A DNA stretch of 64,000 bases from a virus, in IMG/VR virus record IMGVR_UViG_3300047548_000652, positions 62,001 to 126,000 of that record, one strand, 5' to 3'. Each line of letters opens with the position of its first letter. Position 1 is the stretch's first letter. The position numbers and the translations under genes are program-made. The notes beneath the pieces are model-generated. The model was given only the letters and a program-made list of their open reading frames with translations. It had not been told where the DNA came from and made no database searches. Of this stretch, positions 1 to 64,000 are shown in pieces.

Positions 1-360
1 AACGCCTGTGCCATTCATAAGAATGTAAAGGATTTCATCAAAGGCACGGGGACTATCAACAGCAACATAGGAGCAATTATAACCAGCAACATTCTCACGC
101 TTCAGTGCTTCACCAGCAGTCATAAGACAACGCATTGATGGCATGATTTCAAGGTTCATCACAGCATCCTTTAGTTCCTGACGAGTCTTTGTGTCAATAG
201 TAAAGTTATGCATATCCTTTAGGTGTTCGTCAAAGAAGTTGAAATACCGATCAACAGTCTCACCCCAGTTTTCACGACGATTCTTTTCTGGTAGCCATCG
301 TGAATAACGGGAAAGGTGGATGTATTCTTGGTATAAGGTGGGGAAAAAATTGGTAGTCAT
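1..360 (-). CDS. nrdJ: Class II (B12-dependent) ribonucleotide reductase, N-terminal part
   Basis: The first 120 residues are visible; the rest lies beyond the left window edge. The enzyme reduces ribonucleotides to deoxyribonucleotides with adenosylcobalamin as radical source. Recognised from the N-terminal pattern of the NrdJ/RTPR family: YSRWLPEKNRRENWGETVDR, then MPSMRCLMTAGEAL and YNCSYV, where the Cys belongs to the active-site redox pair. The start ATG at 358-360 is preceded by an AAGGAG site lying inside the end of the upstream gene. It heads a nucleotide-metabolism group with thyX. Class I reductases of T4 are unrelated in this region, so the class II call is fairly firm. Confidence 0.88.
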   Translation of the reverse strand, partial: MTTNFFPTLYQEYIHLSRYSRWLPEKNRRENWGETVDRYFNFFDEHLKDMHNFTIDTKTRQELKDAVMNLEIMPSMRCLMTAGEALKRENVAGYNCSYVAVDSPRAFDEILYILMNGTGV

Positions 361-363
361 ATA

Positions 364-714
364 TTACTCCTTATTGAGTCTTTTATCGATTACTGGCTTA
401 TCACATGCAACAATCAGTTCATCTAAATCATTTCGCATAATCAATAATTGTTTTTTAAGTTCTTTGGTAATGTTATCAATATCATCCTGTAAAACAAAAT
501 TACACATCAGTTTTATTTTTTGTATTTTATCTTCAATTTGTTCCAAAATATTTTGAGAGTTAATTATAGCAAAATCTGATTCTAACTCTTTTGAAACTTT
601 ATTGAAAGCAAGGTGTGATGCTCCACTTTTATTAATAAAAGTGTTCATCAAGTTTTCATTATTGGTATTATGTTCGCTTAGAACAAGTCTTGGTTCTGTT
701 GTATGCTTAATCAT
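364..714 (-). CDS. Hypothetical protein, 116 aa
   Basis: Not recognised. It is a charged, mostly helical protein, with a likely coiled-coil stretch in the second half (residues about 55-100, Ile/Leu heptads). The ATG at 712-714 has an AGGAG site and overlaps the end of the HNH gene upstream. Its last codons (RLNKE) supply the AAGGAG for nrdJ, so the two are translationally linked. It lies between nrdJ and a homing endonuclease and may have arrived with the latter. Confidence 0.65.
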   Translation of the reverse strand: MIKHTTEPRLVLSEHNTNNENLMNTFINKSGASHLAFNKVSKELESDFAIINSQNILEQIEDKIQKIKLMCNFVLQDDIDNITKELKKQLLIMRNDLDELIVACDKPVIDKRLNKE

Positions 715-1300
715 TAATTACTCCTGTATCTTTATTTAAACTATGTTCGTATATTTCTTTTATTTTTTTCAAAAATAAATCTTTTGGTTCACTCATTTTC
801 ATAGAATTACATCTACTACAACATGGTACAGAATTGTCAATAGAATATCCTTTTGAACTATCTATTCTATCAATTCCATTTATAGGAATTTTAATCCCTA
901 CTTGGTTGTGTGATACTCCTTCATGAAGTTTAGGATTGTCTCCACAATAGTGACATTCTTTTTGAACCAAAGATGAAAATTCATCAAAAGTTATTTCATA
1001 ATTTAAATTTTTGAATTTAGCATATCGCTTTTTTTCACCATAAAGAAAATTCAAATAACTATCTTCTGTCCTTTGATTTTTTCCTTTTTCTATTGCTAAA
1101 TCTTTTCTTAAACATCCACAACTTTGTGTTTTTCCATTATAGATATAATCTTTTCTTATCCATTTTTCATTTCCACATTCACAACAACATTTTAAAAAAA
1201 CCCGTGATACTTTATTTTTACCTACTTTTTTTCTTTTTTCTGGCACATCTAAAATTGTTAATCTTCCTATCTTACTAAATGTTGGTGTGATATATTTCAT
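707..1300 (-). CDS. HNH homing endonuclease
   Basis: A 197-aa free-standing endonuclease. The N-terminal half carries a zinc-finger-like CxCxCG...SCGC element (residues about 38-64), probably for DNA binding. The C-terminal half has the phage HNH pattern: CHYCG, then GIDRIDSSKGY, N and CCSRCNSMK. Such enzymes cut intron- or intein-less alleles and spread themselves. Start at 1300 has a GGAG site 10 bases upstream. It sits between thyX and nrdJ, both common homing targets. No intron or intein boundaries were seen around it, so it appears to be an intergenic insertion. Confidence 0.85.
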   Translation of the reverse strand: MKYITPTFSKIGRLTILDVPEKRKKVGKNKVSRVFLKCCCECGNEKWIRKDYIYNGKTQSCGCLRKDLAIEKGKNQRTEDSYLNFLYGEKKRYAKFKNLNYEITFDEFSSLVQKECHYCGDNPKLHEGVSHNQVGIKIPINGIDRIDSSKGYSIDNSVPCCSRCNSMKMSEPKDLFLKKIKEIYEHSLNKDTGVIND

Positions 1301-1348
1301 GTACTATTTCTCCAATATTGATATTTGGTAATGCTATTTAGTACATTA

Positions 1349-2017
1349 TTACCAAGGAGAATCATATCCACCTAAAGCATCCCCAATTTTAGGAAACTTT
1401 AAACAAATAATTTTTTTACATTCCAATGCAATATCTCTATGCTCTTTTTGTGTTCCATTTTTTTCTCTTAAAGATATGAAGGTAATCCATGATCTTAGCG
1501 TACCATTCATATAAAGTCTACTGTTAGTTATACCCTCGGGCAAAATGGCACGGGCTTGCTCTTTGGCAATACCATTTTCGATGGCCCATTTGTATGCCAA
1601 TGTAATTTCGTGTATGAGTTGTTCCTGTTTTATAACCCAGGTCTTTTGTAGGTCCTCATCTGTAGTTTCGATTGAGTTCTGTCTGTTCTTTGAGTCCTGT
1701 AGACGGGCTTCTCTTATAGTGAAGCCGAGCTGTGTTGGATCAGCATATCTTTGAGAAAACTCTTGGAATGTGAAGCTTCTGTGTCGCAGTATTTGTCTGG
1801 CAATATCTCTGGTGGTATTGATCTCCATAACAACATTTACCATTTCAAAGATAGACCAATGCTTGTTGTCTATACAATACTTGAGAAGTTTTGATGAAGT
1901 CTCAAAATTATTTTGATTTGATGGATTGCTGACACGAGCACAATATGAAATCAACTGTTCGGCTGTTTCCATATTACCATCTATTGGTTCACTTATTGAA
2001 ATAAGTTTTACACTCAT
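1349..2017 (-). CDS. thyX: Flavin-dependent thymidylate synthase ThyX
   Basis: 222 aa, the normal length for the family. It methylates dUMP to dTMP using FAD, NADPH and methylene-tetrahydrofolate. The ThyX signature RHRxxxxxxxSxR is present as RHRSFTFQEFSQR (residues about 78-90), and the downstream ILPEGITNSRLYMNGTLRSW segment is typical. GTGAGG precedes the ATG at 2015-2017, which overlaps the stop of the upstream gene (ATGA). With nrdJ, dut and dNMP kinase in the same window, it lets the phage make its own dTTP precursors. Confidence 0.96.
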   Translation of the reverse strand: MSVKLISISEPIDGNMETAEQLISYCARVSNPSNQNNFETSSKLLKYCIDNKHWSIFEMVNVVMEINTTRDIARQILRHRSFTFQEFSQRYADPTQLGFTIREARLQDSKNRQNSIETTDEDLQKTWVIKQEQLIHEITLAYKWAIENGIAKEQARAILPEGITNSRLYMNGTLRSWITFISLREKNGTQKEHRDIALECKKIICLKFPKIGDALGGYDSPW

Positions 2018-2445
2018 ATAATCCTCACTTTTTTTGTTCTCTCAATAGGTACACGAAAGAATAACTCCCCATGTGAAATATTCTTGTTTGATACTGACTT
2101 CTTAGGACAACCAGAGACTATTTTTCCTGATGTGAAAAGAGCGTGTGTCTTCTCAGCATTTACTACACAGAAAAATATTGGCTTATCTAATTTTAGAAAC
2201 TTCTCTTTTCTTTCCTCAATATTCAGTTCTTTATACGGAAAGTTATCACCTTTCCATGCCATTTTTTGTTGAACTTCACAATAGTATTCCTGTGAGTCTA
2301 TCACAACAATGAGGTCTGGACCATATTTATCTTCGTTTATGGTTGCTTTTACACCTTTTTGGGCAAAGTAGTCCAAAATATTTTTTTTCACATTATCGTG
2401 AATATTATATAGTTTGGAGTCAAAAGTCTTGTATTCACCAATCAT
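2014..2445 (-). CDS. Hypothetical protein with possible nuclease-fold motif
   Basis: 143 aa from the ATG at 2443-2445, which overlaps the primase stop as ATGA and has GGAAG upstream; an ATG 12 bases earlier is less well placed. Residues YGPDLIVVIDSQEYYCEVQQK resemble the PD...ExxK core of PD-(D/E)XK nucleases, although Gln replaces the usual spacing residue. This is only a suggestion. No other family was recognised. It is coupled to thyX and primase. Confidence 0.75.
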   Translation of the reverse strand: MIGEYKTFDSKLYNIHDNVKKNILDYFAQKGVKATINEDKYGPDLIVVIDSQEYYCEVQQKMAWKGDNFPYKELNIEERKEKFLKLDKPIFFCVVNAEKTHALFTSGKIVSGCPKKSVSNKNISHGELFFRVPIERTKKVRII

Positions 2446-3476
2446 ATTTTCTTCCATAAATCAAACTGAACTTTTGCTTTTAGTCCTGTGAAGGTATTAC
2501 TATCTATAATACATTTTATATCGGTTGGTGTCATACCTTCCAGCACCATATCGTTTATATCCTTACTTGCGATATTTTGAGGCCAGATACATAATGTCCT
2601 ACCCTTTGCAATCGCCTTTTGCATAAACTTTACGATATGAGGATTTCGTGGTTCATTGTCAAAAACAAACACATAGTCATGGTCACCAACTGTTGAATAT
2701 ACTGAAGTTAAGTTGGCGTCCATTGTGGCGATGGTATTAGGTAGGAACATGCTGTCAATGGGACCTTCAACCACATAAACTGTTTTTGAAAGGTCAACTA
2801 TATCAAGACCATATACCTTGGCTACTGAATCATCTTTCTTCAGGGTGATATACTTTATTGGAGACCCAGAGATAGTTCTGCCCTGGACTGCAATAAGATT
2901 ATTGTCTTTGTCGAAGATTGGGATGATTACTCGTTTGTCATTCTTATGAAGACTCTTATTTGACATAGACTCAGGAAATAGAGTTTTAGCAAACTCACCA
3001 AAGTCATCTGTATAATACAGTTTCGAAAACATGTTCTTTGGAATCTTTCTCCCAAGGACATACTGTCGTGCTGGATGATCTTGTGGCAACTCCGACAATA
3101 ATGATGCAGGCAACTTATTTTCTTTGGTTATTTGTTTGGAAAATACAGGCTTCTCTTTGAGTTCTGTGAAGTCTGGTTGTGCAACATTTGCGGATGCATT
3201 TGTTTCCATGTATGTCTCTAACTTATGTTGATTGTACAACACAACATCCACAGACTTTAGGAATGATGAAAGAGACATGGATGCACCACAGTTGTGGCAT
3301 GTATAAAAAAGATTGTCCGTTTTTCTATACAGAAAGCCTCTTGCCTTACTCTTATTTTTCTTGGAATCGTTACAGATGGGACATCTAAAGTTCCAGAGAT
3401 AATCATTTTTTTGTTTGAATCTTTCCAATCTCATGGAGACCAGAGACACAAACTTTCTATCAACAAATAAAGACAT
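2442..3476 (-). CDS. DNA primase (T4 gp61-like, DnaG fold)
   Basis: 344 aa. It synthesises RNA primers for lagging-strand replication together with the DnaB-type helicase at 26028-27428. The N-terminus has a CHC2-type zinc finger (CPIC at 32-35, CHNC at 60-63). A TOPRIM domain follows with the acidic EGPID motif (about residue 235) and the VFDNEP motif (about 275). Length matches T4 gp61. The start has a TGAGG site. A TTGACA-17-TATGTT promoter lies at 3514-3542, with an 11-codon upstream ORF between promoter and start. Confidence 0.9.
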   Translation of the reverse strand: MSLFVDRKFVSLVSMRLERFKQKNDYLWNFRCPICNDSKKNKSKARGFLYRKTDNLFYTCHNCGASMSLSSFLKSVDVVLYNQHKLETYMETNASANVAQPDFTELKEKPVFSKQITKENKLPASLLSELPQDHPARQYVLGRKIPKNMFSKLYYTDDFGEFAKTLFPESMSNKSLHKNDKRVIIPIFDKDNNLIAVQGRTISGSPIKYITLKKDDSVAKVYGLDIVDLSKTVYVVEGPIDSMFLPNTIATMDANLTSVYSTVGDHDYVFVFDNEPRNPHIVKFMQKAIAKGRTLCIWPQNIASKDINDMVLEGMTPTDIKCIIDSNTFTGLKAKVQFDLWKKI

Positions 3477-3513
3477 AGTGCCTCACATGAATGGATTTGG
3501 GGGAAGTCCATTC

Positions 3514-3542
3514 AACATACAACAGTTAGATGGTCATGTCAA
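3514..3542 (-). promoter_or_regulatory. Sigma70-type promoter before primase
   Basis: On the minus strand TTGACA (3537-3542) is followed after 17 bases by TATGTT (3514-3519). It would start transcription about 30 bases before the primase ATG. The leader also encodes MLNGLPPNPFM (ATG at about 3515-3517), ending in TGA just before the primase start. This mini-ORF may couple translation or be chance. Confidence 0.6.
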
Positions 3543-3549
3543 GGGGTTG

Positions 3550-3996
3550 TTATTTCAAGAAGTTTAGTGCTTGGGCGATGAGGAACACTGCCAGAGATAT
3601 ACCACCCATGATCATATATCTCCAGGTTTCGATAACATTTATTTTTTTCCCAAGGTCTTCCTTGACCTTTTGAAGTTCTTGTAAAATTGCATTTTCAGTT
3701 CTATCAATTTTTTGATTTAGTTCCTTAATATCGGTCGTATGCTCTTTCTGTTGTCTTTCCAATATTACTTCTACTTCTTTGTTTATCTGCTCTTGTGCCT
3801 GCATCTTTTGCTCTTGAAGTGATACTATTTTTGATAATTCAGTCGCAACCACCTGAAGTTTATCAATCGTTGTATCCATTTTTTCGCAAAGTTTAGAAAT
3901 CATACCTATGTCTTTTTTCATAAGTTCAATCTCAACCTTTTGGCTATAGGCTGATACAGCATTATTATAATCTGGAAAATCATTACTGTTGGTCAT
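3550..3996 (-). CDS. Coiled-coil protein with C-terminal membrane anchor
   Basis: 148 aa. A long predicted coiled coil (residues about 20-120, rich in Glu, Lys, Gln and Leu heptads) is followed by a single hydrophobic segment near the C-terminus (MIMGGISLAVFLIAQALNFL). This tail-anchored plan resembles phage XhlA-like or holin-accessory proteins, but no family signature was recognised. Its ATG overlaps the stop of the upstream gene (TAATG), suggesting coupled translation. Confidence 0.8.
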   Translation of the reverse strand: MTNSNDFPDYNNAVSAYSQKVEIELMKKDIGMISKLCEKMDTTIDKLQVVATELSKIVSLQEQKMQAQEQINKEVEVILERQQKEHTTDIKELNQKIDRTENAILQELQKVKEDLGKKINVIETWRYMIMGGISLAVFLIAQALNFLK

Positions 3997-4370
3997 TAGT
4001 CCCTCTTTTTACCGTATTTTGCATAGAACATATAACCAGTTTTTTCATCCTCAAAAATGATAGGAGACTTAGGATTTTTCCTAGCATATTCTCTTATTTC
4101 AGGATGTAGATCATTATCTTCAATATATTTTCGCCAATGCTTTCCTTTTAGTTTTTCATATCTGGCTTTTTCAAAAATATTTGATGGAACCTTGAATGTC
4201 TTATTTCCAGCAAATATTCCTGTTTGTAGCCGCCTCATAATCGCACTTGAATCTTTTTCATTCTGTTTCTTGTACTTGTTGTCTGCTCTTGGAAAGGCTT
4301 GTGCATCATCACCAGTTCCAGGAACAGCGGCACCTGTGACATTTGCAATCTCTTCTCTGATCTTAGTCAT
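3996..4370 (-). CDS. Conserved T4-type hypothetical protein
   Basis: 124 aa from the ATG at 4368-4370, chosen because AGAGG lies seven bases upstream; an in-frame TTG at 4388 has no site. The sequence pattern (VPGTGDD near the N-terminus, then FKVPSNIF, KGKHWRKYI, YARKNPKSPIIFEDEKTG and a basic tail) is one I associate with conserved proteins of marine T4-type phages. Function unknown; it is small and basic. Confidence 0.85.
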   Translation of the reverse strand: MTKIREEIANVTGAAVPGTGDDAQAFPRADNKYKKQNEKDSSAIMRRLQTGIFAGNKTFKVPSNIFEKARYEKLKGKHWRKYIEDNDLHPEIREYARKNPKSPIIFEDEKTGYMFYAKYGKKRD

Positions 4371-4381
4371 TGTTTTACCTC

Positions 4382-4409
4382 TTGACAAGCCTTGACAACC
4401 CTATATAAT
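4382..4409 (+). promoter_or_regulatory. Consensus promoter-like element on the opposite strand
   Basis: On the plus strand TTGACA (4382-4387) and TATAAT (4404-4409) are 16 bases apart, a near-perfect sigma70 promoter. It points into the next gene in antisense, with no plus-strand gene downstream. It may drive an antisense RNA or be coincidental in AT-rich DNA. Confidence 0.35.
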
Positions 4410-4465
4410 CGCTGTGTGGCGGTTTCAATGAATATATTTATCTGTATTGTATTTTATAGGTTTTC

Positions 4466-4852
4466 TTAGATGTCTCTAAGTCTCTTAGCTACAAACAAGT
4501 CAATACTAATGGTTGATGACAATATGTTTGTGTCGTTTATACCAAAGACTATTTTAGGCATGTAGTTAAGGAATAGTAGGAAGGTTTTTAGTATTTCATA
4601 ATCTTCTTTATCGAACTTATAGAATAACATTCTAACAGCAGCTTCTGTACCAAAGACATTAGAAAGGACAATGATATGATTTAATATCAATCGTTCTTTT
4701 AGTTCTCCTGTTGTCTTATATCTCTTGATAAGTCTTTTTATGTATTTGATTCTTTTTAGGTCTTCTTCAAACTCACTCATCACACAGTTAGGATTATCAT
4801 AACACTTTATCGCATACATAATAAAGTTATCTTCATTCAAATTATTAAACAT
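4466..4852 (-). CDS. Conserved T4-type protein (DUF7207-like)
   Basis: 128 aa, all-helical by composition. The opening MFNNLNEDNFIMYAIKCYDN and the central KRYKTTGELKERLILNHIIV block match a widely conserved T4-type phage family of unknown function as I remember it. It has no membrane segment or signal peptide. It abuts the 68-aa gene upstream. No good ribosome site is seen, so translation may be coupled. Confidence 0.85.
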   Translation of the reverse strand: MFNNLNEDNFIMYAIKCYDNPNCVMSEFEEDLKRIKYIKRLIKRYKTTGELKERLILNHIIVLSNVFGTEAAVRMLFYKFDKEDYEILKTFLLFLNYMPKIVFGINDTNILSSTISIDLFVAKRLRDI

Positions 4853-4858
4853 TTATTA

Positions 4859-5065
4859 TTAAATTTCAGTTTCTTTCTTGCTTGATTCTATACATTTAAA
4901 TTTTTCAATCTTCCAGTCCTCATGTTCTCTAAACCAATGAGTAAGGTTGATCATTGAACTTTGAACACATTGTTGCATAGTGACTTCTTCTTCAAACTTT
5001 ACTTCAAACTCTTTACATTTAGCAGGATCGTCTATCAAACATGCCAGTATTATTAAAGATATCAT
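4859..5065 (-). CDS. Small conserved phage protein with paired cysteines
   Basis: 68 aa. It opens with a short hydrophobic stretch (MISLIILACLIDD) and has three further cysteines (CKEF, QQCVQ, KFKCIE), suggesting a periplasmic or disulfide-bonded product. Its arrangement next to the 128-aa family member is common in T4-type phages. GGAG lies 11 bases before the ATG. Function unknown. Confidence 0.75.
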   Translation of the reverse strand: MISLIILACLIDDPAKCKEFEVKFEEEVTMQQCVQSSMINLTHWFREHEDWKIEKFKCIESSKKETEI

Positions 5066-5080
5066 AACACATAGTGTCTC

Positions 5081-5272
5081 CTATTTTTGTTTGTGCATTC
5101 CCGGTAGTAGTTTGTCTGGATGATAGATTTGAGACATTTCAGCTTTACGCCTTCGTTCTCTCACATATTGTGCTGCCTTTTCGGGGTCATTCTTAACACC
5201 AGGAAACTTATCCAGATATCTTCTTGGCATTTGATCTAGAAAATCAGTATACTGCTCTTTTATCTTATTCAA
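5081..5272 (-). CDS. Small basic hypothetical protein
   Basis: 63 aa, strongly basic, with a central YVRERRRKAE helix. The only full-length start is TTG at 5270-5272, which overlaps the stop of the upstream gene (TTGA) and would depend on translational coupling; the first in-frame ATG is at residue 15. Not recognised. Confidence 0.6.
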   Translation of the reverse strand: MNKIKEQYTDFLDQMPRRYLDKFPGVKNDPEKAAQYVRERRRKAEMSQIYHPDKLLPGMHKQK

Positions 5273-6327
5273 GACTTTTTTTTTACATCTTCATTGACTG
5301 TTTTTGAAGATGGTGCATTTGCCTTGGAAATCATTTCAATGTCTTTATTTGTTCTGTATGCTGATCTGGCAACTCTTTTTTTGATTCCAGCGACTTTTCT
5401 AAGTCTATCAGTAAGCACATCAACTTCCTTATCTGGAGCACCTCTTTGTGTTGCTCTCATTAAAGATGATTTAGCATCTGCAATCTTGGCTTCTCTTTTA
5501 CCTTCAGCCAAGATAGACATTGCGGCTTCTTTGGCTTCTTTTAGATTTTCTTTTTTAGGGAAATACTTTTTATACTTTTTTTCTAGTTTGAGTCTTGTAT
5601 ATGCATTTCCATTTTTCTTATAGTCATCAATAAGAGACCTTAGATCAGTTGCCTTTTCTTCTTCACCTTGATCTTTTAGTGTTTTATGTGTCATTTCCCA
5701 TTTAGAAATAGGAGCAGGTATAAGTTTATCACCTATTTCTGGACCCATTGCTCCGGCAGCACCCATTGTCATGGCAGCAAGACCAGCAGCCATGTTTCTC
5801 ATGCTGTTGTCTTTGGCTTCTTCTAACTTTTCTTCACGACGATCTTCTGCTGACTCCAGGCTTTCTTCATCGTCGCCTTCATCTGTATTGTCATTGAGTT
5901 CGTCTTCAAGATCGTTCATGATTTCATCAAGTTCATCCTGAGAAACAATCTCACAGAAAACATCAAATAGTCCTTTATCATTCATTCTATATTCAAAGTA
6001 TAGAGAATATGGTGAGGTGTTTTTTGTGACAACCTCACCATTATTCTGCATACCAAACTTATTTCCAAACTGAGAAATATTGAAGGTTACCATTCCTGAA
6101 TCATTTTCAAGGAATGTTGTCTTTGGGACATGAATATGAAAGTTTCCAAGAACCTTGGCAACTCTTTCCATGGCAATGTATGGTGTGACAAAGCATCTAC
6201 CAGTAACACCATGTAGTAGAGTATTGATATTATCTCTCACAGAAGAATCGTCAATATCCATACTTCCACTTCTTACATATGGAGTCAAATCTACTTCTTC
6301 TGTTGTAAAAGTCTTGAAGGTTTTCAT
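5269..6327 (-). CDS. Virion-region protein with capsid-targeting-like N-terminus
   Basis: 352 aa from the ATG at 6325-6327; a TTG 15 bases earlier is less likely. The N-terminus MKTFKTFTTEE resembles the T4 internal-protein leader (MKTYQEFIAE type), though the cleavage site is imperfect. The first 140 residues look like a folded beta-rich domain, followed by a very acidic linker (residues about 140-175), an Ala/Gly/Met hydrophobic stretch (MAAGLAAMTMGAAGAMG) and a basic helical C-terminus. Possible prohead-core or injected protein; function unknown. Confidence 0.75.
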   Translation of the reverse strand: MKTFKTFTTEEVDLTPYVRSGSMDIDDSSVRDNINTLLHGVTGRCFVTPYIAMERVAKVLGNFHIHVPKTTFLENDSGMVTFNISQFGNKFGMQNNGEVVTKNTSPYSLYFEYRMNDKGLFDVFCEIVSQDELDEIMNDLEDELNDNTDEGDDEESLESAEDRREEKLEEAKDNSMRNMAAGLAAMTMGAAGAMGPEIGDKLIPAPISKWEMTHKTLKDQGEEEKATDLRSLIDDYKKNGNAYTRLKLEKKYKKYFPKKENLKEAKEAAMSILAEGKREAKIADAKSSLMRATQRGAPDKEVDVLTDRLRKVAGIKKRVARSAYRTNKDIEMISKANAPSSKTVNEDVKKKS

Positions 6328-6350
6328 TGTTCTATGTCCCAATCTTTATA

Positions 6351-6956
6351 TTATACGCCAGAATACCAAACGTTGTCTGCTGGATCATCACCAGTGATTG
6401 AACCCATGGCAATGAGAGTTTCAGTCTGGATACGGCCTGCACGACCACCAAGAGTAACTGTAAATGTGGGTGCTGAAGTATTGGCACCATTTGTTGCAAC
6501 AGTGATTGCACTAACATTGGAGAATCCATCCCCACCATTTACAATGGTAAGTGTACCAATGGTATTCCAGGCAGAGTTGGTTGAAAATACTTGAAGTGTA
6601 TTCTGTGAGTTGGCTGTGGTGAAGGAAATATTGACATTTGCACCCTTACCCAAAGAACTGCCATCTGTTACAATAAGGAAGCCTGAAGCATTGATACCTG
6701 TACCACCAGTTGCAGTAATGCTTGCGATTGGGCCTGTACCAACCTTTAGGCTGACCCAACCAGCATGTGTTGGATGCTGTGGAAGGCTATTTGCTCTTTC
6801 TTCTTCAGTTACAGATACACCGGCAACAACACCATAGTACTTGACAGTATTAGCTGCTGTTCCGTTGATAGTTGATTTGGATGTGGTTAGTGATGTGTTG
6901 GCAAATAGTGGTTTTTGATTACCTGTTGCATTATCTAAGTTACCCCAAAGGCTCAT
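6351..6956 (-). CDS. Virion structural protein
   Basis: 201 aa, Gly/Ser/Thr/Asn-rich and beta-sheet-like throughout, with repeats of the kind ATGGTGIN and VNGGDGFSNVSAITV. The MSLWGN opening is typical of T4-type marine phage structural proteins. No cysteine or signal peptide. A TATAAATA late-type promoter lies 37 bases upstream and AGGAG precedes the ATG. Exact location in the particle is unknown. Confidence 0.85.
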   Translation of the reverse strand: MSLWGNLDNATGNQKPLFANTSLTTSKSTINGTAANTVKYYGVVAGVSVTEEERANSLPQHPTHAGWVSLKVGTGPIASITATGGTGINASGFLIVTDGSSLGKGANVNISFTTANSQNTLQVFSTNSAWNTIGTLTIVNGGDGFSNVSAITVATNGANTSAPTFTVTLGGRAGRIQTETLIAMGSITGDDPADNVWYSGV

Positions 6957-6992
6957 TTTTCTTTACTCCTAAAATAAGTTTATGTTCGTTTA

Positions 6993-7000
6993 TATTTATA
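6993..7000 (-). promoter_or_regulatory. Late-type promoter TATAAATA
   Basis: The minus strand reads TATAAATA, identical to the T4 late promoter consensus. It lies 37 bases upstream of the structural gene start at 6956. Confidence 0.7.
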
Positions 7001-7031
7001 TTCTGTAGATAATCCTAACAGATACGGCAAA

Positions 7032-7265
7032 CTACCTTGTTTGGTCTATTGTATCCAAAGAAGGGTCCATATTTAGTTCTTGATTGGCACCTTTATGAAT
7101 GTTGGTTTTATCTTCTTCTTGTGCCAACTTATTTTTTCTTTTTACCAATCTTGCTTTTCTCATACTTTGATGAGAACCATTGTATCTTTGGCCGTGAGAC
7201 TCATCTAGTTTTGCTAATGATTCACGGCCAAAAGACTTTATTGTTTCAATAAGTTTAGATGACAT
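7032..7265 (-). CDS. Small charged hypothetical protein
   Basis: 77 aa, hydrophilic and basic in the middle (MRKARLVKRKNK). AAAAGGA precedes the ATG at 7265, two bases downstream of the stop of the 513-aa gene. It probably belongs to the same late transcript. Not recognised. Confidence 0.7.
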   Translation of the reverse strand: MSSKLIETIKSFGRESLAKLDESHGQRYNGSHQSMRKARLVKRKNKLAQEEDKTNIHKGANQELNMDPSLDTIDQTR

Positions 7266-7267
7266 GA

Positions 7268-8809
7268 TTATCCTTTTAAAAACTTATTGCGAAGGAACTG
7301 CTCAAATGATTCTTTGATTGGCTTTGGTGATTCTGTTTCTTCACGAATACCAATGGCTCTGTTCATAATATCACCTGTTGTTTCTGGTCTTCTCACCATT
7401 TGTCTTGACGTGGGTCTTGACATTCCTGGTCTCTGAGACATTCCTGGTCTAGTTGCTTGTCTTTGTATTGGCCTTACAGATGATGTTCCTGGTTTAGATA
7501 CTGCTCCAGGTCTTTGTACAGACTGCTGTGGTATATTTGGGGTTGTTTTTCCACCGGGTTTTGTTACTGGACCAGAAGGCTTTGATTTTCCAACATCATA
7601 TCCTTTTGGTAAAAGTGAATTTGTTTGGGATGGGGTCCCAAGAGCACCAGTTCTACCTTGTGGGGATACTGAAGGACCTTGTGGTGCAGCAGGTACTGGA
7701 CGTTTTTGTTGTGCACCAGATAATGGTCCGCTCTTTGAAGTAACAGGACCGAGATTTCCAGCAGATGTTGATCCACCCTTTAGTGGTGTTACCACATTAC
7801 TTGTTCTGTTGCCTTGACCAGTTGTTAAAGGTGTTGAACTGCTTGATGAAGTTGGTGCAGTAGCAGCAGGCTTCGCTAATGGTTCAATTGAAGGTTTATT
7901 ATCTACATTTTTTAGTGGAATTGATGGAGCATCTCTAGATTTACCATAAACATTTGTTTCACCTGCTTCCATCAAACCAAGAATTTCAAGTTGTTCTTCT
8001 GTAAGCGAACCAACAAAATTAGTAAACGCAGATTCATCACCAGACTCATAAACTGCGACCAATCTTTCTTCAAGATTTGTGCGGATTTCTTCTAGGATTG
8101 ATTCAATATCTTCATTCATCTTATCTTTCTTAGATAGCCCAGCCTGACTTAGAGCAATAGCAACTGCCTGCTTTTGGCCTTTCTTGGTCATAGGAACAGT
8201 CTTTTCTGACTTACCAATATGTTCCTTACCCTGCTTCCACTTGTGCATAACCTTGGCAACCTTTTCTTTTTGTGACTCAGTTGCCTTTTCTTCTTCAACC
8301 ACACCACGGCCTTTTAGAACATCACCATGTGTGATCTTATTTGGATCACCATGAAGCTTGGCCAATGCTCTTTCCTTGGCGTTTCTTGGAGTAGAACCTT
8401 CGTCCTTGGCTTCATCCAAATCCTTTGGATATTCAATCTTCTTGCCTGTCATTCTCTTGTATGCATCTTCGTGTTCTTTCTTCTTAGCAACAAGATGAGG
8501 CATTCTTCCACCAGATTTGATTGCCTTATGAATGCGGATAGCTTCGGCTCTGTGATGCTCTGGTGTTGCAGGAGACGATTTTTTATCCTCGTCCTTTTTA
8601 TTATGAGATTCTTCTTCCATGGCACATCTCTTTGTTTCCTCAAAGATGGCATCATATTCAGCATGGTATTCATGAGGTAGGGCTTTCTTGGAAACAACTC
8701 CAAAATGCTCATTCACAGCGGTTTCTACTCTGCGTAGAATATCGTTGTGTTCCATCACATTCTTGATTGATTCAACGAGTGGGTCATTCTTATTGGTCTT
8801 TGTGAACAT
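7268..8809 (-). CDS. Large Pro/Ser/Gly-rich virion-region protein
   Basis: 513 aa with three zones. Residues 1-60 form a helical domain (MFTKTNKNDPLVESIKNVME, then ALPHEYHAEYDAIFEE) that I associate with marine T4-type phages. Around 180-230 lies KEKVAKVMHKWKQGKEHIG followed by KKGQKQAVAIALSQAG, resembling the DUF6496-type short domain. From about 290 to 480 the chain is low-complexity Pro, Gly, Ser, Thr and Arg. The C-terminus ends in ESFEQFLRNKFLKG. It follows a TATAAATA promoter. Possibly a head-internal or scaffolding-type protein (inference). Confidence 0.8.
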   Translation of the reverse strand: MFTKTNKNDPLVESIKNVMEHNDILRRVETAVNEHFGVVSKKALPHEYHAEYDAIFEETKRCAMEEESHNKKDEDKKSSPATPEHHRAEAIRIHKAIKSGGRMPHLVAKKKEHEDAYKRMTGKKIEYPKDLDEAKDEGSTPRNAKERALAKLHGDPNKITHGDVLKGRGVVEEEKATESQKEKVAKVMHKWKQGKEHIGKSEKTVPMTKKGQKQAVAIALSQAGLSKKDKMNEDIESILEEIRTNLEERLVAVYESGDESAFTNFVGSLTEEQLEILGLMEAGETNVYGKSRDAPSIPLKNVDNKPSIEPLAKPAATAPTSSSSSTPLTTGQGNRTSNVVTPLKGGSTSAGNLGPVTSKSGPLSGAQQKRPVPAAPQGPSVSPQGRTGALGTPSQTNSLLPKGYDVGKSKPSGPVTKPGGKTTPNIPQQSVQRPGAVSKPGTSSVRPIQRQATRPGMSQRPGMSRPTSRQMVRRPETTGDIMNRAIGIREETESPKPIKESFEQFLRNKFLKG

Positions 8810-8858
8810 TTCTGGGTTCCTTTTATCCTTGTGATTTAGTTATAAATGGGATTTACTA

Positions 8859-8866
8859 TATTTATA
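8859..8866 (-). promoter_or_regulatory. Late-type promoter TATAAATA
   Basis: TATAAATA on the minus strand, 50 bases before the start of the 513-aa protein gene at 8809. It matches the T4 late promoter consensus exactly. Confidence 0.7.
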
Positions 8867-8879
8867 TATTTATCTTTTC

Positions 8880-11720
8880 CTATTCCTCACAGTTCCATTT
8901 CCTTAGGGATAGGGCCTTTCTGGTTGGACGGCCCTTTTCATCCTTCATTGGTCCTGGCATTCCACCCATACGTGCACAGAATGATTTACGACGTTTCCAT
9001 GACTTGCTGCCCTTCTTGAGCTTTGATGGCTTGGTGGTTACAGCAGTCTGTAGTTTAGAGCCGGGGTTTTCACGTCTATATGATTCAACGCCCTTTTTAT
9101 TTAATCCACCTTCAGGGTTTTTACCTTCTTTACGTTGCCATGCAGGAGATTCTTCACCAACAACACGACCGTCATCATCATCCTTATATCCCTGTGATGC
9201 GACAGTTCCTTGAGCAATAAACTTGTCCATACCTTCACGAAGCTGAGTAAATGTCTTCTTTTCCTCTGCAATACCATATGTGCCAAAAGGATATACTGAC
9301 ATATAGGCACCCTGAGACATTGGTGATACACCTGTTAATCCACCAATAAGAGATGGAGACTTGGCAACACCAAACTCAGGACCAATACTATCAGAGACAG
9401 GTAATCCTACAGCACCAGAAGCAGTATCTAAAATACCATCCTCCTGGGCTAATACTTTTTTCTTCTTTACAAGCTTCATTTGTTTCTTTGATTCAGGGAC
9501 AAGTGGGTGGCGTATGATAGTTCTTCCTGGTAGAGTATCGCCAGCATCTGGAGCATTATGACCTGATACAATAAACTTTTCAAATTCTTCATTGACTGAT
9601 TTCCAGCCACCACCCTTGGACTTATACCATTTTGATGCCCAACCGTTTGCGTATGCTGATGGATATACATCAAACTTTTGCTTGGCCAAGGATTTTGCTC
9701 TTGCCCATAGTTCTGGATTGGTTGGCTTATTTTCTTCTTCAAGCTTACCCTTCCCAAAGTTGGATACATTTATTGGCTTACCCTTTCTTTCAGGATTAGG
9801 ATCATTTCTTCTTTTTGAGGACACGGCGGCTGCTCTTTCTTTTTTGGTTAGCTTTGCTCTTTTTTCATTAGACATACACTTTGGTTTTGGTTCACCTTCT
9901 TCACGGGCACAAGGACCAATGGCTTCACCTTTTGCATTGATTCGCTTCCATCCACCCTCTGGATGCTTGGGATCAAACCATTTTCTAAGGTCCTCTTTTA
10001 TGTTTTCTGGTCCAACAGATGTCTTGCGTATTCTAACTAACTTATCACCAACAGTTTTATGTGTTATGATTGGTGTGCCTTTTGGACCTTTCTTTCTTGG
10101 ACCATGGAAACCAGAACCCCAATGCTTCAATCCAAGTGATTTGGCCTGTGCGGTCACCTCTGGAGAAACAACAGATGTGATTGTTTTCTTGGTTGGTTTT
10201 TTTGGTGCTGGTGTGCTTGTTGGTGCTGCTACTGTTGGTTTTTTTCTTGCCTTTAGCTTTTGTTCAAGGGCTGTTGCACCGATAGGATTGGATGGTTTTG
10301 ATCTTGCCCATTTGCGGATTGTCTTGAATACATTAGTAAACTCACCTTTCTTGGCAAGCTTTTCTTCTTTACTAGCAGTGGAAAGATCAAGTGAGTTATC
10401 CACATGATGAAAATTTTCATCACCAAACATTTTTTTGTAATGAGGTATTGACTTCTGGGCTTTCTTCCAATACTCTGATCTTGTCTTTTCAGGAACAGTC
10501 CGGCCACCACCTTGACCACGAGCAATATTTCTTTGTTTTGATACAGCATCTGAGGTATTGACAAATACCATTTTGGTATCATAACCCATACCTTCAAGCT
10601 TATCTTTCATCTTTTTGATTTTTTCATGATCATGGCCTGTGGTGTTTATGATGATACCATTTCTTGCATTCAGGTGTAGGTTCTGTCTTGTCTTGGTAAT
10701 ACCCTTGGCCTTTTCACGGACTGATGTTCTTTTTGGTTCTTCTTCTGGGGGCATGGTCTTAGAAAGACCTTCCTTACCAAGTAAATGCTCAAAGGCATGA
10801 TCAGAGTTGATTTCGGTTAGGCCATGGCCATATCCTGTTTCTTTGGCAACATAATCCTTACCAGAACCAGGACCACCAGCATAAAACAGAGCCTTATATC
10901 TTGCTCTGTTTGGTGCCATTTTTGTCATTTCAGCAAGATATTCTTCAACAAGAGCACCAGACTCAAACATCTTTGGATTCTTTTTTCCGTACTTACGCAT
11001 TATTACTCCTGCCTCTGCGTTTGCTTTGTTTTCGATATGACTGCCTGTCTTGCCAGATTCTTCCACATTCTTATCTGTAATCTCACCTTTTTCTTTTTGA
11101 CTATGATGAACCAGTTCATGAGCCAATGTCCTTAGCACATCAATGGGATGTCTGTTCTTTGTTTGTATGACAATCTCACTTGTTGCGGGAGAGTATGCAC
11201 CAAAGCTTGAAAACTTTTCATCAGGTGATTTATATCTTACCTTGGGTAATGATTTGATGCCCAGATGATCTGATGCAAACGACACAAATGAGTCCATCAT
11301 AGGACCAAACTCTTTGTGTGTGATTTCTTCGTTCAATGCTTTGATTGTGTTTAAATATTCTTTTGACATTCGTAATAACTCTAATATTGGTAAATCGACA
11401 ATATACGCTTCGGTTGATCCATCCTTATTATGATTTGCCAACCAACGATGATGACCATCCAAAACATAATCATCATTAGACACAATAATCTTATTGCTTC
11501 TATCATCTTCATTTTGAAACATTATATTAGTGATCTTGTCGGCATCAAACTCAGATTGGGTTGACTTGAGATTATTTGTATCAACTGTTCCAGTTTTGCA
11601 TTTTACGCCCTTGGTCTTCAAATAGGAAATAAATCCTTTGATGTTATCAGCAGAAAACTGAGGCATCAACTCTCGACTAAGGGTCATTCCTATTTTTGGA
11701 ACAGCAATCTGATTTGTCAT
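8880..11720 (-). CDS. 946-aa mosaic (polyvalent-type) protein: ParB-like, metallopeptidase and kinase-like domains
   Basis: In order: a ParB/sulfiredoxin-like segment with VLDGHHRWLA (residues 86-95); a zinc peptidase motif HELVH (201-205) with possible third ligand Glu near 230; a P-loop kinase-like domain with GGPGSGKD (282-289) and zeta-toxin-like order, to about 450; then short modules, including GGWKRINAKGEAIGPC with KCMS (DUF5872-like), a W-rich NGWASKWYKSKGGGW repeat, and a C-terminal SFCARMGGMPGPMK...LRKWNC module (DUF6321-like). Such mosaics are known as polyvalent proteins and are thought to be delivered into the host. It follows a TATAAATA promoter. Domain calls are from motifs only. 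Confidence 0.85.
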   Translation of the reverse strand: MTNQIAVPKIGMTLSRELMPQFSADNIKGFISYLKTKGVKCKTGTVDTNNLKSTQSEFDADKITNIMFQNEDDRSNKIIVSNDDYVLDGHHRWLANHNKDGSTEAYIVDLPILELLRMSKEYLNTIKALNEEITHKEFGPMMDSFVSFASDHLGIKSLPKVRYKSPDEKFSSFGAYSPATSEIVIQTKNRHPIDVLRTLAHELVHHSQKEKGEITDKNVEESGKTGSHIENKANAEAGVIMRKYGKKNPKMFESGALVEEYLAEMTKMAPNRARYKALFYAGGPGSGKDYVAKETGYGHGLTEINSDHAFEHLLGKEGLSKTMPPEEEPKRTSVREKAKGITKTRQNLHLNARNGIIINTTGHDHEKIKKMKDKLEGMGYDTKMVFVNTSDAVSKQRNIARGQGGGRTVPEKTRSEYWKKAQKSIPHYKKMFGDENFHHVDNSLDLSTASKEEKLAKKGEFTNVFKTIRKWARSKPSNPIGATALEQKLKARKKPTVAAPTSTPAPKKPTKKTITSVVSPEVTAQAKSLGLKHWGSGFHGPRKKGPKGTPIITHKTVGDKLVRIRKTSVGPENIKEDLRKWFDPKHPEGGWKRINAKGEAIGPCAREEGEPKPKCMSNEKRAKLTKKERAAAVSSKRRNDPNPERKGKPINVSNFGKGKLEEENKPTNPELWARAKSLAKQKFDVYPSAYANGWASKWYKSKGGGWKSVNEEFEKFIVSGHNAPDAGDTLPGRTIIRHPLVPESKKQMKLVKKKKVLAQEDGILDTASGAVGLPVSDSIGPEFGVAKSPSLIGGLTGVSPMSQGAYMSVYPFGTYGIAEEKKTFTQLREGMDKFIAQGTVASQGYKDDDDGRVVGEESPAWQRKEGKNPEGGLNKKGVESYRRENPGSKLQTAVTTKPSKLKKGSKSWKRRKSFCARMGGMPGPMKDEKGRPTRKALSLRKWNCEE

Positions 11721-11752
11721 AAAAATCCTTTAGTATGTATATACATTATTTG

Positions 11753-11760
11753 TATTTATA
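11753..11760 (-). promoter_or_regulatory. Late-type promoter TATAAATA
   Basis: TATAAATA on the minus strand, 33 bases before the ATG of the 946-aa mosaic protein. Confidence 0.7.
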
Positions 11761-11762
11761 TA

Positions 11763-12743
11763 TTATTCTAATCTAAACTCAATATCATCCGCTTTTGGCA
11801 TTGTTTTTAGCGTAAAGTATATTTTGTTCTTTTTGACATCCCTGAAGTTGATATTTCTTCCAGAGGATGATACATAAAGTTTTGTTGACTTCTCCAAATC
11901 ATCGATATCTTCCAACTGTTTTGATGCCTGTGTGGATACAACATCAACCAAAGACCCTGCAATTCTTAGAAACTCATAGATGCGTCTGGAAGCATCGACT
12001 TTATTTTGAACTATCAGTTTTAGCAGTTCATCACACATATCACGGAGGATTTGACTGCGTTTTTGTTTCTCGGCACCAGTGATAGCTTTCTTTTTTATGT
12101 CATTATAGTCAGCAATATTTTTCCATTTGATTTCAAAGGCTTCTGCTATGGATACCATCTTATTGTATGATTCGATATTCTTTGGGTCTTCTTCGGCAGT
12201 CTTCAAACTAAATGATAGAGTTTCTGTAAGAACATCTTCAGGTTCTTCATCAGCAATTTGTGCTTGCATGGATACAGTTATTCTACCATTGACCACAGAT
12301 TCACCTTCCGCACCATCCGCTGTTATAACAAATGTTATACCTTCTTCTTTTGAATTATTGAGGTATTCGTCTCGTGCTTTTAGGAGTCGGGCAACTTGTG
12401 GCATCTTGAATGGAGAGGCAAGATTTATAAGTTCATCAATCTTATCGTTTAGGTTTCCGATCTCAGATGACGAGTTATAGAGAATCTTGTTCTTTTCTGT
12501 TCTTCGGGGTCTTGTTGAGATTGATAAAGACACATTGAAGATATCGGCTGGATTACTACCCTTTTCTCTTTTGGCATCCTTGGTGATAATGCCTTCGTAC
12601 TTACCAGATGAAAAAAGTGATGGTTCAACAATAGAACGAGCAGCATTCACATCACTTTTGTTCACTCTACCCTGAGAAACAACAGTACCAATGATTATTG
12701 CAAAAAGACTTTCAAGAACATCACCTTCACTTAGTTTGGACAT
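11763..12743 (-). CDS. Hypothetical protein, 326 aa
   Basis: Not recognised. The first 75 residues include a hydrophobic stretch (LESLFAIIIGTVVSQG) not long enough to be a clear membrane span. The middle is mixed alpha/beta, and the last 100 residues are helical and charged. The gene directly abuts the upstream 337-aa gene (one base apart) and probably shares its late transcript. It may be a virion or DNA-interacting partner of that protein, but nothing in the sequence decides this. Confidence 0.8.
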   Translation of the reverse strand: MSKLSEGDVLESLFAIIIGTVVSQGRVNKSDVNAARSIVEPSLFSSGKYEGIITKDAKREKGSNPADIFNVSLSISTRPRRTEKNKILYNSSSEIGNLNDKIDELINLASPFKMPQVARLLKARDEYLNNSKEEGITFVITADGAEGESVVNGRITVSMQAQIADEEPEDVLTETLSFSLKTAEEDPKNIESYNKMVSIAEAFEIKWKNIADYNDIKKKAITGAEKQKRSQILRDMCDELLKLIVQNKVDASRRIYEFLRIAGSLVDVVSTQASKQLEDIDDLEKSTKLYVSSSGRNINFRDVKKNKIYFTLKTMPKADDIEFRLE

Positions 12744-13757
12744 TTAATTATTCGGTCTATATTTCTCAGAATAAGTAGTTTGCTTTACATCACCCAATTC
12801 TTCTTTACCTGACGATGACGTATTTGGTGTATAGGTTGCAATATGATTTGCCCTTTTACCAGTTCTATGACCATAAAACCTCAGCCCACCTCGCTCTCTT
12901 TTTGCTTCTATGTGGTCGAATGAGTCTAACATATGTTTCCAATTTTCGGTGTGATTTTGAATTTCAGAGCCAGAAGAACCTTTACGTCTTATAGTAATTT
13001 CATCAAGTCCGGGTGTTTCTGCACTTCTTGTCAATCTTTTCATGGCCATCTTTTTCTTTTCATGGTCCATTCTATTAAAACCTTTTTGGAAAGTATTCAA
13101 TAGAACATCTCTTATACCAGACCTAACTTTTCTAAACTCTGGACCTTTTCTTTCGCCCGCTGAACCCAATCTCTTTTTAATTTTTTCTGTTGACTTTTGT
13201 GCCACTGCTTTTATTTTTCCACGTCTTATTTGTTTTTCTTCGGGTGATTCTTCTCCTTTGAACATACCTCTCCTCAATAAACCTAACATTGGACCAATGG
13301 TCATTTTTCTTAGACTTGGTGTGGATTTGGCATACTTGGCTTGAATACCGATGTGCTTATTCTCATTTGGTTTGCTTGTATTGTGATGAGGATGTTGGAT
13401 GATAACATCTGCTGAACTTTCAATTTTATCTGTATTTGGGTGTTTCATCACTTCAGCAATTTTCTTTTGGCTATCAGCAGTATGAATAGCTTTCATACCA
13501 GGGACTATTCTTCCCATCTTGTTGTAATGATCATATATTTTTTTAGCATCTTCCTTGGCGTGAAACTCAACTGTGTTCTGTGGGGTTGCTGGTTCTGGTG
13601 CTTTATCAGTTCCATGATGCTGTAAATGATGATTTAGATAATTGGTGAGACTTAGTTCATATTGTTTATCAGGCTTTATAGATGGTTTATTATCACCAAA
13701 TAAATCTAATTGCTTTGGATTTTTTGCTTCTGCCAATATCTGTCTAAATGATTTCAT
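12744..13757 (-). CDS. Probable capsid-targeted protein with possible nuclease core
   Basis: 337 aa. The N-terminus MKSFRQILAE-A fits the T4 capsid-targeting leader and the gp21 protease site (Leu/Ile-x-Glu) at residues 8-10. Downstream, SADVIIQ (about 118-124) and HIGIQAKYAK (about 136-145) resemble the acid and Q/E-x-K strands of PD-(D/E)XK nucleases. The remainder is basic. A TATAAATA promoter lies 36 bases upstream. Inference: an internal head protein that is packaged, processed and injected, possibly a nuclease. Neither role is proven by sequence alone. Confidence 0.75.
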   Translation of the reverse strand: MKSFRQILAEAKNPKQLDLFGDNKPSIKPDKQYELSLTNYLNHHLQHHGTDKAPEPATPQNTVEFHAKEDAKKIYDHYNKMGRIVPGMKAIHTADSQKKIAEVMKHPNTDKIESSADVIIQHPHHNTSKPNENKHIGIQAKYAKSTPSLRKMTIGPMLGLLRRGMFKGEESPEEKQIRRGKIKAVAQKSTEKIKKRLGSAGERKGPEFRKVRSGIRDVLLNTFQKGFNRMDHEKKKMAMKRLTRSAETPGLDEITIRRKGSSGSEIQNHTENWKHMLDSFDHIEAKRERGGLRFYGHRTGKRANHIATYTPNTSSSGKEELGDVKQTTYSEKYRPNN

Positions 13758-13792
13758 CTATGTTATCTCTGCTTACTGGATGGATAGTATAA

Positions 13793-13800
13793 TATTTATA
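13793..13800 (-). promoter_or_regulatory. Late-type promoter TATAAATA
   Basis: TATAAATA on the minus strand, 36 bases before the ATG at 13757. Divergent from the plus-strand PqqA-like gene. Confidence 0.7.
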
Positions 13801-13916
13801 TTATGGTGTTATCACACACTTGTTATTTCATGTTACTGGATTTTTGAGACAATTTGTCATATATATGTATGTGCGTCAATACGGCGTAGCATAATAATTA
13901 TATGGAGAATATTCGT

Positions 13917-14006
13917 ATGAAGAACTGGACAAAGCCTGAAGTTCGTGAAGTAGGGACAGCAATGGAAGTTACATCATATCTACCAGCAGAGATTGATATC
14001 ATCTAA
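13917..14006 (+). CDS. pqqA: PqqA-like peptide (pyrroloquinoline quinone precursor)
   Basis: 29 codons on the plus strand, in a region where all neighbours run on the minus strand. The peptide has a WTKP N-terminus, then MEVTSY with Glu17 and Tyr21, and ends AEIDII. In PqqA the Glu-x-x-x-Tyr pair is cross-linked by the radical-SAM enzyme PqqE to form PQQ, and the MEVTSY...AEID pattern closely matches the Methylobacterium peptide as I remember it; length is also typical. TGGAGA lies 10 bases before the ATG and a terminator follows. No other pqq genes are in the window, so host enzymes would have to process it. Confidence 0.8.
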   Translation: MKNWTKPEVREVGTAMEVTSYLPAEIDII

Positions 14007-14011
14007 ACAGT

Positions 14012-14035
14012 AAGGCGGGTAACCCCCGCCTTTTT
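14012..14035 (+). terminator. Rho-independent terminator after PqqA-like gene
   Basis: AAGGCGGG (14012-14019) pairs with CCCGCCTT (14025-14032) around a five-base loop, followed by a T run. It sits six bases after the stop of the plus-strand gene and reaches the 3' edge of the convergent Dps-like gene. Confidence 0.85.
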
Positions 14036-14478
14036 TATTTCTTTAATGCTGTGACCTTCAACATCCAACGATGCTTAAAGTGAGCAGTCAGTCTATCCTG
14101 TAGAAAGTTTGAATATCCATACATCTTTTCTTCTTCAGCCATTTCATAAGCCTCAGTAAGTGTTTGAATAACCTTCTCATTTGTGTCGTATAGATTTGAT
14201 ACCATATTCTGTGGTGTAGGAATCGAATCACCTTCTTCAAGGGTTGTAAAATCAATAATACGACGCAATGAACCTGGAGCAAATGAATCAAGTTGTCTCA
14301 CATGCTCTGCAAGATCATCAACAGCAGTATGAAGTTCTTCATAAAGATCACCAAAGAAATCATGTAGTTGTGGAAAGTCTGGGCCAACAACATTCCAATG
14401 ATAACTATGTGACTGAAAATACATGGTGAATGTATCTGCCAAAACGACCTTGGACTTTTCGATTAGTTCTGCTGACAT
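14035..14478 (-). CDS. dps: Dps-like ferritin
   Basis: 147 aa, the usual Dps length. Dps proteins form 12-mers that oxidise and store iron and protect DNA from peroxide. The ferroxidase residues are in place with canonical spacing: His27 (HWNV), His39, Asp54 and Glu58 (DDLAEHVRQL). Start at 14478; the 3' end meets the terminator of the convergent PqqA-like gene. It could protect the phage or host DNA during infection, or be carried in the particle (inference). Confidence 0.92.
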   Translation of the reverse strand: MSAELIEKSKVVLADTFTMYFQSHSYHWNVVGPDFPQLHDFFGDLYEELHTAVDDLAEHVRQLDSFAPGSLRRIIDFTTLEEGDSIPTPQNMVSNLYDTNEKVIQTLTEAYEMAEEEKMYGYSNFLQDRLTAHFKHRWMLKVTALKK

Positions 14479-14483
14479 AACAA

Positions 14484-14675
14484 TTATTCCTTATATGATT
14501 GCCACTTATTTATTGGACAGGATGACGACATGATGAGAGACTTGTAGTTCATAAAACACCCACACTTTTTACACCTGCTATTATCTTTTTGATAATGCTC
14601 ACATTCATTACAAATCTTCAATCTTTCATCGGCCACTCTTTTACGAGCAGTCCATACAGTATCAAGTAGAGGCAC
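14484..14675 (-). CDS. Small zinc-ribbon-type protein
   Basis: 63 aa with CNEC (22-25), CKKC plus CF (about 35-40) and a late Cys in SSSCPINKW, a four-cysteine zinc-binding pattern common in small phage proteins. The only full-length start is GTG at 14673-14675, overlapping the upstream gene end; no good ribosome site is seen. Function unknown. Confidence 0.75.
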   Translation of the reverse strand: MPLLDTVWTARKRVADERLKICNECEHYQKDNSRCKKCGCFMNYKSLIMSSSCPINKWQSYKE

Positions 14676-15402
14676 TTTTTTTAGGTTTAATCAAAACATG
14701 ATCACCATTATTATTTGTAGTATATTTCCAGCCAAGTTTTCTGCCAAGTCTATTAAAAAAGATTCTCTGGACGCCAATCTTTTTTTCTTTCCCTGATTGC
14801 TTCGGCTCACTATCATACTCTGGGTCTTCTGTGTGGGCCACCAGATGATCTCCTTCACCAACATGATTGCGGGCATGGTGTTCTATTGCTTTAGCAATAC
14901 CACGCATAGCAGCCTGTCGGCTCTTGGCAGGGAGGTGTTCACTACCCGCTCTGGTTGAAAGTTTTCCACCTACAAAAAAAGCCAACTCATGAACGCCTTT
15001 TTCTTTATCGTGAGTAATGTTTAATTCAACTTGTTTTGACGATCCATCTCTGGTTGGAACAGAAAATATATGATCGTATTCTGTTACTCTTTTATATGGT
15101 GTTACTTTCCATTGTGGTTCTTCCTCGTCCTCGTCTTCTAAAAGAAAACCAAAGACATAATCCCAATCAATATCTTCTTCAAGGTGAGCCTTGTTGAGTT
15201 TGCTGTAGTAGTCTGGTCTTTCACCAAGATGGTCTCTGGCAATCTCGTCAGCAACCTTGGAAGATTTGGTATGTTCTTTTTCTACCTTGTGTCCCATACC
15301 AAGTTGTCTCTTGATTTGTGCCAGAGAAACATCATGCTTGCTGGCGATCTGTTCAGGAGTCAGGGTCTTGCGATTAAGTAGTTCCTTGATGGTCTTTACC
15401 AT
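14662..15402 (-). CDS. DUF5661-like protein
   Basis: 246 aa. Residues about 15-75 contain LTPEQIASKHDVSLAQIKRQ, then KVEKEHTKSSKVADEIARDHLGERPDYYSKL, the pattern I associate with the DUF5661 family found in phages. The first part resembles a helix-turn-helix. An acidic stretch (LLEDEDEEEP) separates it from a mixed C-terminal domain ending in a basic tail. The start ATG overlaps the stop of the 304-aa gene by one base, so translation is probably coupled. Confidence 0.8.
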   Translation of the reverse strand: MVKTIKELLNRKTLTPEQIASKHDVSLAQIKRQLGMGHKVEKEHTKSSKVADEIARDHLGERPDYYSKLNKAHLEEDIDWDYVFGFLLEDEDEEEPQWKVTPYKRVTEYDHIFSVPTRDGSSKQVELNITHDKEKGVHELAFFVGGKLSTRAGSEHLPAKSRQAAMRGIAKAIEHHARNHVGEGDHLVAHTEDPEYDSEPKQSGKEKKIGVQRIFFNRLGRKLGWKYTTNNNGDHVLIKPKKSAST

Positions 15403-16316
15403 TACTTTTTGCTCCCCAAAGTCCTTGCTGCTTCCATTCTAACATATGAATCAGGATCATTTACTAACTTACCAGCATGTTCTGGATGTTTGGCAACTTC
15501 TTTACGAACTTTCCAATGAGGATCATTTACTAACTTACCAGCATGTTCTGGGTATCTAGCTACTGTCCTACGAACTAACTCATCAGGGTCATTTATTAAC
15601 CTACCAGCGATTTCAGATTTTGCTTTTTGTTTTAATTCTTCTTCCTTTTTTTCATTACCAAAAAATGCACCCCATTTACTATTTTGTAGGTGCTCTGATT
15701 TCTGTAGGTCTGGGTACTGTCTAACAAGATGTCTCAATCCAACTTCATCATTTTTTTCGTCTCTTGCTACAGCATTTTCTCCTTCATGGTAAGCATAACG
15801 TTTATTATCTGGGGTGTGGATAACATACATTTGGTTTTTTTCTTTACCAGAATATCTATTGAAAAAATTTGTGCCGGTTTTCCCCTTTGAACTAACACAC
15901 CATTTGGTTCCTTTACAATGTGGTCCTTTTGCTGCTTCTGGTGTTTCTATATGTCTTACTTTTAGACCATTTCCATTATCATAAACGACCGGAGCACCAC
16001 TCTTGGCTGTTTCTGTTTCAGCTTCCTTTGATTCTGCTTTTTCAACATGTGGTTGTAACTGCTGCCGAACATGCTCAAATGAAGGATGCTGACTAAAATC
16101 TTTTAACTTACCTTGGAGTTTGGAACCATGTTTATCAAAGGCGTTTAGAGTAGATGTTATTTTTTCATTGTCTTTTGGTAAACCTGACATTTTAGCCAAG
16201 GCTGATCCATACTTCACAAGATGTCTATCTGACAGGCCAGCCAAATGTGGATGTTGCTGCCTGAGATCATCAGCCTTACCTTCCAATAATATGGTATACT
16301 CTAAAAATGACAACAT
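15402..16316 (-). CDS. Probable capsid-targeted protein with HEAT-like repeats
   Basis: 304 aa. MLSFLEYTILLE-G at the N-terminus fits a capsid-targeting leader with a Leu-x-Glu cleavage site at residues 10-12. The centre has the CKGTKWCVSSKG...MYVIHTPDNKRYAYHE pattern seen in several phage and plasmid proteins. The C-terminus has three repeats of about 21 residues built on AGKLVNDPxxxVRxxVAxxPEH (residues about 235-300), HEAT-variant-like and suited to protein binding. Role unknown; packaging in the head is inferred. Confidence 0.78.
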   Translation of the reverse strand: MLSFLEYTILLEGKADDLRQQHPHLAGLSDRHLVKYGSALAKMSGLPKDNEKITSTLNAFDKHGSKLQGKLKDFSQHPSFEHVRQQLQPHVEKAESKEAETETAKSGAPVVYDNGNGLKVRHIETPEAAKGPHCKGTKWCVSSKGKTGTNFFNRYSGKEKNQMYVIHTPDNKRYAYHEGENAVARDEKNDEVGLRHLVRQYPDLQKSEHLQNSKWGAFFGNEKKEEELKQKAKSEIAGRLINDPDELVRRTVARYPEHAGKLVNDPHWKVRKEVAKHPEHAGKLVNDPDSYVRMEAARTLGSKK

Positions 16317-16588
16317 TATTTTTTGCTCTTTAGTTCTTTGGTAATGGCACGACAGGCATCTCTCATTTTGCTATAGTCAGTGAGCATTACAGTAAGTTGT
16401 GAGCTATCTGGAAGGGATTTTAGTTCTTGTGCTGCCTTTGTCAAGGCATCTTTACTATATTGTTTTAGCACAGGACATTTGGCAAGAACAAGGGTCTTTG
16501 CCTGTTGCTTTTCTTGGGCAGTCATATCAGAAATGGTGGCACAACCACCAAGCATCAATGCAGATGCTAAAATAAAAATATTTTTCAA
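16316..16588 (-). CDS. Small lipoprotein, candidate outer-membrane spanin (Rz1-like)
   Basis: 90 aa with a lipoprotein signal: hydrophobic ILASALMLGG then the lipobox Cys at residue 16. The start is TTG at 16586-16588; a GGAGG nine bases upstream and the TTGA overlap with the preceding gene support it. The mature part is short, helical and charged. Paired with the membrane-anchored coiled-coil protein upstream and a holin-like gene, it looks like the outer-membrane half of a two-component spanin that fuses inner and outer membranes in the last step of lysis. Confidence 0.72.
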   Translation of the reverse strand: MKNIFILASALMLGGCATISDMTAQEKQQAKTLVLAKCPVLKQYSKDALTKAAQELKSLPDSSQLTVMLTDYSKMRDACRAITKELKSKK

Positions 16589-16812
16589 AACGAACCATCC
16601 TCCATTTTTTTTATAACATCTTCTTTTGTTCTATCCTGGGATAGAATCTCTGTTTGCCTACGATTTATTTCAATTTCTTCTTTGGCAAGTTCAGCCTTGG
16701 CTTTTTCTTCACCCCAGGACACCAATCTTAACTCTTTGAAATAATCAGCAAATCTGTTGAATAGTCCTAGGGCACCATTAAGGAGCCCTAGGATGACTGA
16801 CATAAAAGTCAT
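16585..16812 (-). CDS. Candidate inner-membrane spanin (Rz-like)
   Basis: 75 aa. A short N-terminal hydrophobic segment (SVILGLLNGALGLF) is followed by a long charged helix (residues about 30-70), the layout of an i-spanin. Its stop overlaps the TTG of the downstream lipoprotein (TTGA). Small size and order (holin-like, i-spanin-like, o-spanin-like) support the call, but spanins diverge too far for sequence proof. Confidence 0.65.
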   Translation of the reverse strand: MTFMSVILGLLNGALGLFNRFADYFKELRLVSWGEEKAKAELAKEEIEINRRQTEILSQDRTKEDVIKKMEDGSF

Positions 16813-16819
16813 TTATATC

Positions 16820-17002
16820 CTACCGCATACCGGGAGGAGTTGTGGTGATGGCACGCATTACTGCCATTAGAACAGCCATAATAACAGTTGCCCAACCAGC
16901 GGAAGGGTCTGTTAGAACGGCATTCCAATCAACAATGGCAAGAGCACCAAACATAGCAGCAAGGGCTGCTACAATATATGTACGATAACCTACAAGATTC
17001 AT
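16820..17002 (-). CDS. Two-helix membrane protein, candidate holin
   Basis: 60 aa with two hydrophobic segments (residues about 7-25 and 37-53) joined by a short loop, and a basic-to-proline tail ITTTPPGMR. This is the class II holin layout. AGGAG precedes the ATG. It heads the spanin pair. The same GYRTYIVAAL...VLMAVMRAITTTPPG pattern is one I recall from other phages, where it is usually left unnamed. Confidence 0.7.
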   Translation of the reverse strand: MNLVGYRTYIVAALAAMFGALAIVDWNAVLTDPSAGWATVIMAVLMAVMRAITTTPPGMR

Positions 17003-17062
17003 TTTATCATTCTCCTTTCAAGAGATATTTTCGTATATTTAGTGACTAAATGATTTAGACGA

Positions 17063-17521
17063 TTACTCAGGCTTTACTTCTTCAACAACTGGTTCAGCAA
17101 CAGGAGCTTCTACTGGATTATCATGTGAGGTTGAAATAGCAGCAGCAAGAGCATCTGTTGATGCATCAAGCTTGGCAACCAGATCATCAAGAGCTGATGT
17201 GTCGATCTTTTCTTCGTTCTTTACCTTTAGTTCTTCGGTAACAGCCTTTAGTTCGTCTGTTAGTTTGGCAATAAACTGTATTGCTGATTCATGGACTGTC
17301 TGTACTCGTGTGACTTCTGCGGCAAGGGCTTCTACATTAAGGCTCATTTGGTTCATCCTTCCTTCTAAGATTAGAACTAGCTTCTGTATATTCACATCGA
17401 CACTGGCATTATCATATGGTGGAAATATATGTTCGTCCCTAAACTCTTTGATTTTTACCGAAACTTTCGATAACAGGCACTTCAAAGGATCAAGGTTTAG
17501 ACTAAAAGAGTAAGATTTCAT
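17063..17521 (-). CDS. Coiled-coil hypothetical protein
   Basis: 152 aa from the ATG at 17519-17521, about 48 bases after a TATAAATA promoter; GTG at 17563 would be too close to the promoter. A shorter start at 17347 (MSLNVEALAAEV) has AAGGAAGG upstream and could be the real one, giving a 94-aa product. The C-terminal half is Ala/Glu/Val-rich coiled coil and low complexity. No family recognised. Confidence 0.65.
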   Translation of the reverse strand: MKSYSFSLNLDPLKCLLSKVSVKIKEFRDEHIFPPYDNASVDVNIQKLVLILEGRMNQMSLNVEALAAEVTRVQTVHESAIQFIAKLTDELKAVTEELKVKNEEKIDTSALDDLVAKLDASTDALAAAISTSHDNPVEAPVAEPVVEEVKPE

Positions 17522-17568
17522 GGGATTTGATACCTCATATAGTGGTGGATTCCTATCCACCACAAAGG

Positions 17569-17576
17569 TATTTATA
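17569..17576 (-). promoter_or_regulatory. Late-type promoter TATAAATA (minus-facing half)
   Basis: TATAAATA on the minus strand, 48 bases before 17521. It overlaps an identical element on the plus strand. Confidence 0.7.
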
Positions 17577-17582
17577 TAAATA
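17575..17582 (+). promoter_or_regulatory. Late-type promoter TATAAATA (plus-facing half)
   Basis: TATAAATA on the plus strand, 33 bases before the 98-aa gene at 17616. With the minus-facing copy it forms the 14-base palindrome TATTTATATAAATA (17569-17582). Confidence 0.7.
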
Positions 17583-17615
17583 TGATGCTATTAGAAGCCA
17601 ATAAAGGAAATAATT

Positions 17616-17912
17616 ATGCCAACCAAAACTGTAAAAGAAAATGTAACAATAACATACTCAAATGGAGTAATAACAATAACAGGAAAAACATTTTCTTTGG
17701 AGGGTGTTGTGCCTTCTTCAGAACTGATGTCTGTCTATTGGGGCAGTAAAGGAAAAGGCACGGCCAAACTATCTGTTAAGATAGATGAACCCGTGCCAGT
17801 TAAAAAGCCAGAAGTTAAGGTTTTAAGAGATTATATCAATGACCTTGCAGATCAAGGTCTAACAGAAGATGAAATTTTTGCTAGTAAAATCTCTATGCCC
17901 GAGACTGATTAA
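17616..17912 (+). CDS. Hypothetical protein, plus strand
   Basis: 98 aa, one of only two clear plus-strand genes. AAAGGAA precedes the ATG. The first half is beta-rich (VTITYSNGVITITGKTFSLEG), the second helical and acidic. Its divergent late-type promoter suggests expression with the virion genes. Not recognised. Confidence 0.8.
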   Translation: MPTKTVKENVTITYSNGVITITGKTFSLEGVVPSSELMSVYWGSKGKGTAKLSVKIDEPVPVKKPEVKVLRDYINDLADQGLTEDEIFASKISMPETD

Positions 17913-18063
17913 GTTTACTTAGAAGCTGTTTCTTTGTGTATCTCAAATCATTGATTTCTGTGTGACGATACTGAAGCTTCTGTTTAGTTTCTTTTAATTC
18001 TCTTTTGAGTTGTTCGTTTTCTTCTTGAAGATTTTGAACAAGAGTTTTGACAGACTTTAACAT
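17893..18063 (-). CDS. Short coiled-coil peptide
   Basis: 56 aa (ATG at 18061-18063), almost one continuous leucine-zipper-like helix (LVQNLQEENEQLKRELK and onward). AAAGG lies ten bases upstream. It converges with and overlaps the end of the plus-strand 98-aa gene by 20 bases. It could be served by the TATAAATA at 18244. Composition of an authentic coiled coil, but small size limits confidence. Confidence 0.5.
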   Translation of the reverse strand: MLKSVKTLVQNLQEENEQLKRELKETKQKLQYRHTEINDLRYTKKQLLSKLNQSRA

Positions 18064-18089
18064 CTATATCATACCTTTTGTTGTTTAAA

Positions 18090-18240
18090 AAATTGGCGAC
18101 CCGTTAGCCGTCCGGATTTGGAACCCTGGACAATGACCCCCAACCATACTCTAGAACTTCGGTTGGGACTTATATACCGCTACGAGCCGAGAGCGGTTGG
18201 AGCAAATGGCAGTCACGAGTTCAAAGTTCGTTTTACCATT
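18090..18240 (-). other. Gene-free structured stretch, possible ncRNA or long leader
   Basis: No convincing ORF. Three consecutive hairpins can be drawn: GTCC with GGAC (18110-18113/18128-18131), CCCAACC with GGTTGGG (18139-18145/18161-18167) and ACCGCT with AGCGGT (18176-18181/18192-18197). G+C is higher than in flanking DNA by eye. A TATAAATA just upstream could transcribe it on the minus strand. It does not fold as a tRNA: no acceptor stem is possible. Confidence 0.45.
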
Positions 18241-18243
18241 TTC

Positions 18244-18251
18244 TATTTATA
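18244..18251 (-). promoter_or_regulatory. Late-type promoter TATAAATA
   Basis: TATAAATA on the minus strand directly after the 3' CCA of tRNA-Arg. It would transcribe the structured stretch and the short coiled-coil gene. Confidence 0.55.
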
Positions 18252-18328
18252 TGGCGATCCCGGCAGGATTTGAACCTGCGACCTAATGCTTAGAAGGCAT
18301 TTGCTCTATCCAACTGAGCTACGGGACC
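18252..18328 (-). tRNA. tRNA-Arg (TCT)
   Basis: 77 bases with encoded CCA. Acceptor stem GGTCCCG/CGGGATC, D-arm, anticodon stem AATGC/GCATT with loop CTTCTAA (anticodon TCT), and T-arm GCAGG-TTCAAAT-CCTGC. TCT reads AGA/AGG codons, frequent in AT-rich phage genes. Confidence 0.95.
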
Positions 18329-18333
18329 TGACT

Positions 18334-18582
18334 TTATTCATCATGTTCACTTAATATAGCACGCTTTTCTTGGATTGTCAACTCATTAAAATGCTTCCGG
18401 GGATTTCCACACACCCAACACGAGCAAGAAGCAAGATGATCTGCATTTTTGATGATTGCTTCTTCTGGTATATTCATAAACCAACTGCTCTGTTCAGCAA
18501 ACCTAATCGCCTTTTGTTTCTGTACCTGATTTCGGTAGCGGCGTTCAGCTCGCTTCTTGTTCTTGGTTGGAAAGTCGTTCAT
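18334..18582 (-). CDS. Small cysteine-rich conserved phage protein
   Basis: 82 aa from the ATG at 18580-18582, preceded by AAAGGAA; longer in-frame starts lack a site. Basic N-terminus (NKKRAERRYRNQ), then ADHLASCSCWVCGNPRKHF, a CxCxxC zinc-like motif. Its C-terminal codons contain the tRNA-Arg promoter. It overlaps the 117-aa gene by 38 bases. Function unknown. Confidence 0.75.
   Translation of the reverse strand: MNDFPTKNKKRAERRYRNQVQKQKAIRFAEQSSWFMNIPEEAIIKNADHLASCSCWVCGNPRKHFNELTIQEKRAILSEHDE
18353..18381 (-). promoter_or_regulatory. Sigma70-type promoter for tRNA-Arg
   Basis: TTGACA (18376-18381), 17-base spacer, TATATT (18353-18358) on the minus strand. The predicted start is about 20 bases before the tRNA. 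It lies inside the end of the coding region at 18334-18582. Confidence 0.65.
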
Positions 18583-18898
18583 GAAGTTCCTTTCTATCTT
18601 CTTCCTCGGCCAGAAGCCCTCTATGAATAAGATTGTGTATGGACATATACCCACTATCCATTCCTATCATATAGGCTTCTGGTCCGAAGTTAAACACATC
18701 ATACAATACATAACGAAAGCTGCCTTGTTCTTCAATATCTCCCTTGAAGATTCTTTTACATACTGAATAGAAAGCTTTTAGTTTATCGTCTGGTGACATA
18801 GCAGACCAAAAAGAATCTGCATCACTGTCGTATAGTACTGACTGTTGACGCCATACTTGTGCTACATTTTCTAATTGTTCTGCTATGTCTTTTGCCAT
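18545..18898 (-). CDS. Conserved T4-type hypothetical protein
   Basis: 117 aa from the ATG at 18896-18898 (MAKDIAEQLENVAQVWRQQS), with GGTGGA upstream. Helical, with FKGDIEEQGSFRYVLYDVFNFGPEAY in the middle. I recall this pattern as a conserved small protein of T4-type phages; function unknown. The C-terminus is very acidic and polar. Confidence 0.8.
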   Translation of the reverse strand: MAKDIAEQLENVAQVWRQQSVLYDSDADSFWSAMSPDDKLKAFYSVCKRIFKGDIEEQGSFRYVLYDVFNFGPEAYMIGMDSGYMSIHNLIHRGLLAEEEDRKELHERLSNQEQEAS

Positions 18899-18899
18899 A

Positions 18900-19211
18900 T
18901 TATTCCACCACATCCATAACAACTTCATACTGTCCGGGTGCAACTTCACAAACAACGGCACTCGTGACAGATGCCTTACCAGACTTTTCAAACCGCTTGA
19001 GAAGAACACCATAGCCAGCAACAGCCGAACCACAATCTTCCAAACGACGACCAGTTACAAGAGAACCCTTGTAGCCGTTCTCGTCCAACCACTGTAACAT
19101 ACCAACCGTGCCATTGTCAAGTACCATTGGTTCATCATAAACCTTGGCACTCGTGGTAGCACAAGCAGCAAGAAAGGTGGTTGAAACAAGAGCCATAATA
19201 ATCTTTGTCAT
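18900..19211 (-). CDS. Small lipoprotein
   Basis: 103 aa. Signal sequence with hydrophobic MALVSTTFLAA and the lipobox Cys at residue 17 (LAAC). The mature part has two further cysteines that could form a disulfide. Probably attached to the inner or outer membrane. A host-surface or superinfection role is possible but not shown. Confidence 0.75.
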   Translation of the reverse strand: MTKIIMALVSTTFLAACATTSAKVYDEPMVLDNGTVGMLQWLDENGYKGSLVTGRRLEDCGSAVAGYGVLLKRFEKSGKASVTSAVVCEVAPGQYEVVMDVVE

Positions 19212-19223
19212 AGTGAGTTTCCT

Positions 19224-19487
19224 TTATTCGTCGATTTGAATCAGGTTACCTTCTTTGAAACACATATTCTTACCATTACTCTGTACATAGACACCACTCA
19301 TACTTTGACATGCTGCCATATAGACCTTTTCTTTCTCTGCTCGCACAGGATCATGGTTGATCGATTGTATAACAAAGGATATAACTCCAATAAAAAGTGT
19401 AATAACAAGAATAATAAGAAAGCCAAAAACAACAAAGAAAAAACCTTCAACAACTTTTTCAACCCAATGTTTTGTTTCACCGTACAT
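19224..19487 (-). CDS. Small membrane protein
   Basis: 87 aa with one long hydrophobic span (residues about 15-42, Phe/Ile/Val-rich) and a C-terminal domain with two cysteines (MAACQSMSG, KNMCFKEG). Probably inner-membrane with the Cys domain in the periplasm. Not recognised. Confidence 0.7.
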   Translation of the reverse strand: MYGETKHWVEKVVEGFFFVVFGFLIILVITLFIGVISFVIQSINHDPVRAEKEKVYMAACQSMSGVYVQSNGKNMCFKEGNLIQIDE

Positions 19488-19509
19488 TTTTCATATCCTT
19501 AAAAAGAGT

Positions 19510-19585
19510 TGGTGGAAGCACCAGGACTCGAACCTGGAACCAATCGGTTATGAGCCGATAGCTCTAACCATTGAGCTATGCTTCC
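19510..19585 (-). tRNA. tRNA-Met/Ile (CAT)
   Basis: 76 bases with CCA. Acceptor GGAAGCA/TGCTTCC, anticodon stem ATCGG/CCGAT with loop CTCATAA (anticodon CAT), T-arm CCAGG-TTCGAGT-CCTGG. CAT can mean elongator Met or, after lysidine modification, Ile for AUA codons; sequence alone does not decide. Confidence 0.93.
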
Positions 19586-19590
19586 TTTGT

Positions 19591-19675
19591 TGGTGCGGTC
19601 AGCCGGACTTGAACCGGCACAGCCGAAGCCCAGAGTTTTTAAGACTCTTGTGTCTACCGATTTCACCATGACCGC
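19591..19675 (-). tRNA. tRNA-Leu (TAA)
   Basis: 85 bases with CCA and the long variable arm of Leu tRNAs. Acceptor GCGGTCA/TGACCGC, anticodon stem AGAGT/ACTCT with loop CTTAAAA (anticodon TAA), T-arm GCCGG-TTCAAGT-CCGGC. Adjacent to the next gene's stop codon. Confidence 0.94.
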
Positions 19676-20170
19676 CTATTCTTCAATATAATCCTTAACA
19701 GCCTTTTCCATATACTGGTTTAGTGTAAGGTCTTGTTTATGTGCTGCCAACATCAACTTATATAATGTCTTGGGGTCGATGTCAACAGGCACTACCACAC
19801 GGTCATCATAATCTTCATCATTGACAATGGCATCAAGCTTTTCAAAGAAGTCTTGTTCTGTTTCCAGATCAATATACTTCACTTCATCCCAGGCCTGATT
19901 TCCATCAATACCTCTTTCCTCAGCCTCTAAGGTATAGTCCTTTTTATAGTCTGGGTTGATCAAACGATAAGCCCGTTGGAGTTTGTAATCACAAACTGTG
20001 GCCTCATATATCATTTGAGTAACCGAATCAAACACAACAGAGGCTGAGTATTCATTAAGTTCAGCACAATCTAAGATACGTGCATTTGGTCCATAACAAT
20101 CCCATTCAAACTTAGAACCGTCAGTGATATTATATTGTGTTGTTTCAAGGAAATCTTTAAGAGTGATCAT
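19676..20170 (-). CDS. Conserved phage protein with RHH/HicB-like C-terminus
   Basis: 164 aa from the ATG at 20168-20170, with AGAGGA upstream; longer frames lack a site. The N-terminal domain (MITLKDFLETTQYNITDGS, FEWDCYGPNA) belongs to a pattern seen in T4-type phages. The C-terminus (LYKLMLAAHKQDLTLNQYMEKAVKDYI) looks like a ribbon-helix-helix or HicB tail and may bind DNA. Ends one base from tRNA-Leu. Confidence 0.8.
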   Translation of the reverse strand: MITLKDFLETTQYNITDGSKFEWDCYGPNARILDCAELNEYSASVVFDSVTQMIYEATVCDYKLQRAYRLINPDYKKDYTLEAEERGIDGNQAWDEVKYIDLETEQDFFEKLDAIVNDEDYDDRVVVPVDIDPKTLYKLMLAAHKQDLTLNQYMEKAVKDYIEE

Positions 20171-20306
20171 AGTAAGTGTCCTCTTTGTTATATCCAACCT
20201 GGAACTTCTCTGCTTCGGCAAGATGATCATCAACAAAGCCCCAAGTTGTAAGCTTACGGGCAAACCGAATAAACTTTAGGGCTAACCAGTTTCTAATAAC
20301 CATCAT
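20157..20306 (-). CDS. Short basic hypothetical protein
   Basis: 49 aa (MMVIRNWLALKFIRFARKL...). Start at 20304-20306 with AGGA upstream, stop overlapping the next start by 14 bases. The tight fit between two genes and the plausible composition argue it is real. An earlier ATG at 20312 is possible. Confidence 0.5.
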   Translation of the reverse strand: MMVIRNWLALKFIRFARKLTTWGFVDDHLAEAEKFQVGYNKEDTYYDHS

Positions 20307-20878
20307 GTCCATAATCCTGTATAATATTTACCGAACAAACGGTATCCATTCTGCTTTCTCTTATGATACTCCTTCCACTCGTTGCTGTCAAACCCTTTTT
20401 CATAAAAAGGTTCTTCTGGGTTAATATTATAACGAGTATTCATTTCATCTTGTTCAAATGCCCAGATCATTTCATCAAGGACCCAATCCCAACGCTTGAA
20501 GTGGTTGTCATCAGGGATACCCATATTAATATCCTCTTGTGAAAGGATAGGTGCTGCTACTGACCGAAGTTCCAAAGGAACATCTTCATCATCAACAAAT
20601 GGGGCACCATGCTTCTGTTCTTTAAGTTGACGTAGCATTGGCGTAATGATTATGGAAAGTGTGCTATCCATATTCCAAGTATCATATTGATCAATACGAA
20701 CCTTGATCTTACGCTTTCTCTTGGATTCCACCCACTCACAAAAGTTCCTAAGACGAGTATTAGCAAGCCATTCACCAATCGTGTCACAACGATCTTCGCT
20801 CACACCTACTTTTTGTAGTAGGTCAGCAATCTGGTATGGACCCCACCAGTTTTTATAGGGGCCAATGTACACTTTCAT
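20303..20878 (-). CDS. Conserved phage hypothetical protein
   Basis: 191 aa from the ATG at 20876-20878; GGAG is nine bases upstream. Starts MKVYIGPYKNWWGPYQIADL and contains RKIKVRIDQYDTWNMDSTLS, KEQKHGAPFVDDEDVP and DNHFKRWDWVLDEMIWAFEQ, a highly conserved pattern I recall from many unrelated tailed phages. Soluble, alpha/beta. Function unknown. Confidence 0.88.
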   Translation of the reverse strand: MKVYIGPYKNWWGPYQIADLLQKVGVSEDRCDTIGEWLANTRLRNFCEWVESKRKRKIKVRIDQYDTWNMDSTLSIIITPMLRQLKEQKHGAPFVDDEDVPLELRSVAAPILSQEDINMGIPDDNHFKRWDWVLDEMIWAFEQDEMNTRYNINPEEPFYEKGFDSNEWKEYHKRKQNGYRLFGKYYTGLWT

Positions 20879-20879
20879 A

Positions 20880-21023
20880 TCACTTCGCTCCGAGGTAGAG
20901 TCCAATATTTGAGAAGGCATATCCAGCAAAGACAATAGCCATTGATGGATTGCCTTTCATCATCTGCTCAAATGCGATGTAGCCATAGATAACACCTACA
21001 ACAGCAATCAATGTGCTAGACAT
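20880..21023 (-). CDS. Small two-helix membrane protein
   Basis: 47 aa: MSSTLIAVVGVIYGYIAFEQ, a short polar turn, then MAIVFAGYAFSNIGLYLGAK. Two membrane segments. AAGGAG lies eight bases before the ATG and a perfect TTGACA-17-TATAAT promoter sits upstream, so expression is probably strong and early. The 3' end adjoins the next gene's start. Function unknown. Confidence 0.8.
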   Translation of the reverse strand: MSSTLIAVVGVIYGYIAFEQMMKGNPSMAIVFAGYAFSNIGLYLGAK

Positions 21024-21051
21024 AATATTTGCTCCTTCATTCTATAGAAGG

Positions 21052-21080
21052 ATTATAGCATATGATTTGCTGTTTGTCAA
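21052..21080 (-). promoter_or_regulatory. Consensus sigma70 promoter
   Basis: TTGACA (21075-21080), 17-base spacer, TATAAT (21052-21057) on the minus strand, a perfect match to the bacterial housekeeping consensus. Drives the 47-aa membrane protein and likely the genes after it. Confidence 0.8.
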
Positions 21081-21103
21081 GTAGGGTGAGTTGTAGGTAA
21101 AAT

Positions 21104-21748
21104 CTACTTTTTGTTTCTGTGGATCAGTCCAGCAATCCTACCGGGTGTCACATTCAGGTCTTTGGCAATCTGCCTATGAGAATGACCTTGGGCTTTTCTT
21201 GCCATAATATCATCAATCATAGGCTGGCTTGCCATTTCCTGCTTTGGTTTATTTCTGGCAGCATAATCTGGATGATCTTTATATTTTGATTCAATATATG
21301 AACGAAGTCTTTTTACAGACCTTCTTTCTTGTCCCCGGAAAATCTGAGCGTCCCCAGCACCAGCCTTTCTTTGTTTCATAATCTTATCGATTCCACCAGC
21401 TTTTTTTATTTTGGTCTCATATCCATAATCATAAGAACCATGTTCCCTCTGTGGAACCTGTAAGGGACCATGAATCAATCTTCTAACAGATTTTAGATCA
21501 AGTGTCTTATCACCATCTGGATAATGAAATGCGGATGCAGTATCTGTGATCTTGCGATATGCGTGTTGAACAGGCTTTTGTGGAGGCTTTATTTCACCTT
21601 CAGTTTCAGCAATGTCATATGCTTTTGTTATTGGGTGCCCGAGTGCCATCGCATGGATAAGTCTTACCGTTCCTGGGTTTTCATTATTCAATCTTTCGTG
21701 AAAAGATATGTTAGTTGATTCAGTGATAAACTCCTGAAAGGTTTTCAT
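21104..21748 (-). CDS. Probable capsid-targeted protein with helix-turn-helix tail
   Basis: 214 aa. MKTFQEFITE-S closely resembles T4 internal-protein leaders (MKTYQEFIAE type), with an Ile-x-Glu cleavage site at residue 10. The C-terminus (PMIDDIMARKAQGHSHRQIA, then KDLNVTPGRIAGLIHRN) is a classic helix-turn-helix. GAGGA precedes the ATG, and a CATAAATA late-like element lies upstream (21773-21780). Inference: packaged in the head, cleaved, injected and acting as a DNA-binding regulator at the start of infection. Confidence 0.75.
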   Translation of the reverse strand: MKTFQEFITESTNISFHERLNNENPGTVRLIHAMALGHPITKAYDIAETEGEIKPPQKPVQHAYRKITDTASAFHYPDGDKTLDLKSVRRLIHGPLQVPQREHGSYDYGYETKIKKAGGIDKIMKQRKAGAGDAQIFRGQERRSVKRLRSYIESKYKDHPDYAARNKPKQEMASQPMIDDIMARKAQGHSHRQIAKDLNVTPGRIAGLIHRNKK

Positions 21749-21776
21749 TGGATGTGTCCTCTATATTTTCATATAT

Positions 21777-21959
21777 TTATGAAAACAGAACATCACCCGC
21801 ATCTTTAGGAAATGTAGAACCCCATTCAGCAATCATTTGAATATCTTTCTTTTCATCATATCCATCAATATGGCGGATGTAATATTTGATACCATCAAAC
21901 TCATCTTCGACCTTGACAATACCAGCACCATTGAACCATCTTACATCAAGAACTTTCAT
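21777..21959 (-). CDS. Small conserved phage protein
   Basis: 60 aa, acidic, beta-rich (MKVLDVRWFNGAGIVKVEDE, FDGIKYYIRH, MIAEWGSTFPKDAGDVLF). A pattern I recall from other tailed phages. Function unknown. Confidence 0.75.
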   Translation of the reverse strand: MKVLDVRWFNGAGIVKVEDEFDGIKYYIRHIDGYDEKKDIQMIAEWGSTFPKDAGDVLFS

Positions 21960-21983
21960 TGGTCACCTTTGTGTAAAAGAAAA

Positions 21984-22059
21984 TGGCTCCCCAACCTGGA
22001 TTTGAACCAGGAACCTGATGATGCTACAGTCATCTACTCTACCGTTGAGTTATTGGGGA
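21984..22059 (-). tRNA. tRNA with eight-base anticodon loop (GTA at the usual position)
   Basis: 76 bases with CCA. Acceptor TCCCCAA/TTGGGGA, D-arm ACTC/GAGT, T-arm CCTGG-TTCAAAT-CCAGG are intact. The anticodon stem GATGA/TCATC encloses CTGTAGCA, eight bases instead of seven. Reading from U33 gives GTA (Tyr), but the short variable arm and G73 fit Asn better than a bacterial Tyr tRNA. Possibly a frameshift-type or altered tRNA; identity uncertain. Confidence 0.8.
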
Positions 22060-22066
22060 ATAATAT

Positions 22067-22141
22067 TGGAGCGGATGGTCGGATTTGAACCGATCTTCTC
22101 TAGCTTGGAAGGCTAGGGCACAACCCTTATACCACACCCGC
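22067..22141 (-). tRNA. tRNA-Gly (TCC)
   Basis: 75 bases with CCA. Anticodon stem CTAGC/GCTAG with loop CTTCCAA (TCC), acceptor GCGGGTG paired with CATCCGC (one mismatch-tolerant G:U), discriminator U73 as in bacterial Gly tRNAs. Confidence 0.93.
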
Positions 22142-22146
22142 TTTGT

Positions 22147-22180
22147 GTTCTCTACGATATATAGTAACACCGTAGAGAAC
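22147..22180 (-). terminator. Strong hairpin between CHAP gene and tRNA-Gly
   Basis: GTTCTCTACG (22147-22156) and CGTAGAGAAC (22171-22180) form a perfect ten-base stem with a 14-base loop. It lies just after the stop of the CHAP-like gene. A T-run is present only on the plus side, so it may serve as an RNA-processing or stability hairpin rather than a true terminator. Confidence 0.5.
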
Positions 22181-22186
22181 TTTTGG

Positions 22187-22726
22187 TTATACATGCCGAT
22201 ATGCAATCGGCATTCCAGTACGATGCTTCAATGAGCGAGGACGCTCACGAACTGCATTTCCATCATTACCAGACTTCACAATCCAACGACCATCAGCCGC
22301 CTTGCCTGTAATGATGCCTACGTGTCCACGCCATACTACGACAACACCAACTTGCGGACCACTGGCTGGACTACCACGCTTAGCCCAGTTACGAGCCAAG
22401 TTATATTCAGGACCGCCACCGAACTGTGTTCGCATCCACCAACCACACCAACGCCCAGGCTTTGCACCGGCATTGAAACGTGAGGCTGTGTTAACGACGA
22501 CCTTACCAACATCATTTGCCAGCATACCTGTTGCTGTAAAAATATTTGTTGGTGTATTATGCTTCTTCTTAGAAATCTTAGTCTTACCTTTTTTAGATTT
22601 CATTGGAGCATTATCATCATAACCAGCACCCATGGCCCCGTAAAGAGTTGTTGCTGATGCTGTGTTTACCATGCTCGCCGTACAAAAAAGCATACCTAGA
22701 GCAAGGGCTGTGATAAAGTTCTTCAT
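22187..22726 (-). CDS. Secreted CHAP-like cell-wall hydrolase
   Basis: 179 aa. A signal peptide (MKNFITALALGMLFCTASMV, cleavage near ASA) is followed by a Lys-rich linker and a CHAP/NlpC-type domain: RWCGWWMRTQFGG with catalytic Cys94, NLARNW, and VWRGHVGI with His135. These hydrolases cleave peptidoglycan peptides; the RWCGWWMR pattern is typical of alphaproteobacterial proteins. Export by Sec would let it act without a holin. A role in lysis or in remodelling the envelope is possible. Confidence 0.82.
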   Translation of the reverse strand: MKNFITALALGMLFCTASMVNTASATTLYGAMGAGYDDNAPMKSKKGKTKISKKKHNTPTNIFTATGMLANDVGKVVVNTASRFNAGAKPGRWCGWWMRTQFGGGPEYNLARNWAKRGSPASGPQVGVVVVWRGHVGIITGKAADGRWIVKSGNDGNAVRERPRSLKHRTGMPIAYRHV

Positions 22727-22753
22727 TACTTTCTCCTTATTTTGAGGGGGGTA

Positions 22754-23311
22754 TTACGAATCAACCCCGTTGATACTGCCACCAGAAGGCTTGTTTAGGT
22801 TGGCAGGTACTTCACGCAAACACTGCCCCATAAGACCGACAGCATTGCGAGAATTCTTTAATTGGACCTCTGCATTTTCAACGGTCCCTGGCATAATCAT
22901 TACCATCTTGTCATAAACCGTGAATGCCTTAAGAAACTTCTCATGATCCAAGCCACGAATCTGAATTGTATTCTTATCTATAAGAGTGAAGGTGGCCTGC
23001 CATGACTCTACTCTATTACCGCTATACATATTCAGTGTCATTTGATGACTATTTCCATATGGGCCTTCAACGTTCCAGATATTGTTATTCATCTCAAGCA
23101 GAAGTTCACCATCTGCCAAGTCCTGAATAAGCAGAAATGTTGAACCATCATCCCACGATGCGGAAGCAATACAGGATGGATTTGTTTCACTATCACCAGA
23201 GAAACCAAACACCCGCCAATAACCAACACTCTGGTCAAAGAAGTTATCAGCAAATGTGGGTGTCACAAGAGCCAAACTCATTGCCGTAGCCATAAGCATT
23301 TTCTTAATCAT
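22754..23311 (-). CDS. Secreted periplasmic protein of unknown function
   Basis: 185 aa from the ATG at 23309-23311 (AAAGGA upstream); TTG at 23317 is less likely. The signal peptide (MIKKMLMATAMSLALVTPTFA) is cleaved near TFA-DN. The mature part is mainly beta with two cysteines. Not assigned to a family. It sits in a block with other exported genes. Confidence 0.78.
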   Translation of the reverse strand: MIKKMLMATAMSLALVTPTFADNFFDQSVGYWRVFGFSGDSETNPSCIASASWDDGSTFLLIQDLADGELLLEMNNNIWNVEGPYGNSHQMTLNMYSGNRVESWQATFTLIDKNTIQIRGLDHEKFLKAFTVYDKMVMIMPGTVENAEVQLKNSRNAVGLMGQCLREVPANLNKPSGGSINGVDS

Positions 23312-23326
23312 TGTCAATATATCCTT

Positions 23327-23521
23327 TTAATCAGTATCTCTAACTGGAATAACATCACATTCAATTGTTAGCCACATCTTTAGAAATGGATGTGGATAAG
23401 ATTGAACAAACTTTTCTGCTTCCTCTTTTGTGTATGTGACTTTTAGGATCACATGTCTATTTGGCCATGCATAGTATGATGGTAAGCAAACCTTATATAT
23501 CTTAATGTTGGAGTCGCTCAT
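23327..23521 (-). CDS. Small hypothetical protein
   Basis: 64 aa, soluble, with Tyr/Trp/Pro-rich beta segments. The ATG (23519-23521) lies close to the end of the previous gene. Not recognised. Confidence 0.65.
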   Translation of the reverse strand: MSDSNIKIYKVCLPSYYAWPNRHVILKVTYTKEEAEKFVQSYPHPFLKMWLTIECDVIPVRDTD

Positions 23522-23536
23522 TGTTTTACACCAGTA

Positions 23537-23785
23537 TCAGTTCATCATACTCGGTCTTTCGAGGTCTTTAAGCTGTTTTGTTTCATCAATCATAATAGAA
23601 ACCACTTTACTTAGAGAATCGTTAGTAAGGGCATCAATATCCTTGATGATCAGCATTATACTAGAGGCAATCAATGCTATTCGTTCTTTATCACTCACAC
23701 CAACGCCTTCAAACTTATCGGCAAATATTTCAATAATATCATTAGCAACATCATTGACTCGCACTGCCTTTTCTTCAATGTCCAT
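23537..23785 (-). CDS. Small helical hypothetical protein
   Basis: 82 aa from the ATG at 23785 (MDIEEKAVRV); GAGG is nine bases upstream. Amphipathic helices, no cysteines. A TTGACA-17-TATTAT promoter lies upstream. Unknown function. Confidence 0.65.
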   Translation of the reverse strand: MDIEEKAVRVNDVANDIIEIFADKFEGVGVSDKERIALIASSIMLIIKDIDALTNDSLSKVVSIMIDETKQLKDLERPSMMN

Positions 23786-23819
23786 AATATTCATCCTCAC
23801 AGGTTTTCATCATGAAAGT

Positions 23820-23848
23820 ATAATAGCACAACACCAGGAGCGTGTCAA
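23820..23848 (-). promoter_or_regulatory. Sigma70-type promoter
   Basis: TTGACA (23843-23848), 17-base spacer, TATTAT (23820-23825) on the minus strand, upstream of the 82-aa gene. The -35 box overlaps the end of the RlpA-like gene region upstream. Confidence 0.65.
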
Positions 23849-24187
23849 CTACATTTTTGAGATTGTAACGTTTGCCAATCCACCCATACCAATAGCCTTT
23901 GCAGCGGCACGAGACAAATCAATAATACGACCCTTAACAAAGGGGCCACGGTCATTAATTGTAACCACAACCGACTTGCCATTGCTCTTGTTTGTCACAC
24001 GAACTTTTGATCCGCAAGGCAATGTCTTATGTGCTGCTGTCATTGCATTTGGATTGAATCGACCACCACAAGCAACTGCCTGGGGCTGCCAATAGAAGGA
24101 TGCAATACCCGACTGAGCACTTGCATCAGGAATAAAAGAACACGAGACAGCGAGCATTGCCGCTGTGGCAATAAACATATTTTTCAT
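23849..24187 (-). CDS. rlpA: RlpA-like secreted protein (double-psi beta-barrel)
   Basis: 112 aa. Signal peptide ([21 protein letters not shown]) then the RlpA core: [65 protein letters not shown]. RlpA proteins bind or cleave stripped glycan strands at the septum. The usual SPOR domain is absent, as in short RlpA homologues. A phage copy may act on host peptidoglycan during lysis or division control. Confidence 0.9.
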
Positions 24188-24200
24188 GAATGAATCTTTC

Positions 24201-24374
24201 TTAATCTACCAGAAGCTTCTTTTCAGACTTTTGGATAGTGATGTTGCTATTGACGTTTTCCAGTTTCATCTGGTTGTAGACATCAAGGGCTTCATCATAT
24301 GAGTTGAACTTGATGCTTTTTGTAGATCCATTATCAACCATCTCAACTACCCATTCAACGATTGTGCTTGCCAT
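24201..24374 (-). CDS. Small hypothetical protein
   Basis: 57 aa ([20 protein letters not shown]...). AGGAG seven bases before the ATG at 24372-24374 and placement exactly between two genes support it. Mixed alpha/beta; a short beta-alpha-beta fold like MoaD-size proteins is possible but unproven. Confidence 0.75.
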
Positions 24375-24391
24375 ATTGTTTCTCCTATCGT

Positions 24392-24679
24392 TTAGTCACA
24401 TACAAGTTCTTGACGAATATGACGAGTGCCATAACGGTCTGTGAAATAGACATTATCATAATAACAGTATTCACGACGATGACGGCGTGAAGATTCAGCA
24501 GCAATACCTAGTCCAATGATGGCAGCGGCAGCACCAATACCGATTGCAATCTCTGCACCCCGGCCATGTCCACGATGGTGATGATGGTGATGATGATCAT
24601 GATATCCACGACCATGAGCAAAGGCTGCTGTTGGTAGAATGGTGGCAGCAATCAATGCAGCAACTAAAACTTTCTTCAT
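24392..24679 (-). CDS. Secreted histidine-rich protein
   Basis: 95 aa. Signal peptide (MKKVLVAALIAATILPTAAFA) then a His cluster with seven consecutive His (about residues 28-35), an Ala/Gly hydrophobic segment (EIAIGIGAAAAIIGLGIA) and a C-terminus with two cysteines. The His run should bind transition metals, so it may sequester metal in the periplasm or membrane. Strong promoter upstream. Not assigned to a family. Confidence 0.8.
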   Translation of the reverse strand: MKKVLVAALIAATILPTAAFAHGRGYHDHHHHHHHRGHGRGAEIAIGIGAAAAIIGLGIAAESSRRHRREYCYYDNVYFTDRYGTRHIRQELVCD

Positions 24680-24716
24680 ATTACATAATCCCTTTTTGCA
24701 TGTTATGTCTTACTAT

Positions 24717-24745
24717 ATAGTATCCCAAAGTCGGTTTGGTGTCAA
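24717..24745 (-). promoter_or_regulatory. Sigma70-type promoter for His-rich gene
   Basis: TTGACA (24740-24745), 17-base spacer, TACTAT (24717-24722) on the minus strand, about 40 bases upstream of the ATG at 24679. Confidence 0.7.
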
Positions 24746-24750
24746 GCCCA

Positions 24751-25212
24751 TTAAAGTTTTTCCACATCCTGTTCATTGGTGGTGTAATATACATCAGGAA
24801 TATTGTATGTTACAATACATCTCAAACAACCACAACAAGGTTTAGCCAACCCAAACTCCACAACCTTTCGTGAGCAATCCTGAAACTTGATTCGACAAAT
24901 ATAAAGACTGGCCTTCTCAAGTTCATTTTGAGATATATACCGGAGTGCATTCTTGATTGCAGAAGTCTCGGCATGTAGAAAAACAGCATCAGAGTTTTTA
25001 CCGTAGCGTGCCTGAAAGGGATGAGACTTCTTCTCGTTGATACCAAATGAAATAATGTCATTACGATAAACGACACATGCCGCCAGACGGGCATTGCCGC
25101 TGACAGGATTTACAATATCAGCGGCAACTTTAGCAAGGATGTTCATGTATCGTGAAGTTTTAGTTCCGCCAACTACCGTAGTAGTTGGCATGGTCGGTGC
25201 AACATCAATCAT
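24751..25212 (-). CDS. Cytidine/dCMP deaminase-like protein
   Basis: 153 aa from the ATG at 25210-25212. The zinc-deaminase motifs are HAETSAI (HAE) and PCCGC near the C-terminus (PCxxC). It could convert dCMP to dUMP for ThyX, but the substrate cannot be read from sequence. It overlaps the end of the SprT-like gene. Confidence 0.82.
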   Translation of the reverse strand: MIDVAPTMPTTTVVGGTKTSRYMNILAKVAADIVNPVSGNARLAACVVYRNDIISFGINEKKSHPFQARYGKNSDAVFLHAETSAIKNALRYISQNELEKASLYICRIKFQDCSRKVVEFGLAKPCCGCLRCIVTYNIPDVYYTTNEQDVEKL

Positions 25213-25675
25213 TGAGTAGTTCTTTCTCTCTCTTTCGCATGTGAATGACATAGGCATCATGCAGATACTTTTCTGACAAATGAGCCTCAATCTCCCATGG
25301 CATCTTCTTATATTGCTTTTCTGTCATGTGCATTTGTTTACCCATCCACTTATAGTTGCCCTGGTCATACACCTTGAACTCACCACGAGCGAATTGCTTG
25401 ATGTGGACCATTTCATGGGCTATGGTCTTGATTGTTTTCTTTTTAGAAAGATTTGATGACAGAAAGATTTCAAACTCACGAGGGAGTTTGCGTTCATAGT
25501 CTGTGGGTAGACATAGACCCCATATAGTACTAGGTAGTGATCCACTCACAATAACATCAAGTTCGACATTTTTAGATAGTCGTTTACCTAAAAGAATCTC
25601 AGCAAAGAAGTTTAGAATATACTTCATTTCCTTCTTTGTCAAAGATTCTGCGTTACCTCTTATTGATATTTTCAT
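25205..25675 (-). CDS. SprT-like metallopeptidase-fold protein
   Basis: 156 aa with HEMVH (87-91), the zinc-binding active-site motif of SprT/zincin folds, and a conserved WEIEAH C-terminal segment that may supply the third ligand. Widespread in tailed phages, where the role is unknown. It is preceded by a TTGACA-17-TATATT promoter and overlaps the deaminase gene. Confidence 0.82.
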   Translation of the reverse strand: MKISIRGNAESLTKKEMKYILNFFAEILLGKRLSKNVELDVIVSGSLPSTIWGLCLPTDYERKLPREFEIFLSSNLSKKKTIKTIAHEMVHIKQFARGEFKVYDQGNYKWMGKQMHMTEKQYKKMPWEIEAHLSEKYLHDAYVIHMRKREKELLND

Positions 25676-25712
25676 GCAGATATAATCCTGGTATATCTTC
25701 TATTGATCGTAT

Positions 25713-25741
25713 AATATAACATAAAACCTGAATGTTGTCAA
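25713..25741 (-). promoter_or_regulatory. Sigma70-type promoter
   Basis: TTGACA (25736-25741), 17-base spacer, TATATT (25713-25718) on the minus strand, about 40 bases before the SprT-like gene. Confidence 0.7.
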
Positions 25742-25770
25742 GCAAAAAATATGTCAACAAAATCAATGGG

Positions 25771-26010
25771 TTAGGCAAACTCCCCAGTAAAGGCGGTATC
25801 TACATCATCAATATTCACCTGTTTGAGCATAAAGTTTGGAGTGAAACCATCGAAGGCACCACCCGAATTTAGGAAGGATATACAACTCTCGGCATCATCA
25901 AGGAAGTAGAAGAAATCATAGACCTGTTGAGTTTGCTCCTCAAATACACAAAAGAATGTATTTTGATCATCATCTGTTAAAGTGTGGAGAGTGTAGTTTT
26001 CGATTGTCAT
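25771..26010 (-). CDS. Small acidic hypothetical protein
   Basis: 79 aa, Asp/Phe-rich, with TFFCVFEEQTQQVYDFFYFL in the middle. Start ATG at 26008-26010. It lies just after the helicase gene and ends near the promoter before the SprT-like gene. Not recognised. Confidence 0.65.
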   Translation of the reverse strand: MTIENYTLHTLTDDDQNTFFCVFEEQTQQVYDFFYFLDDAESCISFLNSGGAFDGFTPNFMLKQVNIDDVDTAFTGEFA

Positions 26011-26027
26011 TGTGTGACCTTTCTTTT

Positions 26028-27428
26028 CTACTGAACTTTCAACTTCTTAAACTTGTTGTTTGTTACATTCAATGTTCTTGTATTACTTGAGTTTAGAGGC
26101 ATTTGACCACTATCTGCAATGTTCTTTTGAGCAGAAGCGTCACAATCATACAGCTTCATCTTGCTTCTGTCAATACCTATCACAAACCGCTTGTTTATGG
26201 TTGGATCATTATACCTGTTCTTCAACTGTTTGATTAGTACCTGATTAAGTTGCTGAAGCTCCTCAGAAGAAATGATGGCAAACATAAAGTCCGCTGTTGC
26301 AGGTAGACCGAAACTTTCTGATGTATCTTCAAGTCCAACATCAGAAGATACAAAGCCTGTTCGATTGACCTGTGTTGCAGAAAAGATTGGCACATCATGT
26401 TCTACACCAAGACCTCTAAGTTCTTCGGCAATAGACTTGACATAGGTATAACTGTTGACGTTACCTCCTGGCTTTATTCTTGAAGATGCACAAATGTTTA
26501 GATAGTCAATAAAGATGATATCTGGCACAAATGACTTCTTGAGTTTTAGTTCATTCAACAATGCCTTGAAGTGGATTGTTGAGGCACCAGCGGTTGGATA
26601 CTCCTTTACAATGAGTTTTCCGTTTGACTTCGATTTTACTTTCTCGATTCTCTTGATGTATTCATTCTTGTTTAGAGCCATCAAATCATCAAATGAAATG
26701 TTCAGTAGATTGGCATCTATTCGCTTTGCAACTTCTTCTTCGGCAAGCTCAAGAGTAATATACAGAACATTCTTACCTTGATTTAGATGTGATGCTGCCA
26801 CATGACACATAAACAAAGATTTACCAACACCTGTGCCAGCCATAGCAATATTCAAGGTCTTCTTAGGTAAGCCACCACGAGTAATCTCATTGAAGTATTC
26901 CAGATCGAATGGAAGCCTTTCCTGAACTCTATGGTAATAATCAAACCGCTTTTCATAGTCCTCAGTATAGCTATGACCTACATTTGGATCAAAGCTAACT
27001 GCAAGGGCATCAGAAAGAAGTTGTGGTATGGCTCCCTTGGTCATGGATAAGTTCTTGGACTTATCATCCATAATCTCAATGGATGTCATGATGGCATTGT
27101 AGATTGCTCGCTCTTGACAAAACTTCTCAGTCTTGTTGATCAACCATTCATCATTTGGTGGTGGTTCATTGCCAGATGACTCAAACTCTGCCAGAATAGA
27201 TTTCATACCCTTATGGATATCATCCCTGAAGGTTGATGTATCAATCTCAACCTTCAGGGAATCAATCGTTGGCGGAATATTATACTTGACAATAAAGTCC
27301 TTTATAACACCAAACAGATTCTTCTCTGCCTCAACAGAGAAGTACTCTGATTTTATAAATGGTAGAACCTTACGAGCATATTCATCATTCTTGAGTAATG
27401 ACTTTAGTATAATGTTCTCAACATTCAT
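26028..27428 (-). CDS. Replicative DNA helicase (T4 gp41, DnaB family)
   Basis: 466 aa. RecA-fold motor that unwinds the fork and recruits primase (2442-3476). Walker A GTGVGKS follows TLNIAM; Walker B FIDYLN; the ELAEEEVAKRI helix follows as in DnaB. An N-terminal DnaB-like helical domain precedes it. No intein was seen here, although gp41 is a known intein site in related phages. ATG overlaps no neighbour; ends 17 bases before a small acidic ORF. Confidence 0.93.
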   Translation of the reverse strand: MNVENIILKSLLKNDEYARKVLPFIKSEYFSVEAEKNLFGVIKDFIVKYNIPPTIDSLKVEIDTSTFRDDIHKGMKSILAEFESSGNEPPPNDEWLINKTEKFCQERAIYNAIMTSIEIMDDKSKNLSMTKGAIPQLLSDALAVSFDPNVGHSYTEDYEKRFDYYHRVQERLPFDLEYFNEITRGGLPKKTLNIAMAGTGVGKSLFMCHVAASHLNQGKNVLYITLELAEEEVAKRIDANLLNISFDDLMALNKNEYIKRIEKVKSKSNGKLIVKEYPTAGASTIHFKALLNELKLKKSFVPDIIFIDYLNICASSRIKPGGNVNSYTYVKSIAEELRGLGVEHDVPIFSATQVNRTGFVSSDVGLEDTSESFGLPATADFMFAIISSEELQQLNQVLIKQLKNRYNDPTINKRFVIGIDRSKMKLYDCDASAQKNIADSGQMPLNSSNTRTLNVTNNKFKKLKVQ

Positions 27429-27433
27429 AATGT

Positions 27434-27745
27434 TTATTTACCGCCTGTTTCTTCCACAATTTCTTCTTTATCATCAACATCCACAGTATCCAAAATAAGC
27501 TGATTTAGTATCAACCCGATATGAGTAGTAAACTTTGGATCAGCCCTCAAAGATGCTTCTGTATGTTCTGCTGTTTCATGCAAGTAATAGTCAAACTGCA
27601 TAACAGCAGAATCATCTTTCGTTTCTTTGATGGATACCTGAGTATATCTGTATACTACACCATTATACGGACCAGTCAATAGGTGAATAGGAACTGTATC
27701 TGCCTTGATATCGTCACGAAACTTATAATCAATATTGATAATCAT
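27434..27745 (-). CDS. Conserved T4-type hypothetical protein
   Basis: 103 aa, beta-rich N-terminal part (MIINIDYKFRDDIKADTVPI, YNGVVYRYTQVSI) and an acidic C-terminus. It sits between helicase and the UvsX C-terminal gene, a usual spot for a small phage protein. No function recognised. Confidence 0.78.
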   Translation of the reverse strand: MIINIDYKFRDDIKADTVPIHLLTGPYNGVVYRYTQVSIKETKDDSAVMQFDYYLHETAEHTEASLRADPKFTTHIGLILNQLILDTVDVDDKEEIVEETGGK

Positions 27746-27750
27746 AGGAT

Positions 27751-28248
27751 TTATTCAGCCTCCGTGGTATTTGAAACATTTGACTTTCCATAAAGGAACT
27801 CGTTCTTACACATTTCATCAATCTGTTTTAGAACATCCTCTGTGAAAAACTTTTCTGGTGTCTTGTGAATTTGAGATTCAAAAGCCTTGGTTCCATCAGG
27901 AAACTCGTATCTTGTGGATACCTTCTTTGCAATCCCAAACTTTACAGCAAGATCAAGCAACCCATAGTATGGATCAAGACCAGATGCATAGTCAAGTAGA
28001 GTTTCAACTTCCTTGTTCTCAATAGTCAATCGTGCCTTCTTCAAAACAGTTTTGATGATTGCACCAGTGACTTCATTGTCCTTGTCCTTGTTTTTCTTCT
28101 TGGAAAGAAATACAATCGAGGATGCTGCATAATCGAGGCCTGAGTTATGTGTGATAGTTCCATTTTCTAAAATGTAGTGATGAGCAGTATTTACCGTAAA
28201 ATCATAAACCGGCTCAGTTTGAACTTTTTTGATTGATAATATTTTCAT
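27751..28248 (-). CDS. uvsX: C-intein plus C-terminal part of UvsX
   Basis: 165 aa from the ATG at 28246-28248, which has AAAGGAG eight bases upstream. The first 35 residues form a C-intein (PVYDFTVNTAHHYILENG, then THN), ending in His-Asn, the last two intein residues. The next residue, Ser36, begins the C-extein SGLDYAASSIVFLSKKK, the usual continuation of UvsX after KKMGGG. After trans-splicing the product would be joined to the 218-residue N-terminal half, giving a UvsX of about 348 residues. Own start and ribosome site show independent translation. Confidence 0.88.
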   Translation of the reverse strand: MKILSIKKVQTEPVYDFTVNTAHHYILENGTITHNSGLDYAASSIVFLSKKKNKDKDNEVTGAIIKTVLKKARLTIENKEVETLLDYASGLDPYYGLLDLAVKFGIAKKVSTRYEFPDGTKAFESQIHKTPEKFFTEDVLKQIDEMCKNEFLYGKSNVSNTTEAE

Positions 28249-28927
28249 CAAGAATCTCCTTTATGTTGTATTTGCTCCATAAATGTCTCTTTATAGAGCA
28301 TAGATGAACTCCCATTGATTTACTGACACCCAATAATGATCCTATATCAGTTTTCTTTTTACATTGTTTTTTGGTGCCATCAATAAAAATAATAGTTACA
28401 GGCTCGCTTTGGTTTTTAGATATGATATCTTTCGTAGTTTTAGAATGCGTTTTTCCATAGAAATGATTATCTTTTCCGCATTTTTTTGGTCTATTTTTTA
28501 GTTTCTGTATTGTCTCATTAGAGTGTTTTTTTCCATAAAATGGATTGTTCTCTCCACTAAATCTACTATCACCATAAAATGGATTGTTCTCTCCACTGTA
28601 TAACTCTCTTAGTCCTACTCGCAAGGTTTCATATAGTTTACCATTACCAACTCTTACATAACCGCTTTTATTATTAGAGACTTTCATTTTTATAAAAGCA
28701 AAAGCCATTGATATTTTATCTCTTTTATCTTCTACCATTTTTGTCAATAATGCGTGTGATATAAAATGTTCTCTTGGTGTCAAATATGCAATATTGCCTT
28801 CGCTATTTGATCCACCAAGAGATTTTGGTATTATATGATGGGCTTCACAGATCAAAGGTTTTTCACGCTGCTTCGATCTGTCCATAAGAGAGAAGTAGAT
28901 TTTTGTATATTTGTTTTTCATAAACAT
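28214..28927 (-). CDS. HNH homing endonuclease with NUMOD3-like repeats
   Basis: 237 aa from the ATG at 28925-28927 (AAGGAG upstream). The HNH core is [18 protein letters not shown] with following H residues. Then come repeats of GENNPFYGK type (three copies, NUMOD3-like), which bind DNA. It fills the gap between the two UvsX-intein halves, overlapping the N-half by 65 bases and the C-half by 35. It is thus the likely engine of spread of the split intein. Confidence 0.88.
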
Positions 28928-29876
28928 CGAGGTCTCCTTGCATATCTGCAACCTCAATATTTAGTGTTTCTGTATTTTTGACCGAATCCAGCATAGCATA
29001 TACAGATTTCCATTCACCGTCTACCAAAAACTTATGATCACCAGAACATTTTACTTTTGATCCATCATCAAAAGTAAGTTCGAATACTTCTTTATCATCA
29101 AAGGAAAAAGTTTCAGTGATCATCTTATCACCATATAGGGTAGATACAAAGTCTCCAACTTTTAGGTTTTGTATTTCTATTAGCCCGTCAGGAGTTTGTA
29201 TTTTTGTTCCTTTGACCAAACAACCACCACCCATCTTCTTGGTTGGAACATAGGCACCTACCACATCATAGATGTGATTCGTGACAACCAGAGGCACCTT
29301 TGCCTTACCCAACTTTAATGTGAGAACACGGAAGGCTGCACGAATAAGCTGTGCCCGTGTCATATCACGCTTGTCTTCACCTTTTGTCATATCATCAATC
29401 TCTTTGTCGGTTGATAGATTACCCAAAGAGTCAAGTACAAATAACATTGGTGGGGCATCCTTGGTTTTCATGTAAGTATCAAGGATTTTGATTGCCTGAG
29501 TTCTAAACTCTTGAACTGTGGCGACAGGAACAATAGCAATACGCTTTGTGTCCACACCACGATCTTCAAGCATCTTCTTTGAGATTGCAGACTCTGATTC
29601 AAAATAGAAGACAAAGGACTTATCATTATCCTTTTGAAACTGCCTGACAATATTGATTGCAAAGAAGGTTTTACCAGTCGAAGGCTCACCAGCAAAAGCA
29701 GTCACTTTATTATTGGGCAGACCGTCATAGATTGAACCGGAAAGAAGGGCATTTAGGCTGTATGAGCCAGTGCCGATATATCCGGTAACATCACCAGCAT
29801 CAATGCCTTCATCAGCAATACCGGCGTACTCGTTGTCAATCTCTTTGAGAAGAGATGAAAAAATATCATCTGTCAT
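28863..29876 (-). CDS. uvsX: N-terminal part of UvsX plus N-intein
   Basis: 337 aa. Residues 1-218 are the first part of UvsX, the T4 RecA: Walker A GEPSTGKT (63-70), [11 protein letters not shown] (Walker B region), [15 protein letters not shown] (213-218). Cys219 then begins an N-intein: [27 protein letters not shown], block-B-like SGDHKFL (278-284) and a C-terminal tail to 337. The protein stops there, so it can only be completed by trans-splicing with the C-half at 27751-28248. It catalyses strand exchange in recombination and replication restart. Confidence 0.9.
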
Positions 29877-29929
29877 AAGGTTCTCCTTATTGTATGTGTT
29901 AAATGAATAGCAATCTCGCCATTCAGGTC

Positions 29930-29937
29930 TATTTATA
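29930..29937 (-). promoter_or_regulatory. Possible late-type promoter TATAAATA
   Basis: TATAAATA on the minus strand, 54 bases before uvsX. UvsX is usually early, so this may be an extra late promoter or chance. Confidence 0.4.
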
Positions 29938-30277
29938 ATCTTACGATATCTTCTTCACTACATGTATGGCCTTGTTGTAGTTCCAGGATTACCAAAGGTG
30001 TATCCTTGGATGTATTAGTGACCTTGTGTATATCTCGAACATGTATCTTATGCATATCACCAGCACAGATTTTATATCCAAGTTCATTTATCTTCAAAAG
30101 TCCTTCTCCTGAAATAACAATCCAGGCCTCGGATCGTAGATTATGATACTGAAGACTAATGCTGTTTTCTGGAAGGATGGATAACTTCTTTACTTTATAT
30201 CCATCCCCTCTTTCCAGAACATACCATGATCCCCAGGGTCTTTTACAATAATCAACATCATCTAACTTTTTTGACAT
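29933..30277 (-). CDS. Cupin, phosphomannose isomerase (ManC C-terminal) type
   Basis: 114 aa single-domain cupin. [39 protein letters not shown] and HKVTN match the C-terminal half of type II phosphomannose isomerase/GDP-mannose pyrophosphorylase (ManC/AlgA). It would interconvert fructose-6-P and mannose-6-P, feeding GDP-mannose synthesis. The pyrophosphorylase half is absent here. It may serve the sugar cluster about 6 kb away, although it lies in the replication region. Confidence 0.8.
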
Positions 30278-31134
30278 TAAAATTCACCACCATCATTATG
30301 TGTTGTTTCTATTTTCTTTTTCCTTCTTGGTTCTTTGAAGGACTTGGGGGTTTTCATTTCCAAGAACTCCATTCTTTCATAGTCATCTTTACGAGATATT
30401 GTAATATTGAAAGCAAGCAGCAACATAACTGCCAGTGGATCAAATACAAATATCACCAATAGTATCACAAATCTTACTGCTTTGTCAATGACTTCATTGG
30501 ACGAATCCTCGTAGATAACCTCTGCGACATATTTGAGAGGACCTACTTCTGCTTCTAACTTTTTGACTTCAGCATCACCCTTGATCTTTTCAATACGCAT
30601 AGGCTTTAGTTCTTCAAGAAGTTTATTCTTTTGATCTACAAGCTCTTGGCGATTCTTCTTTTGTTCTTTAGAAGCAGAAAGAGCAGATGTTCCGCTTTTC
30701 TTTTCAATGATCTTATTGATTGAATCGTCAATGACCTTGATTTGCTTATCAATATCAGCAATCTCCTCTTGTTTGAACTTTATTTGCTCATCAAGAATTG
30801 TTTGTCCGCTGGCTGCACCAGTCTCAATAGATACCTGATGTTCAATATGAGCACGAGACAGAAAACCAAAGATGCCCATTGATGTGATGCCCATAAGGAC
30901 GACTATCGCTAATAGAAAATATGACTTCACCCTCCATTTGATATATGACCAGTTATGATATAACCAGGATACTGCGACAAGTTTACCTATTTCAAGAATT
31001 GATCCCATAATAACAACTGGCCAAAACGCACCAGCAAAGATTGCTGTAAGACCGATGATGCTGTAATAAGCAGCAACACCAGACAATGCCAACCCTGTTA
31101 TTAGCACAAGGAAGGCTAAAATATTGTGTTTCAT
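30277..31134 (-). CDS. Membrane protein with long coiled coil
   Basis: 285 aa. Three N-terminal membrane segments (residues about 5-28, 35-55, 73-95), a long charged coiled coil (about 115-210) and a final membrane segment (about 222-245), then a basic tail. This layout is known from conserved unnamed proteins of T4-type phages. A CATAAATA element lies upstream. The start overlaps the cupin gene by a base. Function unknown. Confidence 0.82.
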   Translation of the reverse strand: MKHNILAFLVLITGLALSGVAAYYSIIGLTAIFAGAFWPVVIMGSILEIGKLVAVSWLYHNWSYIKWRVKSYFLLAIVVLMGITSMGIFGFLSRAHIEHQVSIETGAASGQTILDEQIKFKQEEIADIDKQIKVIDDSINKIIEKKSGTSALSASKEQKKNRQELVDQKNKLLEELKPMRIEKIKGDAEVKKLEAEVGPLKYVAEVIYEDSSNEVIDKAVRFVILLVIFVFDPLAVMLLLAFNITISRKDDYERMEFLEMKTPKSFKEPRRKKKIETTHNDGGEF

Positions 31135-31166
31135 GACACCCTTCTGTTGTATATGTTAGCTTTTAT

Positions 31167-31916
31167 TTATGTGAAAAAGTCGTCTAATGATTGTGTGTTA
31201 TTTTGTTCTACTAATCGCAGCATTTTGTTTCTTTTTCTTGATTCAAAACATTTTTTTACAGTTTCTGGATTCTTCATTCCATTATTAGCAGATAATTTTG
31301 CTCTTGCTTCTGGATTATTTTCGAAATATTGTTTTACTGATTTTGATACTTTCGCTCTTGATTCTGGGTTTTTCGAAGGATGTTTATTTGGATTATCCTT
31401 ATAATATTGTTTCATTGATTTCGATATATTTGCTCTTGCTTCTGGATTATCCTTATAATATTGTTTTATTGATTTTGATGTGTTTGCTCTTGCTTCTGGA
31501 TTATCCTTATAATATTGTTTTACTGATTTTGATTTGTTTGCTCTTATTTCAGGTCTTTTCATAGGATTATTTTCACCAGTTATGAAGAAAGGATGAACCA
31601 TTTTTCCGGCAGTAGCATTTAGACAAGACCCTTTCCTATCTTTACCATACAATCCGTGTTTTTGCCAGCCTTCTTTTATAAGTTCAGGTTCTTCGTCTCT
31701 AAATGTCTCAAAGAACTCATCATACACACCATACTTCAATATCTCTTTTGTCTTCACATATGATTCATCTTTCCATAGGTCAGCATAGGTTGTTGGGCTT
31801 CCCATATAAGAATCTTCTTCCGGTAAACAATAGCAAGACCTAATACCAAAGTAATATAGTGGTCTTTGTCTCTTTTTCTTCAAAGTAATTTTGTAGAGAT
31901 ACACATATTTTGACAT
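31167..31916 (-). CDS. GIY-YIG type homing endonuclease with tandem repeats
   Basis: 249 aa. YYFGIRSCYC and DSYMGSP at the N-terminus resemble the GIY and YIG strands of the GIY-YIG nuclease family. From residue 128 to 209 four repeats of about 18 residues (KSVKQYYKDNPEARANxS type) follow, probably DNA-binding modules. It is directly upstream of the next replication gene's 3' end: the ATG overlaps the polymerase stop by one base. Likely a mobile nuclease inserted beside polymerase. Confidence 0.75.
   Translation of the reverse strand: MSKYVYLYKITLKKKRQRPLYYFGIRSCYCLPEEDSYMGSPTTYADLWKDESYVKTKEILKYGVYDEFFETFRDEEPELIKEGWQKHGLYGKDRKGSCLNATAGKMVHPFFITGENNPMKRPEIRANKSKSVKQYYKDNPEARANTSKSIKQYYKDNPEARANISKSMKQYYKDNPNKHPSKNPESRAKVSKSVKQYFENNPEARAKLSANNGMKNPETVKKCFESRKRNKMLRLVEQNNTQSLDDFFT
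31290..31535 (-). repeat. Tandem repeats in GIY-YIG gene
   Basis: Four protein repeats of roughly 54 bases each (one longer) within the coding region. The DNA copies carrying KSxKQYYKDNPEARAN are nearly identical, so they can expand or contract by slippage. Confidence 0.8.
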
Positions 31917-34465
31917 TACGAAAAGAAATCCTCCAGACTTGCTACTTTCTCAGTCTTCCAACCAATGCAATCAAGAATGATTTTTAGTGGTTCAAGAAAA
32001 CTCTTTTCAAACTGTGTATTATAGTCGATATACTTCTTTATGTCAAGGTCTTCTGGTATTGCCTGCGGAAATGATATCACATTGCTTCTAATCGTGTTTG
32101 GCTCTTTTAGATAGATGAACTTGATCTTATCGGCATCCTTGATTAATGGATATTTCTTGGTTAGTTTCTTGGATTTGATGAGGTTATTATAAACAATAGA
32201 CCCCCGAACATGAATAGGTGTACCCTTGGCATATGATCCAGTTTTATTGTCAGTATATGTATCAATACCGTTCACACCACGAGGAAACGCAATCTGGTCT
32301 TCTGGTAGATTAGTAAACTCTTTCCTAAAGGACTCAATGAACTCAATCATTTCATCTTCTGTCTTGGATAGCATAAAATCAACAGAAGCAAGCAACTTTT
32401 CACGACAGGCTGAAGGTGTGGAACTTTTGATCATTTCAAGTCCCATAATCTTTACCTTGGGCTTTGTATATTCCACACCTTCGTTGTTGTATACATTTAG
32501 AATGTATCGTTTCTTTGCCGTCCAAATTCCTTTGTCCGCCAAGGCTTCTCGCTTCATAATCATCTTCTGTGCTAACGCATTAGTATATTCAGCAAGCTCA
32601 TTATAAGACTTGTCAATATACGGCTGAATCTTATTTTCACAGACCTTATCCAAGAATGCGATAGTTTGTTTTGTTCCAGAAGACGGATTTGATGTAAGTA
32701 CAGTTTTGCACACCAAGTCATCAAGAGATAGGTAAATTGAGTCAGTATCTGAGGCAATTACATAGTCCTTGTTAGATGATCCTAACACTCTATTTAGATA
32801 ATCATTTAGTTTCTTTTCAATCCACCGAATAGCCAACTGACCAGATGTGGTAATGGCTGATGCCTGACGAACATCAAAGAACCTGAAATATTGATTTCCC
32901 AAAGCACCATAGGCTGAGTTTAGACAAACTTTCTTAGCCAACTGGAGATTGTTGAAACGAGCGATTCTCTTTTCAATCTCGATTCTCTTTTCTTTATCAG
33001 TTTCTTTTTCAAGTTCCTTCTTTGCTTCAATCGCTTTTTCTTTATACTTCGATCTGTCATTATACATAGTCTCCATAATATGGGCAAGAAATCCCTGACC
33101 ATCCACCTTGAACAACTGTCCATTTGGTGTGAGAGTAACACCAAGTTCTTTCAGGGCTCTTGTATCAACTTCTTTGTTGAGCATAGAATCAATGCTAATA
33201 TTCTGCGAAATGATTTTACGCATTTCATTTGTGTAGTTTTCAGGCTCAATAAACTTGTCTGGACTAATATTGAACTGCATAATCAAATGTGGATAAAGCG
33301 AGTTCAAGTCAAAGCTTGCCACCCAATTATGTAATCCAACCATAGGGTCTTTGACATATGCACCAACATATGCTTCATCCTTATCGTGTGATGTGATAGG
33401 AGGTAGAACCTTATGGTCTTTTCTTAGTTCATTGAAAATGATATTATCCCACATACGAACCTGGGCGAACACATCATCATAGTTTGATTTGCTGTCATAT
33501 GCCAGAGTAAGAGCAAGGTCGATAAGCTTTAGTTTGTCGTCCAGCTTATCAACAAGCTCAACGTCACGAATATTATACTCAATAAACTTTTGAAAATCTT
33601 CTTTGTATAGATTGTGCAGGTTACCGTATTCAGCATAGGATAACTTACGCTCACCAAGTTCTTCGTGGCAGATATGGTCTAACTTATATGACTCTTGTGG
33701 TTTGAGAACAAATTTCTTATAGAGTTCAATATAATCCAGTGTACCAATACCCAGGAGAGAGTACGCAATCTGTTCCTTGCCCATAATATATGTGGTACGG
33801 TTTGTAACCTTATGCCAGGGAGAAAGTCTGTTCGCCTGTGTTTCACCAAGTATCTTTGTGATACGATTGATAAGATATGGAATATCGAAGAACTTGATGT
33901 TCCATCCAGTTACAATATCTGGATAGTTCAAAGTCCAACGATCTAGGAATCTTTTGATGAGATCAATCTCGTCACTACATCTAACATATGTAACATCAGC
34001 ACGATTATTAACAAACTCACCGCAGCCATATACAAAAATACCATCATGCATCCGGCAAGTAATAGCAGTAATAGATTCATTAGCCAATCCCGGATCAGGG
34101 AAGCCGTTTTCACTACCCACTTCGATATCGATGTTAGCAACATGTATTAAATTCTTATCCCAGTCTACATACGCATCTGCGTATAAATCAGAAATATACG
34201 CATACTCGTATTTTTGGTTTCCATAGACTTTGAAGTTGTCTACGTCCTTGTATTTATTGATAAAATCACGACAATCCCTGATTGTCCCAGGCTTGATGCT
34301 GGACATATACTCACCAGAGATTGTCGTGTACTTTGTTGGTGTGTTAGTTCGTAGAAAAAAAGTTGGATGATAGTCCAACTTCTTCATTACTTTTCTACCG
34401 TTCTCAACCCCTCTATACAATATTTTAGAACCGTAGACTTGTACGTTAGTATAGAAGGATTGCAT
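31916..34465 (-). CDS. DNA polymerase (T4 gp43, family B)
   Basis: 849 aa, family B with N-terminal 3'-5' exonuclease. Exonuclease I DIEVGSENGFPDP, exo III YNIRDVELVDKL; polymerase A SFDLNSLYPHLI, B KVCLNSAYGALGN, C ASDTDSIYL with the two catalytic Asp. Slightly shorter than T4 gp43. Works with clamp gp45 and clamp loader gp44/62 found at 51953-55697. No intein seen. Confidence 0.97.
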   Translation of the reverse strand: MQSFYTNVQVYGSKILYRGVENGRKVMKKLDYHPTFFLRTNTPTKYTTISGEYMSSIKPGTIRDCRDFINKYKDVDNFKVYGNQKYEYAYISDLYADAYVDWDKNLIHVANIDIEVGSENGFPDPGLANESITAITCRMHDGIFVYGCGEFVNNRADVTYVRCSDEIDLIKRFLDRWTLNYPDIVTGWNIKFFDIPYLINRITKILGETQANRLSPWHKVTNRTTYIMGKEQIAYSLLGIGTLDYIELYKKFVLKPQESYKLDHICHEELGERKLSYAEYGNLHNLYKEDFQKFIEYNIRDVELVDKLDDKLKLIDLALTLAYDSKSNYDDVFAQVRMWDNIIFNELRKDHKVLPPITSHDKDEAYVGAYVKDPMVGLHNWVASFDLNSLYPHLIMQFNISPDKFIEPENYTNEMRKIISQNISIDSMLNKEVDTRALKELGVTLTPNGQLFKVDGQGFLAHIMETMYNDRSKYKEKAIEAKKELEKETDKEKRIEIEKRIARFNNLQLAKKVCLNSAYGALGNQYFRFFDVRQASAITTSGQLAIRWIEKKLNDYLNRVLGSSNKDYVIASDTDSIYLSLDDLVCKTVLTSNPSSGTKQTIAFLDKVCENKIQPYIDKSYNELAEYTNALAQKMIMKREALADKGIWTAKKRYILNVYNNEGVEYTKPKVKIMGLEMIKSSTPSACREKLLASVDFMLSKTEDEMIEFIESFRKEFTNLPEDQIAFPRGVNGIDTYTDNKTGSYAKGTPIHVRGSIVYNNLIKSKKLTKKYPLIKDADKIKFIYLKEPNTIRSNVISFPQAIPEDLDIKKYIDYNTQFEKSFLEPLKIILDCIGWKTEKVASLEDFFS

Positions 34466-34485
34466 TTTTCACCTTTTTGTAAAGA

Positions 34486-34797
34486 TTAGTCTGGCATCAT
34501 AATCTTGGATGATGGCATTACAATACCACCAAAAATTGAGTTATACTGGTTGATAAACTCTTGAATAGGCTTCATTATAAGCAAAATATGATCTTTATCA
34601 AGGGTAAACTCTTTCTCATCAGAGAACTCAGCCCAAGGAGCAAGACCTACTGTTGGAGTCTTTGGATCAGCCTTACTAGGAACAATGGCAATCCTAACCG
34701 GATTCTTAATCTTTAAGAAATTGCCACCATCCATAGTAACTTCAGTCAAAATTTCTTCAGTGTTTATTAACTTCAATAATCTAATGTCTAGTGCCAT
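34486..34797 (-). CDS. Conserved T4-type protein, possibly Sm-like fold
   Basis: 103 aa. MALDIRLLKLINTEEILTEV, KIKNPVRIAIVP, APWAEFSDEKEFTLDKDHI: a conserved pattern next to polymerase or clamp genes in T4-type phages, of Sm-like beta composition. Function not established. ATG at 34797. Confidence 0.8.
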   Translation of the reverse strand: MALDIRLLKLINTEEILTEVTMDGGNFLKIKNPVRIAIVPSKADPKTPTVGLAPWAEFSDEKEFTLDKDHILLIMKPIQEFINQYNSIFGGIVMPSSKIMMPD

Positions 34798-34800
34798 ATA

Positions 34801-34992
34801 TTATACCTCTTCCATAACAAAGTCATATACACCAATAGTCATCCACTTTTCAGGAATCAGAGTCACCTTTGATCCTGATTCATTCTGGTAGGTGTATGCA
34901 TTTTCTCTATCCATAATCTTCACAATCTTCTCCCAGCGGCCATCAAATGCACGCTGGACCAATTGTGTTTCAAGGATTTCACTTACAAGCAT
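34801..34992 (-). CDS. Small hypothetical protein
   Basis: 63 aa from the ATG at 34990-34992, with GGAGG upstream; an earlier frame start lacks a site. Beta-rich. It overlaps the next gene upstream by 14 bases. Unknown function. Confidence 0.65.
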   Translation of the reverse strand: MLVSEILETQLVQRAFDGRWEKIVKIMDRENAYTYQNESGSKVTLIPEKWMTIGVYDFVMEEV

Positions 34993-35179
34993 CCAATTTT
35001 CCTCCAATAAAGGCTTTCACTTCTTCATATTCATTACTAACATCCTGAACAGAACCATTGTTAAACCTTATGGTAAGGCTACCAGGATTGTTTACTGATT
35101 GTGATATGCTAGTAATATGGTACTTATTGATTAGTATATACGATCCATCCACCCTTGTCAACTCAACAAAGTTGCTCAT
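34979..35179 (-). CDS. Small hypothetical protein
   Basis: 66 aa from the ATG at 35177-35179 (MSNFVELTRVDGSYIL), beta-rich; opens like short phage proteins that fold as barrels. It starts two bases after the stop of the 56-aa gene. Unknown. Confidence 0.68.
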   Translation of the reverse strand: MSNFVELTRVDGSYILINKYHITSISQSVNNPGSLTIRFNNGSVQDVSNEYEEVKAFIGGKLDACK

Positions 35180-35181
35180 GT

Positions 35182-35352
35182 TCACTTCTTTTTCCTTGGT
35201 GCTGCTGGTTTCTTTGTGGTTGATTGCTTCTTAACAAACTCAGGAACAATTGTCTGTTCTTCAGTTGGCTTGACTTCAATATTCTCAACGGCTTCCTTTG
35301 CCTTTATCAGCCCTACTCCAATATAGTCCTTTACCTTATCCCAAAACGACAT
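35182..35352 (-). CDS. Short basic hypothetical protein
   Basis: 56 aa (MSFWDKVKDYIGVGLIKAKE...), ending in a Lys/Arg-rich tail PAAPRKKK. AAGGAG seven bases before the ATG at 35350-35352 is a strong site. It overlaps the end of the glycosyltransferase-like gene. The basic tail suggests nucleic-acid binding; unknown. Confidence 0.75.
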   Translation of the reverse strand: MSFWDKVKDYIGVGLIKAKEAVENIEVKPTEEQTIVPEFVKKQSTTKKPAAPRKKK

Positions 35353-36220
35353 TTACTTTCTCCTTTATCTCTTTATATAATTGTTGCTCACCCGAATATG
35401 TGATAAACTTATAATCACACTTTGTAGGTATATTGTATATATGGCAATCCTGTGGATTAGCACCAAAACAAATCATTTTTTTATTTGGGTCATTCACATT
35501 ATCATCAATTAGACTAAACACAAAAGGTCCTGAACTTTTTCCAATAATCACATCACAAAATTTAGAAAGATATGCAATCTCATTTAGATCAAAATCTTTC
35601 CTTTGATTTATATTATCTGTGAAGAATACATTTTGATTGTTAGAAATAAACTTATGTGTTGCAATAAAAATAACATTTGGATTTTCATCAGCCATATGAT
35701 TTATCATATCGGCCATGTTACCATTATACTGACATTGACCAGAAAGGCCAGGACCATTACTCAGTAGAACCTTCTTTTTATCTTTATGAGTTTCTAAGAA
35801 TGTGTCTTGTAATGAATGATCTAATTTATCAAAGTTGATTGTTAGTTTGTATTCATCAATATCCTTGATTTTTAGATTTGTTCCAAGATCATTATTCAAA
35901 GACTTATAGATTAGATCATACATCTTGTGCATAAAAAGAAGATTACATGCAGCTTCCTTTTCAAAGAAACTGAAATATGATCCTACCCAAGTATTGATAA
36001 AAACTGCTGTATTGGTTGCGGCCAACTTACCATTTTGACCTAGAGGGAAGTTATTCCCAAATGATAATGGCTCACAATCAATATCAAAAAGCACCTTTGG
36101 GCTATTGAAATGTGCATAGAAATACTTACCCTCTAGTTGGGACATAATGTCTTTTATAAAGGGTTTACTGAGAAACACATCACCATTATGATAATGATTG
36201 AAGAATATAATATCCTTCAC
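35336..36220 (-). CDS. Putative glycosyltransferase (GT9-like)
   Basis: 294 aa from a GTG start (36218-36220) that overlaps the upstream stop and has AGGGGTG upstream. Rossmann-like alternation with NGPGLSGQCQYNG and late DVIIGKSSGPFVFSL, where the GT9/GT-B families place the nucleotide-sugar loop. Not close enough to name the sugar. First gene of a run of sugar genes to 46600. Confidence 0.55.
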   Translation of the reverse strand: MKDIIFFNHYHNGDVFLSKPFIKDIMSQLEGKYFYAHFNSPKVLFDIDCEPLSFGNNFPLGQNGKLAATNTAVFINTWVGSYFSFFEKEAACNLLFMHKMYDLIYKSLNNDLGTNLKIKDIDEYKLTINFDKLDHSLQDTFLETHKDKKKVLLSNGPGLSGQCQYNGNMADMINHMADENPNVIFIATHKFISNNQNVFFTDNINQRKDFDLNEIAYLSKFCDVIIGKSSGPFVFSLIDDNVNDPNKKMICFGANPQDCHIYNIPTKCDYKFITYSGEQQLYKEIKEKVNVVLG

Positions 36221-36564
36221 TGCTGAACACCCCTATAAATCTTTACTGAGTCTTCACGCAACGATCTACCCTTTGCAATAGAGTCATCAACAAGTAGATT
36301 GATTGCCTGTACAAGATTTGGCCGCTTCACCTTGAAGCAAATATCCAGCTTTCGCTTGATGTCTGCAACCTCACTGTCTGACTTGGCTTCCTGAATGATA
36401 TCTTCTAACATCCAGGTTCGAATGTGGAGAATGACAAGCTTTTCAATAATCTCTCCCAAGTTATCCGTCTTCACATATTCAATCTCATTTGGGAGGTCTT
36501 GTTGAGATAAAATCTCATTTACCTTGTCTTTGATCAAGAAGTCAATCATTTCAGCAAAATCCAT
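36217..36564 (-). CDS. Conserved phage protein of unknown function
   Basis: 115 aa, helical (LGEIIEKLVILHIRTWMLED, KLDICFKVKRPNLVQAINLL, GRSLREDSVKIYRGV). I recall this pattern in sugar-gene regions of phages. Overlaps the next gene's GTG. Soluble; function unknown. Confidence 0.72.
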   Translation of the reverse strand: MDFAEMIDFLIKDKVNEILSQQDLPNEIEYVKTDNLGEIIEKLVILHIRTWMLEDIIQEAKSDSEVADIKRKLDICFKVKRPNLVQAINLLVDDSIAKGRSLREDSVKIYRGVQQ

Positions 36565-36565
36565 T

Positions 36566-37729
36566 TTATAGTTCTCCTATAATCTTATCTAATAGTTTTA
36601 TATCGCTTTCTGTCACAAACTGATTATTCCCCACATATATGCCATTGCTATGAATGATATCAGCATTTGGAAACTGTGTTAGGTCAGTTACAAAATCTTT
36701 CAAGTATGGTTGCTTCAATAGATTTCCTGCAACGATAGGTCTATATTCAATATTATTCTCATTTAGCTTATTTGTCAATATCTTTTTTGTGTCCTGGTTG
36801 CGACAAATAATAGGGAAACAGAAACTACTGTTGTTTGGGTGGTAATAGACTGGATATATTTTATCTGTATGTTTTGTCATGGCCAGATAAAATTCCATGT
36901 ATCTTTTTCTTCTATTGTTGATAAATCCATCCAGTTTTTGAATTTGAGATAAACCAAGAACAGCAGCAATTTCTGTATTTCTAAAGTTATATCCATCTGT
37001 TACGAACAAGAAAGATGGTTCAATACCAGGGTTTTCTTTTTGAATGTCCTCAAAGTTATTAGAAAATCTGGACAAACCGTGTGATCTTTTCATCAACATC
37101 AAATCATACAACTTATCATTGTCGGTACAAACCATACCGCCTTCAATAGTTGACATGTGATGTCCAAAGTAGAAACTAAAGGTAGCACCTTGTGAGTTTG
37201 CTCCTACTCTATAACCATCCAAAGTTCTGGCACCATGAGATTCACATACATCATCCAAGAAGATAGCCTTTGGGAATATCTTCTTATATAGGCTTATATT
37301 AGCAGGAATGCCTAAAAGATGTGTGGTAAATACTATCTTGATATCAGGATGTTCTTCTGCAATCCTCTCCATATGATCAGCATCAAAACTAAAATGTTTG
37401 AGACTTACATCACAGAATATTGGTGTGAATCCCAACTGAAATACAGGATTGATATTTGTAACCCAAGTACAGGCCGGAACAAGAACCTTATCACCATCCT
37501 TTAGTGAATAAAGTTCCTTGATAGCAGCCAATAAAAGAAAGTTGGCAGAGCTTCCAGAAGTCACAAAGACGGCATGTTTACACCCAAGCCAATAAGACCA
37601 AGCTTTCTCAAACTCCTCAACCTTTGGTCCTTGAGTAAACTTATTAGATTTCAAAACAAACTTGGCCAAGTTCCATCTGTCACAGAAGGTTAGTGTATCC
37701 TTCATCAAAGGCCATTTATACTCTTTCAT
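36566..37729 (-). CDS. DegT-fold 3-dehydratase, ColD-like
   Basis: 387 aa, DegT/DnrJ/EryC1 fold. The usual PLP lysine lies in the motif FYFGHHMSTIEGGMV; here it is His (H190/H191). In ColD (GDP-4-keto-6-deoxymannose 3-dehydratase) and AscC a His at this site marks enzymes that remove the C3 hydroxyl using PMP rather than transferring an amino group. Together with GMD downstream this predicts GDP-4-keto-3,6-dideoxymannose as product. An aminotransferase is less likely. FLDDVCESHG, the PMP-binding Asp, is intact. Confidence 0.85.
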   Translation of the reverse strand: MKEYKWPLMKDTLTFCDRWNLAKFVLKSNKFTQGPKVEEFEKAWSYWLGCKHAVFVTSGSSANFLLLAAIKELYSLKDGDKVLVPACTWVTNINPVFQLGFTPIFCDVSLKHFSFDADHMERIAEEHPDIKIVFTTHLLGIPANISLYKKIFPKAIFLDDVCESHGARTLDGYRVGANSQGATFSFYFGHHMSTIEGGMVCTDNDKLYDLMLMKRSHGLSRFSNNFEDIQKENPGIEPSFLFVTDGYNFRNTEIAAVLGLSQIQKLDGFINNRRKRYMEFYLAMTKHTDKIYPVYYHPNNSSFCFPIICRNQDTKKILTNKLNENNIEYRPIVAGNLLKQPYLKDFVTDLTQFPNADIIHSNGIYVGNNQFVTESDIKLLDKIIGEL

Positions 37730-38660
37730 ATGTATTCCTATTCTCTAAAAACCAATCAATTGTTGTCTTCAGGCCATCTTCAAGTGATGTCTTGGCTTTC
37801 CAACCCATAGCATCAAGCTTTGATGTGTCCAGTGCTCTGCGTGGAGTTCCATTAGGCTTTGATGTGTCCCAGACAATATTTCCTGTATAACCAACCAAAC
37901 CAGCAATCATTTCAGCGAGTTCTTTGATTGAGATTTCTCTATTTGGACCAATGTTGATGATTTCTGGATCATCATATTTTTCCATGAGGAAGATGCTGGC
38001 ATCAGCCATATCATCAGCATATAGAAACTCTCTGGTTGGTGTGCCGTCACCGAAGCAAATGACCTCAGGATCGTTATTCTCTTTTGCAGCAATGAAACGA
38101 TTGATAAAGCTTGGAATGACATGGCATTGATTGACCCGGAAGTTATCATTGATACCATAAAGATTGTTGGGCATCACAGATACAGTCTTTAGCCCATACT
38201 GTTCTGTGTACTTCTTACACATAATGTAACCAGCAATCTTGGCAATGGAATAACTGATATTAGTTTCTTCCAACGGACCAGTCATCAAATATTCTTCCTT
38301 GATAGGAACAGGAGCAAGCTTGGGATAGATACAGGCTGAACCTAAGAACAAAAGTTTTCTTGCACCTTTGATTAGTGATGCATCAATAATATTAGTCTGT
38401 ATTAGTAGATTTTCACGAATGAAATCTGCTGGATTAGATTTGTTATAACCGATACCACCAACCTTGGCAGCGGCCAAGAAGACATACTTGGGTTTATGAT
38501 AGTCAAAGAAGTCATACACACGATCCTGATCTGTCAAATCAAGATACTTATGATCCATCGTGATAATGTTATCATAACCCTTTTGTTTTAGCTGCCTGAC
38601 AAGTGCGGACCCAACCAAGCCTCTATGTCCTGCCACATATATTTTATCATTACTTTTCAT
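37716..38660 (-). CDS. GDP-fucose/colitose synthase-type epimerase-reductase
   Basis: 314 aa from the ATG at 38658-38660 (GAGG upstream). SDR fold: GHRGLVGSA nucleotide loop, GSACIYP serine strand, and YSIAK catalytic Tyr/Lys. The family covers GDP-L-fucose synthase and ColC (GDP-L-colitose synthase), both C5 epimerase and C4 reductase. With the neighbouring ColD-like enzyme, colitose synthesis fits best. The overlap with the next gene suggests coupled expression. Confidence 0.88.
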   Translation of the reverse strand: MKSNDKIYVAGHRGLVGSALVRQLKQKGYDNIITMDHKYLDLTDQDRVYDFFDYHKPKYVFLAAAKVGGIGYNKSNPADFIRENLLIQTNIIDASLIKGARKLLFLGSACIYPKLAPVPIKEEYLMTGPLEETNISYSIAKIAGYIMCKKYTEQYGLKTVSVMPNNLYGINDNFRVNQCHVIPSFINRFIAAKENNDPEVICFGDGTPTREFLYADDMADASIFLMEKYDDPEIINIGPNREISIKELAEMIAGLVGYTGNIVWDTSKPNGTPRRALDTSKLDAMGWKAKTSLEDGLKTTIDWFLENRNTYERV

Positions 38661-38793
38661 CAAGGGCCTCATTCAAAAACTTTTGTATTTCCTGTAACTG
38701 CTTTCTATAATAATCTTGAACATAACCATCATTATATCCACTTTTCATTTCTGTGATCATTTTTCTAATCTCATATTCAACACTATTGTCCAT
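38650..38793 (-). CDS. Short helical hypothetical protein
   Basis: 47 aa ([20 protein letters not shown]...) from the ATG at 38791-38793, overlapping both neighbours. GGAGG lies 11 bases upstream. Fully helical and charged. Real by position, but short; unknown role. Confidence 0.55.
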
Positions 38794-39787
38794 GAATAAC
38801 CATATCCTCCACAAGTTGCTTGAATGTATGCTTTGGTTTCCAACCAAGAACTTTGTGGGCTTTGGACGCATCACCAAGAAGACTTTCAACTTCAGCAGGT
38901 CTAAAATACTTGGGGTCAACACGAACTATTTCTTTACCTGTTCGCTTATCAATACCAACCTCATTCAAACCTTCGCCCTTCCATTCAATAAACATACCAA
39001 AGTATGGAGATGCTTCTTCCACAAACTGACGAACAGAATATTGTTCTCCGGTTGCGATGACATAATCATCTGGCTTATTTTGCTGGAGCATCAACCACAT
39101 TGCTTCCACGAAGTCCTTGGCATGACCCCAATCTCGTTTGGCATTTAGATTACCAAGATAGAGACAATCCTGTCTGCCACTTGAAATTTGTGACAGACCA
39201 CGAATGATCTTGCGTGTCACAAAGGTTTCACCACGACGAGGGCTTTCATGATTGAATAGAATGCCGGATGAGGCGTGCATATTATATGCTTCACGGTAGT
39301 TCTTTACAATCCAGAAGCCATAAATCTTGGCAACACCATATGGTGATCGTGGATAGAAAGGTGTTGTTTCTTTCTGGGGTGTTTCCTGAACCAAACCATA
39401 AAGTTCTGATGTGGATGCCTGATAGAAGCGAGTATATTTTTCAAGCCCAAGAAGCCGGATTGCTTCAAGCATTCGTAACGTTCCAACAGCATCAACCTGT
39501 GCTGTATACTCAGGCATTTCAAACGATACCTTGACGTGAGATTGTGCACCAAGGTTATATACTTCATCGGGACGAGTCTCACGCATAATACGAATAAGAT
39601 TAGATGAGTCTGTCAAATCACCATAATGAAGCTTCAGTCTTGGGTAAATATGATCGATACGATCTGTGTTGATAAGTGATGCTCGCCGCACAATACCATG
39701 AACTTCATATCCTTTGGAGAGGAGCAGTTCAGCCAAATAAGAGCCATCCTGTCCAGTGATACCTGTAATCAATGCTACTTTATTCAT
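38783..39787 (-). CDS. gmd: GDP-mannose 4,6-dehydratase
   Basis: 334 aa from the ATG at 39785-39787 (GAAGGA upstream). [12 protein letters not shown] (NADP loop), STSELYG, YGVAK (Tyr/Lys pair) and [16 protein letters not shown] are characteristic of GMD. Converts GDP-D-mannose to GDP-4-keto-6-deoxymannose, the branch point to fucose, colitose and perosamine. Overlaps the 47-aa ORF and follows the nucleotidyltransferase-HAD gene. Confidence 0.95.
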
Positions 39788-39789
39788 AA

Positions 39790-40818
39790 TCAATCCTTCA
39801 ATAACAAGTTCAGTTTATCTGAGTTTCTTTCAATGTTTATGGCTTCACATGTTGGGAATGGATTTGATGATGCAAAATCATTGATAATGATGCGTCGGGC
39901 ATGGTTCACATCCATTACCAAATCACAATCTCCAAAACCAAGGTCTTTCAGCATCTTATATGTCACATTTCTATATTGTGAAGGTCGGGCTGTCATAAAC
40001 ACAATCTTACATCCCCTACTCATATACTTATGAAGCGTCTCAACATTCTTTTGAATGGGGGTATATTGTTGTCTGTAATAGGAGTTCTTACCATGTGAAC
40101 TTTGATTGTAGCACACAACACCATCCAGATCACATACTATAGTAGGTCTGTCATTGAAAGTCAACCATTCCTTTAATGTTCCAACATTTACATAGTTTGT
40201 AACAGTAGATGTTGTGAAAATATGTCCCTGAGAAATCATGTATCCAATGATATTTGATATAAAGAGTTCTTTACCAAAATCTTTTAGATTTTCATAGGCT
40301 TTCTTATATTCATCAACAGATGCAAACTGATATCCACCAACACAGAAGGTATCAGACACAACTTGCTTTTCTACAATATTAGTGATTGTACCCTGATCAT
40401 TTTGAATGATATAACTCAAGGCAGCAACACCAGCAAGATTCATATTGTCTGTCAATGTAGATGTATAAACAACATTACCCTCAACTGTCTGCATATCAAA
40501 GAAACTATCACAGTCTCTTACCATGAATGGTCCTGTAATATCGGTTCGTAGTAAGGCTTGATAAACAGTTTCAGCAGGTCCGCTGGTGGGTGTTTCAAGA
40601 ATGATGATGTCCACAATATCTCCCAAACAATCCAGAATGATCTGTTCGGCATCATACATCTTTACATGTTCTCTCAAAAGAACAATGTGAATCTTACCCG
40701 GAGTTTTCATCAAAGCCCGTTCAACCATAAGCTTCTTTGAATAATCTGTTAGAAGATACTTTGGTCTCATGCCAGGAAATCTACTTGAAAGCCCAGCACA
40801 CGGAACAATCACATCCAT
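39790..40818 (-). CDS. Nucleotidyltransferase-HAD phosphatase fusion
   Basis: 342 aa with two domains. Residues 1-225: NTP-transferase fold ([20 protein letters not shown], then MVRDCDSFF) as in sugar-phosphate nucleotidyltransferases. Residues about 228-342: HAD-like hydrolase ([25 protein letters not shown]). A single chain that activates a sugar phosphate and removes a phosphate is unusual. Its substrate is unknown; it may make a nucleotide sugar for the cluster. Confidence 0.82.
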
Positions 40819-41543
40819 AGTTTATTTACCTCATTTATAATATATTGTTTATCAAAATCATTTTTGCAATAGGGCAGAACCCTTAGTAACATTAGAATAT
40901 TCATTTCATTTGTAATATTAATATATTGTAATGCTTGACGGATGACTAATAGTTTTTCTTCCGCTTTGTATTTTTCATGACGAACAAACCATTTACAAAT
41001 CAAATCCTGATTTAGTTTTGCCAAATCAAATACAATCGAATCATATTCACTTGTAATCAAATCAATGAAAACAAACCTATCGGCTTTCATATCGTAAAGA
41101 ATGTTTTCTAATGTCAAATCTCCCAGATACTTGGTACTGAATACCATCCTTGGTAGTCTATCAATCAACATTTTTTTGGTAAATGGAAAGCTCCCAAAAT
41201 CAATGTTTTCAAGTTTTTGATGATATGTTTGTGTGTAATCCTTGAACTGCCCATCATACAATAATGTATCAATGCTGTCAAGAAAAAAGTCTATAAGTTT
41301 ATCTGGATTGTTATATGATAGATATGTTTTCATATCAAGCCCATGAATATATTCCATATCTAGTATATCACCAGATACCGAATAAATCTTTGGTACATTT
41401 ACAATACCAGAAAGGGATTGAAGTCTTTCAACATTTCTGGCAACATTACCTATCTTACGAACAAATAGTTTTTCACTGTCCTGTATAAGATAGACTTTGC
41501 TGCCAGAATGTCCTTGTAGTTCCTTTATTACTTTTTCTTCCAT
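40809..41543 (-). CDS. Aminoglycoside-phosphotransferase-fold kinase-like protein
   Basis: 244 aa. GDLTLENILYD and FIDLITSEYDSIVFDLAKL match the catalytic loop and DxD/DL motif of APH/choline-kinase folds. In sugar clusters such proteins often phosphorylate a sugar or choline before a nucleotidyltransferase. The start overlaps the upstream gene by 16 bases. The adjacent fusion gene is a plausible partner. Confidence 0.72.
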   Translation of the reverse strand: MEEKVIKELQGHSGSKVYLIQDSEKLFVRKIGNVARNVERLQSLSGIVNVPKIYSVSGDILDMEYIHGLDMKTYLSYNNPDKLIDFFLDSIDTLLYDGQFKDYTQTYHQKLENIDFGSFPFTKKMLIDRLPRMVFSTKYLGDLTLENILYDMKADRFVFIDLITSEYDSIVFDLAKLNQDLICKWFVRHEKYKAEEKLLVIRQALQYINITNEMNILMLLRVLPYCKNDFDKQYIINEVNKLWM

Positions 41544-42235
41544 AGGGGCATATCATCACGAATCAAACTATGTGGTGTTCCATTATATAACCCTGGTGGA
41601 AACGGATTTTTCATATCAACATATATTAATCTTTCACCAACCAAACCATTATGGTGTAGATTAGCAGACATCATTTCTTCACCATTCATTTGATATCCAA
41701 TCTTATAATACGTCTCCATGTTGATATATGTAGACATGTACTGATTCATAACATACGACGAACCAAATGCAAACTGATCATTTCCAAAGTCACGGGAGGG
41801 CACCATACGGCAGTTTGGAATGTATATTTTTGTTGGGTCTAGTTGATCAAATGGAATAGAAGAATTCAAAGCATAATCAAATCTAGTTTTCACAACCCAA
41901 TCATACTGCTGTGTCTTTACCTCATGGTCAATCTTATACAGACAGGATCGAAACATTGAATAATAGGCATATGCTGAACTTGATGCTGGAAACTTTACTG
42001 CATCAGGTGTGCGAGTATATTTGTTGTTTAGAACCTGTGAAAACACAAAGTATTCTTCTTCAACACCCTTTACTGGTTTATATAGATCAAATACATCATT
42101 GTTGTCATACACACCATTTTTCCAGGTGTGAATGAAAATATCACAATCATGATGATCAAGAAGATTTCGTTTTAGATATTCATAACCTTGCTTATAGGCT
42201 CTGGGCTGACCAGAAATACATACCGCTATTCTCAT
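41528..42235 (-). CDS. Putative glycosyltransferase (ISGQPR type)
   Basis: 235 aa. CISGQPRAYKQGY, DIFIHTWKN, then KTRFDYALN and EEMMSANLHHNGL, a pattern seen in several phage and protist-virus sugar genes annotated as glycosyltransferases. No donor can be read. Tightly linked to the GT10 gene. Confidence 0.65.
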   Translation of the reverse strand: MRIAVCISGQPRAYKQGYEYLKRNLLDHHDCDIFIHTWKNGVYDNNDVFDLYKPVKGVEEEYFVFSQVLNNKYTRTPDAVKFPASSSAYAYYSMFRSCLYKIDHEVKTQQYDWVVKTRFDYALNSSIPFDQLDPTKIYIPNCRMVPSRDFGNDQFAFGSSYVMNQYMSTYINMETYYKIGYQMNGEEMMSANLHHNGLVGERLIYVDMKNPFPPGLYNGTPHSLIRDDMPLWKKK

Positions 42236-43098
42236 ATCACACCTTTATAAACATTATTCATAAACCATTTACTAAATCTATTTGTATCGAGTTTATTATT
42301 TCTAGGATTTAGTACAGGCTTGTTCAACATATCATTATACTTATCATCGTTTTTATCAAGGTCTATGATAAAATCAATCATGTCTTCATCACTATCAAAA
42401 TCATGTCGATTGATAAATGCATCTGGATTGAAATCTATTTCTACTGTTGGACTTCCCCAATAGATTGGAATAGTTGAGCAGTATAATGCATGAAATATCT
42501 TCTCTGTCACATAACCAGGATATGATGAGTTCTCATAGCAAATATTGAACTTATGCTGTGCTAGAAAATGGAACTTGGATTTTTGAGCATTGATTCCATC
42601 TCTTGGTAGTACAAACCCTACATTGTTGAAAAGTGGTCCTCCACTATTCACTCTCTTATAGTTCGATATCCTATGAAAGATATTATTTCTTTCTTGACAT
42701 CCACCATTAGCAACCACAAAACTACAAAACTGTTTTTGGTCAGTAGAATATAGTCTGCCCTGTCTAATATCAGGCAATCCAATCTTCTTTAGATGAACCC
42801 AGTTATCCAATACATACAAAGGAAGTCTATAATGCCTTGAATCTTCCATATGATCAAAAGACAAGAAGAAATCGGCATTATAGTTCCAAGGTCTTCGATT
42901 TTCACCTGTAAAGAATATCTTCACACAGTTATTATATTTTAGATTACTTTGACCAAAGGTTTCATCAGCAAAGATGAGATATTCTGGATTCACATCATCT
43001 CTAACAATATCAAATGCTGAGGATAGAGTATCAATAAAGAACTCGTCCATTGTTGGAAAGTAGTCTGTGAATCCAAGTTTTAGTAATGGCTTTGTCAT
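42232..43098 (-). CDS. GT10 fucosyltransferase-family glycosyltransferase
   Basis: 288 aa. The GT10 signature is NICYENSSYPGYVTEKIFHA, then IPIYWGSP, the GDP-sugar-binding region; an earlier KIFFTGENRRPW matches the family's acceptor-side loop. GT10 enzymes use GDP-fucose; in this cluster GDP-colitose is equally possible. Transfers the sugar to a glycan on host LPS, virion protein or DNA (target unknown). Confidence 0.85.
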   Translation of the reverse strand: MTKPLLKLGFTDYFPTMDEFFIDTLSSAFDIVRDDVNPEYLIFADETFGQSNLKYNNCVKIFFTGENRRPWNYNADFFLSFDHMEDSRHYRLPLYVLDNWVHLKKIGLPDIRQGRLYSTDQKQFCSFVVANGGCQERNNIFHRISNYKRVNSGGPLFNNVGFVLPRDGINAQKSKFHFLAQHKFNICYENSSYPGYVTEKIFHALYCSTIPIYWGSPTVEIDFNPDAFINRHDFDSDEDMIDFIIDLDKNDDKYNDMLNKPVLNPRNNKLDTNRFSKWFMNNVYKGVI

Positions 43099-43712
43099 AC
43101 TGTGTATACCGCATCTCTACCATGAATCATTATCTGCAACTTGTAACCTTTACTGTGTAGAAAACTATCAATGTCTGGTGTTGGGTCTTCTATTGTAATA
43201 ACTGGTTTGTATTCATTGATTATGTTCTCTGCTCCATATAGGATATTCATCTCATATCCTTCAGTATCCAAAGCAATAAGATCACATGAAGCCAAACACA
43301 AATCATCAATACGATATGTCGGTAGAAAAGATGATTCGGTTGGTCTTACAATGTTCATACCTTTGTTGTGTGCATTTGTTCTAAACACCTCAACAAGACC
43401 ATTGGACTTTCCCAATGCACCTTGTGCCTTGATAACATTATCAGTTTGACAGTTCAATGTCAAACAAAAAAAGTTTAGTGGGTCTGGTTCAAAGGTATAG
43501 ACAGTATCAAATGATTCGGCAAGTAATCTGGGGAATACTCCACAATAACCCCCAGCCTGAATAGCAACCCCTTTATTTTTTACAAGTCTACTCCATACAG
43601 TGTTATATGCATCAAACCCTTCAAGGATTGATTCAAATGCAGTATCACCAATAATCTTCAACCATCGACGCTCACCGATAGTAACATTCTCAACCTGTTC
43701 TGCATATGACAT
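43095..43712 (-). CDS. FkbM-family methyltransferase
   Basis: 205 aa. VYTFEPDPLNFFCLTLN, LIALDTEGYEMNILYGAENI and TIEDP are FkbM motifs. SAM-dependent O-methyltransferase that often caps glycans. Overlaps the GT10 start. Confidence 0.82.
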   Translation of the reverse strand: MSYAEQVENVTIGERRWLKIIGDTAFESILEGFDAYNTVWSRLVKNKGVAIQAGGYCGVFPRLLAESFDTVYTFEPDPLNFFCLTLNCQTDNVIKAQGALGKSNGLVEVFRTNAHNKGMNIVRPTESSFLPTYRIDDLCLASCDLIALDTEGYEMNILYGAENIINEYKPVITIEDPTPDIDSFLHSKGYKLQIMIHGRDAVYTV

Positions 43713-43715
43713 GTA

Positions 43716-44321
43716 TTATGCCTTCACCCAAAATGAAACCTGATTTTTTGATCGTAGGAGTGGAATACGAATCTTATTTTCATCCTTAAAGGATTTGATA
43801 GCATCATGGACATGAGGAACATGTGTATCATGTATAAAAATATAACCGCCCGATTTGATCTTGGGATACCAATCTTTTAAGTCTCGTTTGATACCATCAT
43901 ATGTATGATCCCCATCAAGTAAAACAAAGTCAAGGGACTCTTTACGAGAAGTCATAGCAGCCTTGTGTGAATCCATAACTTTTAGTTCATAACGATCCTT
44001 GTATGGTTCAAGGTTCTTTTCAGCAATAGTCTTATACTGATCCATATCTTCCTGACTTCTTACAGTTTCATAATCAGTATGGGGTTTATATGAATCAACC
44101 CCATATAGCATTTTGATATTTGGACATTCTTCCAGGAGAACATACGAAGATTCACCTTTGAGAACACCCACCTCCACACCAGTAATATCATCACCACGCA
44201 TTCTCTTGATATATGGAACCATGGCATAGGCAGATAAGAATGTGAAAGGCCACAGTCCTGCTGACTTACATTCTTCAATAGAAAAAAACTCTGGATTACC
44301 AAGCATATCATACATCTCCAA
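43716..44321 (-). CDS. Class I SAM-dependent methyltransferase
   Basis: 201 aa. GVEVGVLKGESSY, LYGVDSYKPH, DFVLLDGDHTYDGIKRDL and GYIFIHD follow the Methyltransf_24 layout. Likely acts on a sugar. Next to another methyltransferase and glycosyltransferases. Confidence 0.82.
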   Translation of the reverse strand: MEMYDMLGNPEFFSIEECKSAGLWPFTFLSAYAMVPYIKRMRGDDITGVEVGVLKGESSYVLLEECPNIKMLYGVDSYKPHTDYETVRSQEDMDQYKTIAEKNLEPYKDRYELKVMDSHKAAMTSRKESLDFVLLDGDHTYDGIKRDLKDWYPKIKSGGYIFIHDTHVPHVHDAIKSFKDENKIRIPLLRSKNQVSFWVKA

Positions 44322-45210
44322 ACTTTGATTTAATCCTGCTCACGAGTTCTGGAATACGATCCCACTGATGAACAACCACAAATGGCTTATCATACTTATT
44401 GACGATTGTACCATCCTCTTTTATTGTTGGTTGAGTATCCTCATAGTACATATAATATTTCTTCCAGTTTTCTGGATTGTCCTTTATCGAACCACCAAGA
44501 TCACCTGATCCAGCTTCCACAGCCTTTACTGATGTTCCAAGTTGAACTGCCCAGCCATCATCATTGGTTGTAAACCATGTATCATTTAGAAATGGTTCTG
44601 TATTGATAAGGAAGTTATAAACAGCCTGATCAACAATAGAAATCTGTCGATTTACACTCATTTGGAAAATAAGAAGCATCAACCCCTTGACATGCATCAC
44701 ATCTCCGGCAATAACACCAACATTGTTGATCATCTTGGTCTTGAGCTTATCATGGAAATATGGACCAAAGGTATCATAAAGATTCTTATTGCCCCAAGGC
44801 TCAAACTGATATTGCATACCCTCTGATGATGCAACAAGAGAATGGAAAACCATTCCGTTTTCTAACCATGTGGATGGATTATCCTGAAACACAACATCCC
44901 TAGTATCTGTTGTAATAACATTTCGATACTTATTACCATGAGTGTTCAAATAGTTCCACAAATAGAAAAATCTCTCGACATGAGGAGCACCATTGTTGTG
45001 TGCAACCACATCACCATTTTCCTTTTGCTTACCATAAAGAGCAAGTTCAACACCATTCTCTGTAAGTTTATCAATTGTTGCCTTTGTCATATTTGTACCG
45101 ACAATAGCAACATCACCAGTAAAGCCAGACTTACGAATAGAGTTTACCCAATACTTGAGTTTATCCCAATCATAACCAACGGCTGCACCAATAATCAAGT
45201 CTTTTTCCAA
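44308..45210 (-). CDS. Putative glycosyltransferase with DxD motif
   Basis: 300 aa. TTDTRDVVFQDNP is an acidic, metal-binding DxD-type motif and VHQWDR near the end fits a GT-A fold. Donor and acceptor unknown. Overlaps the next methyltransferase start by 14 bases. Confidence 0.68.
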   Translation of the reverse strand: MEKDLIIGAAVGYDWDKLKYWVNSIRKSGFTGDVAIVGTNMTKATIDKLTENGVELALYGKQKENGDVVAHNNGAPHVERFFYLWNYLNTHGNKYRNVITTDTRDVVFQDNPSTWLENGMVFHSLVASSEGMQYQFEPWGNKNLYDTFGPYFHDKLKTKMINNVGVIAGDVMHVKGLMLLIFQMSVNRQISIVDQAVYNFLINTEPFLNDTWFTTNDDGWAVQLGTSVKAVEAGSGDLGGSIKDNPENWKKYYMYYEDTQPTIKEDGTIVNKYDKPFVVVHQWDRIPELVSRIKSKFGDV

Positions 45211-45944
45211 GGGTATTCTCCATTATGCTTTTGTTTCATTATTTCATTATACTTTGAGAAGATATCAATATCTCCACCATATGCTTTATTCATGTCAGGT
45301 AGATTGTAGTTTAGAGTATGTAGACCAGTAGTATCATAGTTAGATTGATGTTTAACAAACGTGAAGAACCGGCGATCACCACCCCAACCATAATGCCATA
45401 TTTGGCATACATTTATGAACCATTCCCTTTTGAAGCAATATGATGATGTGTCAACCAGATGCTGAGTACCATCAGACCATGCTATGGGCCATCTTCCAAT
45501 AGCCTCACAACAATCATCAGCCAAGTATTCATCGCCAACATATACTTTACGCAAGGAATAGGCAAAGTCAAGTTGTTTTTCTTCTATTGTATTGACAAGA
45601 GATTCAATATGATTTTCATCAAACCAGTTGTCTTCATCCAAAAATGCAATATAATCAGTATTGATTAGGTGTGGAAAAGCTGCATAGATACGGTGCCCAT
45701 AGAAACCATTTGATCCCGTATTTTCAGGTAGAGTTGCAAACCGAACATATTCATCTTGGTTTAGATTTCGGGATTGCTCAAAAATATCTATTGTTTTCTG
45801 ATAATGATGTGGTCCATCAATAACCAATAGATGATGAATATTTTTATAAGTTTGATTATGTACGCTTTGAATACATTTTAGTAGTTTATCATTACCAGTT
45901 GTTGGTGTTAGAACCGTAACTGACTTTTCTATTTTCAGTTCCAT
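45195..45944 (-). CDS. GT2 family glycosyltransferase
   Basis: 249 aa. VTVLTPTTGNDKLLKCIQSV and YIAFLDEDNWFDENH are the GT2 nucleotide and DxD motifs. Soluble, so it probably acts in the cytoplasm on a nucleotide sugar. Overlaps the next gene. Confidence 0.85.
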   Translation of the reverse strand: MELKIEKSVTVLTPTTGNDKLLKCIQSVHNQTYKNIHHLLVIDGPHHYQKTIDIFEQSRNLNQDEYVRFATLPENTGSNGFYGHRIYAAFPHLINTDYIAFLDEDNWFDENHIESLVNTIEEKQLDFAYSLRKVYVGDEYLADDCCEAIGRWPIAWSDGTQHLVDTSSYCFKREWFINVCQIWHYGWGGDRRFFTFVKHQSNYDTTGLHTLNYNLPDMNKAYGGDIDIFSKYNEIMKQKHNGEYPWKKT

Positions 45945-45947
45945 ATA

Positions 45948-46514
45948 TTACTCCGCATAGTGTAGGTAAGAACTCAATAAAAACTTTTCGCCTTTGATGA
46001 CTGGACAGCCTTTATGTGGAAATAACCACATGGGTGGAAACATAAACACACTACCCTTGTTTGGTTTATTACTAATACCAAGAAGTGGAAAATCAGTATG
46101 ACCACCTTCTTCAACATCATTGAGGTACCAGAAGAATACAAGGAATCTTTTGGCTGTTGAGTTGGAAACAGCATCAACATGAGTATCAAACTCATCAATG
46201 CCGTTAGCTTGATAATGCTTTATTCTAAACTCTTCAAAAGCATACTTTTCTGGCCAATAAGTAGTTTCTTCAGGCAAACGAGATTTATATTCATTGATAA
46301 GAGAGAATGACATGCCCATGATATAATCATGTATCACAGGATGAATCATTTGATGTTTGGTTAGATTTAGTTGAGTAAAGTTGGGTCTGGCTTTTTGATC
46401 ATATCGTTCATGTAGTTGAGGGTTTGTACGAAACAAAGAAACCATCTCGTCACAAACCCTTGGGTCTAATGTATTATCTTTTGAGAAACAGAAATCACTC
46501 AATATTCTATTCAT
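45948..46514 (-). CDS. 2-oxoglutarate/Fe(II) oxygenase (prolyl hydroxylase-like)
   Basis: 188 aa from the ATG at 46512-46514 (AAAGG upstream). Double-stranded beta-helix iron motif HVDA and downstream HKGCPVIKGEKFLLSSYLHY with the second His and Arg/Lys. Such phage hydroxylases are common near structural or sugar genes; the substrate is unknown. Confidence 0.8.
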   Translation of the reverse strand: MNRILSDFCFSKDNTLDPRVCDEMVSLFRTNPQLHERYDQKARPNFTQLNLTKHQMIHPVIHDYIMGMSFSLINEYKSRLPEETTYWPEKYAFEEFRIKHYQANGIDEFDTHVDAVSNSTAKRFLVFFWYLNDVEEGGHTDFPLLGISNKPNKGSVFMFPPMWLFPHKGCPVIKGEKFLLSSYLHYAE

Positions 46515-46563
46515 AATAAAAAGCCTTTCACAGTCAATAGTATATAGTAATATTTTTACAGTA

Positions 46564-47436
46564 TCATAGTCTGGCGAACTGGAAATGCATCCAGTCGTAA
46601 TTCCTTTCAATACCTAGTGAAATAGCACCTTCATCATATACAAATTCCCAGAACTTCTTGTATACTGGTCTTGCTAATGTAGCATTGCTGCGACCCCATT
46701 TCAACTGGTTATTATCAGGATCGATATCAACTGCGATACCCCAGGAATGCATTGACCATGCAGAACCGCCACGCATCTTACGAACATTCAATGTGCCGCC
46801 CCACATATCAAGGCGAAGCTCACGAATCTTTTCCATACCATAATAATCAAGTGTACGCTGAAAGATTCGCTCCATATTGTCATGAACTTTTCTGTGGCAG
46901 GACCATGAACGAACAGTTTGCTTTGGTTCCCAAGCAATACGCATTGGATATGGTAGATTTAGAGTTACCTGATTTGACCCAGGTTTACCATAAAATGATG
47001 TACAATCACTTTGTCTTGGCCAGTTTGATGCTGGTGTTTCTTTTACAGGCTTAGCTGTAGGAACAGGGGCAGGAGCAGGCTTTGCTCTGGCTTCATTGAT
47101 ATCTTCGATTCTATCCCGCCAAGTTGTAGCCAATTGTGCTGTGTATGCTTCTCGGGCATAGTTTGTCTGTGGGCCAACCAACCCATCAATGTCTAATCCA
47201 GTTGAACCTTGAATCTTCATTGAACGATATACTGCTTGCTCAGCCGCAGTGGTGAGTCTCTTATTATTCCAACCCTTGGTATCGATCTTATATGACTTCA
47301 ATAGACTTTGAATAGCAGCAATTGTTGCCGCATCAATCTTGCCGTTAATATCACCATTATAGTGATTGTCAGCCTTTAGTAGAATTTGAATAGCAAAGTT
47401 GATATTCTCAACATGTTTTATTGTTGTGGTTGTCAT
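46564..47436 (-). CDS. Endolysin: M15-family peptidase with binding N-terminus
   Basis: 290 aa. A helical N-terminal part with peptidoglycan-binding-like repeats (NGDINGKIDAATIAAIQSLL and LDIDGLVGPQTNYAREAY), a Pro/Ala linker, and a C-terminal M15 (VanY-like) domain: SAWSMHSWGIAVDIDPDNN with zinc-binding His and Asp, then DWMHFQF with His. Cleaves peptide cross-links. No signal peptide, so it needs a holin; candidates are at 16820-17002. Confidence 0.88.
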   Translation of the reverse strand: MTTTTIKHVENINFAIQILLKADNHYNGDINGKIDAATIAAIQSLLKSYKIDTKGWNNKRLTTAAEQAVYRSMKIQGSTGLDIDGLVGPQTNYAREAYTAQLATTWRDRIEDINEARAKPAPAPVPTAKPVKETPASNWPRQSDCTSFYGKPGSNQVTLNLPYPMRIAWEPKQTVRSWSCHRKVHDNMERIFQRTLDYYGMEKIRELRLDMWGGTLNVRKMRGGSAWSMHSWGIAVDIDPDNNQLKWGRSNATLARPVYKKFWEFVYDEGAISLGIERNYDWMHFQFARL

Positions 47437-47497
47437 TGGCTTTCTTTTTCACTCCGTATGTTATAAATTCCCATTCCTCTATAGTGTATGGTAACAT
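47408..47497 (-). CDS. Mini-ORF overlapping endolysin start
   Basis: 29 aa (MLPYTIEEWEFITYGVKKKA...), ATG at 47495-47497 with AGGAG seven bases upstream. The stop falls inside the endolysin gene by 29 bases. The strong site makes a translated leader or small protein plausible. Confidence 0.45.
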   Translation of the reverse strand: MLPYTIEEWEFITYGVKKKANDNHNNKTC

Positions 47498-47529
47498 TTT
47501 AGTTCTCCTGATATATATGAGACGAAATA

Positions 47530-47549
47530 GGCGGGGTTTTACCCCCGCC
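47530..47549 (-). terminator. Hairpin terminator after small lipoprotein
   Basis: GGCGGGG (47530-47536) and CCCCGCC (47543-47549) form a seven-base stem with a T-rich tail on the minus strand (TATTTCG). It lies ten bases after the stop of the lipoprotein gene, separating it from the endolysin operon. Confidence 0.6.
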
Positions 47550-47558
47550 CATCTTTAC

Positions 47559-47705
47559 TTACTTTGCTGGCTCAGTCGTTGCTGGTGCAGTTACAGCAGG
47601 AGCATCCTTCTTTTCGGAGTTTCCATTTGTTACATCACCCTGTACCTTACAGGCACCAAGAGCAACAGCAGATAGTGCAGCAAGTGTAATTGCAAATAGA
47701 CGCAT
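47559..47705 (-). CDS. Small lipoprotein
   Basis: 48 aa, MRLFAITLAALSAVALGAC with a lipobox Cys at residue 19, then a short Asn/Ala/Thr-rich mature part. AAAGGA precedes the ATG at 47705. Probably anchored in a membrane; a lysis or entry-exclusion role is possible. Confidence 0.7.
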   Translation of the reverse strand: MRLFAITLAALSAVALGACKVQGDVTNGNSEKKDAPAVTAPATTEPAK

Positions 47706-47724
47706 GATATAGTCCTTTCTCATA

Positions 47725-48270
47725 TTAGAGATTTAGATTTTCTAGTCGGTCTCTTTCTAGTGCATCCCGATCAAGATTACCAAGATTAACATTACCAATG
47801 TCAGCATTACCAAGGTCAACATGGAAAATTCTGCGTTCATTGATTTCAATCTTCTTAGCTTTCTTTGATTCAGGAATAAATCGCTCAAGCCAAATCTTGA
47901 GCATTCCGTTGATAAGATCGGCATTCTTTACTTCAATTGTGTCAGCAAGAGTAAACTTGCGAGTGAAGGCCCGATCTGCAATGCCCTTGAAAACATAATC
48001 ATGTGTATCGTCTGTGGAAACAGAGCCTTTGATTGTAAGCACTCCATCTTCAAGCACAAGTTCAATGTCCTGTTTGCCAAATCCGGCAACAGCCATTTCA
48101 ATCACATAAGTGTTTTCTCCGGTCTTTTTGATATTGTATGGAGGATAGGAAGGAAGTTTGGCTAAGTTGGTGTGAAAGTCACTCATCTTTTTGAAAACAT
48201 CATCAAAGCCTACAGCACCCTTAGCAAAGTCATTTAGAAGTGATGTATTGAAAATATCTAGTTTAGTCAT
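47725..48270 (-). CDS. Small heat shock protein (Hsp20/IbpA)
   Basis: 181 aa. Alpha-crystallin domain: YPPYNIKKTGENTYVIEMAV, VLTIKGS, FTRKFTLADTIEVKNADLING, GMLKIWLER. Holds unfolding proteins. C-terminal DLGNADIGNVNLGNL is a repeat unusual for this family. Preceded by a sigma70 promoter and a hairpin-rich leader that may respond to temperature. Confidence 0.92.
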   Translation of the reverse strand: MTKLDIFNTSLLNDFAKGAVGFDDVFKKMSDFHTNLAKLPSYPPYNIKKTGENTYVIEMAVAGFGKQDIELVLEDGVLTIKGSVSTDDTHDYVFKGIADRAFTRKFTLADTIEVKNADLINGMLKIWLERFIPESKKAKKIEINERRIFHVDLGNADIGNVNLGNLDRDALERDRLENLNL

Positions 48271-48311
48271 TGTTCATACTCCTTGAATAAGCGAGTTGTT
48301 TTTAGTTAGTT

Positions 48312-48370
48312 ATTCTTCCGTTCGGCAAGAATGGGTGTTGGGTACGCAAAACCTTTTTAACCCCAACACC
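48312..48370 (-). promoter_or_regulatory. Structured 5' leader of Hsp20, possible RNA thermometer
   Basis: Transcripts from the promoter just upstream begin with GGTGTTGGG pairing to CCCAACACC (48362-48370 with 48334-48342), then ATTCTT with AAGAAT closing a hairpin at 48312-48332. TTCTTG in that hairpin can also pair with CAAGGA over the ribosome site at 48278-48284. A temperature switch is plausible; not proven. Confidence 0.4.
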
Positions 48371-48374
48371 ATTA

Positions 48375-48403
48375 TATATAACACATTTTATGTGGTTTGT
48401 CAA
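48375..48403 (-). promoter_or_regulatory. Sigma70-type promoter for Hsp20
   Basis: TTGACA (48398-48403), 17-base spacer, TATATA (48375-48380) on the minus strand. Start about 100 bases before the Hsp20 ATG. Confidence 0.65.
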
Positions 48404-48407
48404 GTGG

Positions 48408-48701
48408 TTAGTAACAAAAAGTATCACCGCTTCCTTCAGCAGTTTGATTTTCAGTTGGAGCAAGATGTTTCGGGCTTGCACAATCACTTGTTGTTTGATC
48501 CGGCCCATGAACAATGATATTCTTATTTTCTACAAATATTGTAGACCCTGTGGTGTTTGTTAAAGCACCACCCCCGTGTGTATTTTTATCACCAACAACA
48601 GCCCAAAGTTGATTATTTACATAAACCGTGGATTGTCCTGTTACCACTGTTGTGGCACCACAAGCACGAGAATGGCCATGAATGTGTGCTGCCTTTGCCA
48701 T
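48408..48701 (-). CDS. PAAR-domain spike-tip protein (T4 gp5.4-like)
   Basis: 97 aa from the ATG at 48699-48701. PAAR hallmarks: ACGATTVVTGQSTVYVNN, AVVGDKNTHGGG, with a late DCASPK/CY cysteine. These proteins cap the cell-puncturing spike of contractile tails. Its start overlaps the stop of the adjacent beta-rich gene (TAATG). Confidence 0.85.
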   Translation of the reverse strand: MAKAAHIHGHSRACGATTVVTGQSTVYVNNQLWAVVGDKNTHGGGALTNTTGSTIFVENKNIIVHGPDQTTSDCASPKHLAPTENQTAEGSGDTFCY

Positions 48702-48994
48702 TATGAACCACACCTACAAGTTCCACAACCACAATCACTCTTTTCATAATCGTCAGTTGTTTCTGTTTTTTTATGTGGGTTCAAATGAATAGAATCATCA
48801 CCCTTGAGTACCAACTTTTCCTTGGCATGAATCTCAATGTTATCAGCATTGAAGTTCATTTTTTCCGATTCAAATCTCATTTCTTTAGCACCTACTACAT
48901 CAACTGTGCCATCAGGATTGATAGTAACCGTAACACCATAGGCACTAAGAACTTCTTTTGAAGGTACCAAATATCGTAGATTAGACTTTGGCAT
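48701..48994 (-). CDS. Beta-rich small protein next to spike gene
   Basis: 97 aa with VTVTINPDGTVDVVGAKEMRFESEKMNFNADNIEIHAKEKLVLKGDDSIHLN, beta-helix-like spacing as in gp5/VgrG spikes, and a Cys-rich tail CGCGTCRCG. Likely part of the spike or its accessory. Function inferred from neighbour and fold-like composition. Confidence 0.7.
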   Translation of the reverse strand: MPKSNLRYLVPSKEVLSAYGVTVTINPDGTVDVVGAKEMRFESEKMNFNADNIEIHAKEKLVLKGDDSIHLNPHKKTETTDDYEKSDCGCGTCRCGS

Positions 48995-49502
48995 CTGCTT
49001 TTACTCCGGTTGAACCAAGACCGCCAACTCTATCTGTTCTTTGCTTTGGGGCCTCTGTTGTTTCTTCAATGATATATGAAAGACTTTTCACAAGTTCTGC
49101 CTGTGCAATTCTATCGCCATTTGAGATTCTAACCTTATTGCTTGATGTATTCTTTAGAATGATGAATGTTTCCTGGAAATAGTCTGAGTCAATCACAGCT
49201 TCAAGATTGGCAAGGACAATACCCTGCTTATATGAAAGACCAGATCGTGGATGAATACGAACAGAATGTCCTTTTGGAATATCAAAGATAAGTCCTGTTG
49301 GAACAAGAACTCGGTCTCCAGGCATAATGGTTATTTCATTGTTACTGGTAAGCAAACCTTCAAAAGGTGTGTTTGTTTCTTTATATCCATTGTATGTCTG
49401 CTTACCAAAAAACTGGGCAGCAATATCAAAACATGCTGCTTCCTGTGTAGCAAATGATGGTAACTTGACTTCAGGATGAGTTTTATAAATCTTCAGTTTC
49501 AT
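48981..49502 (-). CDS. dut: dUTPase
   Basis: 173 aa. Motif 1 ACFDIAA, motif 2 PRSGLS, motif 4 GDRIAQ and C-terminal motif 5 RVGGLGSTG are all present; motif 3 is EAVIDSDYFQE. Hydrolyses dUTP to dUMP, feeding thyX and keeping uracil out of DNA. Confidence 0.93.
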   Translation of the reverse strand: MKLKIYKTHPEVKLPSFATQEAACFDIAAQFFGKQTYNGYKETNTPFEGLLTSNNEITIMPGDRVLVPTGLIFDIPKGHSVRIHPRSGLSYKQGIVLANLEAVIDSDYFQETFIILKNTSSNKVRISNGDRIAQAELVKSLSYIIEETTEAPKQRTDRVGGLGSTGVKADAKV

Positions 49503-49532
49503 TCATTTCTCCATAATAAAGTTTATGTATAG

Positions 49533-50876
49533 TTAAGTTATTTCTTCCCAATCAATAGTGGCAAAAATATCATCACCAGCCTTTGATGTCTGTGCCGCAA
49601 TCATAAAGACTGTGTTAGTTCCATTGAAAGAGTTTCTTTCAAGCTGATATTTAAATAGTCCATCTCCAAGTTTTACTGGTGTTGATGCTTGGTTTGTCAC
49701 AGTCACAAATCCAGAAACAAAGTCTGTGCCTCCTGTAAATGAGGCAGCATTGATATTATACTGAACCGATGAATCTGTTCCTCCACTTATCCACAATCCA
49801 CCCGTAACATCGGCACCGACAACAACCTTATACTTTACGACTGAACCAGAAGCAGACGCAGCCGCAATATTTACATCCTTGGGAATAACAATAGCACCAT
49901 CCCGTTCAGATTTCAAGCGAATACATACCACTGGATACCAAGTATCTGCTGATGCCAGATCATAACCTGTGTTCGCACCATGACCAACCGATCTTGGACG
50001 ACCTCTTAGGTCATAACCACCCTCTGAAATGACTGATGCACAAACAATACGAAGATTGCTGGCATTACTAGTGTTAGCGGTGTTCTGAATCTCTGCACGA
50101 ACTGGTAAGCAGGCTGTTCCCATATAAGGAGCATCAAGAATATTGGCGTGATGGAATGAATGACAATGAATCAATCTACCGTTGATAACAAAGCCACACC
50201 GAACTGAACCCATACCAAGCCATTCAATATCAATAAACATGATCTGGGCCTTTGACATATCCAAAGTAAGACCAGATGGATTACGATTTTGAACGGGCTG
50301 ACCTTCAGTCCATGCACCTGTATTTGTGCCGTCAAGAGTATCAATATTCCAGTCAGCCTTGGCTACACGGATTTCCTGAACTGTACCATTTGAGTTTGTG
50401 CGTTTCACAAAATAAAGATTGTGTCCGTCCTGCTCAATAAAGATACCGTTCTGTGTTCCAAAGTATCCATATCTTTGTCTCAGGCCAGTCTGGGCTGGTG
50501 CCATGACATAGGTCTGTAGAATCTGTAGAGACTTACCGGGCTGATATGCAAACACACGAGAAGACTCACGATAGACATAGGCACCATTTGATGTGCCAAG
50601 TGAGCAAATGATTGATGATGAGTTGGCATCATGTCTATAAGAACTATCAAAAGCAGAGTTGGCAGTATTGATCCTACCATTATCCTGATAACGGTGGAAG
50701 GAATCAAAGAGAGTTAGTGGTTGTGAAATTCTGGCTCGACCGAAAGCATCAACAGCCATACCTGATGGATTTGCTCCACCAATAACATTACCGTACTGAT
50801 CTGCCAACATGACAGTTTCAAATAGGGTTTTTTCTTGTGGTAAGAACTGGTTGGTGTCTTTACGATACTGTGCCAT
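49533..50876 (-). CDS. Virion structural protein
   Basis: 447 aa, beta-rich, Gly/Asn/Thr/Ser-rich. Begins MAQYRKDTNQFLPQEKTLFE, and contains VDAFGRARISQPLTLFD, a pattern I recall in structural proteins of marine T4-type phages. No signal peptide. Probably tail or baseplate. Confidence 0.8.
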   Translation of the reverse strand: MAQYRKDTNQFLPQEKTLFETVMLADQYGNVIGGANPSGMAVDAFGRARISQPLTLFDSFHRYQDNGRINTANSAFDSSYRHDANSSSIICSLGTSNGAYVYRESSRVFAYQPGKSLQILQTYVMAPAQTGLRQRYGYFGTQNGIFIEQDGHNLYFVKRTNSNGTVQEIRVAKADWNIDTLDGTNTGAWTEGQPVQNRNPSGLTLDMSKAQIMFIDIEWLGMGSVRCGFVINGRLIHCHSFHHANILDAPYMGTACLPVRAEIQNTANTSNASNLRIVCASVISEGGYDLRGRPRSVGHGANTGYDLASADTWYPVVCIRLKSERDGAIVIPKDVNIAAASASGSVVKYKVVVGADVTGGLWISGGTDSSVQYNINAASFTGGTDFVSGFVTVTNQASTPVKLGDGLFKYQLERNSFNGTNTVFMIAAQTSKAGDDIFATIDWEEIT

Positions 50877-50877
50877 T

Positions 50878-51591
50878 TTATTCCGCTACCTTTTTGAGTT
50901 TGGCTTGTTTGCCCTGAACATGTATTCCACTAAACTCCACACCAGGATGAAGTTCTCGTAATGTTTGTCCTGATGGATTTGCTGCAACACCATGGATCGA
51001 TGTGACATTTGCTGGATGATCATCATAACCTACAACCTTTTTGATTGTATGTCCTTGAGCACCAAGCCTACGAATAACCTTGTTTAGAGTTCGGGCTTTG
51101 TTTACATGGGTTGGATTCTTACCTTCATTGCCTGCTCTATGAAGATGAATCTTATCCATATCAAGACCCATTTGTTTCAAAGAACCAAGAAGAATATGGG
51201 GTTGCTGCATATCTGATCTGGCAGTAATGATATGGACATGATGGCCAGCATCAACAAGCCTTTGAGCATGACGGATCATCTTATGAATAGGAGAAGCAGA
51301 CTCAGCAAACTTTTTAGAACTTGCAAACTCGCTGTAATCATATGAATGTCCTGGTTTTAGCTTATGGCTATTGTAACCGGAAGTAGAAAGAGTTTCTACT
51401 CTCTTACCATTCTCATCTTTCACATGAATCTTGGCACCTTTTTCTGGATCGTGATGGACGAGTGTATCATCCATATCAAACCAGTGAAGATGTTCCTCTG
51501 GCTTTACTCCACCTTCAGGCTTGGTATACATGGCCTGAGTTAGTTTCTTCCTCAAAGATTCTTCTTCTAAAAATGCCTTGAATGTTAGCAT
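50878..51591 (-). CDS. HAD-superfamily phosphatase with capsid-targeting-like N-terminus
   Basis: 237 aa. HAD motifs: WFDMDDTLV (catalytic Asp pair), IITARSD, and YDDHPANV. The N-terminus MLTFKAFLEE-E matches a capsid-targeting leader with a Leu-x-Glu cleavage site. It could be a nucleotidase or 3'-phosphatase-like enzyme delivered with the DNA. Enzyme type is sure; delivery is inference. Confidence 0.82.
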   Translation of the reverse strand: MLTFKAFLEEESLRKKLTQAMYTKPEGGVKPEEHLHWFDMDDTLVHHDPEKGAKIHVKDENGKRVETLSTSGYNSHKLKPGHSYDYSEFASSKKFAESASPIHKMIRHAQRLVDAGHHVHIITARSDMQQPHILLGSLKQMGLDMDKIHLHRAGNEGKNPTHVNKARTLNKVIRRLGAQGHTIKKVVGYDDHPANVTSIHGVAANPSGQTLRELHPGVEFSGIHVQGKQAKLKKVAE

Positions 51592-52002
51592 TTAGGATGC
51601 TTCCCTTTTCTTTTTGCCTATTGTGTATTTCTGCACCAAGTTCCATTCACCCTTTTCTTTATGAGAGATAATCTTGATTTGTGAAATAGGGACTGTTGGT
51701 GATTTGCTTTTTTCCTCATCAACAAGATCAACCAATTCCCATTCGTGAAGAAGATTGGCTATTGTATTTCTTCGGGCCACATCTTCTTCTGTAAAATCAG
51801 AACTCTTTCCATCCAATAAAAATAACTCTTTAAAATGAAGAATGTAATACTTAGATTGTTTGTGTAGAATATGACAGCTTTGATATAGTGTCTTTTCTTT
51901 ACGTGAAGAAATTCCAATCCTGGACAGTGTTTCTCTCACCTTTAGAAAGTCATCAGGCTCTACGAGTTTCACTTCTATTAGTTCGTTTAGATTCAATGCC
52001 AT
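51592..52002 (-). CDS. regA: RegA translational repressor
   Basis: 136 aa. Near match to T4 RegA in LVEPDDFLKVRETLSRIGIS, KTLYQSCHILHKQSKYYILHFKE, TEEDVARRNTIANLLHEWEL and GEWNLVQKYTIGKKK. RegA binds the ribosome-site region of early mRNAs and represses them, including its own. As in T4, it lies next to clamp-loader gene 62; here the gp62 gene overlaps its start. Confidence 0.95.
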   Translation of the reverse strand: MALNLNELIEVKLVEPDDFLKVRETLSRIGISSRKEKTLYQSCHILHKQSKYYILHFKELFLLDGKSSDFTEEDVARRNTIANLLHEWELVDLVDEEKSKSPTVPISQIKIISHKEKGEWNLVQKYTIGKKKREAS

Positions 52003-52378
52003 TATTCAATCCACCCTTATGTATCCTTTTTCTTAGGTCATCGACTTGTTCTTTCGATAGCAAGGTCATAACAACTCTGGCTTTCTCGTCCGAGTATTTA
52101 TAATACTCTTTGATAACCTCTAGGTCTTCTACCTTTTCCCTTTTGAGCCATTTTTGATATGGTCTTTTGTAAGGTCTGACTATATTTAGCAAATAAGAAT
52201 ATTGCATGGTTTTATCAGTATTGGGTAGCATATTCATTTGATTAGCATACATAACACAATCCATATGTTGTGAAAGAGCCTTATTCACAACATATGGAAC
52301 ATAGTCTTTTTCATTATCAAGACAAGGTTTCTTGGTCTGTAGAATAGAGGGAATAAGTTCTTTGAATAGGTCTGTCAT
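51953..52378 (-). CDS. Clamp loader small subunit (T4 gp62)
   Basis: 141 aa from the ATG at 52376-52378 (weak GGAT site). VNKALSQHMDCVMYANQMNM and MQYSYLLNIVRPYKRPYQKW match gp62 of marine T4-type phages. Works with gp44 (53829-54767) to load clamp gp45. The 3' end overlaps RegA by 50 bases and the 5' part overlaps the adenine methyltransferase by 62, so the insertion is embedded in the operon. Confidence 0.85.
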   Translation of the reverse strand: MTDLFKELIPSILQTKKPCLDNEKDYVPYVVNKALSQHMDCVMYANQMNMLPNTDKTMQYSYLLNIVRPYKRPYQKWLKREKVEDLEVIKEYYKYSDEKARVVMTLLSKEQVDDLRKRIHKGGLNNGIESKRTNRSETRRA

Positions 52379-53264
52379 TTTTATCACTATCCAATCTTGA
52401 TGAGTATAATAAAATCTCTTTAGCTTTTTTAGCTTCTTTTTTACCATCACTAGTTGTTGATCTTCTACCAGCAGTATAAACTATATCATACATCTCGTGA
52501 TGGAGTCCTCCCATATTATCTTCATAGAATGAATCATTTGTATCTCTATTACAATAATAGACTAGATGACCTTCATTATCAGCCTTCTTAGAAAAATCAA
52601 TCAGTTTTTTGTGATCATCGTCTGTAAAAGTTTGGCCGTATTGAGTATACGAGTTTCTATAGGGTGGGTCAAAAAAGAAAAAACATTTTCCTTTTAGTTT
52701 TGAGCAACAGTCTTTCCAATCTCCAGAATAAATATCAACATTTTGAAGAAACTCGTGCCATTCTATAACATTTCTCTTGTCATAAACATGGTTTTTTTGG
52801 TTTAACAAACCTGCTGGTGTTGCAAATCTCCCATTAGAATCTTTCATTGTTTGAAAGATTCCATTGAATGCAGTCTTCATCAAAAAGTATAGAGTAGCAG
52901 ACTCTTTTGTTGGAGTGAGTGTAGTGTAGTGTTTAGTGTAAATATCTCTTATTTCATAAAAGAATGCCTTGCGGTCAGTTTTATTCAATGACAAATATTT
53001 GTTTGACAGGATATCACAATCTTCAATAAAACTTTGTACATCATTTTTAATCGTTCTATAAAGATTCATAATCTCGGTATTGATATCATTAATAACAAAC
53101 TTTACTCCTGAAGGTCTTTTTGATGCAATATGAATCGTCATCGCCCCACCACCAAAGAATGGTTCAACATATGTATCATAATCTTGATATGGGATACCAG
53201 GAGATATTTGATACTTGATGATCATTTTGTTCTTACCGCCTGCCCACATATACAATGGCTTCAT
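52317..53264 (-). CDS. DNA adenine methyltransferase (D12 class, Dam-like)
   Basis: 315 aa. Motif I YVEPFFGGGAM, motif X WAGGKNKM, motif IV DPPYR and the N6-adenine D12 layout. Its start overlaps the nuclease stop (ATGA), making the two a cassette inside the clamp-loader operon. It may protect phage DNA or modify host DNA. C-terminal overlap with gp62 is unusual. Confidence 0.93.
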   Translation of the reverse strand: MKPLYMWAGGKNKMIIKYQISPGIPYQDYDTYVEPFFGGGAMTIHIASKRPSGVKFVINDINTEIMNLYRTIKNDVQSFIEDCDILSNKYLSLNKTDRKAFFYEIRDIYTKHYTTLTPTKESATLYFLMKTAFNGIFQTMKDSNGRFATPAGLLNQKNHVYDKRNVIEWHEFLQNVDIYSGDWKDCCSKLKGKCFFFFDPPYRNSYTQYGQTFTDDDHKKLIDFSKKADNEGHLVYYCNRDTNDSFYEDNMGGLHHEMYDIVYTAGRRSTTSDGKKEAKKAKEILLYSSRLDSDKNDRPIQRTYSLYSTDQETLS

Positions 53265-53818
53265 TCGAGTCCACTTTCTGTTATTACATTTATCATATAT
53301 TGCTTTATTTCTTCTCTAGTAAATCCGACAGGACTAATAATCCAAGACTGACCATATTTATAAAGGATGTTTGTTTTTTTATTGTTATCTTCCATCATTA
53401 AAAATGTTTTTGCGAAACGAGTACAATAAGAATCTTCATCAAATCCTTCACGGGAACCAAATGTTACATAACGAATATTTCCAAAAAGATATTTTGAGAT
53501 ACTATAATTTTTTGACCATCTTTCAATAGCATTACCACCCCTACCCTGCTTTTTGGCTTCAAAAATGCCCACTACATTACCATTTTTATACCAAATGCCC
53601 CCATCTGGCACAAATCCTATTTCAATACCTTTACTCTTGAGTAAAGATTTATCAAGAGATTTAGAATATGTATACCCAAGATGGGAAATTTCTTTATATA
53701 TTTCTTCTCTAAGTTCTTTTAATGTACTATCCAAAGATTTGGCATGAATATCAGTCGCAACTGTTCCTTTTTGGATGCCTCCTTTAAATATATCATCTCT
53801 TTGAGATGCAGTTTCCAT
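53261..53818 (-). CDS. EcoRI-like restriction endonuclease
   Basis: 185 aa from the ATG at 53816-53818 (AGGAA upstream). The catalytic core is PDGG (Asp72) and FEAKKQG (Glu87, Lys89), followed by GNAIERWSKN, which closely resembles the EcoRI segment after its catalytic AKHQG. EcoRI itself is about 277 aa, so this is a short version. With the adjoining methyltransferase it is a type II restriction-modification-like pair. Specificity cannot be read. Confidence 0.83.
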   Translation of the reverse strand: METASQRDDIFKGGIQKGTVATDIHAKSLDSTLKELREEIYKEISHLGYTYSKSLDKSLLKSKGIEIGFVPDGGIWYKNGNVVGIFEAKKQGRGGNAIERWSKNYSISKYLFGNIRYVTFGSREGFDEDSYCTRFAKTFLMMEDNNKKTNILYKYGQSWIISPVGFTREEIKQYMINVITESGLE

Positions 53819-53828
53819 TTTCAATTTC

Positions 53829-54767
53829 CTATTTTATCTCACATTCAACCATGATTTCTGTTAGACATGCAACCATGTTGATCTCTTGGTCTGCCACAAA
53901 TGCAGCCTGATACTGATACTTACCCAAGATCACCACTGCAATAGGAATACTATCAGGTTTTAGGTATTCTGTCAAGCCCTCGTATATCTTACGAAAAATC
54001 CTAGAAGAATCAATATCAGAGTTCATCACAACCCATTTACGCATTGCTGTGAAGTCTTTGTTCTTAATGCTCTTAATGAGTTCATCCAAGTTTCGAACAT
54101 TGCTGATCTGTGCCAGAACACCAGCATCAATGTTTCCGCCCGATGCATATCGTTGAATTTCATTTAGAGTACGACGATAATCAGGAAAGAACTTTTCAAC
54201 GATCTTTACAAGAACAGTCTTATCATATGTGATATTCTCTGTTGATAGAATTGTCATAAGACGCTTTAGAAAAGCCAAGGCCATCTTCGGCTTCTCATCC
54301 GATTTCAATGTAAAGTCAATAACAGAACATCTGGAATGCAAGGCATCAATCAAACGGGACTTGAAGTTACATGTAAGAATGAACGAACAGTTTGTTGAAA
54401 ACTCCTCAATAGCACCACGTAGGGCAGCCTGTGCTTCTGGTGTGATATAGTCTGCCTCATCAAGAATGATGACCTTACGTCCACCAGATATTGAAACAGT
54501 GGATGCGTAGGACTTGATCTTGACACGCAGGGTATCAATACCTCGCTCATCAGAAGAGTTGATGAAAAGAGGATTGATACCTAGTTCATTACACATGGCC
54601 AGGGCAATAGTAGTCTTACCCACACCTGCTGTTCCTGTCAGCATCAGGTTTGGAATATTTCCTGATTTGACATATGACTCAAATGTATTTTTTAGACGGT
54701 CAGGTAAAATACAATCGGCCACTTTATGTGGCCGATATTTTTCTACAAAAAGATATTCCTCAGTCAT
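53829..54767 (-). CDS. Clamp loader large subunit (T4 gp44)
   Basis: 312 aa AAA+ ATPase. Walker A TGTAGVGKTTIA, Walker B LDEADYIT, sensor SFILTCN, and CSVIDF SRC region. Loads clamp gp45 onto DNA with gp62. In T4 62 and 44 adjoin; here the methyltransferase-nuclease pair separates them. Start overlaps the DsbA stop. Confidence 0.95.
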   Translation of the reverse strand: MTEEYLFVEKYRPHKVADCILPDRLKNTFESYVKSGNIPNLMLTGTAGVGKTTIALAMCNELGINPLFINSSDERGIDTLRVKIKSYASTVSISGGRKVIILDEADYITPEAQAALRGAIEEFSTNCSFILTCNFKSRLIDALHSRCSVIDFTLKSDEKPKMALAFLKRLMTILSTENITYDKTVLVKIVEKFFPDYRRTLNEIQRYASGGNIDAGVLAQISNVRNLDELIKSIKNKDFTAMRKWVVMNSDIDSSRIFRKIYEGLTEYLKPDSIPIAVVILGKYQYQAAFVADQEINMVACLTEIMVECEIK

Positions 54768-55024
54768 TACGATAGAACCTCGTTATAAAACGTCTCAAAT
54801 GCATCATTCTGTTCAACCTCATCCTTGAAGTTGGCCTTATGATACACCTTGGCTAGTCGCCGCACAACCTTTTTATCGAGTGTTAGTTCTTCAGTTACCT
54901 TGTTGATAATCTCTTTTTGTAGATCACGCTCTGCTTCAATGCGTGTCATGGAGTTTGACATTTCCTGAATTGCATCACGCAGCTTCTTACGATCTTCAGT
55001 TGATAGTGAGTTCACAGTTGACAT
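54767..55024 (-). CDS. dsbA: DsbA-like double-stranded DNA-binding protein
   Basis: 85 aa, helical. RIEAERDLQKEIINKVTEEL, KVVRRLAKVYHKANFKDEVEQND matches T4 DsbA, which binds late promoters and helps late transcription. Lies between gp44 and gp45 genes. The start is next to the clamp gene's end. Confidence 0.82.
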   Translation of the reverse strand: MSTVNSLSTEDRKKLRDAIQEMSNSMTRIEAERDLQKEIINKVTEELTLDKKVVRRLAKVYHKANFKDEVEQNDAFETFYNEVLS

Positions 55025-55037
55025 GATATATTATCTC

Positions 55038-55697
55038 CTACTTAATCGCTTCGAACGCATTGAAGTATGTGATCTTCCGTGTCTTGGATTTGAACCGGGC
55101 AAACATAGGAAGCTTGATATCTACAGTATAATCATCAGATAGTAGTTTGATATTCTCGGTTTTGATAGTAGCAATAAAATCATCACCTGAATATTCACCA
55201 ATACTTGTCTTTGCACTGTTACATGTATCATCCTTACGGTCATGAACAATAAGTGTGAGTTCACCATTCTTACCCTGAACAGAAAGATGTGGTAGATTGT
55301 TCATTGACGCAATACGCAGAAGTTTTGTTAGAGTTGCCTTTGGTAGATCAAAAGACACATTTGGATTTTGAACAGTTAGACTCTTATCCTCGGGTGGTGT
55401 CTTGATCAACTCAGGACTACATGCATAGTAGGTTAGATTTAGAGAACCATCATCAAGAGTAACCTTCTTATCATCAAAGGTTAGCTCTGGTGAGTTTAAG
55501 GCTGAGATATTTCCAATAAAATGATTTAGGTCATACACAGCAAACTTGGATGGAAAGGTATCCTCAAACTCAGCCTCAGCCATGATGCTATGATCTTCTG
55601 AGATTGTCTTTTGAATATTACCCTTTAGAAAAACAACACCTGTATTGATCGTGGAAAAGTTCTTCATTACAGTCATAGTATAGTCGCTTAGTTTCAT
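55038..55697 (-). CDS. Sliding clamp (T4 gp45)
   Basis: 219 aa, the normal gp45 size. MKLSDYTMTVMKNFSTINTG, FAVYDLNHFIGNI and the two-domain beta repeat are typical. Holds polymerase and, in T4, activates late transcription. Consistent with TATAAATA promoters elsewhere in the window. Confidence 0.94.
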   Translation of the reverse strand: MKLSDYTMTVMKNFSTINTGVVFLKGNIQKTISEDHSIMAEAEFEDTFPSKFAVYDLNHFIGNISALNSPELTFDDKKVTLDDGSLNLTYYACSPELIKTPPEDKSLTVQNPNVSFDLPKATLTKLLRIASMNNLPHLSVQGKNGELTLIVHDRKDDTCNSAKTSIGEYSGDDFIATIKTENIKLLSDDYTVDIKLPMFARFKSKTRKITYFNAFEAIK

Positions 55698-55713
55698 ATC
55701 AAATCTCCTTGAC

Positions 55714-56349
55714 TTATTTGTTCACATTACCACATCCACGGAATACAGTCAACATATATTCGATGTTGGTTTCAAGTTGTTCCTTTGATCCATCATTGTA
55801 TAAATGATAGTGGAAGTGCTGCCCAATCCAGGCCCATTCAGAAAGATGAATGTCTGGATGCCTTTTGTACATTTCAAACTTTTCACTTATGTTATGATCA
55901 TATGCTGTGTCGTACCATTCAGGATCAGGACCACGAATAACACGGACCACAAATCCACCCTTTCTTTTGATGAAATCAATCTCATTTGGAAATCTCACAT
56001 CAGTGATGACAACATTTTCTATACCATCAATCTTGCGTTCCAAAGAATCAATCCAGATATTGTTCCCCAGAACATCACGACAAGCCTCTGTTCCAAAGAA
56101 CTGTAATGCCCATCGTGGAGTTATTTCACGCCTGAACTTGGCACTCCAGAATGCATCTGCTTTTTCTCTAAAGGCTCTACTTTCATCTGTATCACCTTCC
56201 AAAAGGTGCCGTGGCCATCCAAAGATGGAAGCCACAGCGTCTTTTAGATTATCAGCAAATGCTACTTTTTGAAAGCCAAACTTTGATACAAGAACATCAC
56301 CTGCGGTCCCTTTCCCCGAACCAGCAAAACCAACAACACCTAGTATCAT
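55714..56349 (-). CDS. Deoxynucleoside monophosphate kinase (T4 gp1-like)
   Basis: 211 aa. P-loop GFAGSGKGT, then DVLVSKFGFQKVAFADNLKDA, DVRFPNEIDFIKRKGG and a Lid-like RGPDPEWYDTAYDHNISE. Phosphorylates dNMPs for replication. Confidence 0.9.
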   Translation of the reverse strand: MILGVVGFAGSGKGTAGDVLVSKFGFQKVAFADNLKDAVASIFGWPRHLLEGDTDESRAFREKADAFWSAKFRREITPRWALQFFGTEACRDVLGNNIWIDSLERKIDGIENVVITDVRFPNEIDFIKRKGGFVVRVIRGPDPEWYDTAYDHNISEKFEMYKRHPDIHLSEWAWIGQHFHYHLYNDGSKEQLETNIEYMLTVFRGCGNVNK

Positions 56350-56358
56350 ATCAACCTC

Positions 56359-57177
56359 TTATAGCGAACCAGTTAATGATGCGATTCTTGGCATATCACC
56401 AGGGAACTCATAAGTTCCAATGTGGCCAGTCTTCATCCAAGGACACAACCAAACCTTACCGCCAATGGCTCTCCAATACTGACAGAACATATAGTCTTCA
56501 CTCAAGTATCGATGTGAATCTGGATCAATGATTGTATCAAAGAATGCATGGATATATCTTGAACCATCAAAGTTGGCTTGGCCGATATGATCTGGCTTAT
56601 AGTTTAGATGTGGATATTCTTCCTTGAACTTTTCAAAGACTTCACGCTTCACCATCATAAAGCCTGTACCGATTTCCATAACTTCTAGTGGTTCGGTTAC
56701 TTTAAACTGTTTTGTGCCAGGAACAGGATTGAAAACATAGTCACCTGTCAGTCCAGATAAATCTGATGGATTCCATTTTGAATCATCAAAGTTGGGATCA
56801 GCAAGAACTTTCTTTGAAGCCTTCCATACCTGATTCCAATTTAAACTCTTTTTTGGATAGGGTGCACCAACAATTTCTTTGTCGAGTGCCAGGAGTGCCA
56901 GGACATCCTCTGGATTGAAATGAATGTCTGAGTCGATAAAAAGTAGATGTGTGAAACCAGAACGTAGAAACTCGTCTACCAGATAGTTTCTTGCTCGGGT
57001 GATTAGGCTTTCATTGAATAGGAATGAGAATCGAATCTCAATACCATACTTCATTGCAACTGTTTGAAGGTCGAGGCAGGACTTCATATAAAGTCCGTGG
57101 TTGAAGCCACCATACATAGGTGTCGCAATAAACAACTTACACTTCCTTAGGTCTTCAACTTTGATAGATAGTTCCAT
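56359..57177 (-). CDS. Glycosyltransferase, GT-A fold
   Basis: 272 aa from the ATG at 57175-57177; an ATG nine bases earlier is too close to the site. LFIATPMYGGFNHGLYMKS, FLFNESLITRARNYLV, LLFIDSDIHFNPED (DxD) and MEIGTGFMMVKREVF are conserved in T4-type phages. It may glucosylate DNA or protein. Confidence 0.82.
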   Translation of the reverse strand: MELSIKVEDLRKCKLFIATPMYGGFNHGLYMKSCLDLQTVAMKYGIEIRFSFLFNESLITRARNYLVDEFLRSGFTHLLFIDSDIHFNPEDVLALLALDKEIVGAPYPKKSLNWNQVWKASKKVLADPNFDDSKWNPSDLSGLTGDYVFNPVPGTKQFKVTEPLEVMEIGTGFMMVKREVFEKFKEEYPHLNYKPDHIGQANFDGSRYIHAFFDTIIDPDSHRYLSEDYMFCQYWRAIGGKVWLCPWMKTGHIGTYEFPGDMPRIASLTGSL

Positions 57178-57242
57178 ACTACACATTCTCCATTCTGTAT
57201 CATTATATCGGGAGTGCCATCCCGCTAGTATATATGTGCGAA

Positions 57243-57271
57243 AATAGGGCCAGCGGTTTGCCAGCCCTATT
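57243..57271 (-). terminator. Terminator after AAA ATPase gene
   Basis: AATAGGGC (57243-57250) and GCCCTATT (57264-57271) form an eight-base stem with 13-base loop, and the minus strand continues in a T run. It is 18 bases past the AAA gene stop. Confidence 0.7.
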
Positions 57272-57289
57272 TCTTTTAGACTTTATTTC

Positions 57290-58606
57290 TTAGAAAGGAA
57301 TCTCATCTGGTGTTGTCATCTTTACTGGAACCGTGACTGTGTACTGAAATGATGCTGCATCATAAAGAATTGTATTCAACAAGCCTACATCAACAGTACC
57401 TGAACCATCAGCAAACTGCCAAGTACCACCTACATTAGAAACGACTTTCTTTTCAGTGGTTGGCTGTGCTGCTGGAGCAGGAGCACCAATGGTCTCGTCA
57501 ATCTTTTTGTACAAGTCCATAAACGAGTTCTTAGTATCAACATCAAACCGATTGAGACACAACTGAATTGCCTTTTCACGGTTGCCCTTGAAGATTGCAA
57601 AGGCTTCGCAGATGTGAACCAGACGACGAGTCGAAATGATTTCTGAGATTGCACCTTCGGCAAAAGTCTTACGAACAATCTCAGCCCAAGTCACAAGCTT
57701 CTCAACAAACTTGTCATCGGCCATACCAGACTTGGCAAGCACTGCGTTTAGAATCTTTGCCTCAGTCTTTGCATTGGGATATTCCTGTTCCATTGTAACA
57801 GAGAAACGCTCAAGGAACGCTTCGTTCATAACGTTGGTGCCGATAAAGCGACCATCATCAGAACCCTTACCCTTTGTATTGGCCGTGGCAACGATATTGA
57901 AGCCAGTAGCAGGGGCAACATACTTGTTGATCTTCTTTAGATAGATGCCCTTACCTTCAAGGATAGGCTGGAGACACATCAGCTTGTTAGAACCAAGATC
58001 AACCTCGTCAAGCAGTAGAAGTGCACCACGTTCCATTGCGACAATGACCGGACCATTCTGCCATACGGTCTTACCGTCAATCAAACGGAAGCCGCCGATC
58101 AAATCGTCTTCATCAGTTTCAATCGTAATGTTGACACGGATGCACTCACGCTTTTCGGCAGCACAAACCTGTTCAACCATCATTGTCTTACCGTTACCAG
58201 ATAGGCCGGTGATATACAGGGGATAGAACTTACGAGAAGCAATGATAGAACGAACATCCTTGAAATGACCGAACGGAACATAACCAGCAACCTTTTCAGG
58301 CACAAGCGACACTTCGGTCGTTACGGTGGAATCAGACTTTACCAAAGAAAGAGCCATATTTACGGTTGCCTCATTATCCATTGTTACAGGGGCGGGTGTT
58401 ACTACTGGTGCGGCAGCAACAGGGCCAGAGAGAGAATACACACCACGAGAAACACGCAGGGTGGAATCATTCAAAAGCCACGTAGGTAAACCAATACCAG
58501 ATTCCTTACATACTTCGGTAACCTGCTGCCGAGTAATACTTGTAATAGTACCATACTTTGCGGCAACAGCATCAGTAAACTTTTGACGGTCAACAGTCTT
58601 AGCCAT
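57290..58606 (-). CDS. MoxR/CobS-like AAA+ ATPase
   Basis: 438 aa from the ATG at 58604-58606 (AAAGG upstream). A winged-helix-like N-terminus (FTDAVAAKYGTITSITRQQV, residues 9-28) precedes the AAA domain: Walker A GLSGNGKT (134-141), Walker B ALLLLDEVD (195-203), ATANTKGKG sensor, FLERF. Such ATPases remodel protein complexes, often with a VWA partner; CobS is the cobalt-chelatase version in T4-type phages. The VWA partner is the adjacent upstream gene. Confidence 0.88.
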   Translation of the reverse strand: MAKTVDRQKFTDAVAAKYGTITSITRQQVTEVCKESGIGLPTWLLNDSTLRVSRGVYSLSGPVAAAPVVTPAPVTMDNEATVNMALSLVKSDSTVTTEVSLVPEKVAGYVPFGHFKDVRSIIASRKFYPLYITGLSGNGKTMMVEQVCAAEKRECIRVNITIETDEDDLIGGFRLIDGKTVWQNGPVIVAMERGALLLLDEVDLGSNKLMCLQPILEGKGIYLKKINKYVAPATGFNIVATANTKGKGSDDGRFIGTNVMNEAFLERFSVTMEQEYPNAKTEAKILNAVLAKSGMADDKFVEKLVTWAEIVRKTFAEGAISEIISTRRLVHICEAFAIFKGNREKAIQLCLNRFDVDTKNSFMDLYKKIDETIGAPAPAAQPTTEKKVVSNVGGTWQFADGSGTVDVGLLNTILYDAASFQYTVTVPVKMTTPDEIPF

Positions 58607-58638
58607 CTTTAGAACCTTTCTCTCATCATCATAAGAAT

Positions 58639-58667
58639 AATATATCACAGTGAAACGGGAAAGTCAA
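58639..58667 (-). promoter_or_regulatory. Sigma70-type promoter for AAA gene
   Basis: TTGACT (58662-58667), 17-base spacer, TATATT (58639-58644) on the minus strand. Overlaps the terminator hairpin of the preceding gene. Confidence 0.6.
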
Positions 58668-58700
58668 GGGCTGATTTTATCAATGTTTTCAGCCCTTGAC
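58663..58700 (-). terminator. Terminator of VWA-peptidase gene
   Basis: Perfect 12-base stem GTCAAGGGCTGA (58663-58674) with TCAGCCCTTGAC (58689-58700) and T-rich flank, right after the gene's stop. Confidence 0.75.
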
Positions 58701-58708
58701 TAGTTGAC

Positions 58709-60913
58709 CTATGCAACCCGACAAACCTTATCCATAAACTTGGACAGTAGCACTCGGTTTACAGTTTTCTTTTCGGCAAACTTGATAAAGGCACTTGCGA
58801 GTCTCTGTTTGGATATGCCAGGGGCAACAGACTCAAACTTATCAGCCGATTTAGTTTGAGTGTTGATGATGTAGTAATCATCATAGCCCTTGCTTGAAAT
58901 TGCAATGTAACCGTTATCACTCCACTGTTTCTTATTCTCAGCATTGTATGGATCAAGCAAGTAACCAGCATTACGCAATGAACCACTATGAAGATAGAAG
59001 CCAATAACATTACTTTGTGTTCGATCCTTGAGAATTTTCAACAAGGTATCAGTCATAACCTGACCGTGCATACTATTGATGTTATATGACTTCTTCATAA
59101 CGGTATCATTTAAAATATACATATTACCCTTTGGTTTGTGGGGCAAGTATGTTCTGCTTTGATCGTGGTAACCAGTAATAGAATCCGATCCACCATCAGT
59201 CAAGAAAATGGTATTCACACCCTGCAACTTATTCTTTTTACGGAAGTCATTGACGATAGTTTCGGCAACAACAATCGCTTGGTTGAGCGGTGTGGATTCC
59301 ATCTTATCACAAGGATAGTAAAGCCTATTCGTTGCGTGAGCAAACAGGATTTCAAATGCCTTGTTTAGAGTAGAGGTGTTCATCCGTGAAGATAGGATGT
59401 TTCGCAGTTTGAAGTTATGAAATGTGATATCGTTTGTTTTATAATCAAACTGCTTACTAAATCTTTCCTGTGAGTCGGCTTCACGGAACAGATACACATC
59501 AAAAGGAATCTGCACTCGCTTACAGAACATCACAAGAGACATTAGCTGCTTCATTGTATATTCAATGTTATAGACCATTGAACCTGACCAATCAAGGAAC
59601 ATACAGAAGCCATAGTTTTTACCCTCGGGCACTACCGATGTACGACGGAAAATATCATCATTGTACTTGTATGAAAACATCTTGTTTGTGTCAATAACAC
59701 CAGTCTTAGCAATACGAGTGCGAGAGTAAGCATCGGCACGTTTCTTCATTTCAAACTCTTTGACCATGAAAGAGATTGAGTCGTTTTCCTTTTGCTTGAA
59801 TGTCACAAAGTTTTTCTGGGCACTCTGTACACTAGTCCAGTTAGACTTGTAACGAGCATACTCCTTTTCCATTTGTGGAATAACAACAGAGAAGTCATCA
59901 ACAATGTTTTTGATATCATACTTTGGAATCGTCAAATAGACATAGTTGACATCATCATTACGAACAATGGTATCCAAGTTTTTGTTAGCGGCTTTTTCAG
60001 TTTCGCTATCTGGGATATCGTTTTCTGTTGAATCAAATGACCCACCAACCTCACTATTCTTGCTTGGCTTTGACTTTACTTTTGATTCAGTTTCATCGTC
60101 ACCAGATTCTGAGTCTGCGTCACCATCGCCTTCATCACCATCAGCAACATCATCAGATTCATCGTCACCATCAGTGCTAACACTTCCAATACCATCATCA
60201 GAGTCATTGCTATCCTCACCATCACCATCAACATCTTCATAGTCAAAGTCCATATCATCTTCATCAACTTCATCTAACTCAATGTCATCAGATGCAGTTT
60301 GACTCTTGATCTTATTGGCATCAAGACAGAACTTATAAACATCTTCGGTCAATGCAATCACATCTTCAAATGTTTCGGCATTGTCAATACGATTGACGAA
60401 AACCATTTCAGGGGCAGAAAACTTGATACCAAGTAATACGCCACCCTTGAAGTACATATTGAGACGATCAATAAAATTGAAAGAGTTTACATCCTTACCA
60501 AGCGTACCAAAGAAATTGCGTTCAAACAATTCCTTATAGCCAGCAACATAGTTGCGGCGTGAACCAGGATAACGACGCTTTTGACGCTTGTCGATACGAG
60601 CATCTTCAATGACGTTCATAAAGTTTTTGATGGCACCCCTTGCCTTATCAGGGTTTTCAGGGTGATACTTTTTCGCAATGGCATTGATATGTTCAATCCA
60701 GGCATCACCCGGAGTGTCCAAAGCGTGGCCCGTTTCGTGAACCACAAGCATATCATACAAGTCATCAGAAATATTCTGCCATACAGGTAGAATAAGGTTG
60801 CGATTCTTTACATCAAAAGAGGCAGTCTTTGCACCGGGACTATGCATAACAGTAATATTTTCAGTGGCCAATAGTCGGGCCAACTGAGATTTGATTTGAT
60901 TTGTTGCGGTCAT
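58709..60913 (-). CDS. CobT/VWA-domain protein with N-terminal metallopeptidase motif
   Basis: 734 aa. HETGHAL (59-65) near the N-terminus is a zincin-type motif. A strongly acidic Asp/Glu/Ser linker (about 205-300) leads to a VWA domain with MIDAS motif FLDWSGSM and downstream STPLNQ and TDGGSDS. It resembles the CobT/VWA partners of MoxR ATPases. With the following AAA gene it makes a two-component protein-remodelling machine. Promoter TTGCGA-17-TATTAT lies upstream. Confidence 0.88.
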   Translation of the reverse strand: MTATNQIKSQLARLLATENITVMHSPGAKTASFDVKNRNLILPVWQNISDDLYDMLVVHETGHALDTPGDAWIEHINAIAKKYHPENPDKARGAIKNFMNVIEDARIDKRQKRRYPGSRRNYVAGYKELFERNFFGTLGKDVNSFNFIDRLNMYFKGGVLLGIKFSAPEMVFVNRIDNAETFEDVIALTEDVYKFCLDANKIKSQTASDDIELDEVDEDDMDFDYEDVDGDGEDSNDSDDGIGSVSTDGDDESDDVADGDEGDGDADSESGDDETESKVKSKPSKNSEVGGSFDSTENDIPDSETEKAANKNLDTIVRNDDVNYVYLTIPKYDIKNIVDDFSVVIPQMEKEYARYKSNWTSVQSAQKNFVTFKQKENDSISFMVKEFEMKKRADAYSRTRIAKTGVIDTNKMFSYKYNDDIFRRTSVVPEGKNYGFCMFLDWSGSMVYNIEYTMKQLMSLVMFCKRVQIPFDVYLFREADSQERFSKQFDYKTNDITFHNFKLRNILSSRMNTSTLNKAFEILFAHATNRLYYPCDKMESTPLNQAIVVAETIVNDFRKKNKLQGVNTIFLTDGGSDSITGYHDQSRTYLPHKPKGNMYILNDTVMKKSYNINSMHGQVMTDTLLKILKDRTQSNVIGFYLHSGSLRNAGYLLDPYNAENKKQWSDNGYIAISSKGYDDYYIINTQTKSADKFESVAPGISKQRLASAFIKFAEKKTVNRVLLSKFMDKVCRVA

Positions 60914-60938
60914 AATGTCCTCTCACAAGTTATACATA

Positions 60939-60967
60939 ATAATAACACAGCCAAAATGAAATCGCAA
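60939..60967 (-). promoter_or_regulatory. Sigma70-type promoter for VWA-peptidase gene
   Basis: TTGCGA (60962-60967), 17-base spacer, TATTAT (60939-60944) on the minus strand, about 26 bases before the ATG at 60913. Confidence 0.6.
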
Positions 60968-60978
60968 CATACAAAAAT

Positions 60979-61288
60979 GCATGGCTGCTATGCAAATCAT
61001 ACTTTGGGTAATCGCACTTTCATCATTTGCGATGATGACATATCCCTGGGTGGAACCTTTGTAAGCTTCCAGGGTGTCCACTTGTATCCAAAACGTGGAT
61101 CACGGTACTGTGATCGTCTAAACCACTTACCATCCTTATTTTGAACATGGTGTGATTGTGATGTGTAGTCCATAGAATAAGTTGTATAAACTATATACAT
61201 TTGTCTACGACCTCCATCAGCGATTATGTAAGTATATTACCACCATCCAACCCAAAATTCAATAAATGATAATGCATAGCAGCCATGC
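60979..61288. repeat. 16-base inverted repeat pair
   Basis: GCATGGCTGCTATGCA (60979-60994) recurs as its reverse complement TGCATAGCAGCCATGC (61273-61288), about 280 bases apart. Each copy is also nearly self-palindromic. They bracket a 67-aa ORF. It could be a small mobile unit, a protein-binding site or a stem-forming signal. Confidence 0.6.
60997..61200 (-). CDS. Small basic hypothetical protein between inverted repeats
   Basis: 67 aa (MYIVYTTYSMDYTSQSHHVQ...), Lys/Arg/Tyr/Trp-rich. GGAGG lies ten bases before the ATG. It is contained between the inverted repeats. Not recognised; 0.5 likely real. Confidence 0.5.
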   Translation of the reverse strand: MYIVYTTYSMDYTSQSHHVQNKDGKWFRRSQYRDPRFGYKWTPWKLTKVPPRDMSSSQMMKVRLPKV

Positions 61289-61312
61289 TAAAAACGCATA
61301 GCTACATACAAC

Positions 61313-61504
61313 TCAGGCTTCCCAAGCCCCATGTATTACACACCAGTCAGCAATACATTTCTCTTTTGTAATAAGAGAACTACGTTCACCAAACTTGCGA
61401 ATCATTCTGTGTCGCCAATGATGCCAGTACAACTCCAAAATCTCATCCTCGGTTTTATACACAAGTTCTGGGGCACCGGGCTCATTATAGCAATAAGTTT
61501 TCAT
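61313..61504 (-). CDS. Small conserved phage protein
   Basis: 63 aa (MKTYCYNEPGAPELVYKTED..., ITKEKCIADWCVIHGAWEA), with Cys and Trp residues conserved in tailed-phage homologues as I recall. Unknown function. Overlaps the following gene. Confidence 0.75.
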   Translation of the reverse strand: MKTYCYNEPGAPELVYKTEDEILELYWHHWRHRMIRKFGERSSLITKEKCIADWCVIHGAWEA

Positions 61505-61680
61505 TTATCAACCTCTAAACTTTTGTCTAATAATGCTTCTACAAGATTTGTGTATTCTTTTAGAATTTCTGCTTTTTTGTTGACAACGATCCACACATTT
61601 CTATTTTTTGCGTGGACCAATGCCAAGTCTCCTTTTTTACCTAAAAGGAAGCAATCTTGTGTAAGCATATCAAACTTCAT
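61501..61680 (-). CDS. Small hypothetical protein
   Basis: 59 aa from the ATG at 61678-61680 (AGGTTGG upstream), mixed beta/alpha (MKFDMLTQDCFLLGKKGDLA...). Adjacent to the 73-aa gene. Unknown. Confidence 0.65.
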   Translation of the reverse strand: MKFDMLTQDCFLLGKKGDLALVHAKNRNVWIVVNKKAEILKEYTNLVEALLDKSLEVDK

Positions 61681-61901
61681 TATTGCCAACCTGTATCAAA
61701 GTCATCAACAAACCAAGAGTTATAGAATGTTCTACGCTTTTGAGACATAGGTGGAGTGAAGTCAATCTTATCGAAAGAAACGGCAGACTTACAACAAGTA
61801 CAGGTACCAATATACATAACCATTTCGTTTTTCTTTATGGCTGGATAATAACTCCAGCTATGATAGTTGAAAAAACAGGCTATTCTTCTTAGAAATCTCA
61901 T
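61680..61901 (-). CDS. Small Cys-rich hypothetical protein
   Basis: 73 aa from the ATG at 61899-61901 (GGAG upstream). Basic N-terminus, then CTCCKSAV, a Cys cluster suggesting metal binding. Overlaps the phosphate transporter stop (ATGA). Unknown. Confidence 0.7.
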   Translation of the reverse strand: MRFLRRIACFFNYHSWSYYPAIKKNEMVMYIGTCTCCKSAVSFDKIDFTPPMSQKRRTFYNSWFVDDFDTGWQ

Positions 61902-62893
61902 ACCGTGAACTCCATAGCTAAGAACCAGAATGCATAGGCTAACAACGCAGAACAGGGAATAGTAAGAATCCAGGCAACCACAATATCTCGTGCTTTCTTC
62001 CATTTTACTTTTGGTTCGGGCTCGCTGGCACCTACACCAAGAATAGCACCTGTGATTGTGTGAGTTGTGCTAACAGGAATACCAACAGCACTGGCAACAA
62101 ATAACATACCACTACCACCAGCCTCAGCACAGAAACCCTGTTTACAGTTTAGACTTGTAAGTTTGAAACCAAGTGTTTGTACGATCTTCCATCCACCAGC
62201 AAGAGTACCAAGACCCATAACAGTAAATGAAACAAAAACAACCCACATTGGAATAGCATCTTCTTTTGTGAGATAACCACCAGCAATAAGGATTAGAAAG
62301 ATAATACCTGCTGTCTTTTGGGCATCATTGGCACCGTGTCCCATTGAATAACACGCCGCTGAAACCAACTGTAGTCTTTTGAACCATTTGTTTGTGATTG
62401 GTGTATCTTTTGGAAACATATTTCGCATTGCTGTATGAATACCAGCACCAAGAATAAATCCAATCATTGGAGCAACGACAATAAATGCCAGAATGGGATA
62501 GAACCCAGGAAGAACCGCACCTGTACCAAAAGAAGGTACAGCAGCACCAATCAAACCACCAATCAAGGCGTGTGATGAACTTGTTGGCATTGCCAAATAC
62601 CAAGTAATCATATTCCAGGTAATAGCACCCATCAAACAACCAAACACAACTTGTAGGGTGATTGCTTCAGGGGTGATAATACCTTTACCCATTGTTGCTG
62701 CTACTTTGAGCGAAATGAAAAACATAACAATAAAATTAAAAAATGCTGCCATACAGACAGCTTGAAGTGGTGTTAATGTTTTTGTTGCCACGACTGTTGC
62801 GATACTATTAGCAGCATCGTGGAATCCATTTGTGAAGTCAAATATCAGGGCGATAATGACTAGTGCACACGTTATATAAAATACTGTATCCAT
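61898..62893 (-). CDS. pit: PiT-family inorganic phosphate transporter
   Basis: 331 aa, about ten membrane segments. Family hallmarks NGFHDAANSIATVVATKTL near the N-terminus and GHGANDAQKTAGII at mid-protein. Low-affinity phosphate/metal symporter. Length is near-normal (shorter loop). Would raise phosphate uptake for DNA synthesis during infection; a typical auxiliary metabolic gene. Confidence 0.95.
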   Translation of the reverse strand: MDTVFYITCALVIIALIFDFTNGFHDAANSIATVVATKTLTPLQAVCMAAFFNFIVMFFISLKVAATMGKGIITPEAITLQVVFGCLMGAITWNMITWYLAMPTSSSHALIGGLIGAAVPSFGTGAVLPGFYPILAFIVVAPMIGFILGAGIHTAMRNMFPKDTPITNKWFKRLQLVSAACYSMGHGANDAQKTAGIIFLILIAGGYLTKEDAIPMWVVFVSFTVMGLGTLAGGWKIVQTLGFKLTSLNCKQGFCAEAGGSGMLFVASAVGIPVSTTHTITGAILGVGASEPEPKVKWKKARDIVVAWILTIPCSALLAYAFWFLAMEFTV

Positions 62894-62901
62894 AAAATCC
62901 T

Positions 62902-63357
62902 CTATTTTTTTCTACACCAATCAGTTGACTTTTTTTCGCCGTGATATTCAACTGCATGGCCTTTTTCAATCATTAGTTTACTAAGATATTTACCATCAAT
63001 CTCCAAGTCTCCCAAAACTCTACCTCCATACTTGTCCCACTTTTTCAAGTGAATCTTTACATCCTTTGCCTTAGATAATGTTTCTTCAACAAACTGTTTG
63101 GCAGCAATGGATTTCAAGTCTTCAAGTTTACATTTGGCAAGAATGCCTTTCTCTGGTGTATCAATACCAAGAACTCTCAGATTTAGTTTTTGATTTAGTT
63201 CTTTGGGTAAAAATGGTGCTTCAATCTCAATCGTGTCGCCGTCTATCACTCTATTGATTGGATAAGAATATGTTCCAGGTATTTGTACAAAATGACTTAG
63301 AACTGCCAGGGTAGCAGTAGCAGCAACGGCTGTCAATGTGGTTTTATTTTCTTTCAT
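62902..63357 (-). CDS. Thermonuclease (SNase) with N-terminal anchor
   Basis: 151 aa. N-terminal hydrophobic segment (LTAVAATATLAVLSHFV) as signal or anchor. SNase core RVIDGDTIEIE, LRVLGIDTPEKG (catalytic Arg and Asp), KYGGRVLGDLEI (Arg) and CRKK end. Cleaves DNA/RNA at the membrane or periplasm, e.g. to degrade incoming DNA or recycle nucleotides. Confidence 0.88.
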   Translation of the reverse strand: MKENKTTLTAVAATATLAVLSHFVQIPGTYSYPINRVIDGDTIEIEAPFLPKELNQKLNLRVLGIDTPEKGILAKCKLEDLKSIAAKQFVEETLSKAKDVKIHLKKWDKYGGRVLGDLEIDGKYLSKLMIEKGHAVEYHGEKKSTDWCRKK

Positions 63358-63359
63358 TC

Positions 63360-64000
63360 CTATGATATTATCCTACTGAAGTTTTTCACTTTTCCAAACT
63401 TATATACTTTTTTGAACTTATCAATGAGTGAGTCTGTTTTGTGGCTGATGATAAGAACATTGGTATCCCCAACCAGCGACCACATAATCTTTAAAAACTC
63501 ATCTGTGCCATTGGCATCCAAAGAACCATCAAAGACCTCATCAAAGATAAGTAGATTGGTACTGGCACTGTTTCTTAGTTTTGCTATTGATCGCCAAGCC
63601 ATAAGAATGGCAAGGTCTATACGAAACTTTTCACCCTCACTGAAGTTTTGATAACTAAACTCATCTCTGTATCTGGACTTTATTGTTTCTTCAAACTGTT
63701 CGTTGATATTGAAGTTCACAAAGAAACCCATATCCAGCAGGTATTTATTGATCTGTTTATTGATGATAGGCAGATACTGCTTGATGATTTTGGTTTTGAT
63801 ACCGCCATCCTTGAGTAGTTGTGCGGCTGTATCAATATACTTTCTTTCTTCAAAGAGTTCAGTCTTTTCATTATAAAGACTCGATAGTTCGTTTGTGATC
63901 TTATCAAGTTCTGCCTGACTGCTTTGAGATAGAGTATCAGCCTGTGATATATTATCGGCCTGTGCTTTCAGGGTCTTTATGTTGGAGTTGATATAGACAA
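63360..64000 (-). CDS. Recombination endonuclease subunit gp46 (SbcC/Rad50-like), C-terminal part
   Basis: About 213 residues, start lies beyond the right edge. The C-terminal ATPase half includes IKQYLPIINKQINKYLLDMG, FSEGEKFRIDLAILMAW (signature), LLIFDEVFDGSLD (Walker B) and VLIISHKTDSL (H-loop). With gp47 it resects DNA ends for UvsX-dependent recombination. Confidence 0.93.
   Translation of the reverse strand, partial: VYINSNIKTLKAQADNISQADTLSQSSQAELDKITNELSSLYNEKTELFEERKYIDTAAQLLKDGGIKTKIIKQYLPIINKQINKYLLDMGFFVNFNINEQFEETIKSRYRDEFSYQNFSEGEKFRIDLAILMAWRSIAKLRNSASTNLLIFDEVFDGSLDANGTDEFLKIMWSLVGDTNVLIISHKTDSLIDKFKKVYKFGKVKNFSRIIS

What the first reader, a model, noticed from the sequence alone, without database searches (positions are those of the whole stretch)
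27751..29876. UvsX is split by a probable split intein with a free HNH gene in the gap
The UvsX N-half ends at KKMGGG and runs into an intein beginning Cys219, then stops after 119 residues. About 600 bases later a separate ORF, with its own AAAGGAG site, starts a 35-residue C-intein ending His-Asn followed by Ser and the missing UvsX C-half. An HNH endonuclease with NUMOD3-like repeats occupies the gap and overlaps both halves. Fractured genes of this kind with split inteins were first reported from metagenomes (gp41, NrdA, NrdJ, IMPDH); a UvsX case would add a recombinase insertion point next to the ATP-site core. The mature enzyme requires trans-splicing.
Basis: partly seen in the sequence, partly recalled or inferred. 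Interest (0 to 1): 0.9.

Follow-up and report, generated by a model that had tools for sequence, protein, structure and literature searches.

The report
Phage recombinase gene split by intein
A virus of bacteria carries its DNA-repair recombinase (UvsX) as two separate genes whose protein products should splice themselves together through a split intein, with a mobile DNA-cutting gene sitting in the gap; the arrangement is real and well conserved, and it proves common in related phages, including about twenty already sequenced isolates.

Summary
On the minus strand, UvsX residues 1-218 run into a 119-residue N-intein and stop. An HNH/NUMOD3 endonuclease gene follows, overlapping both neighbours. 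A third gene encodes a 35-residue C-intein, then the rest of UvsX. The three ORFs lie in three frames, each with its own start site, and independent contigs keep the layout, so it is not a sequencing error. Intein catalytic residues are present, and joining the exteins gives an ungapped UvsX. The closest solved relative is the gp41-1 split intein, by sequence and (through a naturally fused sister) by predicted fold.

Two points need correcting. The site is the C-terminal end of the L2 DNA-binding loop, not the ATP core. And fractured uvsX is not unique: 25 phage-genome records (about 20 isolates) and over 60 IMG/VR contigs carry it at the same site, with HNH, GIY-YIG or Vsr-like genes, or nothing, in the gap.

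Beyond the window, some contigs encode UvsX in three pieces (P-loop plus L2), and one lineage has the halves re-fused in frame where the endonuclease gene is missing. Verdict: a new member of the known 'fractured gene' kind.

The parts
29223..29876 (-). N-extein: UvsX residues 1-218, ending ...PTKKMGGG
   Evidence: Pfam RecA 1.7e-12; phrog_97 UvsX 2.2e-63; PDB 9gbg phage UvsX 6e-87
28863..29222 (-). N-intein, 119 aa from Cys1 (blocks A, N2, B) plus stop codon
   Evidence: TIGR01445 7.9e-5; gp41-1 intein 6qaz; alignment A1
28214..28927 (-). free-standing HNH/NUMOD3 homing endonuclease gene, 237 aa, own AAGGAG site; overlaps N-half by 65 nt and C-half by 35 nt
   Evidence: NUMOD3 3e-14, HNH 1.1e-3 (below cut-off); phrog_655 homing endonuclease 4.2e-40; conserved HHI..N..EH; overlaps
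28144..28248 (-). C-intein, 35 aa (blocks F, G) from ATG to His-Asn, own AAAGGAG site
   Evidence: TIGR01443 1e-5, above cut-off; alignment A2
27751..28143 (-). C-extein: UvsX residues 219-348, starting Ser-Gly-Leu, plus stop
   Evidence: phrog_18112 'recombinase' from residue 1 (IntC included) and phrog_97; exteins joined match 9gbg at 8e-130 without a gap at the junction
26028..27428 (-). neighbouring gp41 primase-helicase, intact (context)
   Evidence: tblastn to phage gp41

Best explanation
This is a fractured uvsX gene. Two separately translated proteins, UvsX-N/IntN and IntC/UvsX-C, associate through a canonical class 1 split intein (119 + 35 aa). The intein excises itself by trans-splicing: Cys1 attacks, the chain transfers to Ser+1, Asn cyclises after His. 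This joins Gly218 to Ser219 and restores UvsX at the end of its L2 DNA-binding loop. The HNH/NUMOD3 gene in the gap is a free-standing homing endonuclease that most likely cuts uninterrupted uvsX alleles in co-infecting phages, so that recombinational repair copies in the whole cassette. Shown: ORFs, frames, start sites, intein motifs, conservation, purifying selection, uninterrupted relatives, patchy distribution. Inferred: the splicing itself, endonuclease activity and its target, and homing.
For: Three ORFs in three frames with their own start sites, conserved in independent contigs. Intein N- and C-terminal profiles sit exactly at the junctions. gp41-1 is the top PDB intein match to the fused pieces. 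A naturally fused sister intein, L206, is predicted with pLDDT 83.5, and its best PDB fold match is gp41-1 (TM 0.82/0.90). Joined exteins align ungapped to solved phage UvsX, and intact cyanophage UvsX reads MGGG|SGLKYASS. Purifying selection on all five segments: among comparisons with unsaturated dS within the window's clade, dN/dS is about 0.03-0.34. Homologous fractured uvsX in 25 phage records and over 60 IMG/VR contigs. Of the 80 closest UvsX N-halves, only L101 (= L002) has an intein, 76 are uninterrupted (including 3 scored 'other') and 3 were not scored. Extein tree: the window groups with L182 (= L002; 100/100), but L183 (= L003) groups with uninterrupted L160; the four intein-bearing exteins are rejected as one clade (AU p = 0.014), while their inteins form one (99/96).
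Against: No biochemical evidence. IntN alone scores below Pfam's gathering cut-off, and the HNH domain is slightly below its own. The cassette tree is weakly supported and does not reject the extein topology (AU p = 0.138), so horizontal homing is suggestive, not proven; repeated loss could mimic it. The lower synonymous divergence of cassette than exteins in four of six pairs (permutation p 0.0002-0.012) could partly reflect base composition and saturation.
Confidence: 0.93

Rival explanations
1. The halves do not splice: UvsX works as a two-chain enzyme assembled without ligation, as reported for split NrdA of phage Aeh1 and split gp43 of phage 25, and the intein pieces are degenerate remnants.
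For: Split genes with functional two-chain products exist in T4-like phages (PMC2988022, read).
Against: All splicing residues are present (C1, block B S-x-x-H, block F D, penultimate H, terminal N, Ser+1). IntN and IntC are under purifying selection. At least one relative keeps the same intein re-fused as an open reading frame. Unspliced intein tails would sit inside the L2 DNA-binding loop.
Confidence: 0.05
2. Sequencing error or pseudogene: one contiguous intein gene with an HNH endonuclease domain, broken by two frameshifts.
For: Large inteins do carry an endonuclease domain between blocks B and F.
Against: Same three-frame layout in independent contigs and isolates; start codons with Shine-Dalgarno-like sites; L004 has a stop codon and 22 nt between N-half and HNH, so no readthrough or frameshift could join them; low dN/dS.
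Confidence: 0.01
3. A group I intron carrying the HNH gene, spliced at the RNA level.
For: HNH/NUMOD3 endonucleases commonly sit in phage group I introns; the ORF matches TIGR01453 group I intron endonuclease weakly.
Against: No Rfam intron hit in 27400-30300 even at E up to 1; the gap is almost filled by coding sequence; intein motifs are present.
Confidence: 0.01

Closest known systems
Fractured genes with split inteins (Dassa et al. 2009, NAR 37:2560; text not held here, content from memory)
   Same: Conserved phage replication or repair gene broken in two by a split intein, with a free-standing endonuclease gene between the halves.
   Different: Host gene here is uvsX; the endonuclease is HNH/NUMOD3 and overlaps both halves. 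Whether UvsX was among the eight enzyme types of that paper could not be checked.
gp41-1 split intein (PDB 6qaz)
   Same: Closest solved intein by sequence (4.7e-10) and by the predicted fold of the fused sister L206.
   Different: Different extein and longer IntN (119 aa here; the gp41-1 IntN length of about 88 aa is from memory); sequence identity is low (about 30% in the fold alignment of L206).
Fractured uvsX of cultured T4-like phages (PspYZU05, Yersinia TG1, Proteus Pm5461, E. coli HY03, Vibrio EniLVp02 and VmeM-32, Shewanella Thanatos-1, Salmonella CF-SP2)
   Same: Same insertion site (GG|S/T-G), split intein, endonuclease gene in the gap, followed by gp41 in most.
   Different: The gap genes examined by Pfam are NUMOD3 or GIY-YIG/Seg-like rather than HNH, IntN is about 96 aa, and the gap gene rarely overlaps both halves. 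Their annotations say 'RecA-like' twice.
MIJ3 PolB split intein with HNH gene (PMC6892783)
   Same: Split intein with an HNH endonuclease gene in the gap, in a cultured phage.
   Different: Host gene is DNA polymerase B; that paper does not mention RecA or UvsX, although MIJ3 also carries the P-loop insertion in its UvsX.

Membership tests
Fractured gene / split-intein locus | A conserved enzyme coding region broken in two, joined exteins giving a complete protein | tested here: met
   Joined 348-aa UvsX matches 9gbg at 8e-130 without gap at the junction
Fractured gene / split-intein locus | Split intein pieces at the break, N-piece on the upstream half and C-piece on the downstream half | tested here: met
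Fractured gene / split-intein locus | Free-standing endonuclease gene in the gap | tested here: met
   HNH/NUMOD3 ORF with own start site
Canonical class 1 split intein | IntN about 100-120 aa, IntC about 35-50 aa, split at the endonuclease insertion point (definition: PMC13014065) | tested here: met
   119 and 35 aa
Canonical class 1 split intein | Cys1, block B T/S-x-x-H, block F, His-Asn, +1 Cys/Ser/Thr | tested here: met
   CLVKGT..., SGDH, VYDF...HHYIL, ITHN, then Ser
Canonical class 1 split intein | Trans-splicing activity | not testable with these tools
   Needs expression and mass spectrometry
Canonical class 1 split intein | HINT fold | tested here: met
   Not folded for the window's own pieces: by model of the naturally fused sister L206 (pLDDT 83.5; Foldseek 6qaz 1.1e-10)
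UvsX / RecA recombinase | Walker A and RecA core, UvsX family profile | tested here: met
   GEPSTGKT motif; phrog_97; Pfam RecA
HNH/NUMOD3 homing endonuclease | HNH catalytic motif and NUMOD3 DNA-binding repeats | tested here: met
   NUMOD3 two stretches 3e-14; HNH 1.1e-3, below cut-off but its residues are conserved
HNH/NUMOD3 homing endonuclease | Cuts the uninterrupted allele and promotes its own copying | not testable with these tools
   Only indirect: patchy distribution and tree conflict
Group I intron | Catalytic RNA core in the insert | tested here: not met
   No Rfam intron match at E up to 1

The most novel reading that the evidence does not exclude
UvsX is a hot spot with at least three intein sites (P-loop, start of L2, end of L2), so that some phages build one recombinase from three polypeptides by two trans-splicing reactions. 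Because homing in T4-like phages depends on UvsX, the element sits in the enzyme its own spread needs, and splicing may act as a timing or DNA-sensing checkpoint on recombination.
Probability: 0.15. Interest if true: 0.8.

Novelty: new member of a known kind. Interest (0 to 1): 0.5.

Why it matters
UvsX drives recombination-dependent replication and repair in T4-like phages, and homing depends on it (PMC2988022). Its fracture therefore makes a required enzyme dependent on protein ligation. The uvsX family found here is a natural series (uninterrupted gene, fused mini-intein, bare split, split with HNH, GIY-YIG or Vsr-like genes, and double splits). It can be used to test how free-standing endonuclease genes create, exploit and are lost from split inteins. 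It also supplies many candidate split inteins for protein engineering.

Tried and rejected
Sequencing error or frameshift: rejected by conservation of three frames and by the non-overlapping L004. Group I intron: no Rfam match. Dedicated promoter or terminator brought in with the endonuclease gene: the scan found no more promoter-like sites than shuffled sequence and no terminators. A second intein in the same phage record: only one N-intein match in the 156-kb record. Charge-zipper idea: IntN is net -10 but IntC is neutral, so not a strong charge pair. Cassette-versus-extein tree conflict: suggestive from the extein side only. Literature: Dassa 2009 and Carvajal-Vallejos 2012 are not held; no held paper found that describes a UvsX split intein.

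Full report
The observation. On the minus strand the window reads UvsX-N+IntN (29876-28863, 337 aa), an HNH/NUMOD3 ORF (28927-28214, 237 aa) and IntC+UvsX-C (28248-27751, 165 aa). The endonuclease gene overlaps the N-half by 65 nt and the C-half by 35 nt, and both downstream genes have a Shine-Dalgarno-like AAGGAG before their ATG.

It is more than chance. TIGR01445 (intein N-terminus) and TIGR01443 (intein C-terminus) match exactly at the two junctions. Pfam Intein_splicing matches both pieces in order, below its gathering score. The two pieces written end to end find the gp41-1 split intein first in the PDB, 4.7e-10; a profile of IntN relatives also finds it among the top hits.

Artefact and RNA-intron readings are excluded. 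Contigs L002, L003, L004 and L008/L009 keep the same order with the frames 0, +1, +2. In L004 the N-half ends 22 nt before the endonuclease gene starts, with a stop codon in the endonuclease frame between them. No Rfam intron is found in the region. In the window's clade, all five segments (two exteins, two intein pieces, endonuclease) show dN/dS of about 0.03-0.34 where dS is not saturated; L004 comparisons reach 0.48.

The site. Joined exteins match phage UvsX 9gbg (8e-130) with no gap at the junction, and the alignment to E. coli RecA puts the junction at TTTGG|NALKFYAS, the C-terminal end of the L2 DNA-binding loop (the loop assignment is established RecA knowledge). Uninterrupted relatives read MGGG|SGL. 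Of the 80 closest UvsX N-halves in IMG/VR, one (L101, the same contig as L002) has the intein; 76 are uninterrupted (three of these the script labelled 'other' because of a Ser for Ala change) and three were not scored.

It is not unique. A search with the IntN of phage PspYZU05 finds 25 phage records (about 20 isolates) with fractured uvsX. Seven were inspected, plus Proteus phage Pm5461; nearly all are annotated as two 'RecA-like' or 'recombination' genes around a gap gene. PHROG families phrog_8337 and phrog_18112 match the window halves intein included, so they seem to be built from such halves. In IMG/VR, profile searches give 58 loci with an ORF in the gap and 15 without (five of the 73 are cultured phages), plus fused forms. 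The scan pattern demanded GG, Cys, an Asn/Gln terminus and Ser/Thr/Cys+1, so the constancy of those residues is partly by construction.

Mobility. Inteins of the window, L002, L003 and L009 form one clade (99/96). Their exteins do not: L003 goes with uninterrupted L160, and holding the four together is rejected (AU p = 0.014). Cassettes are less diverged at synonymous sites than exteins in four of six pairs (permutation p 0.0002-0.012), not in window-L002 or window-L003. The cassette tree alone does not reject the extein grouping (p = 0.138). I read this as suggestive of horizontal homing; saturation, composition and repeated loss are not excluded.

A natural fusion. L206 and L207 carry an intein whose first 269 nt are identical to the fractured L195, after which 661 nt holding the endonuclease gene are absent and IntN runs in frame into IntC. 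The tree nests L206 among fractured forms, which favours re-fusion by deletion over a pre-insertion state, with modest support. The fused intein is predicted with pLDDT 83.5 and its best PDB match is gp41-1, TM 0.82/0.90. This is the best available evidence that the two pieces make one working HINT domain; it was not folded for the window's own pieces.

Other breaks in UvsX. L005, L006, L007 and L021 break UvsX at the P-loop (a short IntN of about 16 aa) and again at the L2 end, so UvsX would come from three polypeptides. The P-loop break alone occurs in cultured Pseudomonas jumbo phages such as Paride and MIJ3. L206, L207, L217 and L264 have a further break ten residues upstream (VIG|SYVP).

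Mechanism and confidence. Best reading: class 1 trans-splicing restores UvsX, and the HNH gene is a homing endonuclease carried in the gap. Splicing, cutting and homing are inferred. PMC2988022 states that intron homing in these phages uses UvsX or RecA, so the cassette sits in a gene its own copying would need.

Novelty. A new member of the known fractured-gene kind. No held paper describes a UvsX split intein, but the key 2009 paper could not be read, so priority is open.

Noticed in passing
L005 3719-6282; L006/L021; L007: UvsX broken twice, at the P-loop (short IntN about 16 aa, GESG|SGKS) and at the L2 end, implying one recombinase from three polypeptides; L005 has a Vsr-like ORF in the P-loop gap.
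   Followed up: partly
L279 1227-4272 (phage Paride); L280 (MIJ3): Cultured Pseudomonas jumbo phages carry the P-loop split intein in UvsX with a gene in the gap; the MIJ3 genome paper does not mention it.
   Followed up: partly
L206, L207 around 2257-4756: UvsX split at a second L2 site (VIG|SYVP) and with the L2-end intein fused in frame, 661 nt with the endonuclease gene absent relative to L195.
   Followed up: yes
L217 2079-4789; L264 2444-4504: Further cases of the VIG|SYVP-type split, with a fused L2-end intein (L217) or an empty L2-end site (L264).
   Followed up: partly
L246 4289-5863: A 524-aa ORF with DUF7487 and GNAT-like regions sits in the uvsX gap instead of a usual homing endonuclease.
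   Followed up: no
L218 5873-7210: gp41 helicase ORF appears to run into an intein (TRAGYCLDLESKIITKTG).
   Followed up: no
window 31167-31916 (-): ORF with repeated NPEARANTSKSIKQYYKD units near uvsX, perhaps another endonuclease-like gene; no PHROG match.
   Followed up: no
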